Source: Roseimicrobium gellanilyticum (GTDB lineage: Bacteria > Verrucomicrobiota > Verrucomicrobiia > Verrucomicrobiales > Verrucomicrobiaceae). Taken from it: 64,000 nucleotides of DNA. A program made the position numbers and the translations under genes. The notes under the pieces were generated by a model that ran no database searches, was not told the DNA's origin, and saw nothing but the letters and a program-made list of their open reading frames with translations. The DNA lies in the NCBI RefSeq assembly GCF_003315205.1, contig NZ_QNRR01000010.1, forward strand, positions 1 to 64,000. Reading direction: 5' to 3'. Below are positions 1-64,000 of this stretch, piece by piece. How positions within the stretch are numbered: the stretch's first letter is position 1; each line of letters opens with the position of its first letter.

Positions 1-111
1 GCCCAACGCACCTTTGAAGGTTTGGAAGCAGCCGTCGCGCAAGCACTGGACACGTTCTCACCAGAGCACTGCGCCAACTTTCTTCGTCATGCCAATTATG
101 CGACAAATTAA
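1..111 (+). pseudogene. IS630-type transposase, C-terminal tail (cut by window edge)
   Basis: An open frame enters from the left edge and stops at 109-111, giving 36 residues that end CANFLRHANYATN. This matches the usual C-terminus of IS630-family DDE transposases, where a short helix is followed by a motif of the type C-x-x-x-F-R-H-x-x-Y and a few last residues. DDE transposases of this family cut and paste an element at TA dinucleotides. Only the tail is visible, so it cannot be said whether the gene is intact upstream. I see no convincing terminal inverted repeat just after the stop, because the partner end lies outside the window. The feature type is provisional: it may be a complete CDS continuing to the left. 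Confidence 0.6.
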
Positions 112-142
112 ATAGAAAATGCTCTAGTCGTATTTTGCGAAT

Positions 143-189
143 CTGTACACGTCCTGCCCAGTCGGGCTGGTGAAACTGTATATGTACAG
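143..189. repeat. Spaced palindrome between transposase tail and first gene
   Basis: CTGTACA at 143-149 is repeated in inverted orientation as TGTACAG at 183-189. A smaller hairpin, GCCC-agtc-GGGC at 156-167, lies between the arms. It sits 32 bases after the transposase stop and about 58 bases before the next start codon. It could be a regulator site, part of the insertion-sequence end, or chance. Confidence 0.3.
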
Positions 190-246
190 AAAGGCCCTTC
201 CTGTATCTGGCTGATTCCCCCGGTTTGGCGGACCTTGGGCACATCT

Positions 247-471
247 ATGGAACCTCTATCGATGATGCCGCTGAAGATCTTCTTCTGGGGCGGTTTTTTT
301 GTCACGATCCTTGTCGGTGTGTGGATGTTCAAGAACATGAACGTGTGGTTCGCGGTGGACCCGGACAAGCCGGCGGAGACGAGCGGCGAGCGCACCTATT
401 CCAAGGCGCAGATGGTCATCTGTTGGCTGATCGCCCTGAAGCTCTTCGCCATGCTTGCACTGATGGTTTGA
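247..471 (+). CDS. Small membrane protein, function unknown
   Basis: A 74-residue protein starting at ATG 247. A TTG four codons upstream is in frame but a less likely start. Two hydrophobic segments are visible, about residues 8-28 (IFFWGGFFVTILVGVW) and 52-74 (MVICWLIALKLFAMLAL), joined by a polar loop with DPDKPAETSGERTYS. This predicts a two-pass inner-membrane protein with a short charged loop. No family is recognised. It stands alone between the transposase tail and the sulfite reductase operon, with more than 300 bases of non-coding DNA after it. Its reality rests on the clean two-helix pattern. Confidence 0.5.
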   Translation: MEPLSMMPLKIFFWGGFFVTILVGVWMFKNMNVWFAVDPDKPAETSGERTYSKAQMVICWLIALKLFAMLALMV

Positions 472-786
472 ACACCTTTTCAGTCACTCTGGCGAAGGGC
501 GGCCGTCCCGCCCTGCCGCCTTGAATTACAGATTGTTTTTTCGGGTTTTGCCCCCAGTGTAGGGATGGACGTCAGGACCGGCGAAGCCGGGTCCCCGCTC
601 CTCGTCAAAAGTGCGCCCTAAATGCTGACCTGCCTGACCTCTGCTCGACCGAATCGGAACACCGAACGGATGCGGAGTGTTGCAGGCATGCTCCCAGCCA
701 GCAAGCCGGCCACGCTGTGACGCTTTTTTGCTCATTGCCAGTCCATCCTCACCCGTCCCCACCTCCCAGAGCCAACCCGACAGACA
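472..786. other. Non-coding stretch upstream of cysJ
   Basis: No convincing coding frame is seen. The clearest structure is a hairpin at 575-594, GGACCGGC-gaa-GCCGGGTCC with one bulged base, lacking a T-run. A GC-rich pair GGGCGG / CCGCCC lies near 497-513. The stretch should hold the cysJ promoter and leader, but I cannot assign a riboswitch or a promoter box with confidence. Confidence 0.4.
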
Positions 787-2571
787 ATGCTTCCTGAGCA
801 CTCACCGTTCTCCCCTGACCAGCGCCGGATCCTCCAGGATCTCCTGGCCGGCTTCTCCCCTGCGCAACGCTTCTGGCTGGGTGGTTACCTCTCCGCTGGC
901 GATCCCGCTGGCTCGGCCCCCGCAGCTCCTGTGGCTGGCCCGAAACTGACGGTGCTGTACGGCACGGAATCTGGAAACTCAGAAAAACTCGCGGATCTCA
1001 CCGTGAAGGAGGCGAAGAAGCGCGGCTTCTCCGCGACGGCCAAGAACATGTCCGACCTCGCGGTGGCAGACCTCGGCAAGGTGGAGAACCTGCTCGTGAT
1101 CGTGAGCACCTGGGGTGATGGCGACCCGCCGGAGACGGCCGTTGCCTTCCACAAGGACCTGATGAGCACCTCGCTCACCTTCCCGAAGCTGCGCTACTCC
1201 GTGTGCGCGCTGGGGGATACGTCCTACGAACGCTTCTGCCAGACGGGCAAGGACGTGGATGCACGCCTGGAATCTCTCGGCGCGACCCGCCTTTCGCCGC
1301 GTCAGGATTGCGACGTGGACTATGAGGACTCGCATCGCAGCTGGCTCACGGCCGCGCTGGAGGCCTTTGGCCCGGTGGCTGGTGCGACTGGCGGCGCTGC
1401 TGCGGCTCCTGCTTTTGGCGGCTTCTCCTTCGCTCCCTCCGCGACGGTCTATGATCGCAAGAATCCCTTCGCGGCTGAGCTCTCCGAGCGCGTGCTGCTG
1501 AATGGCAGGGGCACGGCCAAGGAAACGTGGCACTATGAAATCTCGCTGGAAGGTTCCGGCATTTCGTATGAGCCGGGTGACGCCCTGGCCATCGTCCCGC
1601 AGAATGCGCCGGACGTCGTCGAGGGCATCCTCAAGGCTGCCAAGCTGACCGGTACGGAAGCGGTGGAACTCAATGGCAGCGGCACCAAGTCGCTGGCCGA
1701 GGCGCTGCGCGATGATCTGGACATCACGGCTCTCTCCAAGCAGGTGCTGACGAAGCTGCAGGCCTTCACCAAGTCCAAGAATCTCACCAAGCTGCTCGCG
1801 GAAGATTCCAAGGACCAGCTCAAGGATTACCTCTGGGGCCGCTGGATTGCCGATGCGATTGCGGATTTCCTGCCGAAGGGCCTCTCCGCGGCGGATCTCG
1901 TCTCCGCGCTGCGCAAGCTGCCCTCCCGCCTGTATTCCATCGCCTCCAGCCCGCTGGCGCATCCCGGCGAAGTGCACCTCACGGTGTCCTCCGTGCGCTA
2001 CAATGCGCATGGCCAGCCTCGCAAGGGTGTGGCTTCCACCTACCTCGCGGATCTCGTGGGCACCGGCGACCGCGTGGGTGTGTATGCGAATGAGAACAAG
2101 AACTTCCGCCTGCCTGCCTCCGGTGACACGCCGGTGATCATGATTGGACCCGGCACGGGTGTGGCACCCTTCCGCGCCTTTGTGGAGCATCGTGCGGCCC
2201 TCGGCCACGCGGGCAAGTCCTGGCTCTTCTTCGGCGACCAGCGCTACATGTATGACTTCCTCTACCAGGTCGAGTGGCAGGAGCACCTGAAGAACGGTGC
2301 CCTCTCGAAATTGGATGTCGCCTTCTCCCGTGACCAGCCGGAGAAAGTGTATGTGCAGCACCGCATGCATGACCGCGCTGCGGAACTGTATGCCTGGCTG
2401 CAGGAGGGCGCACACCTCTATGTGTGCGGTGATGCCTCCCGCATGGCCCATGACGTGAACGAAGCGCTCCTGGACATCGTCGCCAAGCAGGGCGGCAAGT
2501 CCAAGGAGGCTGCCGAAGCCTACGTCGAAGAACTCAAGAAGGCCAAACGCTACCAGCGCGACGTGTACTAA
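787..2571 (+). CDS. cysJ: Sulfite reductase (NADPH) flavoprotein alpha subunit
   Basis: 594 residues; the electron-donating subunit of assimilatory sulfite reductase, which passes NADPH electrons through FAD and FMN to CysI for reduction of sulfite to sulfide. The domain order is that of the CysJ/P450-reductase family. A flavodoxin-like FMN domain covers about 54-190 (LYGTESGNSEK near 58, STWGDGDPPE near 110). The FAD domain has RLYSIASS at 381 and GVASTYLADL. The NADPH domain has GPGTGVAPFRAF near 455 and YVCGDASRM near 545. The C-terminus KRYQRDVY is the characteristic CysJ ending with its aromatic residue. A variable linker of about 50 residues precedes the FMN domain. cysI follows 96 bases downstream, so the two form a minimal reductase operon. 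Confidence 0.93.
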   Translation: MLPEHSPFSPDQRRILQDLLAGFSPAQRFWLGGYLSAGDPAGSAPAAPVAGPKLTVLYGTESGNSEKLADLTVKEAKKRGFSATAKNMSDLAVADLGKVENLLVIVSTWGDGDPPETAVAFHKDLMSTSLTFPKLRYSVCALGDTSYERFCQTGKDVDARLESLGATRLSPRQDCDVDYEDSHRSWLTAALEAFGPVAGATGGAAAAPAFGGFSFAPSATVYDRKNPFAAELSERVLLNGRGTAKETWHYEISLEGSGISYEPGDALAIVPQNAPDVVEGILKAAKLTGTEAVELNGSGTKSLAEALRDDLDITALSKQVLTKLQAFTKSKNLTKLLAEDSKDQLKDYLWGRWIADAIADFLPKGLSAADLVSALRKLPSRLYSIASSPLAHPGEVHLTVSSVRYNAHGQPRKGVASTYLADLVGTGDRVGVYANENKNFRLPASGDTPVIMIGPGTGVAPFRAFVEHRAALGHAGKSWLFFGDQRYMYDFLYQVEWQEHLKNGALSKLDVAFSRDQPEKVYVQHRMHDRAAELYAWLQEGAHLYVCGDASRMAHDVNEALLDIVAKQGGKSKEAAEAYVEELKKAKRYQRDVY

Positions 2572-2667
2572 GCCGCGTGCCGTTCACCCGAAGCCGCCCG
2601 CCCGCCAGACCCTTTATTTAGCAAACCACGAACAACGCCGCAGCTCACCTATCGCGGCCTCACCGCA

Positions 2668-4392
2668 ATGTCAGAAAAGAAACTCTCCGCCAACGAAGGC
2701 ATCAAGACCCGCTCCAACTACCTGCGAGGCACGATCGCAGAAGGTCTGGCGGATCTGTCTACCGGATCGCTTTCGGAGGATGACCAGCAGTTGCTGAAGT
2801 TCCACGGCAGCTACCAGCAGGACGACCGTGACCTGCGTCCGGACCGCCGCAAGCACCGCCTGGAGAAGGCCTTCTCCTTCATGCTGCGCATCCGCCTGCC
2901 CGGAGGTGTGGCCACACCGCACCAGTGGCTGGAGACGGACCGCATGGCCATGCAGTACGCGAATGAGACCATCAAGCTCACCACGCGCCAGGCCTTCCAG
3001 CTCCACGGCGTGATCAAGTCGAACCTGAAGCGCACCATCAAGGAGATCAATGACTGCGCCATGGATACCATCGCGGCGTGCGGCGACGTGAACCGCAACG
3101 TGATGTGCAATCCGAATCCCTTCCTCTCCTCCGTGCATGCGGAAGTGATCCAGGCGGCACGCGACATCTCCGCGCACCTCACTCCGCAGACCCGTGCCTA
3201 CCACGAGATCTGGCTGGATGGTGAGAAGATGACGACGACTGAAGAGGAACAGGAGCCTATCTATGGCAAGACCTACCTCCCGCGTAAGTTCAAGATCACC
3301 ATCGCGGTGCCTCCGAGCAACGACGTGGACATCTTCGCCAATGACCTGTCCTTCATCGCCATCGTCGAGAACGGCAAGGTCGTCGGCTACAATGTTGCCA
3401 TCGGTGGTGGCATGGGCATGACTCATGGCAATGAAGCCACCTATCCGCGCATTGCCGATGTCATCGGCTACTGCCCGGCGGAGAAGGTCGTGGATGTCGC
3501 GGAGAAGGTGGTCCTGGTGCAGCGCGACTACGGTGACCGCACCGATCGCAAGCACTCCCGTCTGAAGTACACCGTGCAGGACTACGGCGTGGATTGGTTC
3601 CTCAAGCAGATCAACTCCTACCTCGGCTACGATCTGGAGCCGACTCGTCCTTACCACTTTGAGGACAACGGCGACCGCTACGGCTGGGTGGAGGATGAAG
3701 CGGGTAATTTCCACTTCACGCTCTTCGTCTCCGGTGGCCGCGTGCTGGACACGCCCACCTATCCCATGCTCACCGGTCTGCGTGAGATCGCCAAGATTCA
3801 TGACGGCGACTTCCGCCTGACCGCGAACCAGAATCTCATGATCGCCAATGTCTCCGCGAAGAAGCGCGCGGAGGTGGAGGCACTCCTGGAAAAGTACGGC
3901 ATGCATCGCGCCCATGAGCAGAGCGCCATGCGCCTGGCCACCATCGCGTGCGTGGCCCTGCCCACTTGCGGCCTGGCCCTCGCGGAAGCAGAGCGCTATT
4001 TGCCGGAAGTCATCACGAACCTTGAGGAGAAGCTCGAGGAGTATGGCCTGCGTCACGATGCCATCACCGTCCGCATGACGGGCTGCCCGAACGGTTGCGG
4101 TCGCCCCTTCATCTCGGAGATCGGCTTCGTGGGTCGCGGTCCGGACCGGTACAATGTGTACCTCGGTGGTGGCCATGCCGGTCAGCGCCTGAGCAAGCTC
4201 TACCGTCAGGACGTGGCCGCAGGCGAGATCATCGACCTGCTGTCACCCATCCTGAAGCGCTATGCGAAGGAAGCCGATGAAGGCGAGCACTTCGGTGACT
4301 TCGTCATCCGCACCGGGTATGTAAATGCCACTGTGCAGGGCGACGACTTCCACAAGAACATCAAGCCCGAGGCCACCGCTACGGCTGGTTGA
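2668..4392 (+). CDS. cysI: Sulfite reductase (NADPH) haemoprotein beta subunit
   Basis: 574 residues, the normal CysI length. It reduces sulfite to hydrogen sulfide in six electron steps at a sirohaem coupled to a [4Fe-4S] cluster. The cluster ligands are visible as C428-x5-C434 ([10 protein letters not shown]) and C473-x3-C477 ([10 protein letters not shown]), the exact nitrite/sulfite reductase signature. The N-terminal half has the arginine-rich sirohaem and substrate region ([19 protein letters not shown]). It starts at ATG 2668, is paired with cysJ upstream and is closed by a strong terminator 15 bases after the stop. No cysH, cysD, cysN or sirohaem synthase gene is adjacent, so the rest of sulfate assimilation must lie elsewhere. 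Confidence 0.95.
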
Positions 4393-4406
4393 CGGATGAA
4401 AAATCT

Positions 4407-4457
4407 GCCCCGGGCAGGAAGCGGTGAAAACGCCGCTCTTCTCCCGGGGCTTTTTTT
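4407..4457 (+). terminator. Rho-independent terminator after cysI
   Basis: A perfect 8-bp stem pairs GCCCCGGG (4407-4414) with CCCGGGGC (4443-4450) and is followed directly by seven T (4451-4457). An inner stem AGCGG / CCGCT lies in the loop. It begins 15 bases after the cysI stop and separates the cys operon from the AraC gene. Confidence 0.9.
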
Positions 4458-4547
4458 GGTCTGCTCAGGTAGCGTGGGGGTGTCACCTGTTTGAGAATTG
4501 AGTGATTGCTGCATCTCCTATCTGGTGCCCGGCGCAGGAGGAATGAG

Positions 4548-5402
4548 ATGGATATCCAGTCAACGCCAGAGTTGAGTATCGAGCGGTTCCGCTTTCAGGG
4601 ACGAAAGCAACCGGGGCGTTCGCCGTGCTTTTCTGTCTACCTCATGGAGCAGGGAAGGGGAGCGGCGCGCGTGGACTATGCCGATCATGAGTTTGAATCT
4701 CCGTGCCTGCTTTGTCTGAGCACATATCAAAAGGCGAAGTTCGAATGCGGAGGTGAGGTGTCAGGATGGCTGCTGCGATTCCATGCCAATTTCTTCTGCA
4801 TTGAAACGCACCATCACGCCGTGGGCTGCAATGGTGTGCTCTTCAATGAGGTCTATGAGGTTCCGATCGTGCGGCTGGATGCTGACTCGCTCGACGAGTT
4901 TCGTCGACTGATGCTCACGTTGGAGCAGGAACTGCGGTTGCAGGATTTGGCCCAGGCAGAGGTACTCATGGCGACTCTGAAAATTCTGCTCATCAAAGCG
5001 ACGCGCATGAAGATTGCGCAACAAGGAACAGAAGGTGTCGCAGCAACGGATCGGCCGGAACCACTGCGACAACTTCGGGAACTTCTGGAAACACACTACC
5101 ACCAATTGCACAGCCCGGGCGAGTATGCTCGGAGGCTCGGCATCTCTCCAAGAACGCTGTCGGACCTGGTCCGCACGCATTTCCACAAGACGCTCGCGGA
5201 GTTGATTCGCGACCGTGTAATGAAGCACGCCCGCTGGCAACTCCTGCACACGCTCAAGCCGGTGAAACAGGTCGCGCTGGAGGTCGGGTATGAAGACGAG
5301 TTTTACTTCAGCAGACTCTTCAAACGGGCCCTGGGATGCTCCCCGCAGGTCTACAGGGAGCAGGAGACGCTCAAACGAAAGGGCGCCAATTTGTCCATGT
5401 AG
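4548..5402 (+). CDS. AraC-family transcriptional regulator
   Basis: 284 residues. The start at ATG 4548 is supported by a strong AGGAGGAA ribosome binding site at 4536-4543; the open frame extends further but without such a site. The C-terminal 95 or so residues form the double helix-turn-helix of AraC/XylS proteins (EYARRLGISPRTLSDLVR, then VKQVALEVGYEDEFYFSRLF and the closing SPQVYRE). The N-terminal half looks like a cupin-type sensor (CLLCLSTYQKAKFE) with several cysteines (PCLLC, FECGG, FFCIE, VGCNG). The DUF417 gene follows 35 bases later on the same strand, so the regulator probably controls it. The AraC/DUF417 arrangement recalls E. coli RclR and RclC, whose regulator senses reactive chlorine through cysteines; that link is inference. 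Confidence 0.88.
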   Translation: MDIQSTPELSIERFRFQGRKQPGRSPCFSVYLMEQGRGAARVDYADHEFESPCLLCLSTYQKAKFECGGEVSGWLLRFHANFFCIETHHHAVGCNGVLFNEVYEVPIVRLDADSLDEFRRLMLTLEQELRLQDLAQAEVLMATLKILLIKATRMKIAQQGTEGVAATDRPEPLRQLRELLETHYHQLHSPGEYARRLGISPRTLSDLVRTHFHKTLAELIRDRVMKHARWQLLHTLKPVKQVALEVGYEDEFYFSRLFKRALGCSPQVYREQETLKRKGANLSM

Positions 5403-5437
5403 TCTTCCGGTTCATCCATTCCAATCAACCGGGCGGA

Positions 5438-6028
5438 ATGGAATGTTCGGAGATGAAGAATCTCCTCCATAAAGGCCTCACTCTTGCAGCAGGAAGCATG
5501 ACGCTTGGCATGAGCCTCACCCGCATGGGCCTCATCGTGGTCCTGGTGTGGATTGGTGCGTTGAAGATCTACAAGTATGAAGCGGATGGCATTGTGCCCT
5601 TTGTGGCTAACAGCCCGTTCATGAGCTTTTTCTACAAGTACAATGCACCCGACTACACGAAGCACGTGAATCCCGAGGGGGCGGTGGTCCCGGCGAATCG
5701 CGCCTGGCATGAAGGGAATCATACTTATCCCTTCGCATTGGGGCTGGGAGCGGTGTTGGTGGTGTACGGCCTGATGATTGGTCTGAATCCATGGCTTCCC
5801 CAGGTGGCGGCACTCGGGAGCGCCCTCGTGGTGATCATGTCCTTTGTCACACTCTCCTTCCTGATCACGACCCCTGAGAGTTGGGTGCCGGATCTTGGTG
5901 GTCCAGAGCAAGGATTCCCCCTTCTAAGTGCTCGGGGGCGACTGGTGGTGAAAGATGCCATTATGCTCGGTGCTGCGTGGGTGACCATGGCTGACTCTGC
6001 GGCGCGCTACCTACGTAGCAGAAGTTGA
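5438..6028 (+). CDS. DUF417 / YkgB (RclC-like) inner-membrane protein
   Basis: 196 residues from ATG 5438; ATG 5453 (MKNLLHKG) is an alternative. About four membrane segments are visible: residues 24-42 (LTRMGLIVVLVWIGALK), about 105-125, 130-150 and a C-terminal one. The sequence IYKYEADGIVPFVANSPF is characteristic of the DUF417/YkgB family, whose E. coli member RclC belongs to the reactive-chlorine resistance operon. The molecular function of the family is not established. It lies directly behind an AraC regulator and is followed by a terminator at 6121, so the two genes form one unit. Confidence 0.82.
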   Translation: MECSEMKNLLHKGLTLAAGSMTLGMSLTRMGLIVVLVWIGALKIYKYEADGIVPFVANSPFMSFFYKYNAPDYTKHVNPEGAVVPANRAWHEGNHTYPFALGLGAVLVVYGLMIGLNPWLPQVAALGSALVVIMSFVTLSFLITTPESWVPDLGGPEQGFPLLSARGRLVVKDAIMLGAAWVTMADSAARYLRSRS

Positions 6029-6120
6029 GATTGAATCGTGGGTGTGAGGCTGGGCGCCTCCCACACGCGCACGGCTTGCCAGGGGCTAGCTACGCCACGG
6101 ACAGGTGGCCGTTTTGAAAG

Positions 6121-6153
6121 GCGTTGCTTCGATGAGGAGCAACGCATTTTTTT
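6121..6153 (+). terminator. Rho-independent terminator after the DUF417 gene
   Basis: Perfect 8-bp stem GCGTTGCT (6121-6128) / AGCAACGC (6138-6145), a 9-base loop, then A and seven T (6147-6153). It lies 93 bases after the DUF417 stop. Because transcription of the next gene must begin beyond it, the far-upstream start of the FAD oxidoreductase at 6105 can be excluded. Confidence 0.85.
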
Positions 6154-6248
6154 CGTCCAGACAGCGCGGGACGGTACTTAGGTATCTGTCCGGCACATTG
6201 GCTCTTTGGCCGGTGGTGCTGGCCATGCCCCTTTGCTACTCTCCGATT

Positions 6249-7895
6249 GTGAAACTTCCTCGCTTCCTCCTCGCCGTATTGGCGTCCCTTGGTCTGACAG
6301 TTGCATCTTGCCCCGCGGAGTCTAACCGCGTCGAAGCGGACATCTGCATCTACGGCGGCACCAGTGCTGGCGCGGTCGCGGCCGTGCAAGCGGCGACGAT
6401 GGGCAAATCCGTGGTGCTGGTAGAAGCCGGGCAGCATATTGGTGGGATGAGCGTGGAAGGACTGGGCGGCACGGACATCGATAACCACGCGGGCTTCCAG
6501 AACAGCCCGGCGGTTGGGGGATTGGCGCTGGAGTTTTATCGCCGCATTGCTGGGAACTACGGAAGGCAGGAAGCCTTTGAGGCCATGTTGCGCGCCCGGG
6601 AAAAGAAGCCGGCGCTGTGGAGGTTCGAACCGCATGTGGCGGAGGCAGTCTTTGATGCCTGGATGAAGGAGGCCGGTGTGCGTGTGCTGCGCGGCCATCG
6701 TCTGGCGGAGAAGGATGGCGTGAAGAAGGAGGGTGCGCGCATTGTGAGCCTCCGAACGGAGAACGGTGCGGAGATCGCCGCGAAGGTGTTCATCGATGCC
6801 ACATATGAGGGCGACCTTTTGGACTTCGCCGGGGTGAGTTTCGCTGTCGGACGCGAAGGGAATGCGAAGTACCACGAGACGAAGAATGGCATCCGCACGG
6901 ATACAAAGCATGGGCAGCTCGACCGGCGCATCGATCCCTACAAGACGCCGGGCGATGCAACGAGTGGTGTCCTCTTCGGGGTGCAGGACGAGCCCCTCGG
7001 TGAGCATGGCGAGCCGAATGAAGCCATTCAGGGCTACGCCTTCCGCCTGTGCCTGACGAAGGACCCCGCGAACCGCATTCCTATCACCAAGCCGGACAAC
7101 TACGATTCCGCGCACCATGAACTGCAGCGCCGCTATCTCGCCGCAGGAGGTGGCATTCCCGGACCGCACTCCTCCATTCCCAACGGCAAGACGGATCCCG
7201 GCTCGTGGCATTCACTCGCCGGAAATTTCACGGGGTGGAATCATCACTACCCGACAGCCAGCTATGCGGAACGCGAGAAGATGGTGAAGAACAGCCGCGA
7301 CTACATCCAGGGAGTGTACTGGTTCATGGTGAATGATCCCGCAGTACCGGAGAAAATACGGAAGCTGTGGGAGGGCTGGGGCCTGTGCCGCGATGAATTC
7401 ACGGACAACGGTGGCTGGCCCCGCATCTTCTATGTGCGCAATGGGCGCCGCATGGTGAGTGACTTCGTGCTCACGGAGGCGCACGTGCGCAAAGAGAATC
7501 CCGCACCCGTGGAGGACTCGGTCGGCCTCATTTGGTGGCCGCCGGATCTGCACCATGCCCGCCGCCTTGTGAAGGATGGAGCGGTCTGGAACGAAGGCGC
7601 GGTGTTCGATGCTTCCAAGACTGCCGACTGGATTCCGTGTGGCATTCCCTATCGCTCCCTCGTTCCCAAGGCCAGTGAGTGCACGAACCTTCTCACACCC
7701 ACGTGCCCGTCATCCAGCTATGTATCGTATGGTGCCTATCGTATCGAATTCATCTTCATGGTGGCGGGACAATCTGCTGCCACTGCTGCCGTGGTGGCAG
7801 TGGACGAAGGCTTGTCGGTGCAGAAAGTCAGTTACACAAAACTGCGTGAGCGCCTCCTCAAGGACGGACAGGTGCTTGCCGAGCCGGAGAAATAA
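6249..7895 (+). CDS. Exported FAD-dependent oxidoreductase (FAD_oxidored family)
   Basis: 548 residues from GTG 6249. This start gives a clean export signal, MKLPRFLLAVLASLGLTVAS followed by C, possibly a lipoprotein cleavage site; ATG 6225 is the alternative. The dinucleotide-binding loop follows at once: ICIYGGTSAGAVAAVQAA, then a conserved Glu in VVLVEAGQHIGGM. This matches the FAD_oxidored family, common in Planctomycetes and Verrucomicrobia beside carbohydrate genes. Its members are thought to oxidise sugars or related alcohols outside the cytoplasm, but the substrate here is unknown. Further family-like blocks are RFEPHVAEAVFDAW, IDATYEGDLL and, near the end, AYRIEFIFMVAGQSAATAA. The pyruvyl-transferase-like gene follows 69 bases later and may be co-transcribed. 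Confidence 0.85.
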   Translation: MKLPRFLLAVLASLGLTVASCPAESNRVEADICIYGGTSAGAVAAVQAATMGKSVVLVEAGQHIGGMSVEGLGGTDIDNHAGFQNSPAVGGLALEFYRRIAGNYGRQEAFEAMLRAREKKPALWRFEPHVAEAVFDAWMKEAGVRVLRGHRLAEKDGVKKEGARIVSLRTENGAEIAAKVFIDATYEGDLLDFAGVSFAVGREGNAKYHETKNGIRTDTKHGQLDRRIDPYKTPGDATSGVLFGVQDEPLGEHGEPNEAIQGYAFRLCLTKDPANRIPITKPDNYDSAHHELQRRYLAAGGGIPGPHSSIPNGKTDPGSWHSLAGNFTGWNHHYPTASYAEREKMVKNSRDYIQGVYWFMVNDPAVPEKIRKLWEGWGLCRDEFTDNGGWPRIFYVRNGRRMVSDFVLTEAHVRKENPAPVEDSVGLIWWPPDLHHARRLVKDGAVWNEGAVFDASKTADWIPCGIPYRSLVPKASECTNLLTPTCPSSSYVSYGAYRIEFIFMVAGQSAATAAVVAVDEGLSVQKVSYTKLRERLLKDGQVLAEPEK

Positions 7896-7964
7896 AATGT
7901 GCTGGTGCCTTCCAGCGTTGCGCATCAGCCTCACACGAGACTTTAGACTTCAGACATCAGCCCC

Positions 7965-9212
7965 ATGAATCGTCGCCACTTCCTCCAGACTGCCCTTGCC
8001 TCCGCTGCCCTGCCGTCCCTCGCTTCCGCCCAGGAAGTGACAGCAAAGGTGAAGAAGCGCATCCTGCTGCGCTCTTCGTGGCAGACGGTGAACATCGGCG
8101 ACATTGCCCACACCCCTGGCATGCTGCATCTGCTGGAGAAGCATCTTCCGGAGTATGACGTGACCCTCTGGCCCAGCAGCGTGGACAACGGTGTCGCGGA
8201 GATGCTGATGAAGCGCTTCCCCAAGCTGAAGATCATGGGCAGCACCGCCGAGGCAAAGAAGGAAGCCTTCGAAACGCATGACTTCCTGCTGCATGGCTCC
8301 GGCCCAGGCATTGTCGGGCAGAAGTCGATCCTCGAGTGGACCGAGAAGACGGGCAAGCCCTACGGCATCGGTGGCGTGACGTGGAGTGGCGGTGCCACGG
8401 ACAAGGGCGAAGGCGTGAAAGTGATCAGCGGTGCGAAGTTCGCCTTCTTCCGCGACTCCGTTTCGCTGGAACTGGCGAAGTCCAAGGGTGCCACCAGTCC
8501 CATCATGGAGTTCGGCCCGGACGCGACCTTTGCCTGCGATCTCGTGAATGACGAGCCGGCCGCTGCGTGGCTCAAGGAAGTAGGGCTGGAGGACGGCAAG
8601 TTCGTCTGTTGCATCCCGAAGCTGCGCAACACGCCCTACTGGGAAATCAAGAAAGGCGTGAAGTTCGACGAGAAGAAGAATGCCCGGAATGAGGAGATGA
8701 AGGAGCATGACATCGCTCCGTTGCGGAATGCCGTCATCGCCGTGGTGCAGCAGACACCGATGAAGGTGCTGCTCTGCCCCGAAGACGCCAGCCAGATGAA
8801 GCTGAACAAGGAGATGATCTACGACAAGCTTCCCGAGGACGTGAAGAAGAAGGTCGTGTGGCGGCAGGACTACTGGCTCACCGACTTTGCCCAAAGCGTT
8901 TACAACCGCAGCGCGGGCCTTTTTGGCAACGAGCAGCACAGCCCCATCATGTGCATTGGCCACGGCATCCCGGCGATAGTTTGCCGTTACAAGGAACAGA
9001 CCAGCAAGGGTTTCATGTGGAAGGACATCGGTCTGGGTGAGTGGCTCTTCGATCACGATTTCGATGAGGCAGAGAAAGGCCTCACACCTGCTGTGCTGGC
9101 GATTGTGAATGATCCTGCGACCGCGAAGGCCAAAGCTGCCAAAGGCAAAGCCGTGGCAGATGACCGCATGAAGCGCATGATGGATGTGCTGCGTGCTGAG
9201 TTGGAGGCTTAG
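7965..9212 (+). CDS. Exported polysaccharide pyruvyl transferase-family protein
   Basis: 415 residues with a Tat-type N-terminus (NRRHFLQTALASAALPSLA, cleavage after ASA). The segment NIGDIAHTPGMLHLLEKHLP is the signature start of the polysaccharide pyruvyl transferase family (CsaB/WcaK-like). Known members move pyruvate from phosphoenolpyruvate onto sugars of cell-surface polymers. The family blocks FLLHGSGPGIVG and FAFFRDSVSLELAKSKG, and a C-terminal GHGIPAIVCRYKEQTSKG, are also visible. An exported member without obvious access to phosphoenolpyruvate is odd, and the exported form may do something else. It lies behind the exported FAD oxidoreductase. The family call is fairly sure, the reaction is not. 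Confidence 0.78.
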   Translation: MNRRHFLQTALASAALPSLASAQEVTAKVKKRILLRSSWQTVNIGDIAHTPGMLHLLEKHLPEYDVTLWPSSVDNGVAEMLMKRFPKLKIMGSTAEAKKEAFETHDFLLHGSGPGIVGQKSILEWTEKTGKPYGIGGVTWSGGATDKGEGVKVISGAKFAFFRDSVSLELAKSKGATSPIMEFGPDATFACDLVNDEPAAAWLKEVGLEDGKFVCCIPKLRNTPYWEIKKGVKFDEKKNARNEEMKEHDIAPLRNAVIAVVQQTPMKVLLCPEDASQMKLNKEMIYDKLPEDVKKKVVWRQDYWLTDFAQSVYNRSAGLFGNEQHSPIMCIGHGIPAIVCRYKEQTSKGFMWKDIGLGEWLFDHDFDEAEKGLTPAVLAIVNDPATAKAKAAKGKAVADDRMKRMMDVLRAELEA

Positions 9213-9225
9213 CAGCAGTGAGATC

Positions 9226-9387
9226 GTAGCCGACTTTCTCCGAAAGTCGCTGCGCATTAAACTATCCGCCACCTCTGAAAAGGTCTGGGGCTTGAGAAGG
9301 CGTCTTCAAACGCGTTCTCAAGTCTCGGTTGAACAGCCTTGTGCTGGGCACACGGAAGGGCTGCGACTTGCGGAGAAAGTCCGCTAC
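9226..9387. repeat. Intergenic palindromic element (REP/MITE-like)
   Basis: The outer arms GTAGCCGACTTTCTCCG (9226-9242) and CGGAGAAAGTCCGCTAC (9371-9387) are inverted copies with one mismatch. The left arm continues into its own hairpin, CGACTTTC-tcc-GAAAGTCG (9231-9249). A second nested hairpin lies at about 9293-9322, CTTGAGAAGGCG / CGCGTTCTCAAG with one mismatch. The whole non-coding gap 9213-9418 between two convergent genes is occupied by it. This layout is typical of dispersed palindromic repeats, and it could also work as a bidirectional transcription barrier. Confidence 0.65.
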
Positions 9388-9418
9388 TACCCTGCCACGT
9401 CGCTACTCGCGGTATCCG

Positions 9419-10684
9419 CTACACCTCACTGACGATCCCATTGCTCGCACCGAAGGTCTGTGCCTCGATGTTCATGTGGTGCAGCATGCGGACAAAGAGA
9501 TTCGACATCAGCATGTTGTTCTTCGTGTCGTAGGCGAGGTGGCCTTGATGCTTGAAGGTGCCGCCGGCGAGGATGATGGGGAGGTTATTGTTGTCGTGGG
9601 AGGATGAGTTCCCAAGGTTGCTCGTGTAGAGCACGCCGGTGTGATCCAGCAGGGACTGGTCACCTTCCTTGGTGGCTTTCATCTTCTCAATGAACTCGCC
9701 GAAGACTTTCACCTCGGCTTCTTCAATCAGCGCAAGCTGCTCCAGCTTTCCGGGATCCTGCCCGTGGTGCGAGGCGTCGTGGTGGCCCAGATTCACGCCA
9801 TCGATTTCCGGGCGCTCCTGCGTGCCAAGCCATAGCGTCATCACGCGGGTGGAGTCTGTCTGCAGGGCGAGATGCACAATGTCATACCACTGGCGGGAGC
9901 GCTCAATGAGTTGAGGGCCACCGAAGTCGTTGTTGGGCGTTTGATACTCCACCTTCGGCTTGGGCGTGGTGCTCCAGTGCTCATCTTGCTGCAGGGACTG
10001 CTCCGCCTCACGCACGGAGGTGAGGAAAAGATCGAGACGCTCACGGTCATTGGTGCCGACCTTTCGATTGAGTGAACGGATTTGGTCGCCCACGTCATCC
10101 AGGATGCTCTGACCGTCCTTCACACGCTGAAGTTCGCGAGCTTCCTCCTCCGGCGTGCCGGCGATGAAGAGCTTGCGGAAGACCTGCGTGGCGCGTTGCT
10201 CCGCAGGAATGCGCACCCCGCGCTTGTTCCACGTCACATCGCCACCACCGAGATTCAGGCAGCGGAAGCGCGTCTGATTTCCAATGTGCGAGGCGACTTC
10301 CTGGTCCAGCGAGATGCCATTCTTGATGTCCTTGTCCCGGATGAATTCGGGTGCGACACCCGTGAAAATACCGACCTCAGCAAAGTGTCCAGCTGCGTAG
10401 CGGTGCGACATGCCCGAGAACACGGTGAAGCGGTCGCGCATGCCTTCTAAGTTCTTCAGGTACCGGCTGGCCACGTAGTCTTTCCCAGCCTTCTCCGGGA
10501 AGAAGTTCGGACCGTACATGCCCAGCGGCTGGCCAATGAGCACCATGCGGCGCGGAGACTTCAGAGCTGCCTGCTGCGCTCCGGAAGCCCGAAGAGGCAT
10601 CATGGCATCGAGGAATGGCAGGCCAATGGCCACACCCGAAGCGCGGAGAAACGTGCGGCGATCCATGCGGGAAGATGATTTCAT
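9419..10684 (-). CDS. DUF1552 domain protein, Tat-exported
   Basis: 421 residues beginning MKSSSRMDRRTFLRASGVA, a twin-arginine signal. The following GLPFLDAMMP and RMVLIGQPLGMYGPNFFP are typical of DUF1552 proteins, which are found mainly in Planctomycetes, Verrucomicrobia and Acidobacteria and are usually encoded beside a DUF1592 cytochrome. The family resembles alkaline-phosphatase-fold DUF1501 proteins, but its activity is not established. The C-terminal part has the conserved-looking LDHTGVLYTSNLGNSSSHDN and a hydrophobic PIILAGG. It lies 35 bases downstream of the DUF1592 gene on the same strand, so the two are an operon and probably act together in the periplasm. Confidence 0.9.
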   Translation of the reverse strand: MKSSSRMDRRTFLRASGVAIGLPFLDAMMPLRASGAQQAALKSPRRMVLIGQPLGMYGPNFFPEKAGKDYVASRYLKNLEGMRDRFTVFSGMSHRYAAGHFAEVGIFTGVAPEFIRDKDIKNGISLDQEVASHIGNQTRFRCLNLGGGDVTWNKRGVRIPAEQRATQVFRKLFIAGTPEEEARELQRVKDGQSILDDVGDQIRSLNRKVGTNDRERLDLFLTSVREAEQSLQQDEHWSTTPKPKVEYQTPNNDFGGPQLIERSRQWYDIVHLALQTDSTRVMTLWLGTQERPEIDGVNLGHHDASHHGQDPGKLEQLALIEEAEVKVFGEFIEKMKATKEGDQSLLDHTGVLYTSNLGNSSSHDNNNLPIILAGGTFKHQGHLAYDTKNNMLMSNLFVRMLHHMNIEAQTFGASNGIVSEV

Positions 10685-10719
10685 GGCAGTCGAAATGTGA
10701 ATGGTTGGACGACGCTCGT

Positions 10720-13230
10720 TTACTTGTTCAGGAATACTCTGCTCTGCACCACCTCGTGTACCAGGGTGCGGAATCCGTAGTTTTCCGCCTTCAGCTTGGC
10801 CACAATCTGCTCGACCACTTCGCGGTCAGCGAACTGGATGTCTGCGCCGGTGGAGTAGATGAGGAGTTTCTTGGTGAGGCTTCGGGCGATCTGGTCCTTG
10901 TCTTCAAGAAGAAGCTTTTTGTAGTCGGCGAGATCCTTGAAGGGTTTACCTTCGGGGGTGACGGCGCCTTGCTCGACATCAGGACCGCGATACACACCGC
11001 GGCTGGTGTAGGGGAGATTCACGATGCCGGCCTTGGTGCGCGTGGTGACGCGGTAGAATTCACGCCAGTTGCCAATGGGATCATAGTTCTCCAGAGCGAA
11101 CCCCGGTGGGTCGATGTGGGCATGGCACGAGTTGCACGCGGGGGTGTTGCGATGCATGTCGAGTTGCTGCCGGATGGTGGTGGCGCCACGGATGTCCGGC
11201 TCGATGGCGGCGACATCTGGCGGTGGGGGTGAGGGTGGCTTGCCGATGATCTTTTCCAGCACCCATTTTCCGCGCAGGATGGGCGAGGTGTGCGTGCCAT
11301 CGGCGGTGACTTTCAGCACGGAAGCGTGGGTCATCACGCCGCCGCGGCGGCTCTCTGCGGGCAGTTTCACCTTCTTGAACTTACTACCGGTCACACCGGG
11401 AATGCCATAGAGCATGGCGAGGCGCTCATTGACCATGGACCAGTCCGAGTCCACGAAGTTGAGCAGGCTCAGGTTGTTCTTCAGCACCTCCTCGAAGAAG
11501 AGCTCGGTCTCAAGGGGCATGGCCCACAGCAGGAGACTATCGAAGTCGCTGTAGAGCTGCGGGTCGGGGATGGTGAAGTCGATCTTCCGCAGGTCCAGCC
11601 ACTGTCCCGCGAAGTTCTTCGTGAAGTTATTTGCCTTCGGAGAGTTCAGCATGCGCTCCACCTGGGCCTGCAAGGTAGCGGGCTTGCTCAGTTCGCCCCG
11701 GTACGCGAGCGACAGCAACTCGTTATCGGGCATGGTCGACCAGAGGAAGTAGGAGAGACGCTCCGCGAGGGAGAAGTTGTCGAGTTTGGTCGACGCAAGC
11801 TCGCCGCTGGCCGCGGCTGGTGTCGCGGGCGCATTGCTCAGGAAGAGGAAATCGGGCGAGGAGAGGATGAGCTTGTAGCCATACGTCATGGCATCAAAGA
11901 AGGTGTACTTCTCGTCGAGCTTGCCGTGCACCTTTTGCACATAGTGCTGCTGCACCTCCTCGCTCACGGCGCGGCGGAAGGCGCGTGGCAGGAAGGCTCT
12001 GATGAGACGTGCAGCATCTTCCTTCGGGTTCGCGGAGTCCGGCACCAGCGGGTCGGCATGCCACTGCGAATCATTGCGATTGTCCGGAATCTTCGGCACG
12101 CGACCGCCGGTGTTCTCCGCTTTCACCACGGAGCGTGCTTTGAGCGGTACCCCGGAGAAGATTGCGTTGTAGCTGGGTGGAGGGAAGGCATCGATGGGAC
12201 CTTCGATCTTCAGATACTCTACCAGCACGCCGGGACCGGTGTATTCCTCAATGGGTTTCTTGAACCCGCGAATGTCCCAGGAGGTGAGGAAATTCAGCAC
12301 AAACGACTGCCGCCGCGCGAGGTCGATCTCGTACTCGATGATTTGTGGCTCACCATGCGGAATATCGCGTACATCACGCAGCACGGGACCTTCACGACCA
12401 CTGTCCATCACGGTCATGAAGCCCACCGAAACGGGCTTGGTCTCCGCCCCCACGGCACACGCTTTGATTTGAATCTTGTAACGGCCGGCTACAGGTGCAG
12501 ATGCAGTGGAGCAGAGTCCGTAACGCGGCAGCTTGCTGTAAATAATAAGCGCGTCTCCTTGCAGCTTCGAGGTGCGACCGAGGCCTTGTTTGAAGTAGGG
12601 CCCCTTCTGCGTCATCTCCAGCCCCGTGCGCGTGTTGCTGAAGGGCATGGGCGGCTGCACCGGGATGGCGGCGGTGATGGCCTTCGTCGCAGCTTCCTGA
12701 TAGAGGAGGAAATGCGTGGCAGAGAGGTCGAGGCCGCTGCTCACGTTGTCGAATCCCGCGGTGGTGCTATCTTCGGGCAGCATTTCCTTGAGCGGCGTTT
12801 TCGTGCCGAGCAGGTCATTGACCGTGTTCTCGTACTCCGTGCCATTCAGCCGGCGGATCATCACGCGTCCCTGCTTTTGCTGATTCGCAAGCGAGGCATG
12901 GTGCAGTTCGCCGCGGAGATAGTTCATCGCTGCCTGCAGAGCTGGTTGGGGAGGACGCTCTTCCTTCTTCGGCGGCATCTCGCCGGAGGCCATTTTATCG
13001 AGCACCTTCACCCAACTGGCCGAAGTCTTGGCACTCGCAAAGTCGACCGGGAGCGTATCGAGCCGCAATCCGGCCTTCTGCACATCCTCTCCATGGCAGT
13101 CGGTGCAGTGCGCATCCAGCAGCGTCTTCACCTGGGTATTGAAAGCACCTGCTGGCGTCGCTGGCGCTGCTGAGCAAATCGACGCCGTGGCGGCAAGGAT
13201 GAGAGGTACGGTGAGGCGGGGCGAGGGCAT
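10720..13230 (-). CDS. DUF1592 planctomycete-type cytochrome c protein
   Basis: 836 residues with a Sec signal (PSPRLTVPLILAATASICSA). A single c-type haem site CTDCHG (C42, C45, H46) belongs to the PSC1-type cytochrome module. It is followed by MPPKKEERPPQPALQAAMNY and by the DUF1587 block VMIRRLNGTEYENTVNDLLG (about 130-150). DUF1595/DUF1592 blocks sit around 420-650 (RAFRRAVSEE, LAERLSYFLWSTMPDNELL). DUF1588 has ACNSCHAHIDPPGFALENYD with another CxxCH, and DUF1585 is at the end (LLIYSTGADIQFADREVV). Family members are periplasmic and presumed redox-active, with no fixed substrate. It forms an operon with the DUF1552 gene and lies behind the PAS-AraC regulator. Confidence 0.92.
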   Translation of the reverse strand: MPSPRLTVPLILAATASICSAAPATPAGAFNTQVKTLLDAHCTDCHGEDVQKAGLRLDTLPVDFASAKTSASWVKVLDKMASGEMPPKKEERPPQPALQAAMNYLRGELHHASLANQQKQGRVMIRRLNGTEYENTVNDLLGTKTPLKEMLPEDSTTAGFDNVSSGLDLSATHFLLYQEAATKAITAAIPVQPPMPFSNTRTGLEMTQKGPYFKQGLGRTSKLQGDALIIYSKLPRYGLCSTASAPVAGRYKIQIKACAVGAETKPVSVGFMTVMDSGREGPVLRDVRDIPHGEPQIIEYEIDLARRQSFVLNFLTSWDIRGFKKPIEEYTGPGVLVEYLKIEGPIDAFPPPSYNAIFSGVPLKARSVVKAENTGGRVPKIPDNRNDSQWHADPLVPDSANPKEDAARLIRAFLPRAFRRAVSEEVQQHYVQKVHGKLDEKYTFFDAMTYGYKLILSSPDFLFLSNAPATPAAASGELASTKLDNFSLAERLSYFLWSTMPDNELLSLAYRGELSKPATLQAQVERMLNSPKANNFTKNFAGQWLDLRKIDFTIPDPQLYSDFDSLLLWAMPLETELFFEEVLKNNLSLLNFVDSDWSMVNERLAMLYGIPGVTGSKFKKVKLPAESRRGGVMTHASVLKVTADGTHTSPILRGKWVLEKIIGKPPSPPPPDVAAIEPDIRGATTIRQQLDMHRNTPACNSCHAHIDPPGFALENYDPIGNWREFYRVTTRTKAGIVNLPYTSRGVYRGPDVEQGAVTPEGKPFKDLADYKKLLLEDKDQIARSLTKKLLIYSTGADIQFADREVVEQIVAKLKAENYGFRTLVHEVVQSRVFLNK

Positions 13231-13329
13231 GGACAGACCGCGTGGGTGAGGGGCAGTGGAGCGGGAAGGTCAACGCCGGGACAGGGGCCGGTGTTGCACG
13301 CGGTTATACAGGCAATCGGCCTCCGGCGA

Positions 13330-14070
13330 CTAGCCCTGATTTCGCACCCGGAACTGCTTTGGCGTCATGCCGGTGCGCTTGCGGAACTGCTGGGTGAAGG
13401 CGCTCTGGTCGCAGAAACCATGGTTCAGCGCGACCTCAATAATGGGCGCCGACGTCTTGGCCAGGGCCTCGGCGGCAGACTGGATGCGCGTGCGCAGCAT
13501 CAGTTCGTGCGGGGTGAGCCCCAAGGTGGCCTGGAGCTGGCGATGCAGATGCCGCTCGGAAACGCCAGCCGCCTTGGCGAGCTCGGCGGTGGAGACGTTC
13601 TTGTCGCAGTTCTTTCGCGCATACTGCACGGCGGCGGTCACCTCTCGCACGTCATGATGGCGCATGCGGTCTTCATCGCGTCGGGTGATGCCCATGACGC
13701 CAATGACCTCACCGTCCTTGTCCAGCACAGGAAGCTTCGTGGTGAGGAACCAGTCGAGATTCCGCTGTTCATCGTACCAGACTTCGAGGCGGTTGATGAG
13801 CGGCTTGCGACTGCGCATCACCATCTGGTCGTCCTCGCGGAAGGCTTGCGCGAGCTCGGCGGGGAAGAACTTCTCGTCCATGGCGCCCACCAGTTCCCGC
13901 TCATGTTTGATGCCGAACCGGGCAAAGGTCACACTGTTCGCCGCAATGTGCCTGCCGTGAGCATCTTTCACAAAAAAGAAGACGCCAGGAAGATGCTCAA
14001 AAATGGCCCGAACGCCCTGTGGATCGGCCATGCGGGCGAAAAATTCGGCCTGGAGAGGGGGCATTGCCAT
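13330..14070 (-). CDS. PAS-domain AraC-family transcriptional regulator
   Basis: 246 residues. An N-terminal PAS sensor (about 18-130) shows the typical FEHLPGVFFFVKDAHGRHI and the closing KDGEVIGVMGITRRDEDR. The C-terminal AraC double helix-turn-helix follows (about 150-243: VSTAELAKAAGVSERHLHRQ, then IIEVALNHGFCDQSAFTQQF and GMTPKQFRVRN). The start ATG at 14070 is in a natural position, 103 bases from the divergent dehydrogenase gene. The DUF1592-DUF1552 pair follows 99 bases downstream on the same strand. The position between both groups makes it the likely regulator of one or both. PAS-AraC proteins of this short type are common in Planctomycetes and Verrucomicrobia; the signal is unknown. 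Confidence 0.88.
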   Translation of the reverse strand: MAMPPLQAEFFARMADPQGVRAIFEHLPGVFFFVKDAHGRHIAANSVTFARFGIKHERELVGAMDEKFFPAELAQAFREDDQMVMRSRKPLINRLEVWYDEQRNLDWFLTTKLPVLDKDGEVIGVMGITRRDEDRMRHHDVREVTAAVQYARKNCDKNVSTAELAKAAGVSERHLHRQLQATLGLTPHELMLRTRIQSAAEALAKTSAPIIEVALNHGFCDQSAFTQQFRKRTGMTPKQFRVRNQG

Positions 14071-14172
14071 GGCAGAATTTTAACAAACATTGGCAGGCTG
14101 TCACCAAACAACACCGGATCTGCGAGGGTATTTATGGACGCTTATCTGCCCCCTGAAATTCTCCCGTACCCT

Positions 14173-16746
14173 ATGGTCAAGCTCACCCGCCAGCTCCTCC
14201 TTGCTGCCCTGTTAAGCCTGTCGTCGTCCGCCGTCGCGCAAGACAATGTCGAGTTCCCACCCAAGCCTCCGGTGAGGCCTCTCTCGCCTGCGGAGGCTGC
14301 CAAGACCTTCCAGCTTCCGCCGGGCTATCGCCTGGAGCTCGTGCTGAGCGAGCCGGAGATCGTGGACCCGGTGTGCATGGCCTTCGATGGCAACGGCCGC
14401 CTCTATGTGGCTGAGATGCGCACCTACATGCCAGACATCGATGGCACGAATCAACTCGTCCCCGGCAGCCGCGTTTCAGTGCACTGGTCCAGCAAGAATG
14501 ATGGCGTGTACGACCAGCACCGCATTTTCGCAGACAACCTGAAGCTGCCCCGTCTGCTGCTCCCGCTCGCCGATGGCGTGCTCATCGGTGAGACGGATAC
14601 GAATGACATCTATCTCTACAAGGACACCAACGGTGATGGCGTGAGCGATGAGAAGAAGCAGGTGTACCAGGGTGGACCACGCGGTGGAAACCTGGAGCAC
14701 CAGCCCAGCGGCCTGACGTGGGCGAATGACAACTGGCTCTACACCGCGGTGAACAACTACCGCCTCCGCTGGAAGGACGGCCAGCTCATCAAGCAGGACA
14801 TCCCCGGCAACGGCGGCCAGTGGGGGGGCACGCAAGATGATGATGGCAAATTCTGGGTGGTGAATGCCGGTGGTGAAAAGGGGCCGCTGAACTTCCAGCA
14901 GCACATTCTCTATGGGCAGTTCGCCACGAGGAACCAGTTCGAGCCTGGCTTTGATGTGGTGTGGCCTGCCATGGGCCTGCGCGACTATCAGGGTGGCCCC
15001 GGCAAGTCTCGTGATGATGACACGCTGAATCACTTCACCGCGACCTGCGGTGGTGAGATCTACCGTGGAGATCAGCTCCCCGCCGAGCTGAAGGGCAACC
15101 TTTTCTTTGGCGAGCCGGTGGGCCGCCTCGTGCGTCGCAGCACCATTGAGGTGAATGACGGCATCACCATCCTGCACAACCCGTATCCGCAGAATGAGTT
15201 CCTCCGCAGCACGGATGCCTGCTTCCGTCCTGTGGACATGAAGACCGCGCCGGATGGCACCCTTTTCATCGTGGATATGTATCGCGGCATCATTCAGGAG
15301 GGCAACTGGACGCGTGAAGGCAGCTACCTGCGCAAGGTGATCCTGCAGCACAGCATGGACAAGATCATCGGTCGCGGTCGCATCTGGCGCCTGGTGCATG
15401 AAACGACAAAGCCCGTACCTGCTCCGAAGTTGATCGATGCCTCGCCCAAGGAACTCGCCACGACCCTCGCGCATCCGAATGGTTGGTATCGTGATACGGC
15501 TCAGAAGATTCTGGTGCTGAAGCAGGACAAGAGCATCGCACCCACACTCACGGAAATGGTGCAAAAGCATGAGAATGCACTCGCACGCATCCATGCCCTG
15601 TGGACGCTGGAAGGCCTTGACGCACTCACGCCGGACATCATCCGCTCTGCATTGAAGGACGCGTCTCCGCAGGTGCGCCGCGCCGGCATCCGCGCCAGCG
15701 AATCACTGACGGATGAGAAGCTGCAGCAGGACGTGATGGCACTCGCGAAGGACAGCGACCCATCGGTGGTGATCCAGGTCTGCCTTACGGCAAAGCTCAT
15801 GAAGTGGAAGGACCACGCGAAGTTCGTGAACCTCGCGGCTCTGGGCGCACCTTCCAAGGGCGTGAAGGAGATTGCCACGCAGATCCTCACGAACAGCAGC
15901 GAATTTCCCCGCGAGCTCGGCGGCACACAGAAGGAAATGATGCATCGTGGGCAGGCCATCTATCAGGAGCTGTGCTTCACCTGCCACGGTCTTGATGGCA
16001 AGGGCACGGCCATTGATGGACCCACCGGTCCCATGTTGCTCGCACCTCCGCTCTCGGGATCGAAAGTAGTCATGGGCCATCGCGATGGTCTCATCCTCGC
16101 GCTGCTGCACGGCGTGACGGGTCCGGTGAACGGCAAGACCTTCCAGGCACAGATGATCCCCATGGCGAACAATCCGGATGAGTGGATCTCCGATGTGCTC
16201 AGCTACGTGCGCAACCGCTTTGGGAACGCCGGCACCTTCATCGAGACCAAGGATGTGGCCCGTGTGCGCAAGGAATCCGCGGCGCGCACCACGCCCATGA
16301 CGGAGGAGGAAATCTTTGCCTCAGCTCCCCCGGTGCTGGCCAATCGTAAGGACTGGAAACTCGCCACGAGTGAGAAGGCGGATGGCCTGGCGGGTTGCAT
16401 CGACGGCGATCTGAAGTCCAAGTGGACCAGCGAGAAGCCGCTGAACAATGGCATGTGGCTCACTATCGAGCTGCCCACGGAAGCCACCATCAATGGCCTG
16501 CGCTTCTCCTTCAGCGCGGGCGGTGGCTATCTCACGCGAAACCTGCGCGTGGAAACTTCTGCGGACGGCAAGGCCTGGAGCAAGCCGGTGTACAATGGCG
16601 GTGCTCCCACGAACCTGACGGAAATCGCCTTCTCACCCACGAAGGCGAGGTTCATCAAGATCACGCAGACGGGGAGTGGTGACAAACGCACTCCGTGGAA
16701 CATCCACGAGCTGGACATCACCACGCCTCGTAGCGTGATGCCCTGA
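14173..16746 (+). CDS. PVC-type membrane-bound dehydrogenase with cytochrome c and discoidin-like domains
   Basis: 857 residues from ATG 14173, chosen because it yields a direct signal peptide (MVKLTRQLLLAALLSLSSSA, cleavage after AVA). ATG 14134 has a weak GAGG site but would add 13 residues before the signal. About 45-395 is a beta-propeller of the PVC dehydrogenase type (LPPGYRLELVLSEPEIVDPV, MAFDGNGRLYVAEMRTYMPD). About 405-530 looks like HEAT-type helical repeats. A c-type haem site CFTCHG lies at C601-C604-H605. About 700-857 is a galactose-binding/discoidin-like sandwich (CIDGDLKSKWTSEKPLNNG). Family members are periplasmic and probably oxidise sugars or alcohols, passing electrons to the cytochrome. 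The sialate O-acetylesterase gene follows after 5 bases. Confidence 0.9.
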   Translation: MVKLTRQLLLAALLSLSSSAVAQDNVEFPPKPPVRPLSPAEAAKTFQLPPGYRLELVLSEPEIVDPVCMAFDGNGRLYVAEMRTYMPDIDGTNQLVPGSRVSVHWSSKNDGVYDQHRIFADNLKLPRLLLPLADGVLIGETDTNDIYLYKDTNGDGVSDEKKQVYQGGPRGGNLEHQPSGLTWANDNWLYTAVNNYRLRWKDGQLIKQDIPGNGGQWGGTQDDDGKFWVVNAGGEKGPLNFQQHILYGQFATRNQFEPGFDVVWPAMGLRDYQGGPGKSRDDDTLNHFTATCGGEIYRGDQLPAELKGNLFFGEPVGRLVRRSTIEVNDGITILHNPYPQNEFLRSTDACFRPVDMKTAPDGTLFIVDMYRGIIQEGNWTREGSYLRKVILQHSMDKIIGRGRIWRLVHETTKPVPAPKLIDASPKELATTLAHPNGWYRDTAQKILVLKQDKSIAPTLTEMVQKHENALARIHALWTLEGLDALTPDIIRSALKDASPQVRRAGIRASESLTDEKLQQDVMALAKDSDPSVVIQVCLTAKLMKWKDHAKFVNLAALGAPSKGVKEIATQILTNSSEFPRELGGTQKEMMHRGQAIYQELCFTCHGLDGKGTAIDGPTGPMLLAPPLSGSKVVMGHRDGLILALLHGVTGPVNGKTFQAQMIPMANNPDEWISDVLSYVRNRFGNAGTFIETKDVARVRKESAARTTPMTEEEIFASAPPVLANRKDWKLATSEKADGLAGCIDGDLKSKWTSEKPLNNGMWLTIELPTEATINGLRFSFSAGGGYLTRNLRVETSADGKAWSKPVYNGGAPTNLTEIAFSPTKARFIKITQTGSGDKRTPWNIHELDITTPRSVMP

Positions 16747-16751
16747 GGACC

Positions 16752-18359
16752 ATGAGATCATTCGTTGCTTTGCGTTCTCTCCTGGTGATGAAATTCGGCT
16801 TCCTCGCCGCCACGGCACTCCTGCTGTCAGCCCTTTCTCTGACGGCAGAGGTCACGGTGAATCCGCTCTTTGCGGATCACATGGTCTTGCAACGAGAACG
16901 CCTGCTTCCCGTGTGGGGCAAGGCGACACCGGGTGAGGAAGTCACGGTATCCTTCGCCGGAGAATCGAAGTCCACGAAGGCGAATGAAATTGGCCGGTGG
17001 CAGGTGGTGCTCTCGCCCAAGGCTGTCTCGCGTCACCCGCAGAAGCTGACGGTGAAGGGCAAGAACCTCATTGTGCTGGAGGATGTGCTGGTAGGTGATG
17101 TCTGGCTGGGCATGGGCCAGTCGAACATGGACTGGAGCCTTTCCACCACGGACCGGCGCGAAGTCATTGAGAAGATGCCGCCGGGAAAGTTCGACAACAT
17201 CCGGCTCTTCAAGGTGGGTGAAACCCAGGTCGATACTCCGGCGGAGGAGGTGAAGGGTGCTTGGACCGCGGCCGCGACGAAGGAGATACTCGCCTTCAGC
17301 GCCACGCTCTTCTACTTCGGCGAGGCGCTCAGCGAGCATCATCCTGATGTACCGCTGGGATTGATTCGATCCTCTGTGGGCGCGACGAATCTCTACTGCT
17401 GGATCCCCAATGAACTCCGCGATGACGATCCTTCCGCTGCCTATCTGCGTACCTGGTGGAGCAATGCCATGAAGGGGTGGTCGCCAGAGAAACAGGTGCA
17501 ACGGGATCGTGAACTCGCCGAATACGAAGCGAAGCTGAAGGACTACCAGCAGCGCAAGGTGAATCCGCCACAGGACTTCAAGAAGCCGGGCGAACTGCTG
17601 GGTCCCCAATGGTCCCGCCGTCCATCGGCCTTGTACAACGGGATGATTGCCCCATTGCAACCGTACGCCTTGCGAGGGGTCATCTGGTACCAGGGCGAGT
17701 GGGATTCCAAGCATGACTGGGTGACGGTGTATCATGATATGTTTGCCGGCTTTGCGAAACGCCTTCGTGCCAACTGGGCATCCAAATCCGGCGGGGTCTC
17801 ACCGGGAAAGTTTCCCATCTTCCTGGTGCAACTCCCGGCACGCGAGCCGAACGATGGCAAGTACTGGCCCTACATGCGTGAAGTGCAGGAGCGTCTCGCC
17901 ACCACCGTGCCGGACAGCGGTTTTGTGGTGACCTATGATACCAATGATCCCAACGAACTGCACCCCCGTGAGAAGTCGCCCATTGGCCAGCGTCTGGCCT
18001 TGCTGGCCCGTGCGAAGGTGTATGGTGAGAAAGTCGACTGGCATGGTCCGTTGCTGAAGTCCAGCAAGCAGGACGGCGCGCAGCTGGTGTTGGAATTCGA
18101 TGCCGGAAGTGAATCGTTGAAGAGCAGCGATGGTCTGCCTTTGCGGAACTTCGAGGTGGCTGGTGAGGACGGTGCGTACTATCCCGCGGTGGCTGAGATT
18201 CGCGGTAGCGGTGTGCGGGTCTCCAGCCCAGCTGTGAAGTCGCCCCGCACGGCGAGATTCGCTTTTGTGCCTGCGCCCGGGAAGCCAAACTTCTACAACT
18301 CAGCAGGTCTGCCTGCGGCACCATTCCGCACGGACAAGCTTTCGCGGCCTTCCAAGTAG
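16752..18359 (+). CDS. Sialate O-acetylesterase family protein (first copy)
   Basis: 535 residues from ATG 16752; ATG 16788 (MKFGFLAATALLLSAL) is an equally reasonable start and gives a cleaner signal peptide. It is a secreted SGNH-type carbohydrate esterase of the SASA family, removing acetyl groups from sialic acid or related acetylated glycans. The nucleophile block GMGQSNMDWSL places the catalytic Ser at 124. WYQGEWDS is a conserved family block, and NELHPREKSPIGQRLA carries the catalytic His. The N-terminal MVLQRERLLPVWGKATPGE and a jelly-roll-like insertion are typical. It lies 5 bases after the dehydrogenase-cytochrome gene, which suggests that deacetylation and oxidation act on the same extracellular glycan. 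Confidence 0.9.
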   Translation: MRSFVALRSLLVMKFGFLAATALLLSALSLTAEVTVNPLFADHMVLQRERLLPVWGKATPGEEVTVSFAGESKSTKANEIGRWQVVLSPKAVSRHPQKLTVKGKNLIVLEDVLVGDVWLGMGQSNMDWSLSTTDRREVIEKMPPGKFDNIRLFKVGETQVDTPAEEVKGAWTAAATKEILAFSATLFYFGEALSEHHPDVPLGLIRSSVGATNLYCWIPNELRDDDPSAAYLRTWWSNAMKGWSPEKQVQRDRELAEYEAKLKDYQQRKVNPPQDFKKPGELLGPQWSRRPSALYNGMIAPLQPYALRGVIWYQGEWDSKHDWVTVYHDMFAGFAKRLRANWASKSGGVSPGKFPIFLVQLPAREPNDGKYWPYMREVQERLATTVPDSGFVVTYDTNDPNELHPREKSPIGQRLALLARAKVYGEKVDWHGPLLKSSKQDGAQLVLEFDAGSESLKSSDGLPLRNFEVAGEDGAYYPAVAEIRGSGVRVSSPAVKSPRTARFAFVPAPGKPNFYNSAGLPAAPFRTDKLSRPSK

Positions 18360-18462
18360 AAGAGCCTGTGGTCCCGGGTGAGACTTTAGTGACGGAAACA
18401 CCAGCGGGAGTGCTTTTTGGTAGATTCCCGGGCGATTTGGCGTTGTGCTGATTCACTCACGC

Positions 18463-19473
18463 ATGGCGCATTCCTCCGGCTCACTTCTCCGCATTCTGGT
18501 TGTCGGCTGTGGCAGCATTGGGGAGCGGCATCTGCGGTGTTTCCAGACAACCGGGCGTTGCGAGGTGGAAGCCTGTGATGCCAACCACACGCTGCTGCAG
18601 ACCGTGGAGGAGCGATATGGGGTCAAGACGCAGCCTGATCTCAATGCCGCGCTGCAATCGAATCGCTATGACGCGCTCATCATCTGCACGCCAGCGCACA
18701 CGCATTTGCCGATTGCGCGTCTGGGGGCGGTACATGGTGCAGCTCTATTGATAGAGAAGCCGCTCTCCACCTCACTGGATGGCGTGGAGGAGACACGCTG
18801 CGCCCTCGAGCGAAGTGGTAAGCATGTGGCCGTGGCGTATGTGTATCACGCTTTCCCGTGGATTCGCGAAGCGCAGGCGCATGTGAAGTCTGGCACGCTT
18901 GGACGCATGCTGCATGCCACGATGCAGGCGGGGCAGCATTTCCCCACATTTCGCCCGGCGTACCGGGACATCTACTATGCGAAGCGTGAGATGGGAGGCG
19001 GTTGTATTCAGGATGCCATCACGCATGCCATGAATGCCATGGAGTGGATGCTGGGTCCTGCAACGCGTGTCTTTACCGATGCCTCGCACCAGATGCTGGA
19101 GGGCGTGACGGTGGAGGATACGGTGAATCTCTCGGTGCGGCATGAGGATATTCTTGCGAGCTATGCCATGAATCAGTTTCAGACGCCCAATGAACTGAGC
19201 ATCCTGCTGCACGGGGAGCTGGGCAGTCTGAGCATCGAGCATCACCGCCAGCGCTGGGGCACCATGATGCGCGGGGAAACGGAGTGGACCTGGCGTGTGA
19301 CGCCTCCGCTTCAGCGGGACGACCTTTTCATCGCGCAGGCGAATGCCTTCCTCGATGGCATGGAGGGCAAGCCTTCACCGCTCTGCACCTTTGATGAAGG
19401 GGTGCAGACGCTGAAGTTCAACCTTGCCGCGCTGCGCTCCATGGATTCCGGCCTGCCCGTCACCATTTCATAA
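18463..19473 (+). CDS. Gfo/Idh/MocA family NAD(P)-dependent oxidoreductase
   Basis: 336 residues from ATG 18463; a GTG six codons upstream is in frame but would only add polar residues. The Rossmann loop ILVVGCGSIGERHLRCF is at residues 10-26 and the family motif EKP appears in LLIEKPLSTSLDG. The C-terminal domain has GGGCIQDAITHAMNAMEWML, where the family's catalytic His/Asp region lies. Such enzymes oxidise or reduce a sugar, inositol or sugar acid hydroxyl with NAD(P). It opens a plus-strand run of four genes (second Gfo/Idh/MocA, HpcH aldolase, SDR). The gap to the next gene is 15 bases. Confidence 0.9.
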   Translation: MAHSSGSLLRILVVGCGSIGERHLRCFQTTGRCEVEACDANHTLLQTVEERYGVKTQPDLNAALQSNRYDALIICTPAHTHLPIARLGAVHGAALLIEKPLSTSLDGVEETRCALERSGKHVAVAYVYHAFPWIREAQAHVKSGTLGRMLHATMQAGQHFPTFRPAYRDIYYAKREMGGGCIQDAITHAMNAMEWMLGPATRVFTDASHQMLEGVTVEDTVNLSVRHEDILASYAMNQFQTPNELSILLHGELGSLSIEHHRQRWGTMMRGETEWTWRVTPPLQRDDLFIAQANAFLDGMEGKPSPLCTFDEGVQTLKFNLAALRSMDSGLPVTIS

Positions 19474-19488
19474 GAGAGATGACCTGAT

Positions 19489-20439
19489 ATGATCACCCCG
19501 GGAAAAGAAATCCGCCTGGCCATGCTGGGCATGATTGAAGGAAACGGGCATCCCTACTCCTGGTCGGCCATCATCAATGGGTATGATCCGGTGGAGATGG
19601 CGAAGTGTCCCTACGCCGCCATCCCGGCTTATCTGGGCAGGCAGCCGCTCGACTCTGTGCGTATTCCGGGGGCGCGCGTGACGCATCTTTGGACGGACAA
19701 TCCTGCCGAAGCCGAGGCCGTGTCTCGGGCGAGTCTCATCGAGCACATCGTTACTCGGCCGGAAGACGTGATAGGGCAGGTGGATGCGGTGATTATTTCC
19801 ACCGATGACGGGGATAATCACGTCACCCGTGCACGTCCCTTCGTGGAAGCAGGTTTGCCAGTGTTTGTAGACAAGCCCATGGCTACGAACGTGCCGGATC
19901 TGCAGCAGTTCGTGTGCTGGCACCGGGAGGGCAAAGTCATTCTCTCGACCAGCGGCATGCGCTATGCGCCGGAGATGCGGCAGGCGGAGGCGATGCTGCC
20001 GGATCTTGGCGAGCTACGCTGGATCACCAGCTTCACATGCAAGACCTGGGAGCGCTACGGTATCCACGCGCTGGAGGCGATTTATCCGCTGCTCGGTCCC
20101 GGCTTCACAAGTGTCCGAACCATGCATCAGGCTGGCTCGGATGTGGTGCATCTCACCCATGGAGGCGGCGCACAGGTGACCCTCGGAGCCATTCATGATG
20201 CGTATGGAAGTTTCGGCGCGGTGCACCTGTACGGCACGAAGGGGCAGCTTGCCCTGCGGCTCAGTGACACTTATCCCGCGTTCCGCGGCCAGCTCGTGGC
20301 GTTCATTGAAATGCTGCGCACTGGGGCGCGCCCGGTGGCCTTTGAGCAAACCGTCGAGCTGATGACCATCCTGATTGCCGGAATTCAAAGCCGCGAGAAA
20401 GGCGGCGCGGAGGTCCTGCTCGCTGATGTTCTGGCCTGA
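19489..20439 (+). CDS. Gfo/Idh/MocA family oxidoreductase, variant N-terminus
   Basis: 316 residues. The first strand is LAMLGMIEGNGHPYSWSAII, so the canonical GxGxxG loop is altered. The usual EKP motif is DKP here (VFVDKPMATNV). YGTKGQLALRLSD and the preceding CKTWERYGIHALEAIYPLL give the C-terminal half. The altered nucleotide loop suggests either a different cofactor contact or a protein that acts on a bound ligand without rapid cofactor exchange; that is inference. It is shorter than the first copy and clearly not a recent duplicate of it. It follows that copy by 15 bases and precedes the aldolase gene by 31, so the genes are one operon. Confidence 0.85.
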   Translation: MITPGKEIRLAMLGMIEGNGHPYSWSAIINGYDPVEMAKCPYAAIPAYLGRQPLDSVRIPGARVTHLWTDNPAEAEAVSRASLIEHIVTRPEDVIGQVDAVIISTDDGDNHVTRARPFVEAGLPVFVDKPMATNVPDLQQFVCWHREGKVILSTSGMRYAPEMRQAEAMLPDLGELRWITSFTCKTWERYGIHALEAIYPLLGPGFTSVRTMHQAGSDVVHLTHGGGAQVTLGAIHDAYGSFGAVHLYGTKGQLALRLSDTYPAFRGQLVAFIEMLRTGARPVAFEQTVELMTILIAGIQSREKGGAEVLLADVLA

Positions 20440-20470
20440 TATCATCTTCATTTTCGCTTCACATCCTCCC

Positions 20471-21280
20471 ATGAAACTCCGAACGAGCCGTCTCCTCCGC
20501 GAACTGAATGCTGGTGCCAATCCGTGCACGTTGAAGTTGAATCTCAATGACCCGCGCATCATCGAGCTGGCTGGTCTCGCCGGTGCGGCGGCGGTGTGGC
20601 TCTGCAACGAGCATGTGCCCAATGACTGGACGAATGTGGAGCACCAGGTGCGCGCCGCGAAGCTGTACGACATGGACACCATCGTGCGTGTGAGCAAGGG
20701 CAGCTACAGCGAGTATGTGAAGCCCTTCGAGCTGGATGCCACCGCCATCATGGTGCCACACGTCACAACAGCAGAGGAGGCACGGAAGATTGTGGAGATG
20801 ACGCGGTTCCAACCCATGGGACGACGTCCGATTGATGGAGGCAATATCGACGGCGCCTTCTGCCAGATTCCCATGGTGGACTATCTGAAGCACGGCAATA
20901 CGGAAAAGCTGCTCATCCTGCAAATCGAGTCGCCGGAAGCGCTGGCCAATGTGGAGGAGATCGCGGCCGTGCCGGGGTTTGATGTGCTGCTTTTTGGCCC
21001 GGGAGATTTCAGCCATCTGATTGGCAAGGCGGGACAGGTGGGCGATGCCGAGGTGGTCGCAGCTCGCAAACGGGTGGCGGAAGCCGCACGTAAGAACGGC
21101 AAGCACCTCATGATCCCAGGCATGGTCGCTCCGCGTTCAGAATTGGAGGCGGAAGGCTGGCGCATTTTCAATCTTGGCGCGGATGTCTTGAGCCTCGGCG
21201 CTGCATTTAACAAACTCGTGTCCGACTACACTGGCAGTGCCGCTGCCGTGCCAGCGGCGGTTTACAATTCCAAATCATGA
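20471..21280 (+). CDS. HpcH/HpaI family aldolase (plus-strand copy)
   Basis: 269 residues from ATG 20471. HpcH/HpaI enzymes are class II metal-dependent aldolases that split 2-keto-3-deoxy or 4-hydroxy-2-oxo acids into pyruvate and an aldehyde. Family residues are visible: the base His in LCNEHVPND, an Arg in DTIVRVSKG, the metal-binding Glu in LQIESPEALANVEEI and the metal-binding Asp in LLFGPGDFSHLIG. MGRRPIDGG is the usual glycine-rich turn. It starts 31 bases after the Gfo/Idh/MocA gene and overlaps the next SDR gene by the 4 bases ATGA at 21277-21280, so translation is coupled. The operon suggests dehydrogenation followed by retro-aldol cleavage of an acid sugar. Confidence 0.9.
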   Translation: MKLRTSRLLRELNAGANPCTLKLNLNDPRIIELAGLAGAAAVWLCNEHVPNDWTNVEHQVRAAKLYDMDTIVRVSKGSYSEYVKPFELDATAIMVPHVTTAEEARKIVEMTRFQPMGRRPIDGGNIDGAFCQIPMVDYLKHGNTEKLLILQIESPEALANVEEIAAVPGFDVLLFGPGDFSHLIGKAGQVGDAEVVAARKRVAEAARKNGKHLMIPGMVAPRSELEAEGWRIFNLGADVLSLGAAFNKLVSDYTGSAAAVPAAVYNSKS

Positions 21281-22059
21281 ATGCCCTTCAAGATTTCAGC
21301 CTGAGTGGCAAGGTGATCGTGCTCACGGGTGGCGCAGGTCTCTTTGGTCGTGGACTCGCCGCCATGCTCGCGGAATCCGGTGCCACACTGGTGCTGGCTT
21401 CGCGAAACGTGGAGGCGCTGGACTACGTGGTGCGCGCGGAGCGTGCGCGCGGCTTCGACGTGCATGCGGAGTCGCTGGATCAGGGGGAGGAGAAGTCCAT
21501 CCTTGCGCTTCGTGACCGCGTGCTCTCCCAACATGGTCGTGTGGATGGCTTGGTGAACAACGCCGTGCTGCGCGTCATGAAGTCACCTCAAGATGATGTG
21601 TCCACGTGGGAGCAGTCCATGAAGGTGAATGCCACGGGACTCATGCTCATCACACGTGCCTTTGGTGACGCCATGATGGCGAACAGCAACGGAGGTAGCA
21701 TCGTGAACATTGGCAGCATCCAGGGTGCGGTGGGCGCGAGTCTCGAACTCTACGAAGGTACCAATATGGGTGTGCCACCGCCTGATTACTTCTTCCACAA
21801 GGGAGGGATGATGAATCTCACCCGCTACCATGCGGCCATCTACGGACCACAAAACATCCGGGTGAACTGCCTGCTTCCCGGTGGGTTCTTCAATCACCAG
21901 CCGGAGCCGTTTCTCACCCGCTACAACCAGCACACCATGCTCAATCGCATGGCCGGAGATCGGGACCTGGGCGGTGCGGTGATCTTCCTGCTCAGCGATG
22001 CATCACGCTACATCACCGCCGCGATGATCCCGGTGGATGGTGGGTATACCGCGAAATAG
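21277..22059 (+). CDS. Short-chain dehydrogenase/reductase (SDR) 1
   Basis: 260 residues. The nucleotide-binding motif TGGAGLFGRGLA starts near residue 17 and the catalytic YxxxK is Y171-FFH-K175. NNAV, SIVNIGSIQG and the ending MIPVDGGYTAK complete the classical SDR pattern. The active-site Ser is in NIGSIQGAVG. The enzyme oxidises or reduces a secondary alcohol or ketone with NAD(H) or NADP(H). It is coupled to the aldolase gene by a 4-base overlap and ends 7 bases before the convergent Kelch gene. It may prepare the substrate for, or process the product of, the aldolase. Confidence 0.92.
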   Translation: MNALQDFSLSGKVIVLTGGAGLFGRGLAAMLAESGATLVLASRNVEALDYVVRAERARGFDVHAESLDQGEEKSILALRDRVLSQHGRVDGLVNNAVLRVMKSPQDDVSTWEQSMKVNATGLMLITRAFGDAMMANSNGGSIVNIGSIQGAVGASLELYEGTNMGVPPPDYFFHKGGMMNLTRYHAAIYGPQNIRVNCLLPGGFFNHQPEPFLTRYNQHTMLNRMAGDRDLGGAVIFLLSDASRYITAAMIPVDGGYTAK

Positions 22060-22066
22060 AACGCTG

Positions 22067-23047
22067 CTATGGCTTCAGCAACTCCGTGAGTGGAATGCGC
22101 CAGCACTTGTCCGTGCGGTGCTTCTTCGCGTCTTCACCGCCAAGGCAGTAGACGTACTTGCCATCGCTGACGAGGCCTACCATGGCGGCGATGGGCAGGG
22201 ATTTGCCGATGCGGTACCGGTTGGCCTTTGTGTCGTAGACAAAGGCTGCAGAATAGAATGATGCAGGACTTTCTCCGTAGCCACCGGCGAGATAGATCTG
22301 TGTGTCATCCAGTCGCAAGGCCGTGACGCCACGCCAGGGCATCGGGTAGGGACGAATTGGTGTCCACCTCTTGGTCGCTGTACGGAACACTCTGGCGTCC
22401 GCGAGATTTTCCACCGTGGTGGGAGAAGTGGCTCGCGCGCTCGTGAAGACATAGAGCGCATCGCCGCTTACCGCTCCGGTGGAGATGAAGAGGTGTACGG
22501 AGGGGTCTTCGAGAAGATCCTCGACCTTGCCATTCTCCAGCGACACCTGTTGACCATACGGCACCACGCCATCCAGCTTTGCCGGGTCCGGGCTGCCGCC
22601 GAAGACAAAAAGACTCTTCTGCGTACCGGAACCAAGAATGCCTCCGACCGCAAGGCTCGTGGCCTGTGGGAGCCGGAGAGGCGTGGTAGTGACTTTCTTG
22701 TCAGCGCCAATTTTCAGCACTTCGGCGCGGCCCTGCTTTCCATCATATCCTCCGGCAATGAGCAGTCCATTCTCCACCTCCGCGGAGACCCCATAGGCCA
22801 GTGGGTTGGGCAGCTTCCCGATCGACTTCCACTGATTGGCGGTGGCGTCGTAGAGCCACACCTCATCGAGCCATACCTTGACGTCATCCTTCCATGTGGT
22901 GCCACCGGCGATGACGAGCTGTCCCTGCACGACACCCGCTGCGAAGCCGCCATTTGGCACCGGCAGTGGAGCGATGGGTTCCCACTCAGCAGCAGCGATG
23001 GTCGCAGTGGTGGCAAGAGTCATCAGGCTACTCCACACGCTTTTCAT
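22067..23047 (-). CDS. Exported Kelch-repeat protein
   Basis: 326 residues starting at ATG 23047 with an export signal (KSVWSSLMTLATTATIAAA, cleavage before EWEPI). Repeats of the Kelch type follow: GQLVIAGGTTW, WLYDATANQWKSIGKLP, LLIAGGYDG, FVFGGSPD, ARVFRTATKRWTPI, QIYLAGGYGES and FVYDTKANRYRIGKSLP. This gives roughly six blades of a beta-propeller. Verrucomicrobial proteins of this kind lie beside sugar genes, and some relatives are N-acetylneuraminate epimerases (NanM type), so a periplasmic epimerase or ligand-binding role is possible but unproven. Its start lies 20 bases inside the upstream gene on the same strand (overlap 23028-23047), showing a tight operon. Confidence 0.85.
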   Translation of the reverse strand: MKSVWSSLMTLATTATIAAAEWEPIAPLPVPNGGFAAGVVQGQLVIAGGTTWKDDVKVWLDEVWLYDATANQWKSIGKLPNPLAYGVSAEVENGLLIAGGYDGKQGRAEVLKIGADKKVTTTPLRLPQATSLAVGGILGSGTQKSLFVFGGSPDPAKLDGVVPYGQQVSLENGKVEDLLEDPSVHLFISTGAVSGDALYVFTSARATSPTTVENLADARVFRTATKRWTPIRPYPMPWRGVTALRLDDTQIYLAGGYGESPASFYSAAFVYDTKANRYRIGKSLPIAAMVGLVSDGKYVYCLGGEDAKKHRTDKCWRIPLTELLKP

Positions 23048-23585
23048 CAGGGTCCGTGGCACGTTCATAGATATCATGGGGAGATTTACTGTCCTGCCAG
23101 CCGGGACGCGTGCGGACATCGCTGGCTCCGCTGAGTTCGCCGGGTTGGCTGGGGGGCGTTTGGTCGTCCACTCGGCGCATTTCCCACCAGCACTGGCCAC
23201 GATGATTGTGCTCATGGTCCACCACAAAACCCGCCTGCTGCATCACCGGGCCTATCCAGCCCATGCAGTGGTCGCAGTAGTCGTGATATTGGACGAGTCC
23301 ATTTCGCATGAGAAATCCTTTTGAGGGACACGCATGCATGTCGATGCGGAAGACATCGTGACAGGCGGTCATCGCATAGCCCGCTGCCTCTTCATCCAGC
23401 GTGTGGTGCCAGTACTGTTTCATGCCCTCGATGCCGCCCGCGATGATGGTGGCCGAGGCATGCTGCTGTGAGTCCTTCGCGATGGCATCTTCCCAGTAGT
23501 CGCGCACCAGGGCATGGCCGCCTTCCTTCTCCAGCCAGCCAAAGGTCCACTCGTAGTGGCCGCAGAAGTCGTAGGCACCGATCAT
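23028..23585 (-). CDS. Cys/His-rich protein, paralogue A (possible ATC-hydrolase-like)
   Basis: 185 residues from ATG 23585. I do not firmly recognise it. Visible features are an N-terminal GHYEWTFGWLEKEGG, then ACPSKGFLMRNG, HDYCDHCMGWIGPV and HEHNHRGQCWWEMR, with Cys and His spaced as metal or catalytic ligands. The pattern CP-x-K-x-x-L-x-x-x-G followed by C-x-HC recurs in the gene upstream, so the two are paralogues. The layout loosely recalls the L-2-amino-thiazoline-4-carboxylate hydrolase family, a weak guess. It overlaps its upstream neighbour by the 4 bases ATGA at 23582-23585 and its downstream Kelch neighbour by 20 bases. It is a cytoplasmic protein without a signal. Confidence 0.6.
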   Translation of the reverse strand: MIGAYDFCGHYEWTFGWLEKEGGHALVRDYWEDAIAKDSQQHASATIIAGGIEGMKQYWHHTLDEEAAGYAMTACHDVFRIDMHACPSKGFLMRNGLVQYHDYCDHCMGWIGPVMQQAGFVVDHEHNHRGQCWWEMRRVDDQTPPSQPGELSGASDVRTRPGWQDSKSPHDIYERATDPDEKRVE

Positions 23586-24088
23586 GTAACCTCCGTGATG
23601 TCCTCCAGTTTCTGAGGCCCAGCGACAGCCTCGCGTTTCAGGAAGCGCTGGGTGCAGCTCCCGTTGCCACCTGAGATCCGCACCGTATAGGCTGCGGGCG
23701 TCGCCATGGCTTCGCTGACGAAGTAGCAGTGCTGGCACAGGCAGGGAAGGATGGTGCGGCCGTTATCCCTCAGGTGTTTGATGACGGGGCACACCCTCAC
23801 TTCCAGACGCACCTCATCGGGAAGCTCGTGCACTTCGACGGTGCTGCCCGGTTCAGCCTTGAAGAAGTCGCGCCAGTATGTCGCTATGGCCGCCATGCCG
23901 CCCTCCTTCCACAATCTCGAAACGGGCGCATAATACTGCGAGCCGAGTTCCGTCCAGTAACGTCGCAGACCCTCCATGCCGAGCCTGCGCTGCACGAACT
24001 GGAAAGTAGCATTGATCGCGAAATAAAAATCAGCCGCGCCCACCGGCTTGGTGTCGGTGTAGGGCAGCGAGGTGCCGGGTCCGGACAT
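23582..24088 (-). CDS. Cys-rich protein, paralogue B (possible ATC-hydrolase-like)
   Basis: 168 residues from ATG 24088; a TTG at 24115 is in frame but is a poorer start. It shares the Cys layout of its downstream neighbour: VCPVIKHLRDNGRT, PCLCQHCYFVSE and GNGSCTQRF correspond in order and spacing to the CP, C-x-HC and final C blocks there. FVQRRLGMEGLRRYWTELG forms a helical N-terminal part. The function is not recognised, with the same weak similarity to amino-thiazoline carboxylate hydrolases. It lies 29 bases after the minus-strand HpcH aldolase and overlaps the next gene by 4 bases. The two paralogues may form a heteromer, since tandem coupled copies often do; that is inference. Confidence 0.6.
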   Translation of the reverse strand: MSGPGTSLPYTDTKPVGAADFYFAINATFQFVQRRLGMEGLRRYWTELGSQYYAPVSRLWKEGGMAAIATYWRDFFKAEPGSTVEVHELPDEVRLEVRVCPVIKHLRDNGRTILPCLCQHCYFVSEAMATPAAYTVRISGGNGSCTQRFLKREAVAGPQKLEDITEVT

Positions 24089-24117
24089 GAGTGGGATACG
24101 CCGGGGCTGACGCAACC

Positions 24118-24933
24118 TTACGGCACAACCACAGCAGTACCGCCGATGCCATTCCCTGCGCCGAGAAGTGCATCAAGGTCCCGGCCACATTGACCGATGT
24201 AGCTGAGTACTGAGGCGAAGTCGCTGCCGTAGTTCAGGAACTGGCAACCCATCTCCACGGCGATGCGTGCATCCTCCGCGGTGCCGACAGGGAATCCCCA
24301 CGGCTTGCCATGCTTGCGGCAGGCAGCGGCCATCCGCTCGACTGCGGGGCGCAGTACAGGATCCTGGATGGAGGGCTGGCAGCCGAGTCGCAGCGAAAGG
24401 TCACCAGGACCCATGAAGACAATATCCACGCCAGGCACGGCGGCGATGTCATCGATATTCTCAAGTGCCTCCGGCGACTCGAGCTGGGTAATGAGTGCCG
24501 TCTCCGTGTTTGCCTTGTGGATGTAGTCGGGATCGCGGTTCACCCAGAACTCCGCATCCACACCCGCCCCATCCAGACCACGATCTCCCAGCGGCGGATA
24601 TTTCGTGGCCATCACCAGGCGTTTCGCCTGCTCGGCGGTGTTCACCATGGGAATCATCAGCGCTGTGGCGCCATCTTCGAGAAGACGGGAAAGCTGGGCG
24701 CGCTCTTGCGTCGGCGGGCGCCATACACAATCAATATCCGCCACACGTGTTTGGAGGATCATCGCTTCAATCTGCCGGGGGTCCCAGGCGCGATGCTCGG
24801 CGCATACCCACACTGCGTCGAATCCCGCGTGCTTTGCCAGGTGCGGGTAGAAGGGAATGAAATTCCCGGTGGAGCAGACACGGGCGACACCGCCGGAGCG
24901 GATCTTGGAGAGGAGCAGCGAGCGACGGAACAT
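24118..24933 (-). CDS. HpcH/HpaI family aldolase (minus-strand copy)
   Basis: 271 residues from ATG 24933, where MFRRSLLLSKIRSGG matches the usual start of the family; a longer frame upstream lacks similarity. The family residues are intact: His in VCAEHRAWD, Arg in CVWRPPTQE, metal Glu in TQLESPEALENIDDI and metal Asp in VFMGPGDLSLRLG. The predicted reaction is cleavage of a 2-oxo-4-hydroxy acid to pyruvate and an aldehyde. It differs from the plus-strand copy throughout, so the two probably take different substrates. It heads a minus-strand operon (two Cys-rich paralogues, Kelch protein) and diverges from the SSS symporter across 94 bases, which should contain both promoters. Confidence 0.9.
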   Translation of the reverse strand: MFRRSLLLSKIRSGGVARVCSTGNFIPFYPHLAKHAGFDAVWVCAEHRAWDPRQIEAMILQTRVADIDCVWRPPTQERAQLSRLLEDGATALMIPMVNTAEQAKRLVMATKYPPLGDRGLDGAGVDAEFWVNRDPDYIHKANTETALITQLESPEALENIDDIAAVPGVDIVFMGPGDLSLRLGCQPSIQDPVLRPAVERMAAACRKHGKPWGFPVGTAEDARIAVEMGCQFLNYGSDFASVLSYIGQCGRDLDALLGAGNGIGGTAVVVP

Positions 24934-25027
24934 GATGGTGCGACTCTGCGAGGCATCGCCGCTGGTGCAATTGGAATCCAGACAAATCATTTTGTGCTGC
25001 CGCGCAAGGAGTGGAGAGCATTCACGT

Positions 25028-26512
25028 ATGCCCAAGATGGCGAATTTTTCCTGGCTGGATTACACCATCTTCGGCGCCTATCTTTTGGCCTCCGTGGCTA
25101 TTGGGCTCTTCTCCGCGCGCGGTCAGGAGACGATGAAGGACTACTTCCTTGCGGGGCAGAAGGTGAATCGATTCGTGGTGGCCATGACGATCATGGCGGC
25201 GCTGTTCTCCGGTGTCAGCTACCTCGCGGGTCCGGCAGAGGTGTACAAAAATGGCATCGCCTTTTCCCTGGTGATGCTGTCGTTTTTCATCGCCACACCT
25301 TTCACGGCCATCTACCTGCTGCCCTTCTTTTACAACAGCCGCTACTTCACGGCGTATCACTTCTTTCAGGACCGGTTTTCTCTGTCAGTGCGGCTGCTCG
25401 CTTCCGGCCTTTTCATTCTGCGGGTCTCGCTCTGGCTCGCCGCCGCCACCTATGCGCCGGCACTGGCATTGGAAAAAGTGACCGGATTGCCCCTGTGGTT
25501 CACCATCATGTGCACCGGCATGGTCACCACGGTGTACACCGTCTTCGGAGGGATGAAGGCCGTCATCTGGACGGATGTCATGCAACTCGCTGTGCTCTTC
25601 GGGGGACAATTGGTCATTGTATTGTTGGCGGCATCCAAGATTCCCGGGGGCTTTGCCGGAGTGTGGGAGACCGCTGGCGCAGATGGAAAGTTGAACATCA
25701 GCTTCTCCTTTGACCCGAGTGTGCACGCCACGTTCTGGGCCACCATCATCGGCGGAGCGTTTCTCAGCCTCGTGCAGATGGCGACGGATCAGGTTTCCGT
25801 GCAGCGTTATCTCACGGCGGGGAGCCTGCGAGATGCGCAACGCTCGCTGTGGATCAAGCTCTGGATGATGCTCCCGGTGCTTGTCCTCTTTTACGGCACA
25901 GGGCTGGTCCTCTATGCGTTCTACAAATTTCAAGGTGACCCCCTCAGCGCAGGACATATCCAAAAGGAGGACCAGATCCTGCCCTACTTTGTCGTCACCC
26001 AGCTTCCCTCTGGGCTCGCCGGTGTGCTCATTGCCGCCATTTTTGCGGCGAGCATGTCCACAGTTTCTGCCGGCATCAACTCGCTTACCTCAGCCACGCT
26101 TTGTGACTTCTACCAGACGCTGAGCAAGCCGGAGTCGCTGACGGAGAAGTTGCTGCTGGCCAAGTCGCGTTGGTACACCCTCTTCTACGGAGTGCTGGTG
26201 ACGGGTCTGGCCTTCTTCATCTCCACCATGAAGAGCAATCTGGTGCAGTCGGTGAATACCATCATCGCGCTTGTGGGTGGTCCCATGGTGGGATTGTTCC
26301 TGCTGGGCATTTTCACCAAGAAGGCGAACGCCCGTGGCGCCATCATTGGGTGTGTGGTTGGTTTTGTAGCCTTGCTCGGCATCAATCTGTTTGCCGCCAA
26401 GCAGGTGAATTTCCTCTGGCACACCATGATTGGCACCATCATCACCATGGTGGTGGGCCTGCTTACTTCCGGCCGATCTGCGTCACCGTCAGTCCCCCAT
26501 CGATCACCATGA
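25028..26512 (+). CDS. Sodium:solute symporter (SSS family)
   Basis: 494 residues from ATG 25028 (ATG 25037 also possible). About 13 hydrophobic segments are visible. SSS landmarks include YFLAGQKVNRFVVAMTIMAA after the first helix, GVSYLAGPAEVY, VFGGMKAVIWTDVMQ and DQVSVQRYLTAGSLRDAQRS. FAASMSTVSAGINSLTSA carries the conserved sodium-site region. These transporters take up sugars, carboxylates or amino acids with sodium. Its place between the two aldolase operons makes it the likely importer for the pathway. The last 16 or so codons (26463-26512) overlap the end of the convergent SDR gene, so the polar tail TSGRSASPSVPHRSP is not a normal helix end. Confidence 0.92.
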   Translation: MPKMANFSWLDYTIFGAYLLASVAIGLFSARGQETMKDYFLAGQKVNRFVVAMTIMAALFSGVSYLAGPAEVYKNGIAFSLVMLSFFIATPFTAIYLLPFFYNSRYFTAYHFFQDRFSLSVRLLASGLFILRVSLWLAAATYAPALALEKVTGLPLWFTIMCTGMVTTVYTVFGGMKAVIWTDVMQLAVLFGGQLVIVLLAASKIPGGFAGVWETAGADGKLNISFSFDPSVHATFWATIIGGAFLSLVQMATDQVSVQRYLTAGSLRDAQRSLWIKLWMMLPVLVLFYGTGLVLYAFYKFQGDPLSAGHIQKEDQILPYFVVTQLPSGLAGVLIAAIFAASMSTVSAGINSLTSATLCDFYQTLSKPESLTEKLLLAKSRWYTLFYGVLVTGLAFFISTMKSNLVQSVNTIIALVGGPMVGLFLLGIFTKKANARGAIIGCVVGFVALLGINLFAAKQVNFLWHTMIGTIITMVVGLLTSGRSASPSVPHRSP

Positions 26513-27221
26513 TCTCGCCGGTGATGTAGCGGGCGGCATCGGAGCAAAGGAAGACGACTGCGCCAGAGCAGTCCTCTGGTGTGCCCACGCGACCCAGCAG
26601 GATTTTCTTTTCGTAGTGTGCTAGCAGATCGGCGGATTGGGGTTCCATCCACACATTGGTGAGTGGAGTGCGAATGAGGCCAGGCGCAATGCCATTCACG
26701 CGAATGCCATGGGGGGCGAGGGATACCGCGAGAGAACGCGTCAGCATCACCAGCGCGCCCTTGCTGGAGTCGTACGCGCAGGAGTCCGCTTCTGCTTGGA
26801 AGCCATTCGTACTTGCGGTGACTACGATGCAGCCCGGACGCTGTTCGGCCACCAAACGCTTCGCAAAAGCCTGCGCCAAGAAGAAGGAGGCGCGCACATT
26901 GAGGTTCATGGTGCGGTCCCAACGTTCCCGCGTCATCTCCAGCACGGGCAGGTCAAAGAAGCTGCCGGCATTGCAGACGAGTATGTCGAGGCCGGGCTCC
27001 GTGGAGAAGGCCTGGGAGATGAGGGCCTCACTGGCATTTTCTCCGAGCAAATCGCTCTGCGCATAGGAGCTGTCTGCTGGAACCTCGGCAGGCTTCGCAT
27101 CCAATCCATGGAACACAACGCGGGCTCCTGCCTCCTTCAACGCAAGACCTGCCGCAAGGCCGATGCCCTGCGACGATCCGGTCACCAGCGCGGCGCGTCG
27201 TTCAAGCGAGAATGTTTTCAT
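26463..27221 (-). CDS. Short-chain dehydrogenase/reductase (SDR) 2
   Basis: 252 residues. Nucleotide loop TGSSQGIG at 14-21, NAG at 84-86, catalytic Y150-DSS-K154 and the ending GEIMVIDGGLTVTQIG make this a classical SDR with all catalytic parts in place. It oxidises or reduces a hydroxyl/ketone group with a nicotinamide cofactor. Its start lies 20 bases inside the end of the amidohydrolase gene on the same strand (27202-27221), so they are translated together. Its 3' end overlaps the symporter gene on the other strand by 50 bases. The substrate is unknown. Confidence 0.92.
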   Translation of the reverse strand: MKTFSLERRAALVTGSSQGIGLAAGLALKEAGARVVFHGLDAKPAEVPADSSYAQSDLLGENASEALISQAFSTEPGLDILVCNAGSFFDLPVLEMTRERWDRTMNLNVRASFFLAQAFAKRLVAEQRPGCIVVTASTNGFQAEADSCAYDSSKGALVMLTRSLAVSLAPHGIRVNGIAPGLIRTPLTNVWMEPQSADLLAHYEKKILLGRVGTPEDCSGAVVFLCSDAARYITGEIMVIDGGLTVTQIGRK

Positions 27222-28179
27222 CTGCGAGCTTCAGATAAGCGCGGGTATTCACATCGGCAACACGCCGCACTACTTCCTCACCACACTTCTTCAAGGCGGC
27301 GACCTCTGCTTCATACGTGCTGATGAGCTTCACCACCTGTTCATTGATCTCGGCAGCGTAGCTGTAGAAGGGGGAGTCGCTGCCCCAGAGGAATTTGTCA
27401 GGATAGGCGGCGGCGAGGTCCGCAATCACGCGGGCGGGATCCGTGTAGTCCGTGTCGAAGCGACGCTCCCTGGGTGCCACATACGGCAGATCGTCCACTA
27501 CCCCCTTGCAGTGGATGCAGTGCGCGGAGCAGTCGAACCACGCATTCGGCAGTACCTGGATGCGGTCGAGGCATTCCTTGTCATACCGGCACGAGTGCGC
27601 CGCACAAAAGCGGATGTCGGGATTGGCTTCAGCAATGTCGATGATGTCATGTGCCTGTGCCCAGAGGTCGCTCTCCGCCACGCTGCTGTGGATGAGGAAG
27701 GGAATGTCCCACTGGCGGGCGAGATCCAGGAAGATGCTGCCCTCATGCGCGAGCCGCTTGATGTCTGACTGGATGATGGTGCTCTGGATCTTGATGCCGT
27801 AGAAGCGGTATTGCTCCCGCAGTTTCTCCAGCTCGCGAGCCTGCACACCGGTGTCCCGCATGGGATCCACCATCACAAAGGGCAGTACTTTTTTCCCCTC
27901 TTCTGGGAAGAGCCGCTGGCACTCCTCCAGTAGGCGGCGGTTTTCGAAGGCATACGGCACCATCTCCAGGGAGGTGCCGGAGCCGAAGCGCACAGAGCCT
28001 TCGCGGAAGCCTGTGACGTCCATCGCGGCGTACGAGACGAAGGGAAACGCGATCCAGTGTGTCACTCCGAGCGAGCTTCCTTCCTGAAGCATGTCCACCA
28101 TCTGCTGTGCGTAGGGGAAGTCCCCGTGGAGGTAGAACATCAAGTCCGCACCGATGTGGTTGTGGCAGTCGATGAGCAT
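27202..28179 (-). CDS. Amidohydrolase-family (amidohydro_2-like) metal hydrolase
   Basis: 325 residues from ATG 28179 (MLIDCHNHIGADL); the frame extends upstream, but the metal-binding motif normally stands at the very start. The TIM-barrel metal ligands are visible: HNH in CHNHIG, a His in FLIHSSVAES, another in CAAHSCRYDKE and the Asp in LWGSDSPFYSY. Amidohydro_2 members hydrolyse lactones or amides, or decarboxylate, with zinc. In this setting a lactonase step on an oxidised sugar or hydrolysis of an amide is plausible. It lies 38 bases after SDR 3 and overlaps SDR 2 by 20 bases. Confidence 0.85.
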   Translation of the reverse strand: MLIDCHNHIGADLMFYLHGDFPYAQQMVDMLQEGSSLGVTHWIAFPFVSYAAMDVTGFREGSVRFGSGTSLEMVPYAFENRRLLEECQRLFPEEGKKVLPFVMVDPMRDTGVQARELEKLREQYRFYGIKIQSTIIQSDIKRLAHEGSIFLDLARQWDIPFLIHSSVAESDLWAQAHDIIDIAEANPDIRFCAAHSCRYDKECLDRIQVLPNAWFDCSAHCIHCKGVVDDLPYVAPRERRFDTDYTDPARVIADLAAAYPDKFLWGSDSPFYSYAAEINEQVVKLISTYEAEVAALKKCGEEVVRRVADVNTRAYLKLADENILA

Positions 28180-28217
28180 CTTGGGAAAGTGTGAAGTGAA
28201 GTGGAATGAGAACTGAA

Positions 28218-29015
28218 TCACCAGGCCGTCCAGCCACCGTCCACGGCGAGGTTCTGCCCGGTGATGTAAGAGGATGCATCGCTGAGGAGGAACGCCACGG
28301 AACCGGCGATTTCGTGTGCCTGGCCAATGCGGCCCAGCGGGACTTTCGAGGCGAGTCGCTCAACAAATTCCGGCAGGTCCTTTTGGATTGCCGGATTGGG
28401 AAAGGGACCGGGCGAGACGCTGTTGCAGCGTACGCCCTGTCTTCCCCAGTGCACGGCGAAGTAGCGGGCCATCTGCTGGATACCTGCCTTGCCCACGCCG
28501 TACTCGATGGGGTTGGGAGTCATCGGTGCTTCGTAAACAGAAGGGTCCGGGGACACCGAACCATACATGCTGGAGAAGAGCACCATACTGCCGCCAGCAT
28601 GATTCACCATGTGCTGTCCGATGGCGCGACAAAGAGCGAAGGTCGCGGTGAGATTGCCGTGATTCACACGGTCGAAATCCTCAGCGCTCAGGTCGTCCAT
28701 GCGCTTTGCGGTAGAGGTGTACGTGAGCACGGCAAGGCCATCCGGCACCCCATACGCAGCGATCTGTTCTGCGACAAAGGTTTGTGTGGCACTGACCTCA
28801 GTGACATCAAGAGAGGCTGGTGTAACGGCGGAGTTAAGATTCTCCTCCGTCAGGAATTGCTGCGCACGCTGCTCCAGGTCTACGCAGAGCACCCGTGCCT
28901 GCATCTCAGCGAGCAGGCGCACCACCGCGCGGCCCAGATATCCCGCGCCGCCGAAGACCCAGATGTTCCTCCCAGAGAGGTCGAAGGGGGGCTTGGGTTG
29001 CAGGGTGGGATTCAT
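28218..29015 (-). CDS. Short-chain dehydrogenase/reductase (SDR) 3
   Basis: 265 residues. Nucleotide loop [12 protein letters not shown] at 21-32, catalytic Y172-GVG-K176 after [11 protein letters not shown], and the ending [21 protein letters not shown] replaces the usual NNAG block, so the fold is standard with some divergence there. The enzyme is expected to act on a hydroxyl or ketone with NAD(P). It is followed 38 bases later by the amidohydrolase gene. On its upstream side a 28-bp inverted-repeat element (29056-29217) separates it from the dipeptidase gene, so it may have its own transcript. Confidence 0.92.
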
Positions 29016-29055
29016 GAGAAGAACACCGGTTTAATGCAAGAGGCGGGCACCGTGG

Positions 29056-29217
29056 ATTTGGAGTGCTGGAGCTTGCTCCAGCTGTCCGGTAGGCAGCTTG
29101 CTGCCGTGAAGCTGCGACCGATCAAGCAACATTCCTTGAGGTGGCCGTCCTCCTTCGTGCCTTCACGCGGAGCAAGCTCCGCTGCTGAAAGCTGGAGCAA
29201 GCTCCAGCACTCCAAAT
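29056..29217. repeat. Palindromic repeat element with perfect 28-bp inverted ends
   Basis: Perfect inverted ends lie at 29056-29083 and 29190-29217 (left arm begins ATTTGGAGTGCTGGAGC). Each end is itself palindromic: CTGGAGC-tt-GCTCCAG at 29066-29081 and GCTGGAGC-aa-GCTCCAGC at 29191-29208. Two more small palindromes lie inside: GGCAGC-tt-GCTGCC at 29092-29105 and GCGGAGC-aa-GCTCCGC at 29167-29182. It has no coding capacity. The form is that of a non-autonomous mobile palindrome (MITE or REP-like unit) inserted between two operon genes. Confidence 0.8.
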
Positions 29218-29274
29218 GGTCACCGATGCTGTGAGGTCGTAGCGTTGGTTTCATCACTTGGAGCTTGGTGACCA

Positions 29275-30381
29275 TTACTTCGGCAGGTGCTTCCTCAGGA
29301 AGCGCAGGAAATTGCCGTGCATGATGTTCTCGATGTCCTCCGGCTTATAGCCGCGACCGGCCAGCAGCCCCGGTACCTTTTGCAAGTCCGCAATCGTCTC
29401 CAAATCAAGCGGCGCTTGTTCCCGGCCAAATCCACCGTCCAGGTCTGTGCCGATGCCGGCGTGCAGCGAATTCCCCGCGAGCTGGCACACGTGATCGATA
29501 TGATCCACCATGTGCTTCAAGCTCACACCGGTGTCTTCGGGCTTCGTGGTGAATTTGATCCAGCCCGGCACCATCATCCATGCATCCAGCGCCGCGCCGA
29601 TGACGCCGCCACGTTCGATCACACACTTGAGCTGCTCGTCACTGAACTGGCGCTGATGATTCACCAGTGCGCGACAGTTCTGGTGGCTGGCCCAGATGGG
29701 CCCCTGGAAAAGCTCCACCGCTTCCCAAAACGCCGGGTCGGTGAGGTGCGTGGTATCCATGATCATGTGCAGGCGATCCATCTCCTGCACCAGTTCACGT
29801 CCCTTCGCGCTGAGCGGGCCATCCCACTCCGTGCCGGGCGCATACGTCCCGGGGCCGTAGTGGGCGGGGCCTAGAATGCGCAGGCCATCGTTGTAGGAGC
29901 GCTCCAGGTGCTTCAGCGTGATCATCGAATCCGCACCCTCCAGCGTGAGCACGTAGCCGATGGGCAGCTTCTCCGCGTTCACTGGCGCATTGGTCCCGGT
30001 CCAGAGTGCATACACTTCCTCCAGTTGCGCGGTTGTGCGAATCTGCCGCATCTCACCTGCCTCTTCCATGGCGCGATACCATGCGAGCTGCGCCTGCGTC
30101 ATGGCCCAGGCCTGCGCAGGGGAGTGCCAGCCGGGGAACTGGCGATTGGAAGGCTTCACGTAGCGCGCGATTTGCGTGGCCACACAAATGCCGATGCGAC
30201 CGCGACGCATGTCGGGAAAGCTGACCACGCCATTGCCTCGATCCTTCTTGTCGGTCTGGCCCTGCTCACGCTCGCGAATCTCAGCGACAGGACGGGTAAA
30301 GTCGCGGTTCCACTCCAGGGCATTCATGGAGATGTCGAGATGCGCGTCGAGAATGAAGGGCTGGGACGGAGACTGGGACAT
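29275..30381 (-). CDS. Membrane dipeptidase-type peptidase (M19 family)
   Basis: 368 residues. M19 zinc enzymes cleave dipeptides, often with a D-residue at the C-terminal side. The metal ligands are in place: H14 and D16 in DAHLDIS, the bridging Glu in VLTLEGADS, and histidines in MDTTHLTD and IWASHQNCRAL. The C-terminal half gives AGIGTDLDGGFGREQAP, a typical M19 block. No signal peptide is visible, so it is cytoplasmic, unlike the mammalian renal dipeptidase. It lies 68 bases downstream of the D-threonine-aldolase-like gene on the same strand. The pairing suggests handling of D-amino-acid-containing dipeptides or similar amides. Confidence 0.92.
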   Translation of the reverse strand: MSQSPSQPFILDAHLDISMNALEWNRDFTRPVAEIREREQGQTDKKDRGNGVVSFPDMRRGRIGICVATQIARYVKPSNRQFPGWHSPAQAWAMTQAQLAWYRAMEEAGEMRQIRTTAQLEEVYALWTGTNAPVNAEKLPIGYVLTLEGADSMITLKHLERSYNDGLRILGPAHYGPGTYAPGTEWDGPLSAKGRELVQEMDRLHMIMDTTHLTDPAFWEAVELFQGPIWASHQNCRALVNHQRQFSDEQLKCVIERGGVIGAALDAWMMVPGWIKFTTKPEDTGVSLKHMVDHIDHVCQLAGNSLHAGIGTDLDGGFGREQAPLDLETIADLQKVPGLLAGRGYKPEDIENIMHGNFLRFLRKHLPK

Positions 30382-30449
30382 GAAGGGAATACTGCCGGTG
30401 ATTACGTATTCAGTCGTGGTGATTCAATATCGGGAGTGCATCATTAGGC

Positions 30450-31559
30450 TCAGACAGACAGGACACGCTCACGACCCGACACACGCCAGATGTCATCCAC
30501 TCGGCCATCGCGCACGACATTGGCATAGGAGTGCAGCGCCACTGTCGGGCAGATGTGCCACGGCACTCCATAGAGGACATCGCCGATGGAGAACTCGTCC
30601 GCATGGGGCGTCTCCAGCACCAGGTGTTCCTCGCTGTGCATCACTGCCCGTGCTTCGGGCAGATTCAGGAAATGCACACGCGGATGCGGATTCTCCGCGG
30701 CAATCGCCTTGTGACCTAGATCCACTGTGAGGCGGCCGGTGGAGGGTTTGCTGATGACCCGCGTGAGTACCAGCGCCGCATGCAGGAAGTCGAGGTCAGG
30801 ATGTTTTGTGCCGTAGCCCCAGTCCCACAGCACACAGGTGCCGGGACTGCATTCGTACGAGCCACGCAACGCGTGAATGCCAAAGGTGGGCGTGCCACTG
30901 GCGATGTAGTTCGGCACCGGCAGTCCTACAGCAAGTAACTGCTCGCGAAACGCTTCCACTGCGCTGAAGGCGGTCTCCACTGCAGTCTTGCGTGTCGCAA
31001 GATCGGAATCGTGGATGTGGCCGTCGTAGGCGTGGATGCCAGCCACTTTCAGTCCCGGCAATTTGGTGAGCAAGCGATAGAGATCAAAGGCTGCATCATC
31101 TGGCGCAATTCCGGTGCGATGCATCCCGCAGTCCAGATCAAGATAGACGTCCAGCGTGAGGCCTGCTGCATCGCAGGCTTCAGACAGGGCGCGTGCCGCC
31201 GGTTCACTGTCGGTCGTCGCTGCAAATTTCGTGTGAGGATACTTCTGCACCAAGCGGAGCAATCGCCCGATGTTTGGTCCCACGGGAGGATAGGCGAGTA
31301 GGATTTCATCGGCACCTTCGGAGGCAGTCATCTCCGTTTCCGCGATGGTAGCGCATTTGAATTTCGTGATGCCATGAACGAGGTGCAGTTTGATCACCTC
31401 CGGCATCTTGTGCGTCTTCATGTGCGGCCGGAGGCGGGTGGTGTCACCCTGCACCATCTTCACCATGCGGCGCAGGTTTTCCTCAATGCGGTGCGGCCAG
31501 ACCGCCAGGGAGGGGGTGGGAATCTCGGCGATGTTGGAAATCTCGTGCCAGGGAGTCAT
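30450..31559 (-). CDS. D-threonine aldolase-like PLP enzyme (DSD1/alanine-racemase fold)
   Basis: 369 residues. The N-terminal alanine-racemase-type barrel carries the PLP lysine in RPHMKTHK (K48). The C-terminal domain holds the metal-binding H-x-C of this family in WHICPTVALHSYANVV. D-threonine aldolases split D-beta-hydroxy amino acids to glycine and an aldehyde, and close relatives dehydrate D-serine or D-hydroxyaspartate. The metal motif is complete, so the protein should be active on a D-3-hydroxy amino acid. It is the first gene of a minus-strand run with the M19 dipeptidase and diverges from the RraA-like gene across 113 bases. Confidence 0.9.
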   Translation of the reverse strand: MTPWHEISNIAEIPTPSLAVWPHRIEENLRRMVKMVQGDTTRLRPHMKTHKMPEVIKLHLVHGITKFKCATIAETEMTASEGADEILLAYPPVGPNIGRLLRLVQKYPHTKFAATTDSEPAARALSEACDAAGLTLDVYLDLDCGMHRTGIAPDDAAFDLYRLLTKLPGLKVAGIHAYDGHIHDSDLATRKTAVETAFSAVEAFREQLLAVGLPVPNYIASGTPTFGIHALRGSYECSPGTCVLWDWGYGTKHPDLDFLHAALVLTRVISKPSTGRLTVDLGHKAIAAENPHPRVHFLNLPEARAVMHSEEHLVLETPHADEFSIGDVLYGVPWHICPTVALHSYANVVRDGRVDDIWRVSGRERVLSV

Positions 31560-31672
31560 GGGTGCTTGGTGAAGTGAGCGAAGCCTGAAGGGAGGAAAGG
31601 TGCAACAAAAAGCGCAAAGAAGCGTGGCAGATGCGGCATCCTTGGTGCGTTGGGAATCACTCCTACACTCTC

Positions 31673-32320
31673 ATGTCCGATATTCTTGCCTCACTCTCCG
31701 GTTTGTATTCCGCCGTGGTCGCCGACGTGCTCGATGGCCTCGGTCTGCGCTTCCAGACACTCGCATCGCACATCCGCCCGCTCACGCCCACGCAGAAGAT
31801 CTGCGGCCGCGTCTTCCCGGCCCGCGCCGTGACCGTGCTGGCCATCCCTGCAGAGCCGTACAAGCTGGAGATTGCTGCGGTGGATGGGATGACAAGGGGG
31901 GATGTACTCGTGGTGGATGCGGGTGAGGATCGCACCTGTGGTTTCTGGGGTGAGCTGCTCACCACCGCCTGCCTGTACAAAGGAGTCGGTGGGGTGGTGA
32001 TGACGGCCTGCACACGGGACATGTGGAAGATTAAAGAGTTGGACTTCCCCATCTTTGGCATCGGATACCACCCTGCGGATAGCAAAGGTCGAGCGGATAT
32101 CATCGAAATAGGTGAACCCATCACTATCGGAGGAGTCACCACCAAGGTGGGTGATTACATCCTCGGTGACGAGGACGGCGTGGTCATCATCCCCGGCGAG
32201 GTGGCGGAGGAAGCTGTGAAGCTGGCGCTGGAAAAAGTCAGTGGCGAAAACATCGCCCGCGCAGATCTGGCCGCCGGGGTGCCCATGGGCGAAGTGTTTC
32301 GCAAGCATGGGATCTTGTGA
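31673..32320 (+). CDS. RraA-like / 4-hydroxy-4-methyl-2-oxoglutarate aldolase family protein
   Basis: 215 residues from ATG 31673. The family core WGELLTTACLYKGVGGVVMT ending in ACTRD contains the G-E-L ... R-D signature of the class II pyruvate aldolases related to HMG/CHA aldolase; RraA regulators of RNase E lack the full set. YSAVVADVLDGLG is the usual N-terminal helix. The likely reaction is cleavage of a 4-hydroxy-2-oxo acid, or oxaloacetate decarboxylation. This is a third pyruvate-aldolase-type enzyme in the island, beside two HpcH/HpaI copies. It diverges from the D-threonine aldolase-like gene and ends 23 bases before the convergent TPR gene. Confidence 0.88.
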   Translation: MSDILASLSGLYSAVVADVLDGLGLRFQTLASHIRPLTPTQKICGRVFPARAVTVLAIPAEPYKLEIAAVDGMTRGDVLVVDAGEDRTCGFWGELLTTACLYKGVGGVVMTACTRDMWKIKELDFPIFGIGYHPADSKGRADIIEIGEPITIGGVTTKVGDYILGDEDGVVIIPGEVAEEAVKLALEKVSGENIARADLAAGVPMGEVFRKHGIL

Positions 32321-32343
32321 CAGGCAAAAATTGCAGCGGGTCT

Positions 32344-33267
32344 TCAGAAGCTATCGGCGCGCACGCGCTTGAGCCGTCTCATGAGCCAGATGGGGACAAT
32401 GAAGATGGCGGGAAGTCCCACAATCCAGAGGACAATTTCTCCGAGCTTTGACCACCAGATGACTCGATTCCAAGTCTTGATAAGCGGTTTCCCCCTTTCG
32501 GACGAGAGTCCGTAAGTCTCGGCGAGGTTCAGATATTCCTTTGCCTCTTCAAGAAACTTCGTCTGGGCTTCGACCAGGGCCAGCTCATAGAGGAGTTGTG
32601 CTACAATGGGGTCCTGAGGCTCCACGAAAAGCATGCGCACGGAGAGCTGGGTCCACAATGACTTGTGGAGTTCAGCTCCATTGAGCGCGCCCTGAAGCGT
32701 GGTGAGTTTATATCCTGACTTTTTTACTGCGCCGAAGTCGATTCCGGAAATCGAGTTGCGTTCCAGCCAGGCGGGATCGGACTTCAGTTTTATCTTTGCT
32801 TCCAGGATCCTGACATGCAGCCACTCCGTTCGCATGTGGGCATCGGGATCGCGACGAATTCCCTCCAAGATCCATTGAAGTGCCTTCTCATCGTCTCCAG
32901 AGAGTTCGTAGGCGGTTCCGAGATTCGCTGCGGTATAGTAGTGCCCCGGATGGGCTTTCTCAACGGCCTCCAAATCTTGTGCTGCGGCCTTGGCATCGCC
33001 AAGCATCAGTTTCTCAACTGCGTCATCGTTAAGATATTGGGAGGGCTCGTTTGAGCGTGAGTAGGAAAGTTTGATGCCGAGCAGGCGTTTTTCGGGTGAC
33101 TCTCCGCCTTCAATGGCGAGGCGTTGCGCTCCCGTGTAGTCCGACCTCTCACCGTATCCTCCCTCAATGGTTGTACCTCTGAGCCAGATGCACGCCCCCG
33201 CATCTCCGAGCAGAGCCAGCCAGAGGAACAACACCAAGCCAAGCACGGCACGGAAACAGGAGCGCAT
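32344..33267 (-). CDS. Membrane-anchored protein with TPR-like repeats
   Basis: 307 residues from ATG 33267, which gives an export signal (RSCFRAVLGLVLFLWLALLG); further upstream codons do not. A TPR-like region covers about 75-160 (KLMLGDAKAAAQDLEAVEKA, YYTAANLGTAYELSGDDEKA, LQWILEGIRRDPDAHMRTEW). A C-terminal membrane helix is near 278-297 (LGEIVLWIVGLPAIFIVPIW) with a basic tail. Most of the protein should therefore lie outside the cytoplasm. No enzymatic motif is visible. It sits between the RraA-like and M81 genes on the opposite strand, so its link to the catabolic island is uncertain. Confidence 0.7.
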   Translation of the reverse strand: MRSCFRAVLGLVLFLWLALLGDAGACIWLRGTTIEGGYGERSDYTGAQRLAIEGGESPEKRLLGIKLSYSRSNEPSQYLNDDAVEKLMLGDAKAAAQDLEAVEKAHPGHYYTAANLGTAYELSGDDEKALQWILEGIRRDPDAHMRTEWLHVRILEAKIKLKSDPAWLERNSISGIDFGAVKKSGYKLTTLQGALNGAELHKSLWTQLSVRMLFVEPQDPIVAQLLYELALVEAQTKFLEEAKEYLNLAETYGLSSERGKPLIKTWNRVIWWSKLGEIVLWIVGLPAIFIVPIWLMRRLKRVRADSF

Positions 33268-33316
33268 GAAATTTTTTAGAAGAACGGGTGAGCCCTGACC
33301 AGCGTTATCTCTCTGT

Positions 33317-34822
33317 ATGTCCCGCATCCTGCTCGCTGGAATCTTCCATGAGACGCACACCTTCGTCGATGACCGCACGGAGCTGAAGGACTTTGCGGTG
33401 CTGCGGGGTGCGGAGATGCTGGCATGCAAGGGGGACGGATCGCCCCTGGGAGGTTTCTTGGAAGCGGCGGCGCGTTATGGATGGGAGATCCTGCCCACCG
33501 TGGACATGCGTGCGCAACCGGGAGGCATGGTGGCGGATGAGGTGCTGGATGTCTGGTGGCGTGACTTCCTGGTGGAGGGCGCGTCGGATGCCCTGCGTGA
33601 CGGCAAGGTGGATGCAATCTATCTGGTGCTCCACGGCGCCATGACCACGCCCACCCACGATGATGTGGAAGGCGAAATCCTGGAGCGCATTCGCAATCTT
33701 GAAGGGGGCGCCACACTGCCCATCTTTGGCGTGTATGATTTGCATGCGCACTTCACTGAGCGCATGGCCCGCCACGCGAGCTGTCTGGTGGGTTATCGTG
33801 AGAATCCCCACACCGATGGCGAGGCCATGGCCATACTGGCGGCGGAGCTGCTGCATGGCACGCTGCAAACCGAGTCCTCGCCCCGCATGTACTGGCGCCA
33901 TGCAGGCATCGTGTGGCCTCCCACGGGCACTGGCACGGCAGATTCGCCGATGCGCGATCTGGAGGTCGTGGCTCGACGGCTGGAGCAGGAGCATTCGTCT
34001 TTTCTTGCGGTGAATGTGATTGCAGGCTTCGCCTTTGGGGACACGCCAGACACGGGAGTGAGCTTTTCCATCGCCACTACTGGAGATGAATTTGAAGCGG
34101 ACACGGCGCTCAAGCAGCTCCGCCATGCCGCGTGGGAGTTGCGCCGATCTGGAGACAAGACCGAGCCGCCCGTGGGAGACATCGTCAAAGATCTGGTGGC
34201 AGAGCGGCCGGAACTCCCGCGTGGACCGGTGGTACTCGTGGAGCCCGCGGACAACATCGGCGGCGGTGCTCCCGGGGATGGGACCGGATTGCTGCGCGCG
34301 CTGGTGCGCCATCGCGCGATGGGGGCGGTGGTTGCCATCGTAGATCCCCGGGCGGTGGCGGCACTGCAAGAGGTGCAGATTGGCGGCACCACGATTCTGG
34401 ATATCGGAGGCAAAGGCAGCCGTCTTGATGAAGGACCCTACAGCCTGGGAGTGACACTGGTCTCGCGCAGCGATGGCACCTTCCACCTGGAGGACAGGCA
34501 GAGTCATCTGGCCAGCATGTGTGGTTCTACGTTCCACATGGGACCGTGTGCCGTGGTGAGGCATGCGGGTGTGACCATCCTGTTGACCTCGGTCAAGACG
34601 CCGCCCTTCGATCTCGCCCAGTGGCGCAGCCAGGGCATTCATCCAGAAACAGTGGCCATCATCGGAGTGAAGGCCGCCGTGGCGCATCGCCGGGCGTACG
34701 ATGGCGTCGCCTCGAAGATGATATGGGTGGATACACCAGGGCCCTGCTGTAGTGACGTCCGGAAGCTGCCGTATGTGAAGATTCGCCGGCCCATCTGGCC
34801 GCTGAGCGAGGGGGAGAAGTGA
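33317..34822 (+). CDS. M81-family (MlrC / microcystinase C-like) metal hydrolase
   Basis: 501 residues. The M81 signature GIFHETHTF gives zinc ligands H11 and H14, and DLHAHFTERMARHAS holds the second ligand set. GYRENPHTDGEAMA and VVLVEPADNIGGGAPGDGTG are further family blocks, and the C-terminal MlrC domain contains VGVTLVSR-like strands. The best-known member, MlrC, cleaves linear microcystin fragments, including D-amino-acid-bearing peptides. Most members have no known substrate. No signal peptide is seen, so it acts in the cytoplasm. It is followed by RidA 149 bases later. Together with M19 dipeptidase and D-threonine aldolase it fits breakdown of unusual amides. Confidence 0.9.
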   Translation: MSRILLAGIFHETHTFVDDRTELKDFAVLRGAEMLACKGDGSPLGGFLEAAARYGWEILPTVDMRAQPGGMVADEVLDVWWRDFLVEGASDALRDGKVDAIYLVLHGAMTTPTHDDVEGEILERIRNLEGGATLPIFGVYDLHAHFTERMARHASCLVGYRENPHTDGEAMAILAAELLHGTLQTESSPRMYWRHAGIVWPPTGTGTADSPMRDLEVVARRLEQEHSSFLAVNVIAGFAFGDTPDTGVSFSIATTGDEFEADTALKQLRHAAWELRRSGDKTEPPVGDIVKDLVAERPELPRGPVVLVEPADNIGGGAPGDGTGLLRALVRHRAMGAVVAIVDPRAVAALQEVQIGGTTILDIGGKGSRLDEGPYSLGVTLVSRSDGTFHLEDRQSHLASMCGSTFHMGPCAVVRHAGVTILLTSVKTPPFDLAQWRSQGIHPETVAIIGVKAAVAHRRAYDGVASKMIWVDTPGPCCSDVRKLPYVKIRRPIWPLSEGEK

Positions 34823-34971
34823 TGCATTTTCAGTGAGACGCAAAGCAGCGAAGCAGCAAAGGAGGCGAGATCAAGAGAAGGCTGGGAGGAGAGGCGTTTG
34901 AGATTGCGTGACCGAGGGCCCGGCGCGCGTATGCTCATGCCTCGCATCGCACACATTTCTCTTTTCTCATC

Positions 34972-35355
34972 ATGACTGAAGTCACCTATCCCAAGCTGTC
35001 GGACACGCCTACTTCCCACCTTCCCTTCAGTCCCGTGATTCGCGCCGGGGATTTTGTGTTCGTCTCTGGACAGGCGTCCGTGGATGCCTCCGGCCAGATT
35101 GTGAGTGATACCTTTGAAGGCGAGTTCCGTCGTTCCGTGGAGAATCTGCGTAAGGTCCTTGCCGCAGCGGGTTGCACTCTGGCCGATGTGATCCAGACGC
35201 GGAACTACGTGCGCGATGCCTCGGACGTGGTGGAGTACAACAAGCTGTACCGCGAGTATTTCACTGAGCCCTATCCCACACGGACGACCATCACGAACTG
35301 CCTGCCGCCGACCTTGCGTTATGAGATCGAGGCCGTGGCAGTGGTGAAGAGCTAG
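34972..35355 (+). CDS. RidA-family enamine/imine deaminase
   Basis: 127 residues, the usual size. RidA proteins hydrolyse reactive enamine/imine intermediates released by PLP enzymes, giving a keto acid and ammonia. The substrate-binding Arg (R104 in PTRTTI) and the Glu (E120 in YEIEAVAVV) match the E. coli RidA pair, so the protein should be an active deaminase. GDFVFVSGQASVD is the standard N-terminal block. It follows the M81 hydrolase on the same strand, with a PLP aldolase also nearby, so it may clean up intermediates of the island's amino-acid steps. Confidence 0.92.
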   Translation: MTEVTYPKLSDTPTSHLPFSPVIRAGDFVFVSGQASVDASGQIVSDTFEGEFRRSVENLRKVLAAAGCTLADVIQTRNYVRDASDVVEYNKLYREYFTEPYPTRTTITNCLPPTLRYEIEAVAVVKS

Positions 35356-35397
35356 TTCGTTGATAGTTGAGGGTCGATAGTTGATAGCCCGAGAGAG

Positions 35398-35493
35398 CGG
35401 GGACAGGAATGTCCCCGATCCTTGAGAGCATCTGATTCTTCAGGAAGTCGGGTCTCCTGACCGGGCAGCGTCCGGCGGGTTTTCTTACCCGCC
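35398..35493. repeat. Hairpin cluster between convergent genes
   Basis: Two perfect stems lie in the gap between RidA and the MFS gene: CGGGGACA-ggaa-TGTCCCCG at 35398-35417 and GGCGGGT-tttctt-ACCCGCC at 35474-35493. A shorter GGTC-tcct-GACC lies between. No T-run follows, so classic termination is not obvious. The direct repeat GATAGTTGA / GATAGTTGA just before (about 35362-35384) adds to the impression of a repeat-type element. Confidence 0.5.
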
Positions 35494-35519
35494 AGTTCCC
35501 ATCACTAGTTTCGCTGTCA

Positions 35520-36803
35520 TCACGCCCCTTCCACCTTCTTCGATGCATTGATGCCGAAGGAGAGGAAGCCGGCGAGGGTGAAGGCGATGGCGCAGGCGAT
35601 GAAGAGCTCGTTTTGGTCCCCGTTCTTGTCGAAGGTAGCCAGCAACCATCCGGCGAGATTTGCCTGCAGGGCCGCGCCGAAGTTTCCCCACATGTTGGCC
35701 CAGCCAAAGATGGGCGCCACGTTGCGACCGCCCACATCTTGTGCCCAAGCCCATACGGCGGGTAGGCCTGAGTCCGTGGAGAAGACCATGAGGCCAAGAC
35801 ACACGGCAAGCAGCCATGGATTTTGCACCCACAAGCAGGCGATGCACATCGCCGCGGAGACGAAGCGCGTCACGGAAAGAGGAATCAAACGGCCGAGGCG
35901 CAGACCGAAGCGCCGTGTCAGCCAGTCCGTGAGAAGTCCTCCCAGCAGCAGGCCAAAGAGACCGATGAACAGTGTGAGGGTGGAGATGTATCCATTCATC
36001 TCATCACTCAGCTTGCGCACATCGCGCAGGTAGGTGGACATCGAGTTGATCACGAATGCCCAGCCAAAGTTCGTGAGCATTTGGTACGCGCACATGAGCC
36101 AGAGGCTGCGGTCCGTGAGCACGGCCCTCCAGGGGAAGGAGCGACGAGGTGCGCTGGAATCTTCGGTCGGTGCATTCCTTCCCTCATTCAGCAGCGCGCG
36201 TTCGGCCTCGTTGCAGCGGGGATGGGTCTCTGGAGTCTCTCGAAACGTCCACCAAAAGACCAGGGCCACGATGATGCCGGTCAATCCGTAGATCCATCCT
36301 GCCCAGCGCCAGTTGCCCGTGCCGACGATGATGCTCACGGTGATGAGCGGTGCGAGAACAAACCCCAACCTGCCACCGAGCGATACCACCCCGCTGGAAA
36401 ATCCGCGCCAGTTCAGGTGCGCCCAGCGACTCAAGAGGCTGCCGCTGATGGGATAGGCGCCCGCCTCCGCCAATCCACACCCGATGCGCGCCAGCAGGAG
36501 CATCCAGATGCCATTCGCAAATCCTGTGAGAGCGGTGAAAGCGCTCCACGTGACGATCAGGATTGTCATGAGTGTTCGCTTTCCAAAGCGCTCCGCGAGC
36601 CACCCGGCGGGTACCTGAGCCAGTGCATAGGCCCAGAAGAAGGCGCTCTTGATGTGGCTGTTTTGGTCCGGAGTGAGGTGGAGGTCGTTTTTGAACGAGT
36701 CCGAGTCCAGCATCCATGCCAGGCAGGCCCTATCGAGATACATCAAAAACGCCGTCAGCGTCGTGGCGAAGAGCACGGAATGGCGGACGCTGGTGGGGCG
36801 CAT
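35520..36803 (-). CDS. MFS transporter, ACS (anion:cation symporter) type
   Basis: 427 residues with about 12 membrane segments. MFS landmarks are visible: YLDRACLAWM in helix 1, WAYALAQVPAGWLAERFGKR between helices 2 and 3, and RIGCGLAEAGAYPISGSLLS for helices 4 and 5. The ACS family (hexuronate, glucarate and similar acid transporters) shows this arrangement. RLIPLSVTRFVSAAMCIA and VFSTDSGLPAVWAWAQDVGG give the second half. It converges on RidA across a hairpin cluster. A role in uptake of an organic or sugar acid, complementing the SSS symporter, is plausible from the surrounding aldolase and dehydrogenase genes. Confidence 0.88.
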   Translation of the reverse strand: MRPTSVRHSVLFATTLTAFLMYLDRACLAWMLDSDSFKNDLHLTPDQNSHIKSAFFWAYALAQVPAGWLAERFGKRTLMTILIVTWSAFTALTGFANGIWMLLLARIGCGLAEAGAYPISGSLLSRWAHLNWRGFSSGVVSLGGRLGFVLAPLITVSIIVGTGNWRWAGWIYGLTGIIVALVFWWTFRETPETHPRCNEAERALLNEGRNAPTEDSSAPRRSFPWRAVLTDRSLWLMCAYQMLTNFGWAFVINSMSTYLRDVRKLSDEMNGYISTLTLFIGLFGLLLGGLLTDWLTRRFGLRLGRLIPLSVTRFVSAAMCIACLWVQNPWLLAVCLGLMVFSTDSGLPAVWAWAQDVGGRNVAPIFGWANMWGNFGAALQANLAGWLLATFDKNGDQNELFIACAIAFTLAGFLSFGINASKKVEGA

Positions 36804-36979
36804 GTGGGAGGGCGGGCTGGCTTGACTGGGGTTTTGGGTCCGGTGCGGAGCAGACTAACGCGCTGCCACGGAAAGGTTTCCGCAGCACCATCGCGGCCAA
36901 ATACGTTTTTCCTCACTTGAAACTTGGCCGGGAGCCCCCGAAATTTCCGGATTGAAACAATAGTACTCAAACACGCGAG

Positions 36980-37300
36980 ATGAATTGGTATTACTCCATT
37001 GAAGGACGCGCCCACGGCCCCGTGGATGACCAGTATCTGGCGGAATTGGCTTCGAACGACACGGTAGGCGGAGAGACGCTCATATGGCATCCCGCCATGT
37101 CCGGCTGGGAGCCGGTGTGGAAGGCGAAGCCGGAAATCGTCGCCCATCTGAGTAATGCGGACCTTGCCCAGAAAGCCCGCGGTACCACAGACCGCATCCC
37201 GATTGCCGGGCTGGAGGGGCAGGGGGATGGCAAAGGAGAAGAGGCGCCCCGGAGCGGAGGGCTTTTTGGAAGGCTTTTCGGCCGCATGCGGAAGAAGTGA
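36980..37300 (+). CDS. GYF_2 domain protein
   Basis: 106 residues. The N-terminal 50 or so form a GYF_2 fold: NWYYSIEGRAHGPVDDQYL, LIWHPAMSGWEPV, with the aromatic and Gly-Pro positions of the family. Such domains are thought to bind proline-rich peptides. The rest is a charged linker ending in the basic, glycine-rich LFGRLFGRMRKK, which may be an amphipathic membrane-binding tail. No membrane helix or signal is visible. It is an isolated gene upstream of rpsA. The fold is clear, the role is not. Confidence 0.75.
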   Translation: MNWYYSIEGRAHGPVDDQYLAELASNDTVGGETLIWHPAMSGWEPVWKAKPEIVAHLSNADLAQKARGTTDRIPIAGLEGQGDGKGEEAPRSGGLFGRLFGRMRKK

Positions 37301-37351
37301 GACGTGCCTGCGCTGGTACGCCAGACCGTGCATTTTCAGGATGGAAATCCC

Positions 37352-37438
37352 TTGCCTTTTCCCCCAGGCAACCTGACACTGCCTGCCCGCTTCTTCTGTC
37401 CGGCCTCCAACCTCATGCCTGAAGCGGGCTCAAGGCAG
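37352..37438 (+). promoter_or_regulatory. Structured leader upstream of rpsA
   Basis: A first hairpin pairs TTGCCT (37352-37357) with AGGCAA (37366-37371). A second, larger one pairs CTGCC (37379-37383) with GGCAG (37434-37438) and GCCCGCTTC (37385-37393) with GAAGCGGGC (37421-37429) around a 27-base loop. It ends 63 bases before the rpsA start. In gamma-proteobacteria S1 represses its own translation through a folded leader; whether this region does so here is inference. Confidence 0.45.
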
Positions 37439-37501
37439 GACAGGCGTGCTACCCACGGGTCGCATTGAGTTGTTAAACCGTACAAACCCAAGCACATACT
37501 A

Positions 37502-39175
37502 ATGAGCGCTACGCTCGCGGAAATGATCGCTGGATCGTTCCGCCCCCTGCACGAAGGATCCATTGTCAAAGGCAGGATCCTTGAAATCAAGCCGCAAATC
37601 GTCCTCGTGGACATCGGCTACAAGTCCGAGGGAGCCATCCCTTCCAATGAATTCGAAGACGAGGATATCCACGTCGGTGATGAAGTGGAAGTGCTCCTCG
37701 AGCGCCTCGAAAACGATGAGGGCATGGTTGTCCTCTCGAAGGAAAAGGCCGCCCACAAGCAGAACTGGGACAAGATTTACCGCGTGTTCCTCGACGGTGG
37801 TCTGGTCAAGGGCAAGGTGAAGTCCGTCGTCAAGGGCGGTCTCATGGTCAACGTGGGCGTGGAAGCTTTCCTTCCCGGCTCGCAGATCGACATCATCCCG
37901 CCAAAGGATCTCAACGAGTACGTCGGCAAGGTGTACGAGTTCAAGATCGTCAAGGTCAACGACGAGCGCAAGAACATCGTCCTCAGCCGCCGCGAAGTCA
38001 TCGAAGCCGAGCGCGCCGAACAGCGCCAGCGCTTCCTTGAGAGCGTTCGCCCCGGCGACCGCGTCGAAGGTCAGGTCAAGAACATCACCGACTTCGGTGC
38101 CTTCATCGACCTCAATGGCATGGACGGTCTGCTTCACATCACCGACATGACGTGGGGCCGCCTGAACCATCCTTCCGAGCTTCTCTCCATCGGCCAGAAG
38201 GTCGAGGTGCAGATCCTCGAAGTGAACCGCGAGAAGGAACGTGTCAGCCTTGGCATGAAGCAGCTCCAGGCCAACCCCTGGGACAACATCGAAGGCCGCT
38301 ACCCCGTCGGCACCCGCGTGCACGGCAAGGTCACCAAGCTCGTCGCCTACGGCGCGTTCGTGGAGATCGAAGAAGGTGTGGAAGGTCTCATCCACGTGTC
38401 CGAACTCTCCTGGACGAAGCGCATCGCGCGTCCGTCCGATGTCCTCACGGTCGGCCAGACGGTCGATGCGGTGGTGCTCGGCATCAGCAAGGAAGAGCGC
38501 AAGATCTCCCTCGGCGTGCGTCAGCTCGACAGCAATCCCTGGGACGATATCGACAACCGCTTCCCCATCGGCAGCCGCATCAAGGGCAAGGTTCGCAACC
38601 TTACCGCCTACGGCGCCTTCGTGGAGCTGGAAGAAGGTATCGACGGCATGGTTCACGTCTCCGACCTGAGCTGGACCCGCAAGATCAACCATCCTTCCGA
38701 AATGCTCAAGAAGGGCCAGGAAGTGGAAGCCACCATCCTCGAGATCGACAAGACCAACCAGCGCATCAGCCTGGGCATCAAGCAGATCGAAGACGATCCG
38801 TGGAGCAAAATCGACGAACGCTTCAAGGTGGGCGACCTCGTCAAGGGCCGTGTGGCGAAGATCGCCAGCTTCGGCGCCTTCGTGGAACTCGAGGACGACA
38901 TCGACGGCCTCGTGCACATCAGCCAGCTCAGCGAAGATCACGTGGCCAAGGTCAAGGACGTGCTCAACGTCGGCGACGAAGTGGAAGCCCGCGTCATCAA
39001 GGTGGACAAGGTCGAGCGTCGCATCGGTCTCTCCATCAAGGCGGTCAACTACGACGAAGAGTCCCTCAAGAAGGAAAGCCAGGCCTTCGAATCCCTGCGC
39101 CCCAGCACCGACCTCGTCGGCCTGGAGCAGGCGTTCAAGTTCGCGACGGAAGAATACCGTCCGGGCCAGGGCTAA
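37502..39175 (+). CDS. rpsA: 30S ribosomal protein S1
   Basis: 557 residues, the standard length for a six-domain S1. It binds mRNA with S1 (OB-fold) domains and helps the 30S subunit start on structured or weakly Shine-Dalgarno-led messages. The repeats are visible as successive blocks GSIVKGRILEIKPQIVLVDI, GLVKGKVKSVVKGGLMVNV, DRVEGQVKNITDFGAFIDL, TRVHGKVTKLVAYGAFVEI, SRIKGKVRNLTAYGAFVEL and DLVKGRVAKIASFGAFVEL. Each of the later ones is followed by GxVHxS-type strands such as DGLVHISQLSEDH. It starts at ATG 37502, within four bases of the upstream CATACT, so the leader is long. A terminator follows at 39242. Confidence 0.96.
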   Translation: MSATLAEMIAGSFRPLHEGSIVKGRILEIKPQIVLVDIGYKSEGAIPSNEFEDEDIHVGDEVEVLLERLENDEGMVVLSKEKAAHKQNWDKIYRVFLDGGLVKGKVKSVVKGGLMVNVGVEAFLPGSQIDIIPPKDLNEYVGKVYEFKIVKVNDERKNIVLSRREVIEAERAEQRQRFLESVRPGDRVEGQVKNITDFGAFIDLNGMDGLLHITDMTWGRLNHPSELLSIGQKVEVQILEVNREKERVSLGMKQLQANPWDNIEGRYPVGTRVHGKVTKLVAYGAFVEIEEGVEGLIHVSELSWTKRIARPSDVLTVGQTVDAVVLGISKEERKISLGVRQLDSNPWDDIDNRFPIGSRIKGKVRNLTAYGAFVELEEGIDGMVHVSDLSWTRKINHPSEMLKKGQEVEATILEIDKTNQRISLGIKQIEDDPWSKIDERFKVGDLVKGRVAKIASFGAFVELEDDIDGLVHISQLSEDHVAKVKDVLNVGDEVEARVIKVDKVERRIGLSIKAVNYDEESLKKESQAFESLRPSTDLVGLEQAFKFATEEYRPGQG

Positions 39176-39241
39176 GCTCAAGCTTCGGCTGCAGCCACAA
39201 GAACATTACCGAGGGCCGGGTCACACCGGCCGCACAAAAGA

Positions 39242-39267
39242 GGAGTCCCGAAAGGGGCTCCTTTTTT
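39242..39267 (+). terminator. Rho-independent terminator after rpsA
   Basis: Stem GGAGTCCC (39242-39249) / GGGGCTCC (39254-39261) with one G-T pair and a GAAA tetraloop, followed by six T (39262-39267). It lies about 66 bases after the rpsA stop. Confidence 0.88.
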
Positions 39268-39366
39268 GTTTTGTAGGGCAGAATAAGTGGCTCGCAAAAC
39301 TTGGGTTCCCATCGCTTCACTGCTTGCTCGCTTGTCAGGTGTTGCGGAGTTGCCTACGATCTGGAT

Positions 39367-39864
39367 ATGTCGAATAGAAGCCTTGCTGTGGTCACAGCTG
39401 TCATCGCAATCGTCGTGATTGTTGGTGCGCTCGTCTCACCGGGATGTGGTTCGCAGCTTTCTCCTGTATCACCAAGACTGGCTGCGGAATCCGCGATGAA
39501 GAGATTTGCGTTGATGATTGCTCAACTCACCCCGGAGCAGCGAAAAGATCTGGTAGCGATCCAACAACTCAAGAATCTGGAAAACAGGCTGGATGGTTGG
39601 GATGGATTCCGATCCATGAGTTGGAGCCATGTGGAGTGGGAAAGGAGTACACGGCCTAGATTCGACTATGTCATGCATCAAAACACGGCGGGCATTTCAG
39701 ATGATGAGGCGATCCTAATCGCAACTCCTTGTGGAATTCGAATCAAAGACGGCGAGTTCGCCAGGGTGGCGCTTACTCATGCGTTGGAAACCATCCACAT
39801 TCCCGATACCGAATTTCACGAGCGCATCCTGCGGCAGTCCAAATCGCTGGACGGAATCCCGTAG
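39367..39864 (+). CDS. Hypothetical exported or membrane-anchored protein
   Basis: 165 residues from ATG 39367; the frame extends upstream, but this start is followed directly by a hydrophobic helix (VVTAVIAIVVIVGALVS) and PGCGS, which may be a lipoprotein cysteine or simply a membrane anchor. The mature part is polar with a helical segment (LMIAQLTPEQRKDLVAIQQL) and YVMHQNTAGISDDEAILIAT. No family is recognised. Base composition is lower in GC than the surrounding genes. It lies alone, 190 bases after rpsA and 137 before the next small membrane protein. Confidence 0.5.
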   Translation: MSNRSLAVVTAVIAIVVIVGALVSPGCGSQLSPVSPRLAAESAMKRFALMIAQLTPEQRKDLVAIQQLKNLENRLDGWDGFRSMSWSHVEWERSTRPRFDYVMHQNTAGISDDEAILIATPCGIRIKDGEFARVALTHALETIHIPDTEFHERILRQSKSLDGIP

Positions 39865-40001
39865 TAGCCGCGGCCAAGGTGTTTTCCGAGTGGCCTCATC
39901 TATTTCGTTAGGTGATGAGCCTTTCCGATGCTGATTTTGGAAAACTTGCGAACGTTTCGGTGCCGCTACAATCAGAGAGTTTCCGCATCCAGCACGCATC
40001 A

Positions 40002-40352
40002 ATGCGCCTTTCAAAAGTCATTCTCCTGCATCAGGTGATTGTCGCCTGCACGCTGGCGGCACTGGTGATCGTGTCGGGATACCGTACCCTCACACATTGG
40101 CCGCGGTTTGAGTTGGTGAGTTATCTGGCGGCCGGTGTTGCCATTGTGTGTTTAGTCCGGATGCCTCGTCGCAATCACCTTCCACCGGATTCATCAGAGT
40201 TCGCCTTTGCCATGACGTTGCTGGCCTTTTGCATCTGGAGAGGCGGAGCACCTTGGACAGGTAATGAAGGGAACTGGGAGGTTGCGATCCTCTTTGGAGG
40301 CGCTGGGCTTCTATGGCTGGGCTCCAGATGGATGGCTCTGCGATGTTCTTAG
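40002..40352 (+). CDS. Small membrane protein, function unknown
   Basis: 116 residues from ATG 40002. Three to four hydrophobic segments are visible: about 6-26 (VILLHQVIVACTLAALVIVSG), 38-54 (LVSYLAAGVAIVCLV), 66-84 (FAFAMTLLAFCIWRG) and 92-108 (VAILFGGAGLLWLGSRW). There is no conserved motif that I recognise. It converges on the zinc-ribbon protease gene across 48 bases. Confidence 0.5.
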   Translation: MRLSKVILLHQVIVACTLAALVIVSGYRTLTHWPRFELVSYLAAGVAIVCLVRMPRRNHLPPDSSEFAFAMTLLAFCIWRGGAPWTGNEGNWEVAILFGGAGLLWLGSRWMALRCS

Positions 40353-40400
40353 AAAGCCGGGTCGTTGTAGTGGACGGTGCGTACCGACTCATTTCCTCGC

Positions 40401-41891
40401 TCATCTCGGGATCAACACCAGCACCGTGGCGGACTTCACCTTCTCGATGGTGGTGCTGGCATCCGCTGGATTGGCTGGTACCGGGACCTTGAGAAGCGCT
40501 TTCGCGGCAGTGGTCGATTCGATCAATGCTCGGGCGACGGTGCTTTTCACCGCATAGTTCACGTTTTGAGCTTCGGAGGGATCAAAGGCCGAGCGCACCA
40601 CACCGATCACCCATCCACTCTGCAGATGCACGAGTGCACCTCCGGAGTTGCCGGGCTGCACAGGCACGGAGATTTGGTAGCTTGAAGCCTCGTCTCGTGC
40701 CCCCTTCAGACTGCTCACCGTGCCATCCGTAAACTTGGGCTCCACCCCCTGAAGGGTGGGGCGCGGATAGCCAACCGTGAATACGCTCGCGCCAAGTGTT
40801 GCCTGTCCGTCGCTCAGAGGAAGCCATTCTGGGGCCGCGCCGGAGGTCTTCAGCAGGGCGAGGTCTGCCTTCGGATCCGTCTTCATCACGTGGGCCTTGA
40901 GGATTTCACCGGATGCGGTGCGGATGTCCACTTCAGTCACGTTGTCCACCACATGGTGGTTGGTCAGCAGCCAGCCGTCGCTGGAGACGAAGAAGCCACT
41001 GCCCATGGAGGAATAGTTCGCCAGCAGACCGAGAGTTTGTCCCTGTCCCTCGTTCCCGCGCCGGCGCTCCATACTGCCGTAAAAGGTCTTGGCGAAGTCC
41101 TCTGCAGAGCGTGACCCGAAGAACTTTCTCAGCACCGGACTTGCGGTAATCTTCTTGATGAGGCTTTGCTCCATGAATCCGGGGAGGTCTGAGGGCAGCT
41201 GACCGGAGTTGAAGGCTTCAACCGCCTCGTCATAGACCTTTTCCATGGCGGTGAGGAGTTCGCCAGCCACCGTATCATCGCCCCCGCAGAACTGCAGGCT
41301 CAGAAAGTTGCGGAGTTCCGTGCGCTTCGCTTCCTTGGCCTTCTCCGCCTTCTCCTGCGCGGCGAGCTCCTCACGAATGGCCTCCTTCTCGCGGGCGGCG
41401 TCCATGCGGGCCATCTCTTTGAGCCCGGAGGCTTCACCTTCGACGTGTTCCACATACTTGATGCAGAAGTGCACCGCCACGCCAATCAGCACGATTGCGC
41501 CCACCACGATGCCAGCCAGCATGAGCTTTGCCTTGGTCTCCTCTCTGGCGGTATCTTCTGCCGTAGGGTGCCGGTACTGTGGTTGCCCAGGACGCTGTGG
41601 TCCCGGGTGGCGTGCCTGGGGATGGGGCGTATGAGCTTGCTGGGGCGGTCGTCCGGTGGGCCTCTGGGGCTGCTGAGGGTGCGATGGTTGGGGTTGTGAC
41701 CGGTGCTGTTGTTGCTGTGGCGGAGAGGCTGCCTTCGGCTGCACCAGGGTGGCCGTGGGTATCTCCGGCTCCGGCAGGGCTCCGAGCTGGAAGGCCTGGC
41801 CGCAGGCGGGGCAGCGCACCTGGGCGCCGGCGTGGGAGGCATCCATCTGTAGCATGGCCTGGCAGAATGGGCAGGCGAAGTTCGCGATCAT
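40401..41891 (-). CDS. Zinc-ribbon, membrane-anchored trypsin-like serine protease
   Basis: 496 residues in four parts. Residues 1-35 form a zinc ribbon with C7-x2-C10 and C27-x2-C30 (FACPFCQAM, VRCPACGQAF). About 50-110 is a Pro/Gln/His-rich linker, and 123-143 is a membrane helix (LMLAGIVVGAIVLIGVAV). After a coiled-coil-like, Ala/Glu/Lys-rich segment (about 155-195) comes an S1C trypsin fold with the full triad: H313 (LLTNHHVV), D343 (DPKADLALLK) and S416 (VQPGNSGGAL). With the ribbon on the cytoplasmic side and the protease outside, it resembles a DegP-type protease without a PDZ domain. It stands alone, converging on a small membrane gene. Confidence 0.85.
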   Translation of the reverse strand: MIANFACPFCQAMLQMDASHAGAQVRCPACGQAFQLGALPEPEIPTATLVQPKAASPPQQQQHRSQPQPSHPQQPQRPTGRPPQQAHTPHPQARHPGPQRPGQPQYRHPTAEDTAREETKAKLMLAGIVVGAIVLIGVAVHFCIKYVEHVEGEASGLKEMARMDAAREKEAIREELAAQEKAEKAKEAKRTELRNFLSLQFCGGDDTVAGELLTAMEKVYDEAVEAFNSGQLPSDLPGFMEQSLIKKITASPVLRKFFGSRSAEDFAKTFYGSMERRRGNEGQGQTLGLLANYSSMGSGFFVSSDGWLLTNHHVVDNVTEVDIRTASGEILKAHVMKTDPKADLALLKTSGAAPEWLPLSDGQATLGASVFTVGYPRPTLQGVEPKFTDGTVSSLKGARDEASSYQISVPVQPGNSGGALVHLQSGWVIGVVRSAFDPSEAQNVNYAVKSTVARALIESTTAAKALLKVPVPANPADASTTIEKVKSATVLVLIPR

Positions 41892-42143
41892 GGCGGCTGG
41901 TCAGGTGATGACGAGGGACAGGAACGTATTTTTCCAAGCCGTGGTGGCCCGGCAAGCCGAGGCTAAGCGGCGTCCTTAGTAAACCACAAGCAAGAATTTT
42001 TGTTCCATGGAAGAATGCGAACGTTTTGCACCGTTTTCTTCCGCCCTCATTGCTCCGGTTGAGGGCTTGTTCCTGTACCCAAACCCCATCCTTGCCAAAA
42101 CCTCCACTCCCGCTTCAATCACCGGCGGTACTTCCAAGTCATC

Positions 42144-43838
42144 ATGAAACGTCTCCTTCTTTTCACCTCACTCCTCGCGGCAGCAGCCGGTTCGCTTCAC
42201 GCGGACGTCAAGCTGGCCAGCGTGTTCACGGACAACATGGTGCTCCAGCGCGGCAAGCCCGTCGCGGTCTGGGGCAGTGCAGACGCGGGTGAGGAGGTGT
42301 CTGTATCCTTTGCCGGCCAGAGCAAGAAGGCCACGGCGGACAAAGACGGCGCGTGGAAGGTGGCGTTGGACAAGCTCGAAGCCAGTGCCGAAGGCCGCGA
42401 CTTTGCGGTGAAGGGCAAGAACGAGGTGACCCTGAAGAACGTTGTCGTGGGTGAAGTCTGGATCTGCTCCGGCCAGTCGAACATGCAGTGGTCCGTGAAG
42501 GCCTCGCTCGACCCGGACAAGGAAATTGCGGAAGCCAAGCATCCCAACATCCGCCTCTTCACTGTCCCGAACGTCGCCAAGGATGAACCGCAGAAGGTGG
42601 TGGAAGGGACTAAAGGCTGGCTCGTCTGCAGTCCTGAGACCATCCCCAGCTTTTCCGCCGTGGGCTACTTCTTCGGTCGGGAACTTCAGGCGAAGCTCGA
42701 CGTGCCCATCGGCCTCATCAATACCTCCTGGGGCGGCACCCGTGCGGAGGCCTGGACCAGCAAGCCTGCGCTGGAAGCCTCTCCCTCGCTGAAGGCGATC
42801 ATCGCAGGATGGGACGAGTTCTTCAAAACCTACGATGCCGCCAAGGCCAAGGAGCAGTATGAAGCTGCCGCCAAGGTGCAGAAGGATAAGATTGCGCAAA
42901 TCAAAGAAGAGAATGCCAAGCCCGGTGCCGCACAGAAGCCTGTGCCGAATGCACCTGGTGCCTTCCAGGATCAGACCAAGTCCCAGCATCGCCCCGCAGT
43001 GCTGTTCAATGCGATGATTGCCCCGCTGGTGCCTTACACCGTGAAGGGTGCCATCTGGTACCAGGGGGAGTCGAACCAACGCCGTGCCGAGCAGTACCAG
43101 ACGCTTCTGCCCACGATGATCAAAGACTGGCGCAAGCAGTGGAGCGATGACTTCAGCTTCTATATTGTACAGCTCGCGGGCTTCGGCCCCAGCGGTCCGA
43201 AACCGATTGGTACACCTGATGCCTGGGCAGAACTGCAGTGGGGGCAATTCCTCACTGCCATCAAGACTCCGAAGTGCGGCCTCGCGGTGACGAATGACAT
43301 TGGCGATGAAAAAGACATTCATCCGAAGAACAAGCAGGACGTCGGTCGCCGGCTTGCCCGCCAGGCTCTGGTGAAAGACTACAAGGTGAAAGATCTCCTC
43401 TCGGGTGGCCCCGTGTATGCCGGTGCTGATGTCACGGGTGCCAAGGTCGTGGTGAACTTCAGCAATGCCGAGGGACTCAAGGCTCGCGATGGTGGTGAGA
43501 TCAAAGGCTTCATCATCTGCGGCGAAGATCGCGTGTGGAAACCCGCGAAGGCCAGGGTGTTCGCCGGTCGCCCGCAGGTGCATGTCTCCAGCGAGGAAGT
43601 GAAGAATCCCGTCGCGGTGCGTTACGCTTGGGCCGGATGGATTCCTGAAGCGAATCTTGTGAACAAGGACGGTCTGCCCACGGGTGTCTTCCGTTCGGAC
43701 AAGTTCGATCTCTCGACCAAGGGAGTGCTGAATCCTTTCACGGAAAATCAGCCTGTGCCCGCTCCCGCCTCCGCCAAAAAGGAGGAGGTGCGTCCTGCTG
43801 AACCTGCCAAGAAGCCCGCGACCGAGTCCCGGTCCTAG
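42144..43838 (+). CDS. Sialate O-acetylesterase family protein (second copy)
   Basis: 564 residues with a signal peptide (MKRLLLFTSLLAAAAGSLHA). It is a secreted carbohydrate esterase removing O-acetyl groups. The nucleophile motif SGQSNMQW has Ser at 112. LINTSWGGTRAEAW is the oxyanion-site block, WYQGESNQRRA a further family block, and DIGDEKDIHPKNKQDV carries the catalytic Asp/His. It is the same family and layout as the gene at 16752 but clearly diverged. A Pro/Ala/Lys-rich tail (about 535-564) is extra. It stands alone; the preceding 252 bases hold no gene. Confidence 0.9.
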   Translation: MKRLLLFTSLLAAAAGSLHADVKLASVFTDNMVLQRGKPVAVWGSADAGEEVSVSFAGQSKKATADKDGAWKVALDKLEASAEGRDFAVKGKNEVTLKNVVVGEVWICSGQSNMQWSVKASLDPDKEIAEAKHPNIRLFTVPNVAKDEPQKVVEGTKGWLVCSPETIPSFSAVGYFFGRELQAKLDVPIGLINTSWGGTRAEAWTSKPALEASPSLKAIIAGWDEFFKTYDAAKAKEQYEAAAKVQKDKIAQIKEENAKPGAAQKPVPNAPGAFQDQTKSQHRPAVLFNAMIAPLVPYTVKGAIWYQGESNQRRAEQYQTLLPTMIKDWRKQWSDDFSFYIVQLAGFGPSGPKPIGTPDAWAELQWGQFLTAIKTPKCGLAVTNDIGDEKDIHPKNKQDVGRRLARQALVKDYKVKDLLSGGPVYAGADVTGAKVVVNFSNAEGLKARDGGEIKGFIICGEDRVWKPAKARVFAGRPQVHVSSEEVKNPVAVRYAWAGWIPEANLVNKDGLPTGVFRSDKFDLSTKGVLNPFTENQPVPAPASAKKEEVRPAEPAKKPATESRS

Positions 43839-44044
43839 GCATTGAAGCCTGTCGCTGCCCCTAGGGGTCCCGTCTGCATGACGGGATACGCTCCGGGGCG
43901 GCAAGGCACGCAACACAGCGGAGCCTGCAGTGTCTCGGCCGAAGAGCTGCAAATCTCCGCGGGGCGAAGGTCCGAGTTTTTGAGGCAAGGATCGCAACCT
44001 TTGCAGCGAGCCGGAGTGGCTCCTGTGATAGGTTTCATCACCTG

Positions 44045-44752
44045 ATGTTGCCTTTTGTCTCCAGAGCGCTTGGTGCGGCATTGCTGTTGGGAGTCACCAG
44101 CATCATGGCGCAGGCAGCCGATGAGCCGTCCAGCGAGGGGATGACCACTCTGTATCAGAATGTCTGCGCCACCTGCCACGGCAGCAGGGGCGAGGGCAGG
44201 GCGGAGGTGAAGGCTCCATCGATTGCTGGCCTCCCGGATTGGTATGTGCAGGGGCAGTTGGAGAGTTTCCGGGCGGATCGCCGCGGCATCCACGAGAAGG
44301 ACCTGGAGGGGCAAATGATGCGCGCCGTGTCCAAGGTGCTGAGCGAGTCACAACTGGCGGCCATGGCGCGCCACGTGGCAGGCATGAAGCGTGTCACGCC
44401 CTCTCCGACCATGGTGGCGGATGTCGCCGCCGGACGTGAACTCTATGCGGAACGTTGCATGGAGTGTCACCGGTACAATGCAGAGGGTGAGCTGTTCTTT
44501 GCCAGTCCGCCGCTGGTGGGGCTGCAGGATTGGTACCTTGCGTCCCAGATCCGAAAATACCAGTCAGGCATTCGTGGAGTACACCCGAAGGATGTGAATG
44601 GACAGAAGATGGTCTTCAGTTCCGGCTTTGTGGAGAGCGAGGAGGTGCTGCACTCCCTGGTGGCCTACTTGATGGAACTTCAGAAACCCAAGAGCAGTGA
44701 GACCGCATCAAAGGACGAAGATCCATTCCGGACTGGAGTGCAGGAGAAGTAG
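44045..44752 (+). CDS. Dihaem c-type cytochrome
   Basis: 235 residues with a signal peptide (MLPFVSRALGAALLLGVTSI, cleavage near AQAA). Two haem-binding sites are present: CATCH (C41, C44, H45) and CMECH (C138, C141, H142). A repeated internal unit LPDWYVQGQLESFRADRRGI / LQDWYLASQIRKYQSGIRGV confirms duplication of one class I domain, as in cytochrome c4. It should carry electrons in the periplasm, perhaps to an oxidase. The DUF2752 gene begins 6 bases after its stop, so they share a transcript. The link between the two is not obvious. Confidence 0.9.
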   Translation: MLPFVSRALGAALLLGVTSIMAQAADEPSSEGMTTLYQNVCATCHGSRGEGRAEVKAPSIAGLPDWYVQGQLESFRADRRGIHEKDLEGQMMRAVSKVLSESQLAAMARHVAGMKRVTPSPTMVADVAAGRELYAERCMECHRYNAEGELFFASPPLVGLQDWYLASQIRKYQSGIRGVHPKDVNGQKMVFSSGFVESEEVLHSLVAYLMELQKPKSSETASKDEDPFRTGVQEK

Positions 44753-44758
44753 GTGTCT

Positions 44759-45415
44759 ATGATGGGCCACATCATGGATGAGGCGTCGCCAGCTCCCGCA
44801 ATCACCGGACCTCCAGCTCTCCCACGGATTCCGTGGCGCCGGCGTGTGTGGCAAAGCATCACTGCACCGTGGTTTTCTCTGTTGATGGAACAAACGGTCA
44901 TGTGCCGGGTGATGCTGGCCACAGTGGCCATCCTTGGGGGAGCTCATCTCATGGGGTGGTCCCTCTGGCCGTGCTTCTTCGCCTCCATGACCGGCCTCCC
45001 GTGTCCCGGCTGCGGCATGACGCGCGCGACCGCGGCCTTGCTCAAAGGGCAGTGGTCGTTGGCCATGAAGTACCATCTATTTTCTCCGGGGTTTCTGGTG
45101 CTGGCGGCCTTTCTTGGCTGGGCTGCACTTGCACCAAGATCCTGGCGTGACCCGGTGATTCGATGGGTGAAAGGGGTGGAGCGCCGCACCTGCCTGCCAC
45201 TCCTCTTTTTGGTGTGTGCCTTCATTTATGGCTTGATCCGGATGGCAGTACCCTCCACCAATCCGCCCATAGTCAGTCCTTCACCGGTGCGCGCCTGGTT
45301 GCAGGAGCGGTTCTCTACATCATCCTGCTGGTCAAACTGTTCAAGCACGGTGGTGTCGGTCTTGGCATCTTGGGATTCTTCTGCAGTCCTTTCACCTACA
45401 TTTGGGGCTGGATGA
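44759..45415 (+). CDS. DUF2752 membrane protein
   Basis: 218 residues from ATG 44759, with an AGGAGAAG site at 44742-44749. GTG 44753, directly after the cytochrome stop, is a poorer start. The DUF2752 motif GLPCPGCGMTRATAALLKG follows the first helix, with the paired cysteines of the family. Helices lie at about 49-68, 108-124 and 146-163. After about residue 175 the sequence turns polar and Ser/Cys-rich (FSTSSCWSNCSSTVV), which looks like out-of-frame translation. The frame of the overlapping downstream gene is already hydrophobic there, so the true end of this protein may be shorter, or a frameshift may be present (see the gene at 45163). Confidence 0.82.
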   Translation: MMGHIMDEASPAPAITGPPALPRIPWRRRVWQSITAPWFSLLMEQTVMCRVMLATVAILGGAHLMGWSLWPCFFASMTGLPCPGCGMTRATAALLKGQWSLAMKYHLFSPGFLVLAAFLGWAALAPRSWRDPVIRWVKGVERRTCLPLLFLVCAFIYGLIRMAVPSTNPPIVSPSPVRAWLQERFSTSSCWSNCSSTVVSVLASWDSSAVLSPTFGAG

Positions 45416-45585
45416 AATCGACCGAGCTGGGACTCAAAAAGCTCATGGTCTGGCTGACCATCCTTTTGCTTGTCTCGGGTGCGCTGTTCGGCGCAGGTGC
45501 CGGATTGGTGGTAGGTGACCCTGAAGTGCAAAAGGCCATCAGAGAAGCCCAGGAGCAGCAGAAGCTGAATAATCCAGGCTACTAG
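45163..45585 (+). CDS. Small membrane protein overlapping the DUF2752 gene; possible frameshift
   Basis: 140 residues if started at ATG 45163. The first 40 or so residues do not look natural, because that stretch is coding in the other frame. From about residue 42 it reads GARLVAGAVLYIILLVKLF, GVGLGILGFFCSPFTYIWGW and LMVWLTILLLVSGALFGAGA, ending KAIREAQEQQKLNNPGY: a convincing three-helix protein. No ATG occurs near the start of this part, so it either starts at a rare codon (a GTG lies in the overlap), is translated by reinitiation or frameshifting, or a base was lost in the sequence. The true start is therefore uncertain; only the C-terminal hundred residues are well supported. Confidence 0.6.
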   Translation: MGERGGAPHLPATPLFGVCLHLWLDPDGSTLHQSAHSQSFTGARLVAGAVLYIILLVKLFKHGGVGLGILGFFCSPFTYIWGWMKSTELGLKKLMVWLTILLLVSGALFGAGAGLVVGDPEVQKAIREAQEQQKLNNPGY

Positions 45586-45653
45586 CCGACGGCTGGCACT
45601 TTCCCGTTTTCACGGGCCACCTTGCGATCATGGTGCGCAGGGTGGGCTGTTGA

Positions 45654-46196
45654 TTATCTCACGACAATCTTCTGCAGCAGCGGAAGCAATTCCGTCAGCT
45701 CGCGTATTTCATGGTCGGCGGCGATGGTCGCGGAGTTCTCTCCCACCACGCGAATCGTGTGCGGCACGCCCGCGCTCATCGCCATCTGGATGTCACGATC
45801 CTGATCACCGATGAGCCAGGAGCGGGTGAGGTCGAGGTTCAGGTTACTCGCGGCCGCCAGCACCATCTCGGGACTCGGCTTGTGGCAAGTGCAGCCCGGA
45901 TCACTCTTCAGGCACGTGCAGGCATGGATGGCATCAAAGGCTGCGCCATATTTGGCCAGTTCTTCCTGCATGCGGTGATGCATGTCATCCAGCGCTTCCA
46001 GGGTCATGAGCCCCTTGCCCACGCCCTGTTGATTCGTCACCAGCACCAGTGCAAAGCCCTGTTTTTTCAGCCAGGCCAGCGCCTCGATGACCCCTTCACA
46101 AAAATGGAATTCCTCCCAGCACAGCACATAGCCAGGGCCGGGTGACACATTCACCACACCATCGCGGTCGAAGAAAAAGGCGGGACGCAAACTCAC
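45654..46196 (-). CDS. HAD-family histidinol/heptose bisphosphate phosphatase (GmhB-like)
   Basis: 180 residues. The HAD nucleophile motif FFFDRDGVVN has D10 and D12. LVTNQQGVGKG is motif II and HKPSPEM (K106) motif III, followed by LIGDQDRDIQMA. A zinc loop C93-x-C95 ... C102-x-C104 (ACTCLKSDPGCTCH) is the mark of the GmhB/HisB-N subfamily, which removes the 7-phosphate of D-glycero-D-manno-heptose bisphosphate for LPS core or the histidinol phosphate. Length fits GmhB. No other heptose gene is adjacent, so the exact substrate is uncertain. It is the last of a minus-strand run behind ribD and a small gene. Confidence 0.85.
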   Translation of the reverse strand: MSLRPAFFFDRDGVVNVSPGPGYVLCWEEFHFCEGVIEALAWLKKQGFALVLVTNQQGVGKGLMTLEALDDMHHRMQEELAKYGAAFDAIHACTCLKSDPGCTCHKPSPEMVLAAASNLNLDLTRSWLIGDQDRDIQMAMSAGVPHTIRVVGENSATIAADHEIRELTELLPLLQKIVVR

Positions 46197-46254
46197 AGTC
46201 GTTCAAGTAACGGCATGTTATCGCGGCGTCGATGAGAAATGCCGACCATCACCA

Positions 46255-46485
46255 TCATGGCTTCCAGTTCCATTTCTCTTTCCACTTCGTTTCGAGTTCC
46301 TCGCGTGTGATCACCTGCTCGGGATGCTCGCGATGTGCCTCAAGACGGTGTGCGAGCAGCTCCCGCTTCACATCCTCCCAATCAAGGAGCTCCTCAGGAT
46401 GGTCCTCTGCATGTTGAATCCTCCGCTGCATCTCTTCCCGCAGCGAAAGACTCTCATGGTGGCTGGAATCTTGTTCCATCAACAA
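46255..46485 (-). CDS. Small acidic protein, function unknown
   Basis: 76 residues (ATG 46485, or Met 3). It is highly polar and helical: LREEMQRRIQHAEDHPEELL, DWEDVKRELLAHRLEAHRE and EELETKWKEKWNWKP. There is no cysteine and no membrane segment. Such short Glu/Arg-rich proteins sometimes act as antitoxin-like subunits, but no partner gene is next to it. It lies 29 bases after ribD and 58 before the phosphatase gene, on the same strand. Confidence 0.5.
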   Translation of the reverse strand: MLMEQDSSHHESLSLREEMQRRIQHAEDHPEELLDWEDVKRELLAHRLEAHREHPEQVITREELETKWKEKWNWKP

Positions 46486-46514
46486 ACGGTATCAGGCGGG
46501 CGCTCCTAAGCAAG

Positions 46515-47555
46515 CTACTCCCACACCGGATACCCATGGATCAGGAAGTTGTCCCCCAGGCTCTCATGCCACACATCCGCGAGTTCCACGGAGCAGGCGC
46601 CATCCGGGAAGGCCACGCCGCCCACGGACATGACACCACCGCCGCAGACGCGTGGGGCGAGGTACCAGAAGCATTCGTCCACATGGCGTGAGGCAAAGGC
46701 CTGGCCGAGCAGGTTGCCGCCGCCCTCGACGAGCACACACGTGATGTCGAGCTTGGCGAGTTCCCGCAGGATTTCTTCAAAGGAGAGATCCCCCTTCAGC
46801 ACCTTGGTACGCTTTTTGAATTCATCTGTGAAGATGTGGGACTTCTTCGGCAGGCTGCCGGAGCGTGTCACGACCACGCGCCATGGCTGGTTCTTCTCCT
46901 CAGGGATGTCGTCGCCGCGCAGGGTGAGGCGGGGATTGTCCTGTCGCACGGTTTCGCCGCCGACCAGGATGGCATCGCAACGCACGCGCAGTTGCATGGC
47001 GTGATCGCGCGCGGCCTTGCTGGTGATGTTTTGGGATTCACCCGGCGGCCGTGAGAGCCGTCCATCGAGACTCTGGCCCACCTTCGCGATCACATAGGGC
47101 AGGCCGGTGGTGATCCATTTTGCAAAGGGACGAATCAACCGGGAGCACTCCTCTTCCAGCACGCCACTTTCCACGTCGATGCCTTCCTTGCGCAGAAGCT
47201 TGTCCGCCGAACCTGCGTGTTTGGGATTGGGGTCATGGAGCGCATACACCACCCGGGAGATGCCGGCGTGAATGAGGGCTCGTGTGCAGGGTTGGGTGCG
47301 TCCCTTGGTGGAGCACGGCTCGAGAGTCACGTACGCCGTGGCGCCGCGCACATCATGTCCACTGCCCATGGCATCCTGAAGGGCTTCAATTTCCGCATGC
47401 GGCAGGCCGGCACGATGATGGTAGCCCTCTCCCAGTACCGTGCCATCCTTCACAATCACGGCGCCGACGGGCGGATTGGGCGCGGTGAGTCCGATGCCTC
47501 GCGAGGCCTGGGCCAGCGCGATGGTCATGAAGTATTCGTCGTCCGAGGAAGCCAT
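46515..47555 (-). CDS. ribD: Riboflavin biosynthesis bifunctional deaminase/reductase
   Basis: 346 residues. It performs the second and third steps of riboflavin synthesis, deaminating the pyrimidine and reducing the ribosyl chain with NADPH. The N-terminal cytidine-deaminase-type domain has the zinc ligands H53-A-E55 (PHAEIEAL) and C81/C90 in LEPCSTKGRTQPC. The C-terminal reductase domain begins near 145 (PYVIAKVGQSLDGRLS) and has DAILVGGETVRQDNP and VLVEGGGNLLGQA. Length and domain order are standard. The gene is not near other rib genes here, which is common outside the Gram-positive rib operon. Confidence 0.95.
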   Translation of the reverse strand: MASSDDEYFMTIALAQASRGIGLTAPNPPVGAVIVKDGTVLGEGYHHRAGLPHAEIEALQDAMGSGHDVRGATAYVTLEPCSTKGRTQPCTRALIHAGISRVVYALHDPNPKHAGSADKLLRKEGIDVESGVLEEECSRLIRPFAKWITTGLPYVIAKVGQSLDGRLSRPPGESQNITSKAARDHAMQLRVRCDAILVGGETVRQDNPRLTLRGDDIPEEKNQPWRVVVTRSGSLPKKSHIFTDEFKKRTKVLKGDLSFEEILRELAKLDITCVLVEGGGNLLGQAFASRHVDECFWYLAPRVCGGGVMSVGGVAFPDGACSVELADVWHESLGDNFLIHGYPVWE

Positions 47556-47711
47556 GATTGCTGACAGGGAGGGGGCTGTGACGTGTCCCCACTATCCACG
47601 CGAGAAACGGACTTTCTGCAAGGAAGCATTCACTCGATGAAGCATTGAAACAGAACGCTCACAGAAGCACTTCCAGCCGTCCTCCACGGCAGAGCCTGAG
47701 GCCTCGCTGAC

Positions 47712-49148
47712 TCAGCCCTGCTGACGCGCTCCGGTTTGCTGCTGCATGAACTTCCGCACCTCGTTGTAGAGAGCGTCTGTTTGCGTGGCAGGAGCATGCT
47801 GCTTCACACCATCCAGCCAGGCATTCGTGCTTGGCGTGTGGCTCTGGGCAATCTGTATCAGCGACTCCATCCGGATCGGCACCGTCTTGCCGGCATGCAG
47901 GGCATCGGCCAGTGCGAGCTCGGCAGCACGATCGAAGACCCAGCGCAGGTCGGCACCGGAGAATCCGGCGGTCGCTTGGGCGAGCATGGTGTCATCGAGT
48001 TGGGCAATGGGCTTGCCCTTGGAGAGCAGCTTGATGATTTGCAGCCGGGCGCTCTCGTCCGGTGGCGGCACGAAGATGGCCTGGTCGAAACGCCCGGGGC
48101 GACGCAGCGCCGGGTCGAGTTGCCAGGGGGAATTCGTGGCGCCGATGACAAGGATCCGCTGGTTCTCACCGCGCAGGCCGTCCAACTCACTGAGGAACTG
48201 GTTCACGATATTGCGCGTCTGGGTGTCGCGCACATCGCGGCGGTTTGGAGCGAGGCTGTCGATTTCGTCGAACACCAGCACGCACGGCGTATTGGCACGG
48301 GCGGTCTCGAAGATCTGGTGCAGGTTGCGCTCGATGCTGCCGTAGTACGGGTCGAAGATCTCGTGCAAGCCGATGGCAAAGTAGTTGCAGGCCACCTCGC
48401 CTGCCGTGGCGCGCAGGAGCAGAGTTTTGCCGCAGCCGGGGGGGCCGTACAGCAGAATGCCGCCGCCAGTTCTGCGTCCGTAGGCCTTGTAGAGCTCCGG
48501 GTGCTGCAGAGGGTAGATGATCTTCAGGCGGATCTCCTCCTTCAGAGCGTCCATGCCACCCACATCGGAGAAGGTCACGCGGAAGCGCTCGCCATCGCCC
48601 GGGGCGAAGAAGGTTTCCGGCTTCCAGTCGCCGGTCACCGCCTCATCGAAGGGATCGTCAAAGAATTCCTGCTGCACCTCCGGCGAGAGATCGTCTTCGT
48701 CCAGTAGGTCAAAGGGGCTGTTCGACTTGTCGCGGGCAGGCGTACCGGGCTTGGCCACGCGGCCGAGGTCGGCCTCCAGTGCAGGATCGCAGATGGAGGC
48801 GTCCATCTCCTGCGCACGCTGGTAGTACTCCAGTGCGCGGGCGCGGTTGTTCTCCGCGAAGAAAATACGGCTCAGCACCAAGTGCGCGGCGGCATTGCCG
48901 GGATCGCGCTGCAGGATGCGTTCCACACGCACGGCGGCGCCACTGGTGTCGCCTTGCAGCACGAGCGTGCGGGCGAGGCAAAGTTGGGCTTCAACATGAT
49001 CCGGCTCCAGGCACAGGATGCGGGAGAAAATGTCATGCGCCTCCTCGAGCAGGAGCTCATCCAGGCACGTGTGTCCGTACAGCAGCAGGAGCGCCGTGTT
49101 GTCCGGCGCATGGCTGAGGGCTTCGCGAAGAGAGAGGAGTCGTGACAT
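47712..49148 (-). CDS. AAA+ ATPase with N-terminal TPR domain
   Basis: 478 residues from ATG 49148; a TTG nine codons upstream is in frame. Residues 1-125 form TPR-like helical repeats (NTALLLLYGHTCLDELLLEE, NNRARALEYYQRAQEMD). After an acidic linker the AAA+ module covers about 190-430: VTFSDVGGMDALKEEIRLKI, Walker A GPPGCGKT (235-242), Walker B LVFDEID (291-297) and the RRPGRFD block with Arg residues. The AAA type is that of Cdc48/FtsH/SpoVK, so the ring probably unfolds or remodels a bound partner. No protease domain is present. It lies 42 bases after trpG/pabA. The TPR-AAA layout is seen in predicted chaperones; the partner is unknown. Confidence 0.87.
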   Translation of the reverse strand: MSRLLSLREALSHAPDNTALLLLYGHTCLDELLLEEAHDIFSRILCLEPDHVEAQLCLARTLVLQGDTSGAAVRVERILQRDPGNAAAHLVLSRIFFAENNRARALEYYQRAQEMDASICDPALEADLGRVAKPGTPARDKSNSPFDLLDEDDLSPEVQQEFFDDPFDEAVTGDWKPETFFAPGDGERFRVTFSDVGGMDALKEEIRLKIIYPLQHPELYKAYGRRTGGGILLYGPPGCGKTLLLRATAGEVACNYFAIGLHEIFDPYYGSIERNLHQIFETARANTPCVLVFDEIDSLAPNRRDVRDTQTRNIVNQFLSELDGLRGENQRILVIGATNSPWQLDPALRRPGRFDQAIFVPPPDESARLQIIKLLSKGKPIAQLDDTMLAQATAGFSGADLRWVFDRAAELALADALHAGKTVPIRMESLIQIAQSHTPSTNAWLDGVKQHAPATQTDALYNEVRKFMQQQTGARQQG

Positions 49149-49190
49149 GACGCGCGTGCCGTTGCGGGTGGACAAGCAACTTAAGTGCCG

Positions 49191-49766
49191 CTAGGCGCTC
49201 ATTTCCAGAAAATTCTTCAAGAGTCGTTTACCATCTTGGGTGAGAATGCTTTCCGGATGGAACTGCACTCCATGGATCGGCAGTTCCTTGTGGCGCAGCC
49301 CCATGATTTCGGATTCGTCATCGGCAGCGACCGCCGTGATCTCCAGGCAATCGGGCAAAGTATCGCGCTTCACGATGAGAGAATGGTAGCGCGTGGCTTC
49401 GAAGTCCTGCGGCATGGTCGCGAACACCGACTTGTCGGTGTGATGGATGCGCGAGACCTTGCCGTGCATGAGACGACCGGCGCGCACCACATCGCCGCCG
49501 AACACATCCCCGATGCACTGGTGCCCGAGGCACACGCCAAGGAGTGGAACCTTGCTGCCGAAGCGGCGAATCACATCATTGCTCACTCCAGCTTCCTTTG
49601 GCGTGCACGGACCAGGTGAGATGCAGACGTGGCTGGGCTTCATCTTTTCAATCTCCTCCAGCGTTACCTGATCGTTGCGGCGGATCTCCATGGTGGCACC
49701 CATCTCGCCGAAGTACTGCACGAGGTTGTAGGTAAAGGAGTCGTAGTTGTCGATGATGAGGAGCAT
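49191..49766 (-). CDS. trpG: Anthranilate / aminodeoxychorismate synthase, glutamine amidotransferase subunit
   Basis: 191 residues, standard length. The class I glutamine amidotransferase triad is visible: C79 in GVCLGHQ, H170 and E172 in [20 protein letters not shown] is the N-terminal signature of TrpG/PabA. It releases ammonia from glutamine and hands it to the chorismate-binding large subunit, giving anthranilate (tryptophan) or aminodeoxychorismate (folate). One subunit serves both in many bacteria. The partner gene is not adjacent, so TrpG and PabA cannot be told apart; the symbol given is the more general one. Confidence 0.9.
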
Positions 49767-50208
49767 GGCCGGGGTTTGCCATGCGATGGACCAGCATGGC
49801 GGGTGGCAAAAGGTAGCGGACCTCCCATGGGACGCAAACGCAGATGCGGTTTTGAGCGAGGGGATTCAGCCGTGAAACCAGTTGCGAAATGGAGAAATGG
49901 CTGGATTAATTAACTTCTCCAAACTTTTCGCCGTCGCAAGAGATGATGCGAACCCACATCCGGTCCCTGTCGTGCCCCACCCGAATTCTGCACGCTCGGG
50001 CCCGTTTCTTGCAGTTGTTCAACCGGTTACGACTGGTCCAAAAAGAGGGAAATGCAGCATTGCATCGGCATGAAACACGCTATAGGCTTCCTGCCGTTCA
50101 CGCCATGCCCTGCTCCCTTCCGGTACTGGCGCGCGCATTGAGGCTCCCCCAGCTCAGGTGCGTGCGGTTTTGACTTCGTAGAGAACCTCACTCCCGCTCC
50201 CACCCCTC
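49767..50208. other. Non-coding stretch between divergent trpG and exbB
   Basis: About 440 bases between divergently oriented genes. It should hold both promoters, but I see no convincing -35/-10 pair and no coding frame that reads as a protein. An 8-base palindrome AACCGGTT lies at 50021-50028, and an AT-rich patch (TTAATTAAC) occurs near 49906-49914. Confidence 0.4.
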
Positions 50209-50901
50209 ATGCTCGATCTGATTTCCAAAGGCGGCGCCCTCGTCTGGGTGCTCCTGGGTTGCTTTGGGCTGGCCCTGGCAATCTTCGCGGAACGCATCTC
50301 GTACTACCACCGGGCTGGCATGAATGTCGGCGAATTCCTCGCCGGACTCGCCAGCCTGATTCGCAGAAAGAACTACGCCGAGGCCCTGCAGGAATGTGTG
50401 GCCACCCGCGTGCCTGCCGGACGCGTGCTGCACGCCGCCTTGCTGCGCCACCATTCGACTCGCGAGCAGCTCAAGGACATCGTGCAGGAAGCCGGACAGC
50501 TCGAGGTGCCTCGCTTGGAGCGCTACCTAAGCGTGCTGCACGGCATCGCACATGCCACGCCACTCATTGGTCTGCTGGGTACCATCCTCGGCCTCATGAA
50601 TACTTTCACCCGCCTGAACAACGAGAATGGCTATGCCACACCGGCGGAGGTGGCAAATGGGGTCTTCCTGGCGCTCATCACCTCGGCTCTCGGTCTGGTG
50701 GTGGCGATTCCCAGCTACCTTTTTTATTCCTTCCTCGCGGCCAAGGCGCGCCATCTCATGCATGACCTGGAGCGTGCTGGCATCGAAATCGTGAACATCC
50801 TTGAAGACAATCGCGAGCCTGCCCACGCTGCGACGACCGGTGGGGCGCAGATTGTGGAGTTCCGCAAAACGGACTCCGGCAGCGCGCTGAAGCGCGGCTA
50901 G
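50209..50901 (+). CDS. exbB: ExbB/TolQ/MotA-type proton channel protein
   Basis: 230 residues with three membrane segments: about 5-25 (SKGGALVWVLLGCFGLALAI), 110-135 and 155-185. The channel motifs are present: HATPLIGLLGTILGLMNTF and VFLALITSALGLVVAIPSYL, corresponding to the two Thr-containing helices of ExbB (the second has Ser where many have Thr). ExbB pentamers sit with ExbD in the inner membrane and turn the proton gradient into movement for TonB- or Tol-type systems. An unknown protein and an ExbD gene follow, then a TonB-like gene, so this is the motor part of a small transport cluster. Confidence 0.9.
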   Translation: MLDLISKGGALVWVLLGCFGLALAIFAERISYYHRAGMNVGEFLAGLASLIRRKNYAEALQECVATRVPAGRVLHAALLRHHSTREQLKDIVQEAGQLEVPRLERYLSVLHGIAHATPLIGLLGTILGLMNTFTRLNNENGYATPAEVANGVFLALITSALGLVVAIPSYLFYSFLAAKARHLMHDLERAGIEIVNILEDNREPAHAATTGGAQIVEFRKTDSGSALKRG

Positions 50902-50952
50902 AGAGACCTGTCAGTGAAGGGTGGAGGCGACAGATGTCCCTCCTCAATAGCC

Positions 50953-51384
50953 ATGACACTCTGGACCATTCTCAAGAGGACATGGTACGTCGTGGTCTAC
51001 AACGGCAGGTTCTCCTTCAAACCGGCAGAAAAGGCTTTGCTGGATGCCGTGATAGCGAAGCTGCCAGAGGACGACGCCAGCGCACTTCAGGCGCAATTGC
51101 GGTCGATGAACTGTCTTCAGCGCTTCTTTAAACGGCAGTTGGTGTGTTTCCGTTTCAGACGCTACAAAGGGCCGCTTCTCAGCAAGAAAGACAGTCCATG
51201 CTGTGTGGCGCTTGTAACCGTCCGGATGGACGGCGAAAGCGTGTTCGTCAATTTGGTTTCCATGCACGGGTTGCTCAGGATCCTCTATATTCCGGCGCCA
51301 CTCAGGGCAGATGCTTCCCTGGACGTGGCAGATGTCGTCGTGTTTCCCTTGCATCATTCCCCACAGGGAAAGGAGCAGGGCTGA
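50953..51384 (+). CDS. Unknown protein within the exbB-exbD cluster
   Basis: 143 residues from ATG 50953. No membrane helix or signal is evident beyond a moderately hydrophobic start (WTILKRTWYVVVYNGRF). Basic residues are frequent in the middle (RFFKRQLVCFRFRRYKG), and the second half reads VALVTVRMDGESVFVNLVSM and LLRILYIPAPL, strand-like alternation. No family is recognised. It lies 51 bases after exbB and 139 before exbD on the same strand, an unusual insertion between motor subunits. Codon use resembles the neighbours only partly, so it may be a later insertion. Confidence 0.5.
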   Translation: MTLWTILKRTWYVVVYNGRFSFKPAEKALLDAVIAKLPEDDASALQAQLRSMNCLQRFFKRQLVCFRFRRYKGPLLSKKDSPCCVALVTVRMDGESVFVNLVSMHGLLRILYIPAPLRADASLDVADVVVFPLHHSPQGKEQG

Positions 51385-51523
51385 CTGGCCGCTGGTGATG
51401 TCGGAATGGAAGGATTTGTAGTTGCACCCTGCGCTGCAAGTCGCGATCCTACCTTGATGGAACCTTTGAGGATCCGCTGATGCCCTCGTCCCTTTTTCTT
51501 CACACCCCAGTGCCGCGCCCTTC

Positions 51524-51928
51524 ATGAAGCTCGTCAGTCATCTGCCGAAGCCGGGCTTCTGGATGTATCTGGGGCCTGTGCTCAATGTGCTGCTGCTCCT
51601 GCTGCTCTTTTTCCTCTTGGGCTCGAACTTCGTGATCCAGAGTGGCGTGGCGGTGAAGCTGCCGGAGAGCGCTTCGCGGCTCAATGGCTTCGAGAGGGCG
51701 CAGGTGGTGACCTTGCCCTCGGGGAATGACTCTTCCATGTACTTCAATGGTCGGCCGGTGACCTACGAGGAACTGGGGCGCCAGCTTGAGTTGAAGAAGA
51801 CCGAGGGACGCCGGCTCATCATCCACGCGGATGGGGGAACGCCGCTGGGAGGGCGTTTCCAGCAGGTGAGCAATCTCGCACTACGCATGGGCTACGAGGT
51901 GGCCTTCGCTACCCAGCCGGCGAGGTAA
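51524..51928 (+). CDS. exbD: ExbD/TolR-type protein with Asn in place of the conserved Asp
   Basis: 134 residues with one membrane helix (about 15-36, LGPVLNVLLLLLLFFLLGS) and a periplasmic domain beginning FVIQSGVAVKLPESAS, the normal ExbD layout. The C-terminal part RRLIIHADGGTPLGGRFQQV corresponds to the usual LxIxADxxxxxG region. In ExbD, TolR and MotB the helix carries an Asp near its start (P-x-x-D-V) that takes up protons; here the same position is Asn 21 (codon AAT). The call to the family is firm. Whether the complex can still use protons is doubtful, unless another residue substitutes. It follows the unknown gene and is 32 bases before the TonB-like gene. Confidence 0.87.
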   Translation: MKLVSHLPKPGFWMYLGPVLNVLLLLLLFFLLGSNFVIQSGVAVKLPESASRLNGFERAQVVTLPSGNDSSMYFNGRPVTYEELGRQLELKKTEGRRLIIHADGGTPLGGRFQQVSNLALRMGYEVAFATQPAR

Positions 51929-51960
51929 GGTGGAGAGGTGTCATTCGCCGTTTGCATTCC

Positions 51961-52746
51961 ATGCCTGCTGAAACCTCCAAGGAATCACCGCTCATCTTCC
52001 ACTGGCCCCGGCCGTTGGAGCAGGGGAAGCGGCTGATCTTCTGGATCGGCGTGGTCGCGTTGGGATTGGCCGGCTTCTTTTACGTTTTCCAGGTCGTGTA
52101 TCCGCAGTCGCAGCGCAGCACGCCCATTCCGCATCAGGTGCTGCTGCTGGATCCTTCGGATCCCATTGCGCGGGCGATTCTGAACAAGGTGCAGGATCGC
52201 GATTTCCTCGTGCTGCCGAGCGATGATCCCGGTGCAAACGCGGCAAGGCTTGAGGACCATGCGCCGGTATTCCACCCGAGCTATGAAGGACATCAGCTCG
52301 GCTTGCAGGATCTTCCCCACAAACCCTTCACCGTGCCGCCCGCCCGCCTCTTGAAGGTGGATGAACCGGTGCTGCCGCCCTTGGACCTGAGCGGACTGAA
52401 GAGACCTGTGGAAGACGCGATGCCGACCTCGAAGGAGTCTGCACCTCGTCTGGTGGTGAAGCTCACCGGCGCGCTGGCGACACGGAAGATGATACACCCA
52501 CCCGACCTCGCCGGCCTTGCTCCTGCGGATCCTGGCGCGCATCACATCCAGCTCGGTGTGGATGCGCATGGGCGCGTCTGGTTTGCGCTTCCTCTTCGGG
52601 AGTCGGAGAACCTGGTGGCATCCGCAGAGCTGACCGAACGGCTCACCCGGACACGCTTCGAGCCGGTGACGGTGAAGAAGGAGTCTGCAGAGACGCCGAC
52701 GTGGGGCGTGGCGACCTTTGCCTGGGAGACTCCGGTTGGTCCGTGA
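51961..52746 (+). CDS. TonB-like energy-transducing protein with divergent C-terminal domain
   Basis: 261 residues from ATG 51961. A short cytoplasmic N-terminus with WPRPLEQGKR is followed by one membrane helix (about 24-46, LIFWIGVVALGLAGFFYVFQ) and a periplasmic linker of about 130 residues, moderately rich in Pro (VPPARLLKVDEPVLPPLDLS). Residues 193-259 resemble a TonB C-terminal domain: LGVDAHGRVWFALPL, then ELTERLTRTRFEPVTV and TWGVATFAWE match the order VDxxGxV ... LxxxxxxRFEP ... GxxxFxW. The domain is more divergent than typical TonB. Together with ExbB and ExbD it suggests a TonB-like outer-membrane energising system. No TonB-dependent receptor is in the window. Confidence 0.65.
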   Translation: MPAETSKESPLIFHWPRPLEQGKRLIFWIGVVALGLAGFFYVFQVVYPQSQRSTPIPHQVLLLDPSDPIARAILNKVQDRDFLVLPSDDPGANAARLEDHAPVFHPSYEGHQLGLQDLPHKPFTVPPARLLKVDEPVLPPLDLSGLKRPVEDAMPTSKESAPRLVVKLTGALATRKMIHPPDLAGLAPADPGAHHIQLGVDAHGRVWFALPLRESENLVASAELTERLTRTRFEPVTVKKESAETPTWGVATFAWETPVGP

Positions 52747-52779
52747 GGCAAGCCATCACCTGATACTTCCTGCTGCACC

Positions 52780-53019
52780 ATGATACACGTCTCCCTCACC
52801 AACCTGCTCCTGCTGGGCATGATCGTGGGGCTGGCGCTGCTCGGGTGTTTCTGGCTCTATGCCGTGTGGAAGGAAAGGCGCCAGGAGGGGCGGGCACGGC
52901 AGGATCTCGTCTCCTGTCGTATTTGCGGAAACATCTACGAGAATCTCAGCCGCAGTCCCATGACCGCATGTCCGCAGTGCGGCTCGCTGAACGAGGCGAC
53001 GAAGCCCAAGCCGATTTAG
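52780..53019 (+). CDS. Small membrane-anchored zinc-ribbon protein
   Basis: 79 residues. One membrane helix (about 8-28, LLLLGMIVGLALLGCFWLY) is followed by a basic stretch KERRQEGRARQD and a zinc ribbon with C46-x2-C49 and C64-x2-C67 (VSCRICGNIY, TACPQCGSLNE). The ribbon would lie in the cytoplasm. It is the last plus-strand gene of the exb cluster, 33 bases after the TonB-like gene, and ends 12 bases before a convergent gene. The role is unknown; association with the Exb complex is only suggested by position. Confidence 0.65.
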   Translation: MIHVSLTNLLLLGMIVGLALLGCFWLYAVWKERRQEGRARQDLVSCRICGNIYENLSRSPMTACPQCGSLNEATKPKPI

Positions 53020-53031
53020 GCGCCTCCAAAC

Positions 53032-54468
53032 TCAGGGATTCGGCACCGCCGAGGCAGTGGATTGCGCTTTCGCTGGCACTGCCTCCTGTGTCCACGGTGG
53101 CGGTGTGGATGTTTTGCGCGTCCGATAGCCGTCACCCCAGATGGCCACAGCAACCAATGCCACGGTGAGGATGATCAGCGCGAGGAACAGCGTGAGTGGA
53201 CGGTTTCCGTCGGGTTTGTCCGCGTGATCCACCGGAGCCATGGGCGCCACGCTGCGATGATACACCAATGCAGGCTGGCGCGTGGGGTCCGGGGCGGCGC
53301 TCGTCATGCCCGGTCGTTGTGCCGGGGCGCTGGTGACTTCGTCATCGGGATGGACCTTGGGCGGTTCTCCCTGTCTCCCGGGAGCATGCAGCGGCGAGCG
53401 AGACGGAGCAGCGCTCGAAGCTGCGGCTGGCGAGACCGAGGGCGCAGCCAGGGGAGCGCTGCTCTGCTGGGGCTGCTGCGTGGAGAGCATCCAGTCCGCA
53501 AAGGACAGCGGCTCGTGTGACTTGCGTGATCCACCGAGGGTTGGCACCTTCGAGGCGCCATCGTCAAACACAAGACCTGACGCTGCTGTCTCTCCCCTAA
53601 GCATCGCCTCTGCCCGTAGAGACTCCAGGATGGAGGTCACACTTTCAGGCGCAGCAGACAGGGTGAGCTGCAGCGGAGCTGAGGTGGCGGGATACGGCGT
53701 CCAATGAATGCCTCTTGATATTGACAGCGTCCTCTCGGGCAGTGATACGACGCCTGACATCGGCACTACGATCTCCTGGGCCATTTGAGAAGGCGGAGGT
53801 GGCGCTTCCCTGCTGGAGCCAAACCAGATGATATTCTCCCCCTGCTCCATGCAGATCCGGGTGCTCCCCTCAGTCTCCGGCTCCCAGATGAGTGGACCAA
53901 GAGGAAAACCAAACTCTGCGGAAGACTCTGCCAGGACTGCGGGGAGTTGCACCGGCAGCATCTGATGGCCCACAATCACATTGCCCTCATCATCGAGCAG
54001 GGGAAAGCTCGTGGCATGGGATGGCAGGGCCATCGCCGCGGGGAAGGAAATGACCGGCGGCAGGCGCTTCTCGTTGATGAACACCGCGTCCGCATCCACC
54101 CAGTCGCGAGTTTCCTCGTCCTCCTCATCCAGCTCGCTCTCGTCCAGAATTTGGAACCTGGATGGGCTGCCGAAGAGGGGACACGGTGGAGGGGTGGCAG
54201 TCAGCACCTGGTCTTGGTCTTCACTTGCGGCGCCGTCATCCCTTGTTTTCTTCATCAGGCTCAAGCTCGCGGCTGCGGCGGCGGCCAAACCTGCAGCCAG
54301 AGGCAGTGGGCTCTTATTGCGCAGGGCAAGTCCCGCGAGCATCGCGCTGGCAGCGAGGGCTGCTCCGCCCAAGGCCACGGATGCACCCGTGGATGGGGGT
54401 TCGCTCGGTGCTGGGAGCATGCAGTTGATACCTAAACGCAGGGTAAGCTGGTTTTTAGCGCCTGTCAT
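53032..54468 (-). CDS. Large low-complexity membrane protein, function unknown
   Basis: 478 residues from ATG 54468; ATG 54420 is an alternative. The N-terminal part has two hydrophobic Ala-rich segments (about 30-48 and 55-72), the middle is polar with an acidic run (ESELDEEDEETRDWVDAD), and about 330-420 is Pro/Ser/Ala-rich. A final membrane helix (about 427-447, PLTLFLALIILTVALVAVAI) is followed by a short charged tail. WTPYPATSAPLQLTLSAAPE and PLIWEPETEGSTR may be beta strands. No family is recognised. It is convergent with the zinc-ribbon gene (gap 12 bases) and lies 33 bases upstream of the end of the PSCyt gene on the same strand. Confidence 0.55.
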   Translation of the reverse strand: MTGAKNQLTLRLGINCMLPAPSEPPSTGASVALGGAALAASAMLAGLALRNKSPLPLAAGLAAAAAASLSLMKKTRDDGAASEDQDQVLTATPPPCPLFGSPSRFQILDESELDEEDEETRDWVDADAVFINEKRLPPVISFPAAMALPSHATSFPLLDDEGNVIVGHQMLPVQLPAVLAESSAEFGFPLGPLIWEPETEGSTRICMEQGENIIWFGSSREAPPPPSQMAQEIVVPMSGVVSLPERTLSISRGIHWTPYPATSAPLQLTLSAAPESVTSILESLRAEAMLRGETAASGLVFDDGASKVPTLGGSRKSHEPLSFADWMLSTQQPQQSSAPLAAPSVSPAAASSAAPSRSPLHAPGRQGEPPKVHPDDEVTSAPAQRPGMTSAAPDPTRQPALVYHRSVAPMAPVDHADKPDGNRPLTLFLALIILTVALVAVAIWGDGYRTRKTSTPPPWTQEAVPAKAQSTASAVPNP

Positions 54469-54501
54469 TCAGTTTTGCGACAGCAGTTCCACGGGCTCCT
54501 G

Positions 54502-57500
54502 TCAGTCAAGATGCACGAACTCATTCGCATTGAACAGGAGACGACAGAGTGAAGGCAATCCCTGCTGTTCCACGAGTTTGATAGCGCCTTCCAATTCTTG
54601 CGAGTCAGGCCTGCGTTGGAAGGCCAGCTCCACCGCCCGCGTGACTTGTTCTGAGGTTTCCGTGCCAGCCTCGCGCTGCACACGTTCGGCAAAGTGTCGC
54701 GACTGCTGTAGCATGAAAGCGTTGTTCATCAAGGCGAGGGACTGTAGGGCGGTGGTTGTGGTGAGACGTGCCGGAGTGAGGTTGGCCGGGTCCGGACAAT
54801 CCAGCGTGGTCATGAATCGCTGCGGTGTGGTGCGCACGATGAAGCGGTAGATGCTGCGTTTCCAGAGCGCAGGCTTGTCGGCGGTGACGTGCTTGTAGAT
54901 GGGGGCGTAGGCCTCCTGGTATTCGAAGTCTTGATATCCCGGACCACCCATCGAGGGATTCAAGCAGCCGCTCACGGTCAGCACGGCATCGCGTAGCGAC
55001 TCGGCATCCAGGCGGCGGGGATGCATGCGCGCCAGCAGGGTGTTGGAGGTATCGGGACTGTCCGTGTCACGCAGGGAGCTGCGACGGTAGGCGCTGCTGG
55101 TGAGGATGAGCCGGTGCATGTGCTTCACGCTCCATCCGGACTTCATGAACTCACGCGCGAGCCAGTCCAGCAGCTCGGGATGACTGGGTTTACCCCCGCC
55201 GTTCCCAAAGTCGCTCGGCGTATCCACCAGCCCTCTGCCGAAGTGATGGTGCCACAGGCGGTTCACCAGCACGCGCGCGGTGAGGGGATTGTCCTTCTGT
55301 ACAATCCATTCCGCCAGCCTGCGCCTGCGTTCACCTTCGGATGTGGTGTGATTGCCAAAATCATGATCAGATGCGCCAGCACAGGTGAGGCCGCCGGGAG
55401 CGACCTCCGCGCCGGGAGACTCGGGACTGCCGCGTGCCAGCACCTGGACCTTGGGCGCTTCCCCGCCTAGTACGCCGTAGAACTTATCCGGCCGGGCGAG
55501 AGCAGAGAGCTGACGTGAGAGGGCATCATACTTCCGAATGGCAGAAGAGAGCTCCTCTTGTTCCTCTTTGCCAAGTCGCGAGGAAGCCTCTGCGAGCGTC
55601 ATTCTGGCATCGCCAAGGAAGACTTGATCGTGGGAAATGCCGTCCCCTCCATCCGTGGACATCAGGGTGAGGAATCGTGCACTGGCAGGAATGCTCACGT
55701 CCAGTGGCAGACCACCATCTTTTGCACCGAATTTTGCGCGATGGAAGGCGGTCTTTCCATCCAGAAAGACCCAGAATTCCGCCTTCGAGCCCGCCGCGGA
55801 GCCACCGTAGCCAGTCATGGCCGTGAAGCGTAGCGTGCCATCTCCCAGCGTACGCCGCATGGCTGCCAGATCGAAGGTGATGGCAGCATTTGCGTGCAGT
55901 CCCAGCAGGGAGTGCCCCGCAGCCTTGTAGTTCACGCCGTCCAGGATGGTGCTGGCCTGTGCATTTACCGGACCGTTGCGAATCCCATCCCACGCCTTGC
56001 CAGAGGTGGCGGGCACACCTTCCACCGTGATGCCGGTGCTGGTGATGGGAACGGGGTGGGGCCCCTCAGGAATGACGACCCCATGAATGAGATCTGCGGC
56101 ACGCCCCTTGTCGGACGGTTGCACGGCCACGAATTGATTCGCCCTCGCGCCGTCGAGGAATCCCTTCTTCTGCTCAATGCGCTTCCCGGTGCTGGCATCG
56201 ATGCCCGCTCCTGCCTTTCCATTGCCGGTGCCGTCGCCGCCACCAACGATGTCGGCGAGATCGAGGGTGGGACCAGCGAGGCTGCTGATGACCTCATTGA
56301 GCTTTTGCTGGTGTGCGGTGAGCTTCTTCTTCATTTGCATTGCGCCGTCCTGTCCCGGGGCATCGATGTCCCTCTCACCACGGGTGACGCCTGCAAAGAC
56401 GGCCCAGAGACGGTAGTAGTCCTCCTGGGAAATGGGATCGAGCTTGTGATTGTGGCAGCGGGCACAGTTGATGGTGAGGCCGAGGGTCGAGGTAATCACC
56501 TGCGTTACCATGTCATCGAGATCATCGGCTCTTGCCTGGCGTTTCAGCACGGGGCTGGGTGTTTCCTTCTGCCCCACGAAGTCCCATGGCCCGGCCGCGA
56601 GAAAGCCTGTCGCAATCACCGCATCGCGGTTCTGCGGTGCGATGATATCTCCGGCAATCTGGTGCCGGATGAATTCGTCATACGGCATGTCATGGTTGAA
56701 GGCACGAACTACCCAGTCGCGGTAAGGCCAGGCATGCTCACGCTTCTGGTCGCGCTCGAAGCCATGTGTATCCGCATAGTGCGCGATGTCGAGCCAATGC
56801 CGCGCCCAGCGCTCCCCATAGTGTGGCGAGGCCAGATAACGATCCACGAGGAGCTCCCATGCATCTGCACGCGTGTCCTGGATGAAAGCTTCCACTTCTT
56901 CAGGTGAAGGTGGCAGTCCCAGCAGGGTGAAGCTCAGTCGTCGTATCAAGGTGCGGCGATCCGCCTCGGCCGCGAAGGCGAGTCCTTTTGCCGACAGTTT
57001 CGCATGGATAAACGCATCTACGGGTGAGGAAGCTGGAACGGGCATGCCTTCCGTCGCGGTCATGGGTGGCATCGAGTCGCCTAGCGGTTGCAACGACCAG
57101 AGTGTGCCAGCGTCGCTCAGTCGTTCCTTGATTGTGATTTCCTCAGGCCACGGGGCACCTGAGGTGATCCACTCGCGAAGTTTGCCCACTTCATCCGCCG
57201 TGAGCTTGGGTCCCTTTTTGGGCATTTCAGGCTCTGCGCCGCTCACCGATTGAAGCAGGAGACTCGCCCCTGGATCTCCCACCACGATGGCATTCTTCCA
57301 ATCTGCTTCCCCCAAGGCATGCGCACGGGATTGCAGCGAAACTTTTCCTTTTTGCACATTGGGTCCGTGGCACTCCGCGCAGTGCATGCTGAGGATGGGG
57401 GCGATGTCGCGGGTGAAGTCCACAGCGCCATGGGAGCTGGTGCTGAAGCTGAGTGCGGCAAACACCATGACCTGCCAGGAGTGCATGCGGTGGCGGTGTG

Positions 57501-57510
57501 AACCCTTCAT
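54502..57510 (-). CDS. Planctomycete-type PSCyt/DUF1549-DUF1553 cytochrome protein
   Basis: 1002 residues with an export signal (HSWQVMVFAALSFSTSSHGA). An N-terminal PSCyt1 module carries a c-type haem site CAECHG (C44, C47, H48). The DUF1549 (PSCyt2) domain follows at about 165-370 (VDAFIHAKLSAKGLAFA, RTLIRRLSFTLLGLPPSPEE). A central insertion of sandwich type spans about 480-640. The DUF1553 (PSD1) domain is at about 700-950, with NPLTARVLVNRLWHHHFGRG and LDWLAREFMKSGWSVKHMHR. These periplasmic proteins are presumed redox carriers, of unknown substrate, and nearly always lie beside a DUF1501 gene, as here: the start overlaps the DUF1501 stop by 4 bases (57507-57510). Length is typical. Confidence 0.93.
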   Translation of the reverse strand: MKGSHRHRMHSWQVMVFAALSFSTSSHGAVDFTRDIAPILSMHCAECHGPNVQKGKVSLQSRAHALGEADWKNAIVVGDPGASLLLQSVSGAEPEMPKKGPKLTADEVGKLREWITSGAPWPEEITIKERLSDAGTLWSLQPLGDSMPPMTATEGMPVPASSPVDAFIHAKLSAKGLAFAAEADRRTLIRRLSFTLLGLPPSPEEVEAFIQDTRADAWELLVDRYLASPHYGERWARHWLDIAHYADTHGFERDQKREHAWPYRDWVVRAFNHDMPYDEFIRHQIAGDIIAPQNRDAVIATGFLAAGPWDFVGQKETPSPVLKRQARADDLDDMVTQVITSTLGLTINCARCHNHKLDPISQEDYYRLWAVFAGVTRGERDIDAPGQDGAMQMKKKLTAHQQKLNEVISSLAGPTLDLADIVGGGDGTGNGKAGAGIDASTGKRIEQKKGFLDGARANQFVAVQPSDKGRAADLIHGVVIPEGPHPVPITSTGITVEGVPATSGKAWDGIRNGPVNAQASTILDGVNYKAAGHSLLGLHANAAITFDLAAMRRTLGDGTLRFTAMTGYGGSAAGSKAEFWVFLDGKTAFHRAKFGAKDGGLPLDVSIPASARFLTLMSTDGGDGISHDQVFLGDARMTLAEASSRLGKEEQEELSSAIRKYDALSRQLSALARPDKFYGVLGGEAPKVQVLARGSPESPGAEVAPGGLTCAGASDHDFGNHTTSEGERRRRLAEWIVQKDNPLTARVLVNRLWHHHFGRGLVDTPSDFGNGGGKPSHPELLDWLAREFMKSGWSVKHMHRLILTSSAYRRSSLRDTDSPDTSNTLLARMHPRRLDAESLRDAVLTVSGCLNPSMGGPGYQDFEYQEAYAPIYKHVTADKPALWKRSIYRFIVRTTPQRFMTTLDCPDPANLTPARLTTTTALQSLALMNNAFMLQQSRHFAERVQREAGTETSEQVTRAVELAFQRRPDSQELEGAIKLVEQQGLPSLCRLLFNANEFVHLD

Positions 57511-58949
57511 GCCAGCACCTCCCGAATGACGTGACCATGCACATCCGTCAGCCGTCGCTGGATGCCGTTGTGATACACGCTGAGTTTCTGATGGTCGATG
57601 CCCAGCAAGTGCAGCGCCGTGGCATGCAGGTCGTAGGACATGGTTGGGTTGTCTTCTGCCTTCCAGCCTGTCTCATCACTGGAGCCATAACTGGTACCCC
57701 CTTGGATGCCGCCTCCTGCCATCCACACGGTGAAGGCGCCGGGGTTGTGATCACGTCCCTTCTGGGAACCCTGCATGAAAGGCTGGCGGCCAAACTCGGT
57801 ACTGCAGATGATCAGCGTGCTCTCCAGCAGACCGCGCGACTTCAGGTCTTGAAGCAGGGCGCTGCAGCCGCTGTCCAGAACGGCGCCCCAGTAGCCATGG
57901 TCGCGCATGATGTCCTCATGCGAGTCCCAGTTTGGGCGAATCTTCTTCGCCGTCGTGTTCTCAGCACCACAGTACAACTGCACAAAGCGCACTCCGCGCT
58001 CCACCAGCCGGCGCGCCAGCAGACACTGCCTGCCAAAGGGGCCGATGTCTTCATGGTCGAGCCTGTACATCTTGCGCGTGGTCTCGCTTTCACCGCGCAG
58101 GTCGGTCACTTCGGGCGCGCTGAGCTGCAATCGTGCAGCGAGTTCGTAGGAAGCGATGCGTGCCTCCAGTTCGCTCTGGCCAGCGCGTGCAGCAAGATGC
58201 TTGCGGTTGATGGATTGCAAGAAATCCAACCCTTCTCTTTCTTGTTCAGGCGTGTTCGCAAATCCACCTTGCAGCGTATCTGCGAACAGGTCCGCAATGG
58301 GAGCCTTCGACGCCGCAGTCTCAATCACTGTGCCCTGATGTACCGCAGGCAGGAAACCCGCGCCCCAGTTGATGACGCCGCCGGGGGGTAGGCCGCGTGG
58401 ATCTGGCAGTACCACGAAGGCGGGCAGATTTTCACTCTCGCTGCCGAGGCCATAGGTGACCCATGCGCCCATCGCAGGGAAGCCGGGGAGGATGAAGCCG
58501 CTGTTCGCCATGAACATCGCAGGACCATGCAACGCCGTCTTGCTCTGCATGGAGTGGATGAAAGCCATGTCATCCACGCATTGTGAGAGCCGTGGGAAAA
58601 GGTCGGACATCCACTTCCCGCTCTGACCATGCTGGCGGTAGGGCCAGAAACTCTTCGCGTAGCTTCCCGCCTTGCCGGAGAAGAAGTTCTTTCCGTCTTC
58701 CCGATCGAACGGCCTGCCGTGCAAGCGCTCCAGCGCCGGGCGGTAGTCCCAGGAGTCCACATGACTCATGCCTCCCGGACAGAAGATGTGGATCACACGC
58801 TGAGCCTTCGGCGCATGGGGAGAAGGCCGGGGAGGCTGGGCGCTGGCCTGCTGCATGAGTGAGGTCAACGCAATGCCGCCGAGTCCGCCTCCCGCCTTCC
58901 AGAGGAATTCGCGGCGGCCACTGCATACTTTGTCGCGGGAAACCTTCAT
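57507..58949 (-). CDS. DUF1501 sulfatase-fold protein, Tat-exported
   Basis: 480 residues. The N-terminus SGRREFLWKAGGGLGGIALT is a twin-arginine signal. DUF1501 proteins have an alkaline-phosphatase/sulfatase-like fold; visible blocks are HIFCPGGMSHVDSWDYRP, CVDDMAFIHSMQSKTALHGP, LIICSTEFGRQPFMQG and GRDHNPGAFTVWMAGGGIQG. The catalytic chemistry is unproven, but the metal-ligand-like Asp/His residues (RDHNP, HVDSWD) are kept. The stop overlaps the PSCyt gene start by 4 bases, and its own start overlaps the GntR stop by 4 bases (58946-58949). So the three genes form one translationally coupled operon. Confidence 0.93.
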   Translation of the reverse strand: MKVSRDKVCSGRREFLWKAGGGLGGIALTSLMQQASAQPPRPSPHAPKAQRVIHIFCPGGMSHVDSWDYRPALERLHGRPFDREDGKNFFSGKAGSYAKSFWPYRQHGQSGKWMSDLFPRLSQCVDDMAFIHSMQSKTALHGPAMFMANSGFILPGFPAMGAWVTYGLGSESENLPAFVVLPDPRGLPPGGVINWGAGFLPAVHQGTVIETAASKAPIADLFADTLQGGFANTPEQEREGLDFLQSINRKHLAARAGQSELEARIASYELAARLQLSAPEVTDLRGESETTRKMYRLDHEDIGPFGRQCLLARRLVERGVRFVQLYCGAENTTAKKIRPNWDSHEDIMRDHGYWGAVLDSGCSALLQDLKSRGLLESTLIICSTEFGRQPFMQGSQKGRDHNPGAFTVWMAGGGIQGGTSYGSSDETGWKAEDNPTMSYDLHATALHLLGIDHQKLSVYHNGIQRRLTDVHGHVIREVLA

Positions 58950-59674
58950 GCGGTGCGCGGGGTTTTCTTCGTACGATGCTTCCGGCCACCGCTTTGCCCA
59001 GCGGCCAAGTCCTGCACGGCCACCTCGATGTGGTGCTGCATGGCGCGCGCTGCACCGGCTTCATCCTTAGCCTCCACTGCGTGCAAGATGGCAGCGTGGT
59101 GCTCGATGGCGCGCTTCACCCCGGCATGAGAAATCGTGGCCATGCGGCTTTCTCGACCGAGATCAGAGAGGGTCTCCAACAGCAGGCTGAAGATTTCGTT
59201 CCCGGTGGCACGGGCCAGGGCACGGTGAAAATCAATATCCGCTTCCACCGCCTCCGGGAGAGTGACGGCATTCTCCAAACGGGCGTGCACCTTGCGGAGG
59301 TCCCGCATTTGGGATGTGGAAACGCGGGAGGTGGCGAGCCGGGCCACCTCTGGCTCAATGGCGAGGCGCACTTCGAGTGATTGCGTCAGGCGGCCCGCTT
59401 CATCCGGAATCAACAAGGCCAGCGAGCCATTGAGTGGCTTGTGCAATTTCCCGCTGCGACGAATGCCCACGCCGTGCTGCACCTCGACGAGGCCCTGCAA
59501 TTCAAGCCGCTTGGTGGCTTCGCGTACGACGGTGCGGCTTACGCCGAGCTGGTTCGCGAGTTCGCGCTCTGCGGGCAGCCACTCCTCCGCACGGTCGCGG
59601 CGCAGTTCCTTCGCGAGTCGCTGGCTGACTTCTTCCACCAGGGTGGAGGGACGTTGGATGGCGGCAAGATTCAT
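58946..59674 (-). CDS. FadR-subfamily GntR transcriptional regulator
   Basis: 242 residues. The winged helix-turn-helix (about 15-75: EEWLPAERELANQLGVSRTV, VREATKRLELQGLVEVQHG) is followed by an all-helical FCD ligand domain (about 95-225). That domain has LEVRLAIEPEVARLA, EADIDFHRALARATGN and EHHAAILHAVEAKDEAGAAR, the Asp/His metal-site region of the FadR group. Such regulators usually sense an acid metabolite. The C-terminus is basic (SGGRKHRTKKTPRTA). It is the first gene of an operon with DUF1501 and PSCyt (4-base overlaps). A perfect inverted repeat lies 20 bases before its start codon (59694-59719), so it probably represses its own operon and the divergent esterase gene. Confidence 0.9.
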   Translation of the reverse strand: MNLAAIQRPSTLVEEVSQRLAKELRRDRAEEWLPAERELANQLGVSRTVVREATKRLELQGLVEVQHGVGIRRSGKLHKPLNGSLALLIPDEAGRLTQSLEVRLAIEPEVARLATSRVSTSQMRDLRKVHARLENAVTLPEAVEADIDFHRALARATGNEIFSLLLETLSDLGRESRMATISHAGVKRAIEHHAAILHAVEAKDEAGAARAMQHHIEVAVQDLAAGQSGGRKHRTKKTPRTA

Positions 59675-59693
59675 AAAAACGGAGTCTCGGAGG

Positions 59694-59719
59694 CAAGTGG
59701 TAAGAGGTCATACCACTTG
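59694..59719. promoter_or_regulatory. Probable GntR operator between divergent genes
   Basis: A perfect 9-bp inverted repeat, CAAGTGGTA (59694-59702) and TACCACTTG (59711-59719), with an 8-base spacer. It lies 20 bases upstream of the GntR start codon and 124 bases upstream of the divergent esterase start. The TGGTA/TACCA core is like operators of the FadR subfamily, and the GntR gene is adjacent, so auto-control is likely. Confidence 0.75.
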
Positions 59720-59843
59720 GTAAAATACGCGGCTGTCTCATCGAACTTTCCGGGGACAGGTACTTTTGTGCCGTGCTCTCCTCCTGGCGTCGTGAAGCGG
59801 AACTCGCCTGAAGAGTTTCCCACCCTGCCCGTATCCTCTGCGC

Positions 59844-61964
59844 ATGACTTCACGCTCCCCCCTCGATCGCAGGCATTTCATTCAGACCGCTGGCTCCGCT
59901 CTTCTCACCATGCCGTTGGCTCAGATGGGTTTCAGTGGTTCCGTGATGGCGGCAGATGCGGCGAAACCTGGGGCTGCTGGCGCCGCGCCTGCATTGGAGC
60001 CGCTCAACCGGTTTCCCCGCATGCTACAGGAGCACCTGGTCGACCAACTGCATGAGCAGGAGGCGAAGAATGCCGCGGTGCTTGCTTCGCTGAAGACCAA
60101 AGCGGATGCGGAGGCGTATGTTCGCAGCATCCGCGAGCGCATCCAGAAGTGCTTTGGCCCGTGGCCGGAGAAGACACCACTGAATGCGAAGGTGATGAGC
60201 ACGGTGGAGCGCGACACCTACAGAATCGAAAACGTCATCTTCGAGAGCCGCCCCGGCTTCCTCGTCACCGCAAATCTGTACGTGCCCAAGGGTCGGAAAG
60301 GAAAACTGCCCGGTGTGGTGGGCTCGTGCGGACACTCTACCAATGGCAAGGCGGCTGAGGCTTACCAGAGCTTCGCACAAGGACTGGCGCGCATGGGTTA
60401 TGTAGTGCTCATCTTTGATCCCATTGGCCAGGGCGAGCGCTCCCAGTACGCGCCGGTGCAGAAGGGCAAAGGCCTCGCCGCGCGCTATGGCATTGGTGTA
60501 GGAGAACATATCCAGGCGGGAAATCAGCAGGTGCTCGTGGGGGAGTCGCTCCCTGCGTGGCGTGCCTGGGATGGCATCCGTGCTCTGGACTACCTGCTCT
60601 CACGCGAGGAGGTGGATCCGAAACATGTGGGCATCACGGGAAACTCCGGTGGCGGTACCATGACCACATGGCTGTGCGGTGTGGACCAGCGCTGGACCAT
60701 GGCAGCGCCGGCCTGCTTTGTAACCACCTTCAGGCGCAATGCGGAGAATGAACTGCCCGCGGACACGGAGCAGTGCCCATTTGGCGTGATTGCGCAGGGG
60801 CTGGACCATGCCGACTTCCTTGCCGCCCTCGCGCCGAAGCCCGTGGTGATTGTGGCGCAGGAGAAGGACTTCTTCGACGTGCGCGGCAGTGAGGAGGCCT
60901 TTGCGCGCTTGAAGCATCTCTACGCGCTGCTGGGCGCGCCGGAGAACATCAAGCTGCACATCGGCGGTGACTACCATGGCTATGCAAAGGAGAATCGCGA
61001 AGCCATGTACCAGTGGTTCAACAAGGCCACGGGCATTTCCAGGGAAACCACAGAGCCAGCGCTCACGATCGAGAAGGATGAGACCCTCTACTGCACGCCC
61101 AAGGGGCAGGTGAGGGACCTGCAGTCGCGCACGGTCTTCTCCTTCACGAGTGAGAAGGCGCAGGCACTGGAGAAGTCACGCGCGAAGCTGGAAGGAGAAG
61201 CGCTGAAGAAGGCTGTCACGGATGTGCTTCACATTCCCGCCCGGCTTCCGGAGAATGCCCCGGACTATCGTGTGCTGCGTGGCAGCGGCAGCCGCAGGTA
61301 TCCTGCGAAGACACATGCGCTGTACGCGGTGGAGAGTGAACCCGGCATTCATGCAATTGTCACCCTGCTCTCGGAGAAGCCGATCATCTCCCGACCTCAT
61401 GCCGATGGAAAGAAGGCTGTGCTGTATGTCTCGCATCGCTCTGCTGATGCGGAACTGCGCGATGAGCCGCTGGCGGCTGAGCTTTTGAAGAGTCACGCGG
61501 ACGCGACCTTCTACGCTTGCGATGTGCGCGGCATTGGCGATTCACAGCCGGACACGTGCGGCACGGACCAGTTCCTGAAACCCTATGGCAGCCATTATTT
61601 TTACGCGGCCCATGGCATCATGATGGACCAGCCACTGCTTGGCCGGCGCGTGTTCGATGTGATGCGCGTGGTGCAGTGGCTCGGTTCCATTGGGCACAAG
61701 GAAGTGCACCTTGCGGGCTCCGGCTGGGGCGCACTGCCGGTCACGTTCGCGGCGCTGCTCCAGGACAGTGTTTCCAAGGTCACGCTGAAGCACGCTCTCA
61801 ACTCCTTCACGGAAGTGGCCGGCACGGAAGAATACAACTGGCCTTATGCCGCCCTGCCGCCCAGGGTACTTTCGCATTTCGATCTGCCGCAGTGCTATGC
61901 TGTGCTGCAAGCAAAGGGGCTCACCACCGTGGAACCCTGGAGCGCTGCGCAGGGAATGGATTGA
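59844..61964 (+). CDS. Tat-exported two-lobed alpha/beta-hydrolase (acetyl-xylan-esterase-like)
   Basis: 706 residues with a twin-arginine signal (LDRRHFIQTAGSALLTMPLA). The first lobe (about 95-400) is an alpha/beta-hydrolase of the acetyl xylan esterase/dipeptidyl peptidase type, with all three catalytic residues: S268 in GITGNSGGGTM, D342 in AQEKDFFDVR and H378 in GGDYHGYAKE. The second lobe (about 490-690) has the same fold, but at the nucleophile elbow it reads AGSGWGALP, where a Gly takes the place of Ser in GxSxG, so it is likely inactive and structural. The enzyme should remove ester groups from a carbohydrate outside the cytoplasm. It diverges from the GntR gene and is followed by a class V aminotransferase. 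Confidence 0.85.
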   Translation: MTSRSPLDRRHFIQTAGSALLTMPLAQMGFSGSVMAADAAKPGAAGAAPALEPLNRFPRMLQEHLVDQLHEQEAKNAAVLASLKTKADAEAYVRSIRERIQKCFGPWPEKTPLNAKVMSTVERDTYRIENVIFESRPGFLVTANLYVPKGRKGKLPGVVGSCGHSTNGKAAEAYQSFAQGLARMGYVVLIFDPIGQGERSQYAPVQKGKGLAARYGIGVGEHIQAGNQQVLVGESLPAWRAWDGIRALDYLLSREEVDPKHVGITGNSGGGTMTTWLCGVDQRWTMAAPACFVTTFRRNAENELPADTEQCPFGVIAQGLDHADFLAALAPKPVVIVAQEKDFFDVRGSEEAFARLKHLYALLGAPENIKLHIGGDYHGYAKENREAMYQWFNKATGISRETTEPALTIEKDETLYCTPKGQVRDLQSRTVFSFTSEKAQALEKSRAKLEGEALKKAVTDVLHIPARLPENAPDYRVLRGSGSRRYPAKTHALYAVESEPGIHAIVTLLSEKPIISRPHADGKKAVLYVSHRSADAELRDEPLAAELLKSHADATFYACDVRGIGDSQPDTCGTDQFLKPYGSHYFYAAHGIMMDQPLLGRRVFDVMRVVQWLGSIGHKEVHLAGSGWGALPVTFAALLQDSVSKVTLKHALNSFTEVAGTEEYNWPYAALPPRVLSHFDLPQCYAVLQAKGLTTVEPWSAAQGMD

Positions 61965-61994
61965 ACTCAGGAGCACCGCACGCCACACTGACCC

Positions 61995-63128
61995 ATGCTC
62001 ACTCCTGAAGACCGCGCGCGCGACTTTCCCGCACTCTCTGGCATCTCCTACCTCAACACGGCTGCGGAGAGCATCCCGCCGCGCTGCGTGGGGGATGCCA
62101 TCCAGGCTTATTGGAATGACAAGCTGCGTGGCATGAAGGGGCGCGATGCCCACTTCGCCCAGGTGGAGGCTTGCCGTGAAATCAGTGCGCGCATGCTCGG
62201 GCTCAGCACGGCGGAGGTATCGTTCTGCTCGTGCAGCTCGGAAGCGTACAACCTTCTCGCCTCTGCGCTCGACCTGGGTCCGGAGGATGAGGTGGTGGTG
62301 TCAGACCTGGATTTTCCTGCAGGAGCCACGCCCTGGCTGCGGGCGGCGCATCCGCCGGAAACGCGTCTGTGGCGTGCCAGCGACGGCGCGCTCGATGCAC
62401 GGCATCTCATCCCACTGCTCAACGAGCGCACGAAGCTTGTGCAGGTTTCCTTGGTGAGCTTCTACAATGGACATCGTCTGCTCTGGAAGCCTTTCCACGA
62501 AGCCGTGCGTCGTTACGCGCCGAATGCGCTCATCTCGGTGGATGTCACCCAGGCGCTTGGGCGCGTGGTGCTCGATTGCGATGGCGCGGATATCATCATC
62601 TCCAGCACCCACAAGTGGACGCTCGGCATCCATGGCGGCTGCATCATTGGTGTGCCGCAGGCTGGCGCGGAGCGGCTCACCACGCACGCGGGTGGCTGGT
62701 TCCATTTGCAGAATGCGTTCGAGGCAGACCGCTTTCAGCACGCGGAGCCGAAGAAGGGGGCCGCGAGCTTCTCCGTGGGCATGCCAAACTTTGTGGCGCT
62801 CTATGCCTTGAATGCGTCTCTTCGATACCTGGAGGGCATCGGCATCGCGAACATCGCTGCCCATGCTGACCCACTGGTCTGCGAGGTGGACAAGGCGTTG
62901 CGCGACTACGGCGTCACGCCCATGTGCGCGTGGGATGCTGCGAACCCCTCCGGTATTCTCGCCTTCCAGCACAACCGCTGCGGTGAAATTCATGCCGTGC
63001 TGGAGCGTGACCACATCCACGTCATGCATCATGCCGGACGCATCCGCATCGCCATCCATGGATACAACACGCACAAGGATGTGGTGAACCTCCTGCGCGT
63101 GCTGGAGCCGCTCTCACGGACGGTGTAG
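61995..63128 (+). CDS. Class V aminotransferase-fold PLP enzyme (cysteine desulfurase-like)
   Basis: 377 residues. The PLP lysine is K207 in IISSTHKWTLGIHGG, and the Asp binding the pyridine ring is in ISVDVTQALGRV. YLNTAAESIPPR is the N-terminal substrate block of the class, and VSFCSCSSEAYNLLASAL binds phosphate. No cysteine loop of IscS/SufS type is visible near the expected position, so a true cysteine desulfurase is less likely than an aminotransferase, an epimerase such as isopenicillin-N epimerase-like proteins, or a lyase. It starts 30 bases after the esterase gene, suggesting one operon under the same GntR control. Confidence 0.87.
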   Translation: MLTPEDRARDFPALSGISYLNTAAESIPPRCVGDAIQAYWNDKLRGMKGRDAHFAQVEACREISARMLGLSTAEVSFCSCSSEAYNLLASALDLGPEDEVVVSDLDFPAGATPWLRAAHPPETRLWRASDGALDARHLIPLLNERTKLVQVSLVSFYNGHRLLWKPFHEAVRRYAPNALISVDVTQALGRVVLDCDGADIIISSTHKWTLGIHGGCIIGVPQAGAERLTTHAGGWFHLQNAFEADRFQHAEPKKGAASFSVGMPNFVALYALNASLRYLEGIGIANIAAHADPLVCEVDKALRDYGVTPMCAWDAANPSGILAFQHNRCGEIHAVLERDHIHVMHHAGRIRIAIHGYNTHKDVVNLLRVLEPLSRTV

Positions 63129-63159
63129 GCCTCGCGTCACGGCGTCATCACCATACATC

Positions 63160-63209
63160 CGCCGGATGGAGAGCCGGCGAACCGACACTGAGGACGGATC
63201 GCATCCGTC
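63160..63209. repeat. Two hairpins before the 86-residue gene
   Basis: CGCCGG (63160-63165) pairs with CCGGCG (63174-63179), and GACGGAT (63193-63199) pairs with ATCCGTC (63203-63209) around a CGC loop. The second ends 9 bases before the ATG at 63219 and would cover the ribosome-binding region on the transcript. No T-run follows. Confidence 0.45.
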
Positions 63210-63218
63210 AGCCGTGTC

Positions 63219-63479
63219 ATGACTCTCTCCCTTCCTTTCAGCATCCGGGTGGACGGTAGCGAAGCCGATATCCAGGCCTTCGCAGGCGAACTGCGTGTCT
63301 TGCCGTGGTTCGGTGAGTTCCATTTCAACCCAGTGCAGTACGACACCGGTTACCAGCTCTGGATCTACTCCAACGATGACGAGACCTCGGCAGAAGTGGA
63401 GCGTGAACGTGAGCACTGGATCCTTGAGGCCTGCGTGCGGCACAACCTGATGCCCATGGAACTGGTGCACGAGCACTGA
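63219..63479 (+). CDS. Small hypothetical protein
   Basis: 86 residues from ATG 63219. It has no signal or membrane helix. Strand-helix alternation is visible (LSLPFSIRVDG, ADIQAFAGELRVLPWFGEF, VQYDTGYQLWIYSNDDE, VEREREHWILEACVRHNLMP), which could be a small alpha/beta fold. It is acidic with several Trp and Tyr. No family is recognised. It lies 90 bases after the aminotransferase, with two hairpins in the gap. Confidence 0.55.
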   Translation: MTLSLPFSIRVDGSEADIQAFAGELRVLPWFGEFHFNPVQYDTGYQLWIYSNDDETSAEVEREREHWILEACVRHNLMPMELVHEH

Positions 63480-63514
63480 GCGCAGCCGGGATTCCCAGGA
63501 AATGCCTGCGCGCC

Positions 63515-63883
63515 CTACTCCTTGGGCGTATCGATCTGCTCCGCTCGCGCGATGCCGGTTGGGCCGAACTCCACACGGAAAACGTTGATCACCCAGCCGC
63601 CTTTGCCGTTGCGTCCGCGTACCTTCACCTCGCGTGTCTTCGTCCCACCAACGGTTTTTTCCTCCCTGAGTTCCATCATCTCCGCCATCGGGTCGGCCAG
63701 GTTGTCGTTCATCCACTTCCGGACGACCTTCACATCGGCGGACTCCTCCCCTTTCTTCTGTTCAATGGCGGCCACCGTCTGCTTCGCATCCGGATTCTTC
63801 TTGTGCCACCACATGAGCCATCCCACCCCCGCGAGACAGATGATCACCGTGAGTATTTTTGCGATATTCACTAAAGCCCGCAT
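63515..63883 (-). CDS. Membrane-anchored hypothetical protein
   Basis: 122 residues with one N-terminal membrane helix (about 6-25, NIAKILTVIICLAGVGWLMW) followed by a Lys-rich stretch KKNPDAKQTVAAIEQKKGEE. The rest (VVRKWMNDNLADPMAEMMEL, GGWVINVFRVEFGPTGIAR) looks like a small soluble domain exposed outside or inside the membrane. No family is recognised. It converges with the 86-residue gene (gap 35 bases) and is followed by the tRNA at the window end. Confidence 0.55.
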   Translation of the reverse strand: MRALVNIAKILTVIICLAGVGWLMWWHKKNPDAKQTVAAIEQKKGEESADVKVVRKWMNDNLADPMAEMMELREEKTVGGTKTREVKVRGRNGKGGWVINVFRVEFGPTGIARAEQIDTPKE

Positions 63884-63966
63884 GGCCCGGATTTTCTACA
63901 TCGGACCACCTTGGTCAACATTTTCCTCATGCCCACGTTGAGGAGGGCTGGCAAATGAATTGAATG

Positions 63967-64000
63967 CGCACCCGGCAGGATTCGAACCTGCGACCAACGG
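63967..64000 (-). tRNA. tRNA 3' part, probably Arg (cut by window edge)
   Basis: Read on the minus strand, the last bases give a T-arm GCAGG-TTCGAAT-CCTGC followed by the acceptor strand CGGGTGC and a discriminator G at 63967. No CCA is encoded. The acceptor would start GCACCCG, the beginning seen in many bacterial arginine tRNAs, and the G discriminator is found in several of them. The anticodon lies outside the window, so the amino acid is a guess while tRNA identity is firm. Confidence 0.85.

Follow-up and report, generated by a model that had tools for sequence, protein, structure and literature searches.

The ExbD protein encoded at positions 51524-51928 (+ strand) of a 64,000-nucleotide stretch of Roseimicrobium gellanilyticum DNA (the window) has an asparagine, Asn21, in place of the aspartate that carries protons in proteins of this type. 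The gene belongs to an exbB-exbD-tonB-like operon that keeps the ExbD, ExbB and TonB folds but, to judge from the sequences, fails two features that define a proton-driven system: the membrane Asp and the His of the SHLS motif. The Asn-bearing complex probably works without proton power, and we hold, with slightly more confidence than doubt, that the products of the operon form a Ton-type complex which is no longer coupled to the proton motive force and has been retained for some other use.

The open reading frame is intact and encodes 134 amino acids with a single membrane helix, LGPVLNVLLLLLLFFLLG. A first-pass annotation had suggested, from an alignment by eye, that Asn21 (codon AAT, 51584-51586, + strand) stands at the essential Asp of ExbD and TolR in an otherwise ExbD-like protein. 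Phmmer alignment to solved structures confirmed this: Asn21 falls at Asp25 in E. coli ExbD (6tyi_Y, VTPFIDVMLVLLIIF) and at Asp23 in TolR (9ddm_Y). A true Asp at another position of the helix was ruled out by the ExbD/TolR alignment, and the helix contains no other acidic residue; the membrane-helix Asp expected of a proton-driven ExbD, TolR or MotB subunit is absent. The rest of the protein does resemble ExbD: it matches the Pfam family PF02472 with 49.3 bits (cut-off 25.4), and its periplasmic domain is predicted to adopt the ExbD/TolR fold (mean pLDDT 80). Foldseek matched this model to ExbD in ranks 1-5 and to TolR in rank 7, with a probability of 1.00 but an E-value of ~0.01. The stretch QSGVAVKLPES is similar to the swapped strand. 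Against the curated exbD/tolR equivalog models, the protein scores far under the mark (28 vs 123 bits).

An exbD orthologue was found in 63 of the 68 genomes of the window's family (f1). Among the 61 orthologues read, position 21 is Asn in 58 and Thr in three, and the two nearest families that carry the ordinary version (f3 and f6, of the same order) have Asp in all 37. Since Asn is found independently in 58 of 61 orthologues, a read error or frame fault at this codon is excluded. The alignment with other verrucomicrobial ExbDs that the first-pass annotation had proposed thus recovers the Asn form as a conserved subgroup, which supports its suggestion that such a motor should not run on protons by the known mechanism. 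Asn also occupies the position in f5, in ten members of f4 (two others have Gly) and in 13 members of f2 (five others have Asp), and further cases of Ser, Cys, Ala and Gly occur among class- and phylum-level relatives. The loci of the Asn group include those of the named Verrucomicrobiaceae Prosthecobacter, Brevifollis and Verrucomicrobium. The other ExbDs read, seven in the window genome and 21 paralogues from relatives, all have Asp (28/28), so the loss is specific to the exbB-exbD-tonB-like operon, and a lineage-wide change of all ExbDs is ruled out.

Two phylum-level loci, L218 and L219 (genomes G251 and G369; f26, g157), form a separate ExbD group in which Ala or Gly replaces the Asp, accompanied in one genome by an ExbB with Met at its second pore site. 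This group is an independent loss of Asp outside the window's order. Another independent loss is probably represented by L284, from a Spartobacteria MAG, which combines an Asn ExbD (PFINVLFLVIVFF) with a TonB-like neighbor in which SxxxH is intact.

Between the window genome (G000) and its sister species (G001), dN/dS is 0.035 for exbD, 0.040 for exbB and 0.086 for the tonB-like gene, and other pairs of Asn-bearing exbD genes give values of 0.007-0.125. Few columns of the helix are as conserved within the family as the Asn column, which has an entropy of 0.28 bits. Purifying selection of this strength (dN/dS ~0.04) means that the gene is neither a product of read error nor a decaying copy, and the earlier suggestion that the protein may be inactive is thereby excluded in the sense of decay. 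On a quick tree of 134 ExbB+ExbD rows, from which the trait columns were excluded (SH-aLRT support only, several long branches), the state at this position switches between Asp and not-Asp nine times, at least six of which are forced by the starred branches, although the exact numbers are soft. By parsimony, Asn arose three times in the order; Gly, Ser, Cys and Ala have additional origins, and f2 may have seen two returns from Asn to Asp. As read from these sequences, Asp has been lost repeatedly in Verrucomicrobiota, to Asn, Thr, Gly, Ala, Ser or Cys.

The exbB/tolQ/motA-type pentamer subunit of the operon (50209-50901, + strand) is a protein of 230 amino acids that was identified by its match to PF01618 (101.5 bits; cut-off 22.9), by TolQ/ExbB structure alignment and by group-specific columns. 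Its pore residues Thr125 and Ser159 (Thr148/Thr181-like) are present. Residue 19 in TM1 is Phe in the window and Ser in Asp-type relatives, and is taken to correspond to E. coli Ser34 from the TM1 pattern, with profile alignments stopping short of TM1. The third gene (51961-52746, + strand) encodes 261 amino acids and has no Pfam match, its sequence having diverged beyond the reach of every Pfam TonB model. It is called TonB-like from its predicted C-terminal fold. In the predicted structure, a single TM helix (residues 21-42) is joined by a disordered linker to a C-terminal domain (~161-260), for which the first 17 Foldseek matches and the first 23 VIA-align matches are all TonB or TolA C-terminal domains, with VIA-align Z-scores of up to 6.7, a middling value for a predicted model. 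A strand resembling the D-box, the ExbD-binding strand of TonB, reads PHQVLLLDP; it is similar to QPISVTMVTP of E. coli (sequence compared: QPISVTMVTPAD) and is conserved in both clades. In the TM helix, VALGL occupies the SxxxH position, and the SHLS motif (Ser-x3-His) is absent.

Between exbB and exbD lies a genus-specific reading frame of 156 amino acids (50914-51384, + strand) that among the loci searched is found only in the sister species, at 61% identity. It has no Pfam match, evolves fast (dN/dS 0.33) and is probably not part of the complex. The neighbors of the operon encode a glutamine amidotransferase, a TPR-AAA protein, a product with no Pfam match and a PSD1/PSCyt protein; neither tolB nor pal is among them. 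The tonB-like gene is adjoined by a reading frame of 478 residues (53032-54468, - strand) with no Pfam match.

In E. coli, TonB Ser16 and His20 touch ExbB Ser34 and Trp38 and, via these, Pro190, a network suspected of opening the proton channel (PMC12215075, PMC12905483). The first-pass annotation did not include the loss of this network from the partner proteins, nor the repeated loss of Asp in the phylum. The TM His of the TonB-like protein is present in 37 of 37 cases in f3 and f6, usually as SxxxH, and in 0 of 57 in the window's family, where the column holds Met, Leu, Ile, Phe, Val or Ala and the Ser of the SHLS motif is usually gone as well. Likewise, the TM1 Ser of ExbB is found in 36/36 in f3 and f6 versus 0/56 in the window's family, which has Leu, Met or Phe instead. 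In f2, His is lost in 18 of 18 and the ExbB Ser in 17 of 18, with either Asp or Asn in ExbD; the five f2 loci L202, L207, L210, L212 and L213 combine an Asp ExbD with a TonB-like partner lacking the TM His. Asp has gone from f4 and from some class-level lineages that still have both His and Ser. Two changes each suffice for His and Ser on the tree, and the data do not reject their having been lost once, in the ancestor shared by f1, f2 and f5 (p-AU 0.32). The tree has too few events for an independent-pairs test of whether Asp and His were lost together repeatedly. Since the loss of His and Ser amounts to one or two events, the joint pattern has little statistical power: network loss strongly describes the window's lineage but does not amount to a statistically independent correlation.

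The ExbB pore itself has a mixed history. Seven changes to Ala or Met are counted at the second pore site (Thr181-type), and each falls on a non-Asp branch; such branches account for ~44% of the branch length (crude P 0.003). In 11 non-Asp relatives the site is now Ala or Met. Every Asn member read retains the first pore Thr (GLLGT; Thr125), and most retain the second site, so the pore has not simply been abandoned. The Glu176-type position of ExbB is mostly Gln in the window's family. A column comparison found no new acid in the window's lineage, whether in the core of the ExbD helix or in ExbB TM2/TM3, which leaves unsupported the earlier idea that another residue replaces the Asp.

The Asn ExbDs of f4 (L043, L050, L055, L160-L164 and L167) have an Asp12 near the cytoplasmic end of the helix, RPDFLYLAPLLN, which might be a partial stand-in for the lost acid. 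The tonB-like gene lies away from exbBD in f4 (L043, L160-L164, L167) and in g2 (L013, L014, L059). Its loss from these groups was ruled out: the gene has moved, and each of the 13 genomes checked has one copy of it, also where it lies outside the operon. The relocated gene keeps its His in f4, where ExbD has Asn, and lacks it in g2.

In E. coli Ton, the same trio is found: a pentamer-type ExbB, a single-helix ExbD with the ExbD/TolR periplasmic fold, and a protein with a TonB-type C-terminal fold and a D-box-like strand after its TM helix. Unlike E. coli, however, the window system has Asn for Asp25 in ExbD, and its partners lack TonB Ser16/His20 and the ExbB Ser34-type residue. Tol-Pal (TolQ-TolR-TolA) shares this architecture; the window ExbB scores best with TolQ (83.7 bits, under the TolQ cut-off), and the C-terminal domain of the TonB-like protein, as a predicted model, also matches TolA (1tol, Z 6.7). 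The window locus differs from Tol-Pal in lacking TolB/Pal neighbors, the proton Asp and the SHLS His. In the GldL-GldM gliding and secretion motor, another superfamily member, the critical acid comes from the outer-ring subunit and not from the inner dimer (PMC8986121). However, GldL TM2 has a conserved Glu, and the window ExbB has gained no membrane acid. The closest parallel to the substitution itself is provided by Asp-to-Asn mutants of MotB, in which the same change at the same place mimics the protonated state, as in the structure of C. jejuni MotB D22N (PMC9022066, PMC9389320). Those mutants were made in the laboratory, whereas the Asn of the window is natural and conserved and comes with matching changes in its partners.

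Under the uncoupled reading, the complex would be made up of an ExbB pentamer, an ExbD pair and a TonB-like tether. Asn21 would hold the pair of ExbD helices as if the Asp were permanently protonated, and the complex would therefore not cycle with protons. It may instead be an inner-membrane anchor, either static or moving passively: an envelope tether or scaffold, in which the periplasmic ExbD dimer would hold the TonB-like protein and so join the inner membrane, the cell wall and an outer-membrane partner. The periplasmic parts that remain are the ExbD fold, the D-box-like strand and the TonB C-terminal fold. Such a complex would work alongside the ordinary proton-driven Ton systems of the cell, as the genome encodes, elsewhere, the seven Asp ExbDs, ~8 TonB-dependent transporters and at least two TonB_C proteins. 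Several observations count against uncoupling. The first pore Thr persists in all Asn members read and the second site in most of them; the Asn is tightly conserved and not free to vary, and could thus have an active role; the loss of His and Ser comes down to one or two events; and the losses do not always go together, as Asp is lost and His stays in f4, and five f2 genomes have Asp and no His. A broader proposal, to which we give a little less than even weight, is that the operon represents a naturally evolved class of 5:2 "motor" whose proton parts (the ExbD Asp, the TonB His, the ExbB contact Ser and the pore Ser/Thr) were shed stepwise, with several losses of Asp in Verrucomicrobiota, to leave a trans-envelope device independent of the proton motive force.

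The strict conservation of the Asn, almost as strict as would be expected of Asp, could also reflect a motor that is still driven by ions in the absence of a carboxylate. Asn21 and the Thr/Ser ring of ExbB would then bind a hydrated ion or pass protons via water, with lower or different coupling. The invariance of ExbB Thr125 in Asn members is consistent with this, as is the presence in f2 of Asp and Asn members in similar surroundings, where parsimony favors some changes from Asn to Asp. We nevertheless consider it unlikely: no characterized 5:2 motor is known to do without a membrane acid (PMC12905483, PMC8986121), TonB His and ExbB Ser, which make the gating contacts, are gone too, and the second pore site erodes in non-Asp lineages only. 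The acid might, alternatively, be supplied by another subunit, the Asn ExbD sharing its ExbB ring with a canonical Asp ExbD to form a one-acid or damped motor. The 5:2 motors do hold two B-type helices, paired unlike TolR-like genes are known in the phylum (PMC12204202), and seven Asp ExbDs are available in the genome. However, these paralogues are just ~22-33% identical to the Asn ExbD, no second exbD is found in the operon at any locus read, and the Asp-type orthologous operons also have a single exbD, so the ancestor was probably a homodimer. Such mixing, which would leave the loss of TonB His and ExbB Ser unexplained, seems very unlikely.

It is also conceivable, but improbable, that the uncoupled complex acts as a brake on the active Ton systems, tuning them by taking up outer-membrane partners or ExbD/TonB docking sites. 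Retention of the D-box-like strand and the TonB-type C-terminal domain would suit a competitor of this kind in a genome with ~8 TonB-dependent transporters and further Ton systems, although there is no evidence that the C-terminal domain, whose sequence is beyond any Pfam TonB model, binds a TonB box. Finally, the operon might be a redundant Ton copy that is in the course of being lost. Five of the 68 family genomes lack an exbD match, including three with a completeness of 85% or more, and in two of the Thr members the second pore residue is gone too. This scenario is hardly credible, however, given a dN/dS of ~0.04, a gene kept in 63 of 68 genomes and the conservation of the Asn itself.

In the open-access literature that was searched, there was no report of a natural, conserved ExbD family without the Asp, a residue described as "absolutely required" in ExbD (PMC12905483). 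The same requirement is described for every studied member of the motor superfamily, and here is a natural, conserved lineage without it. With its matching changes in the contact network, the Asn lineage offers a built-in separation of the structural and energetic roles of ExbB-ExbD-TonB. It bears on the question of whether the network of TonB His and ExbB Ser serves proton gating only, and on whether such complexes have work to do that needs no energy. The Asp-bearing sister lineages provide ready comparisons, and cultured relatives exist.
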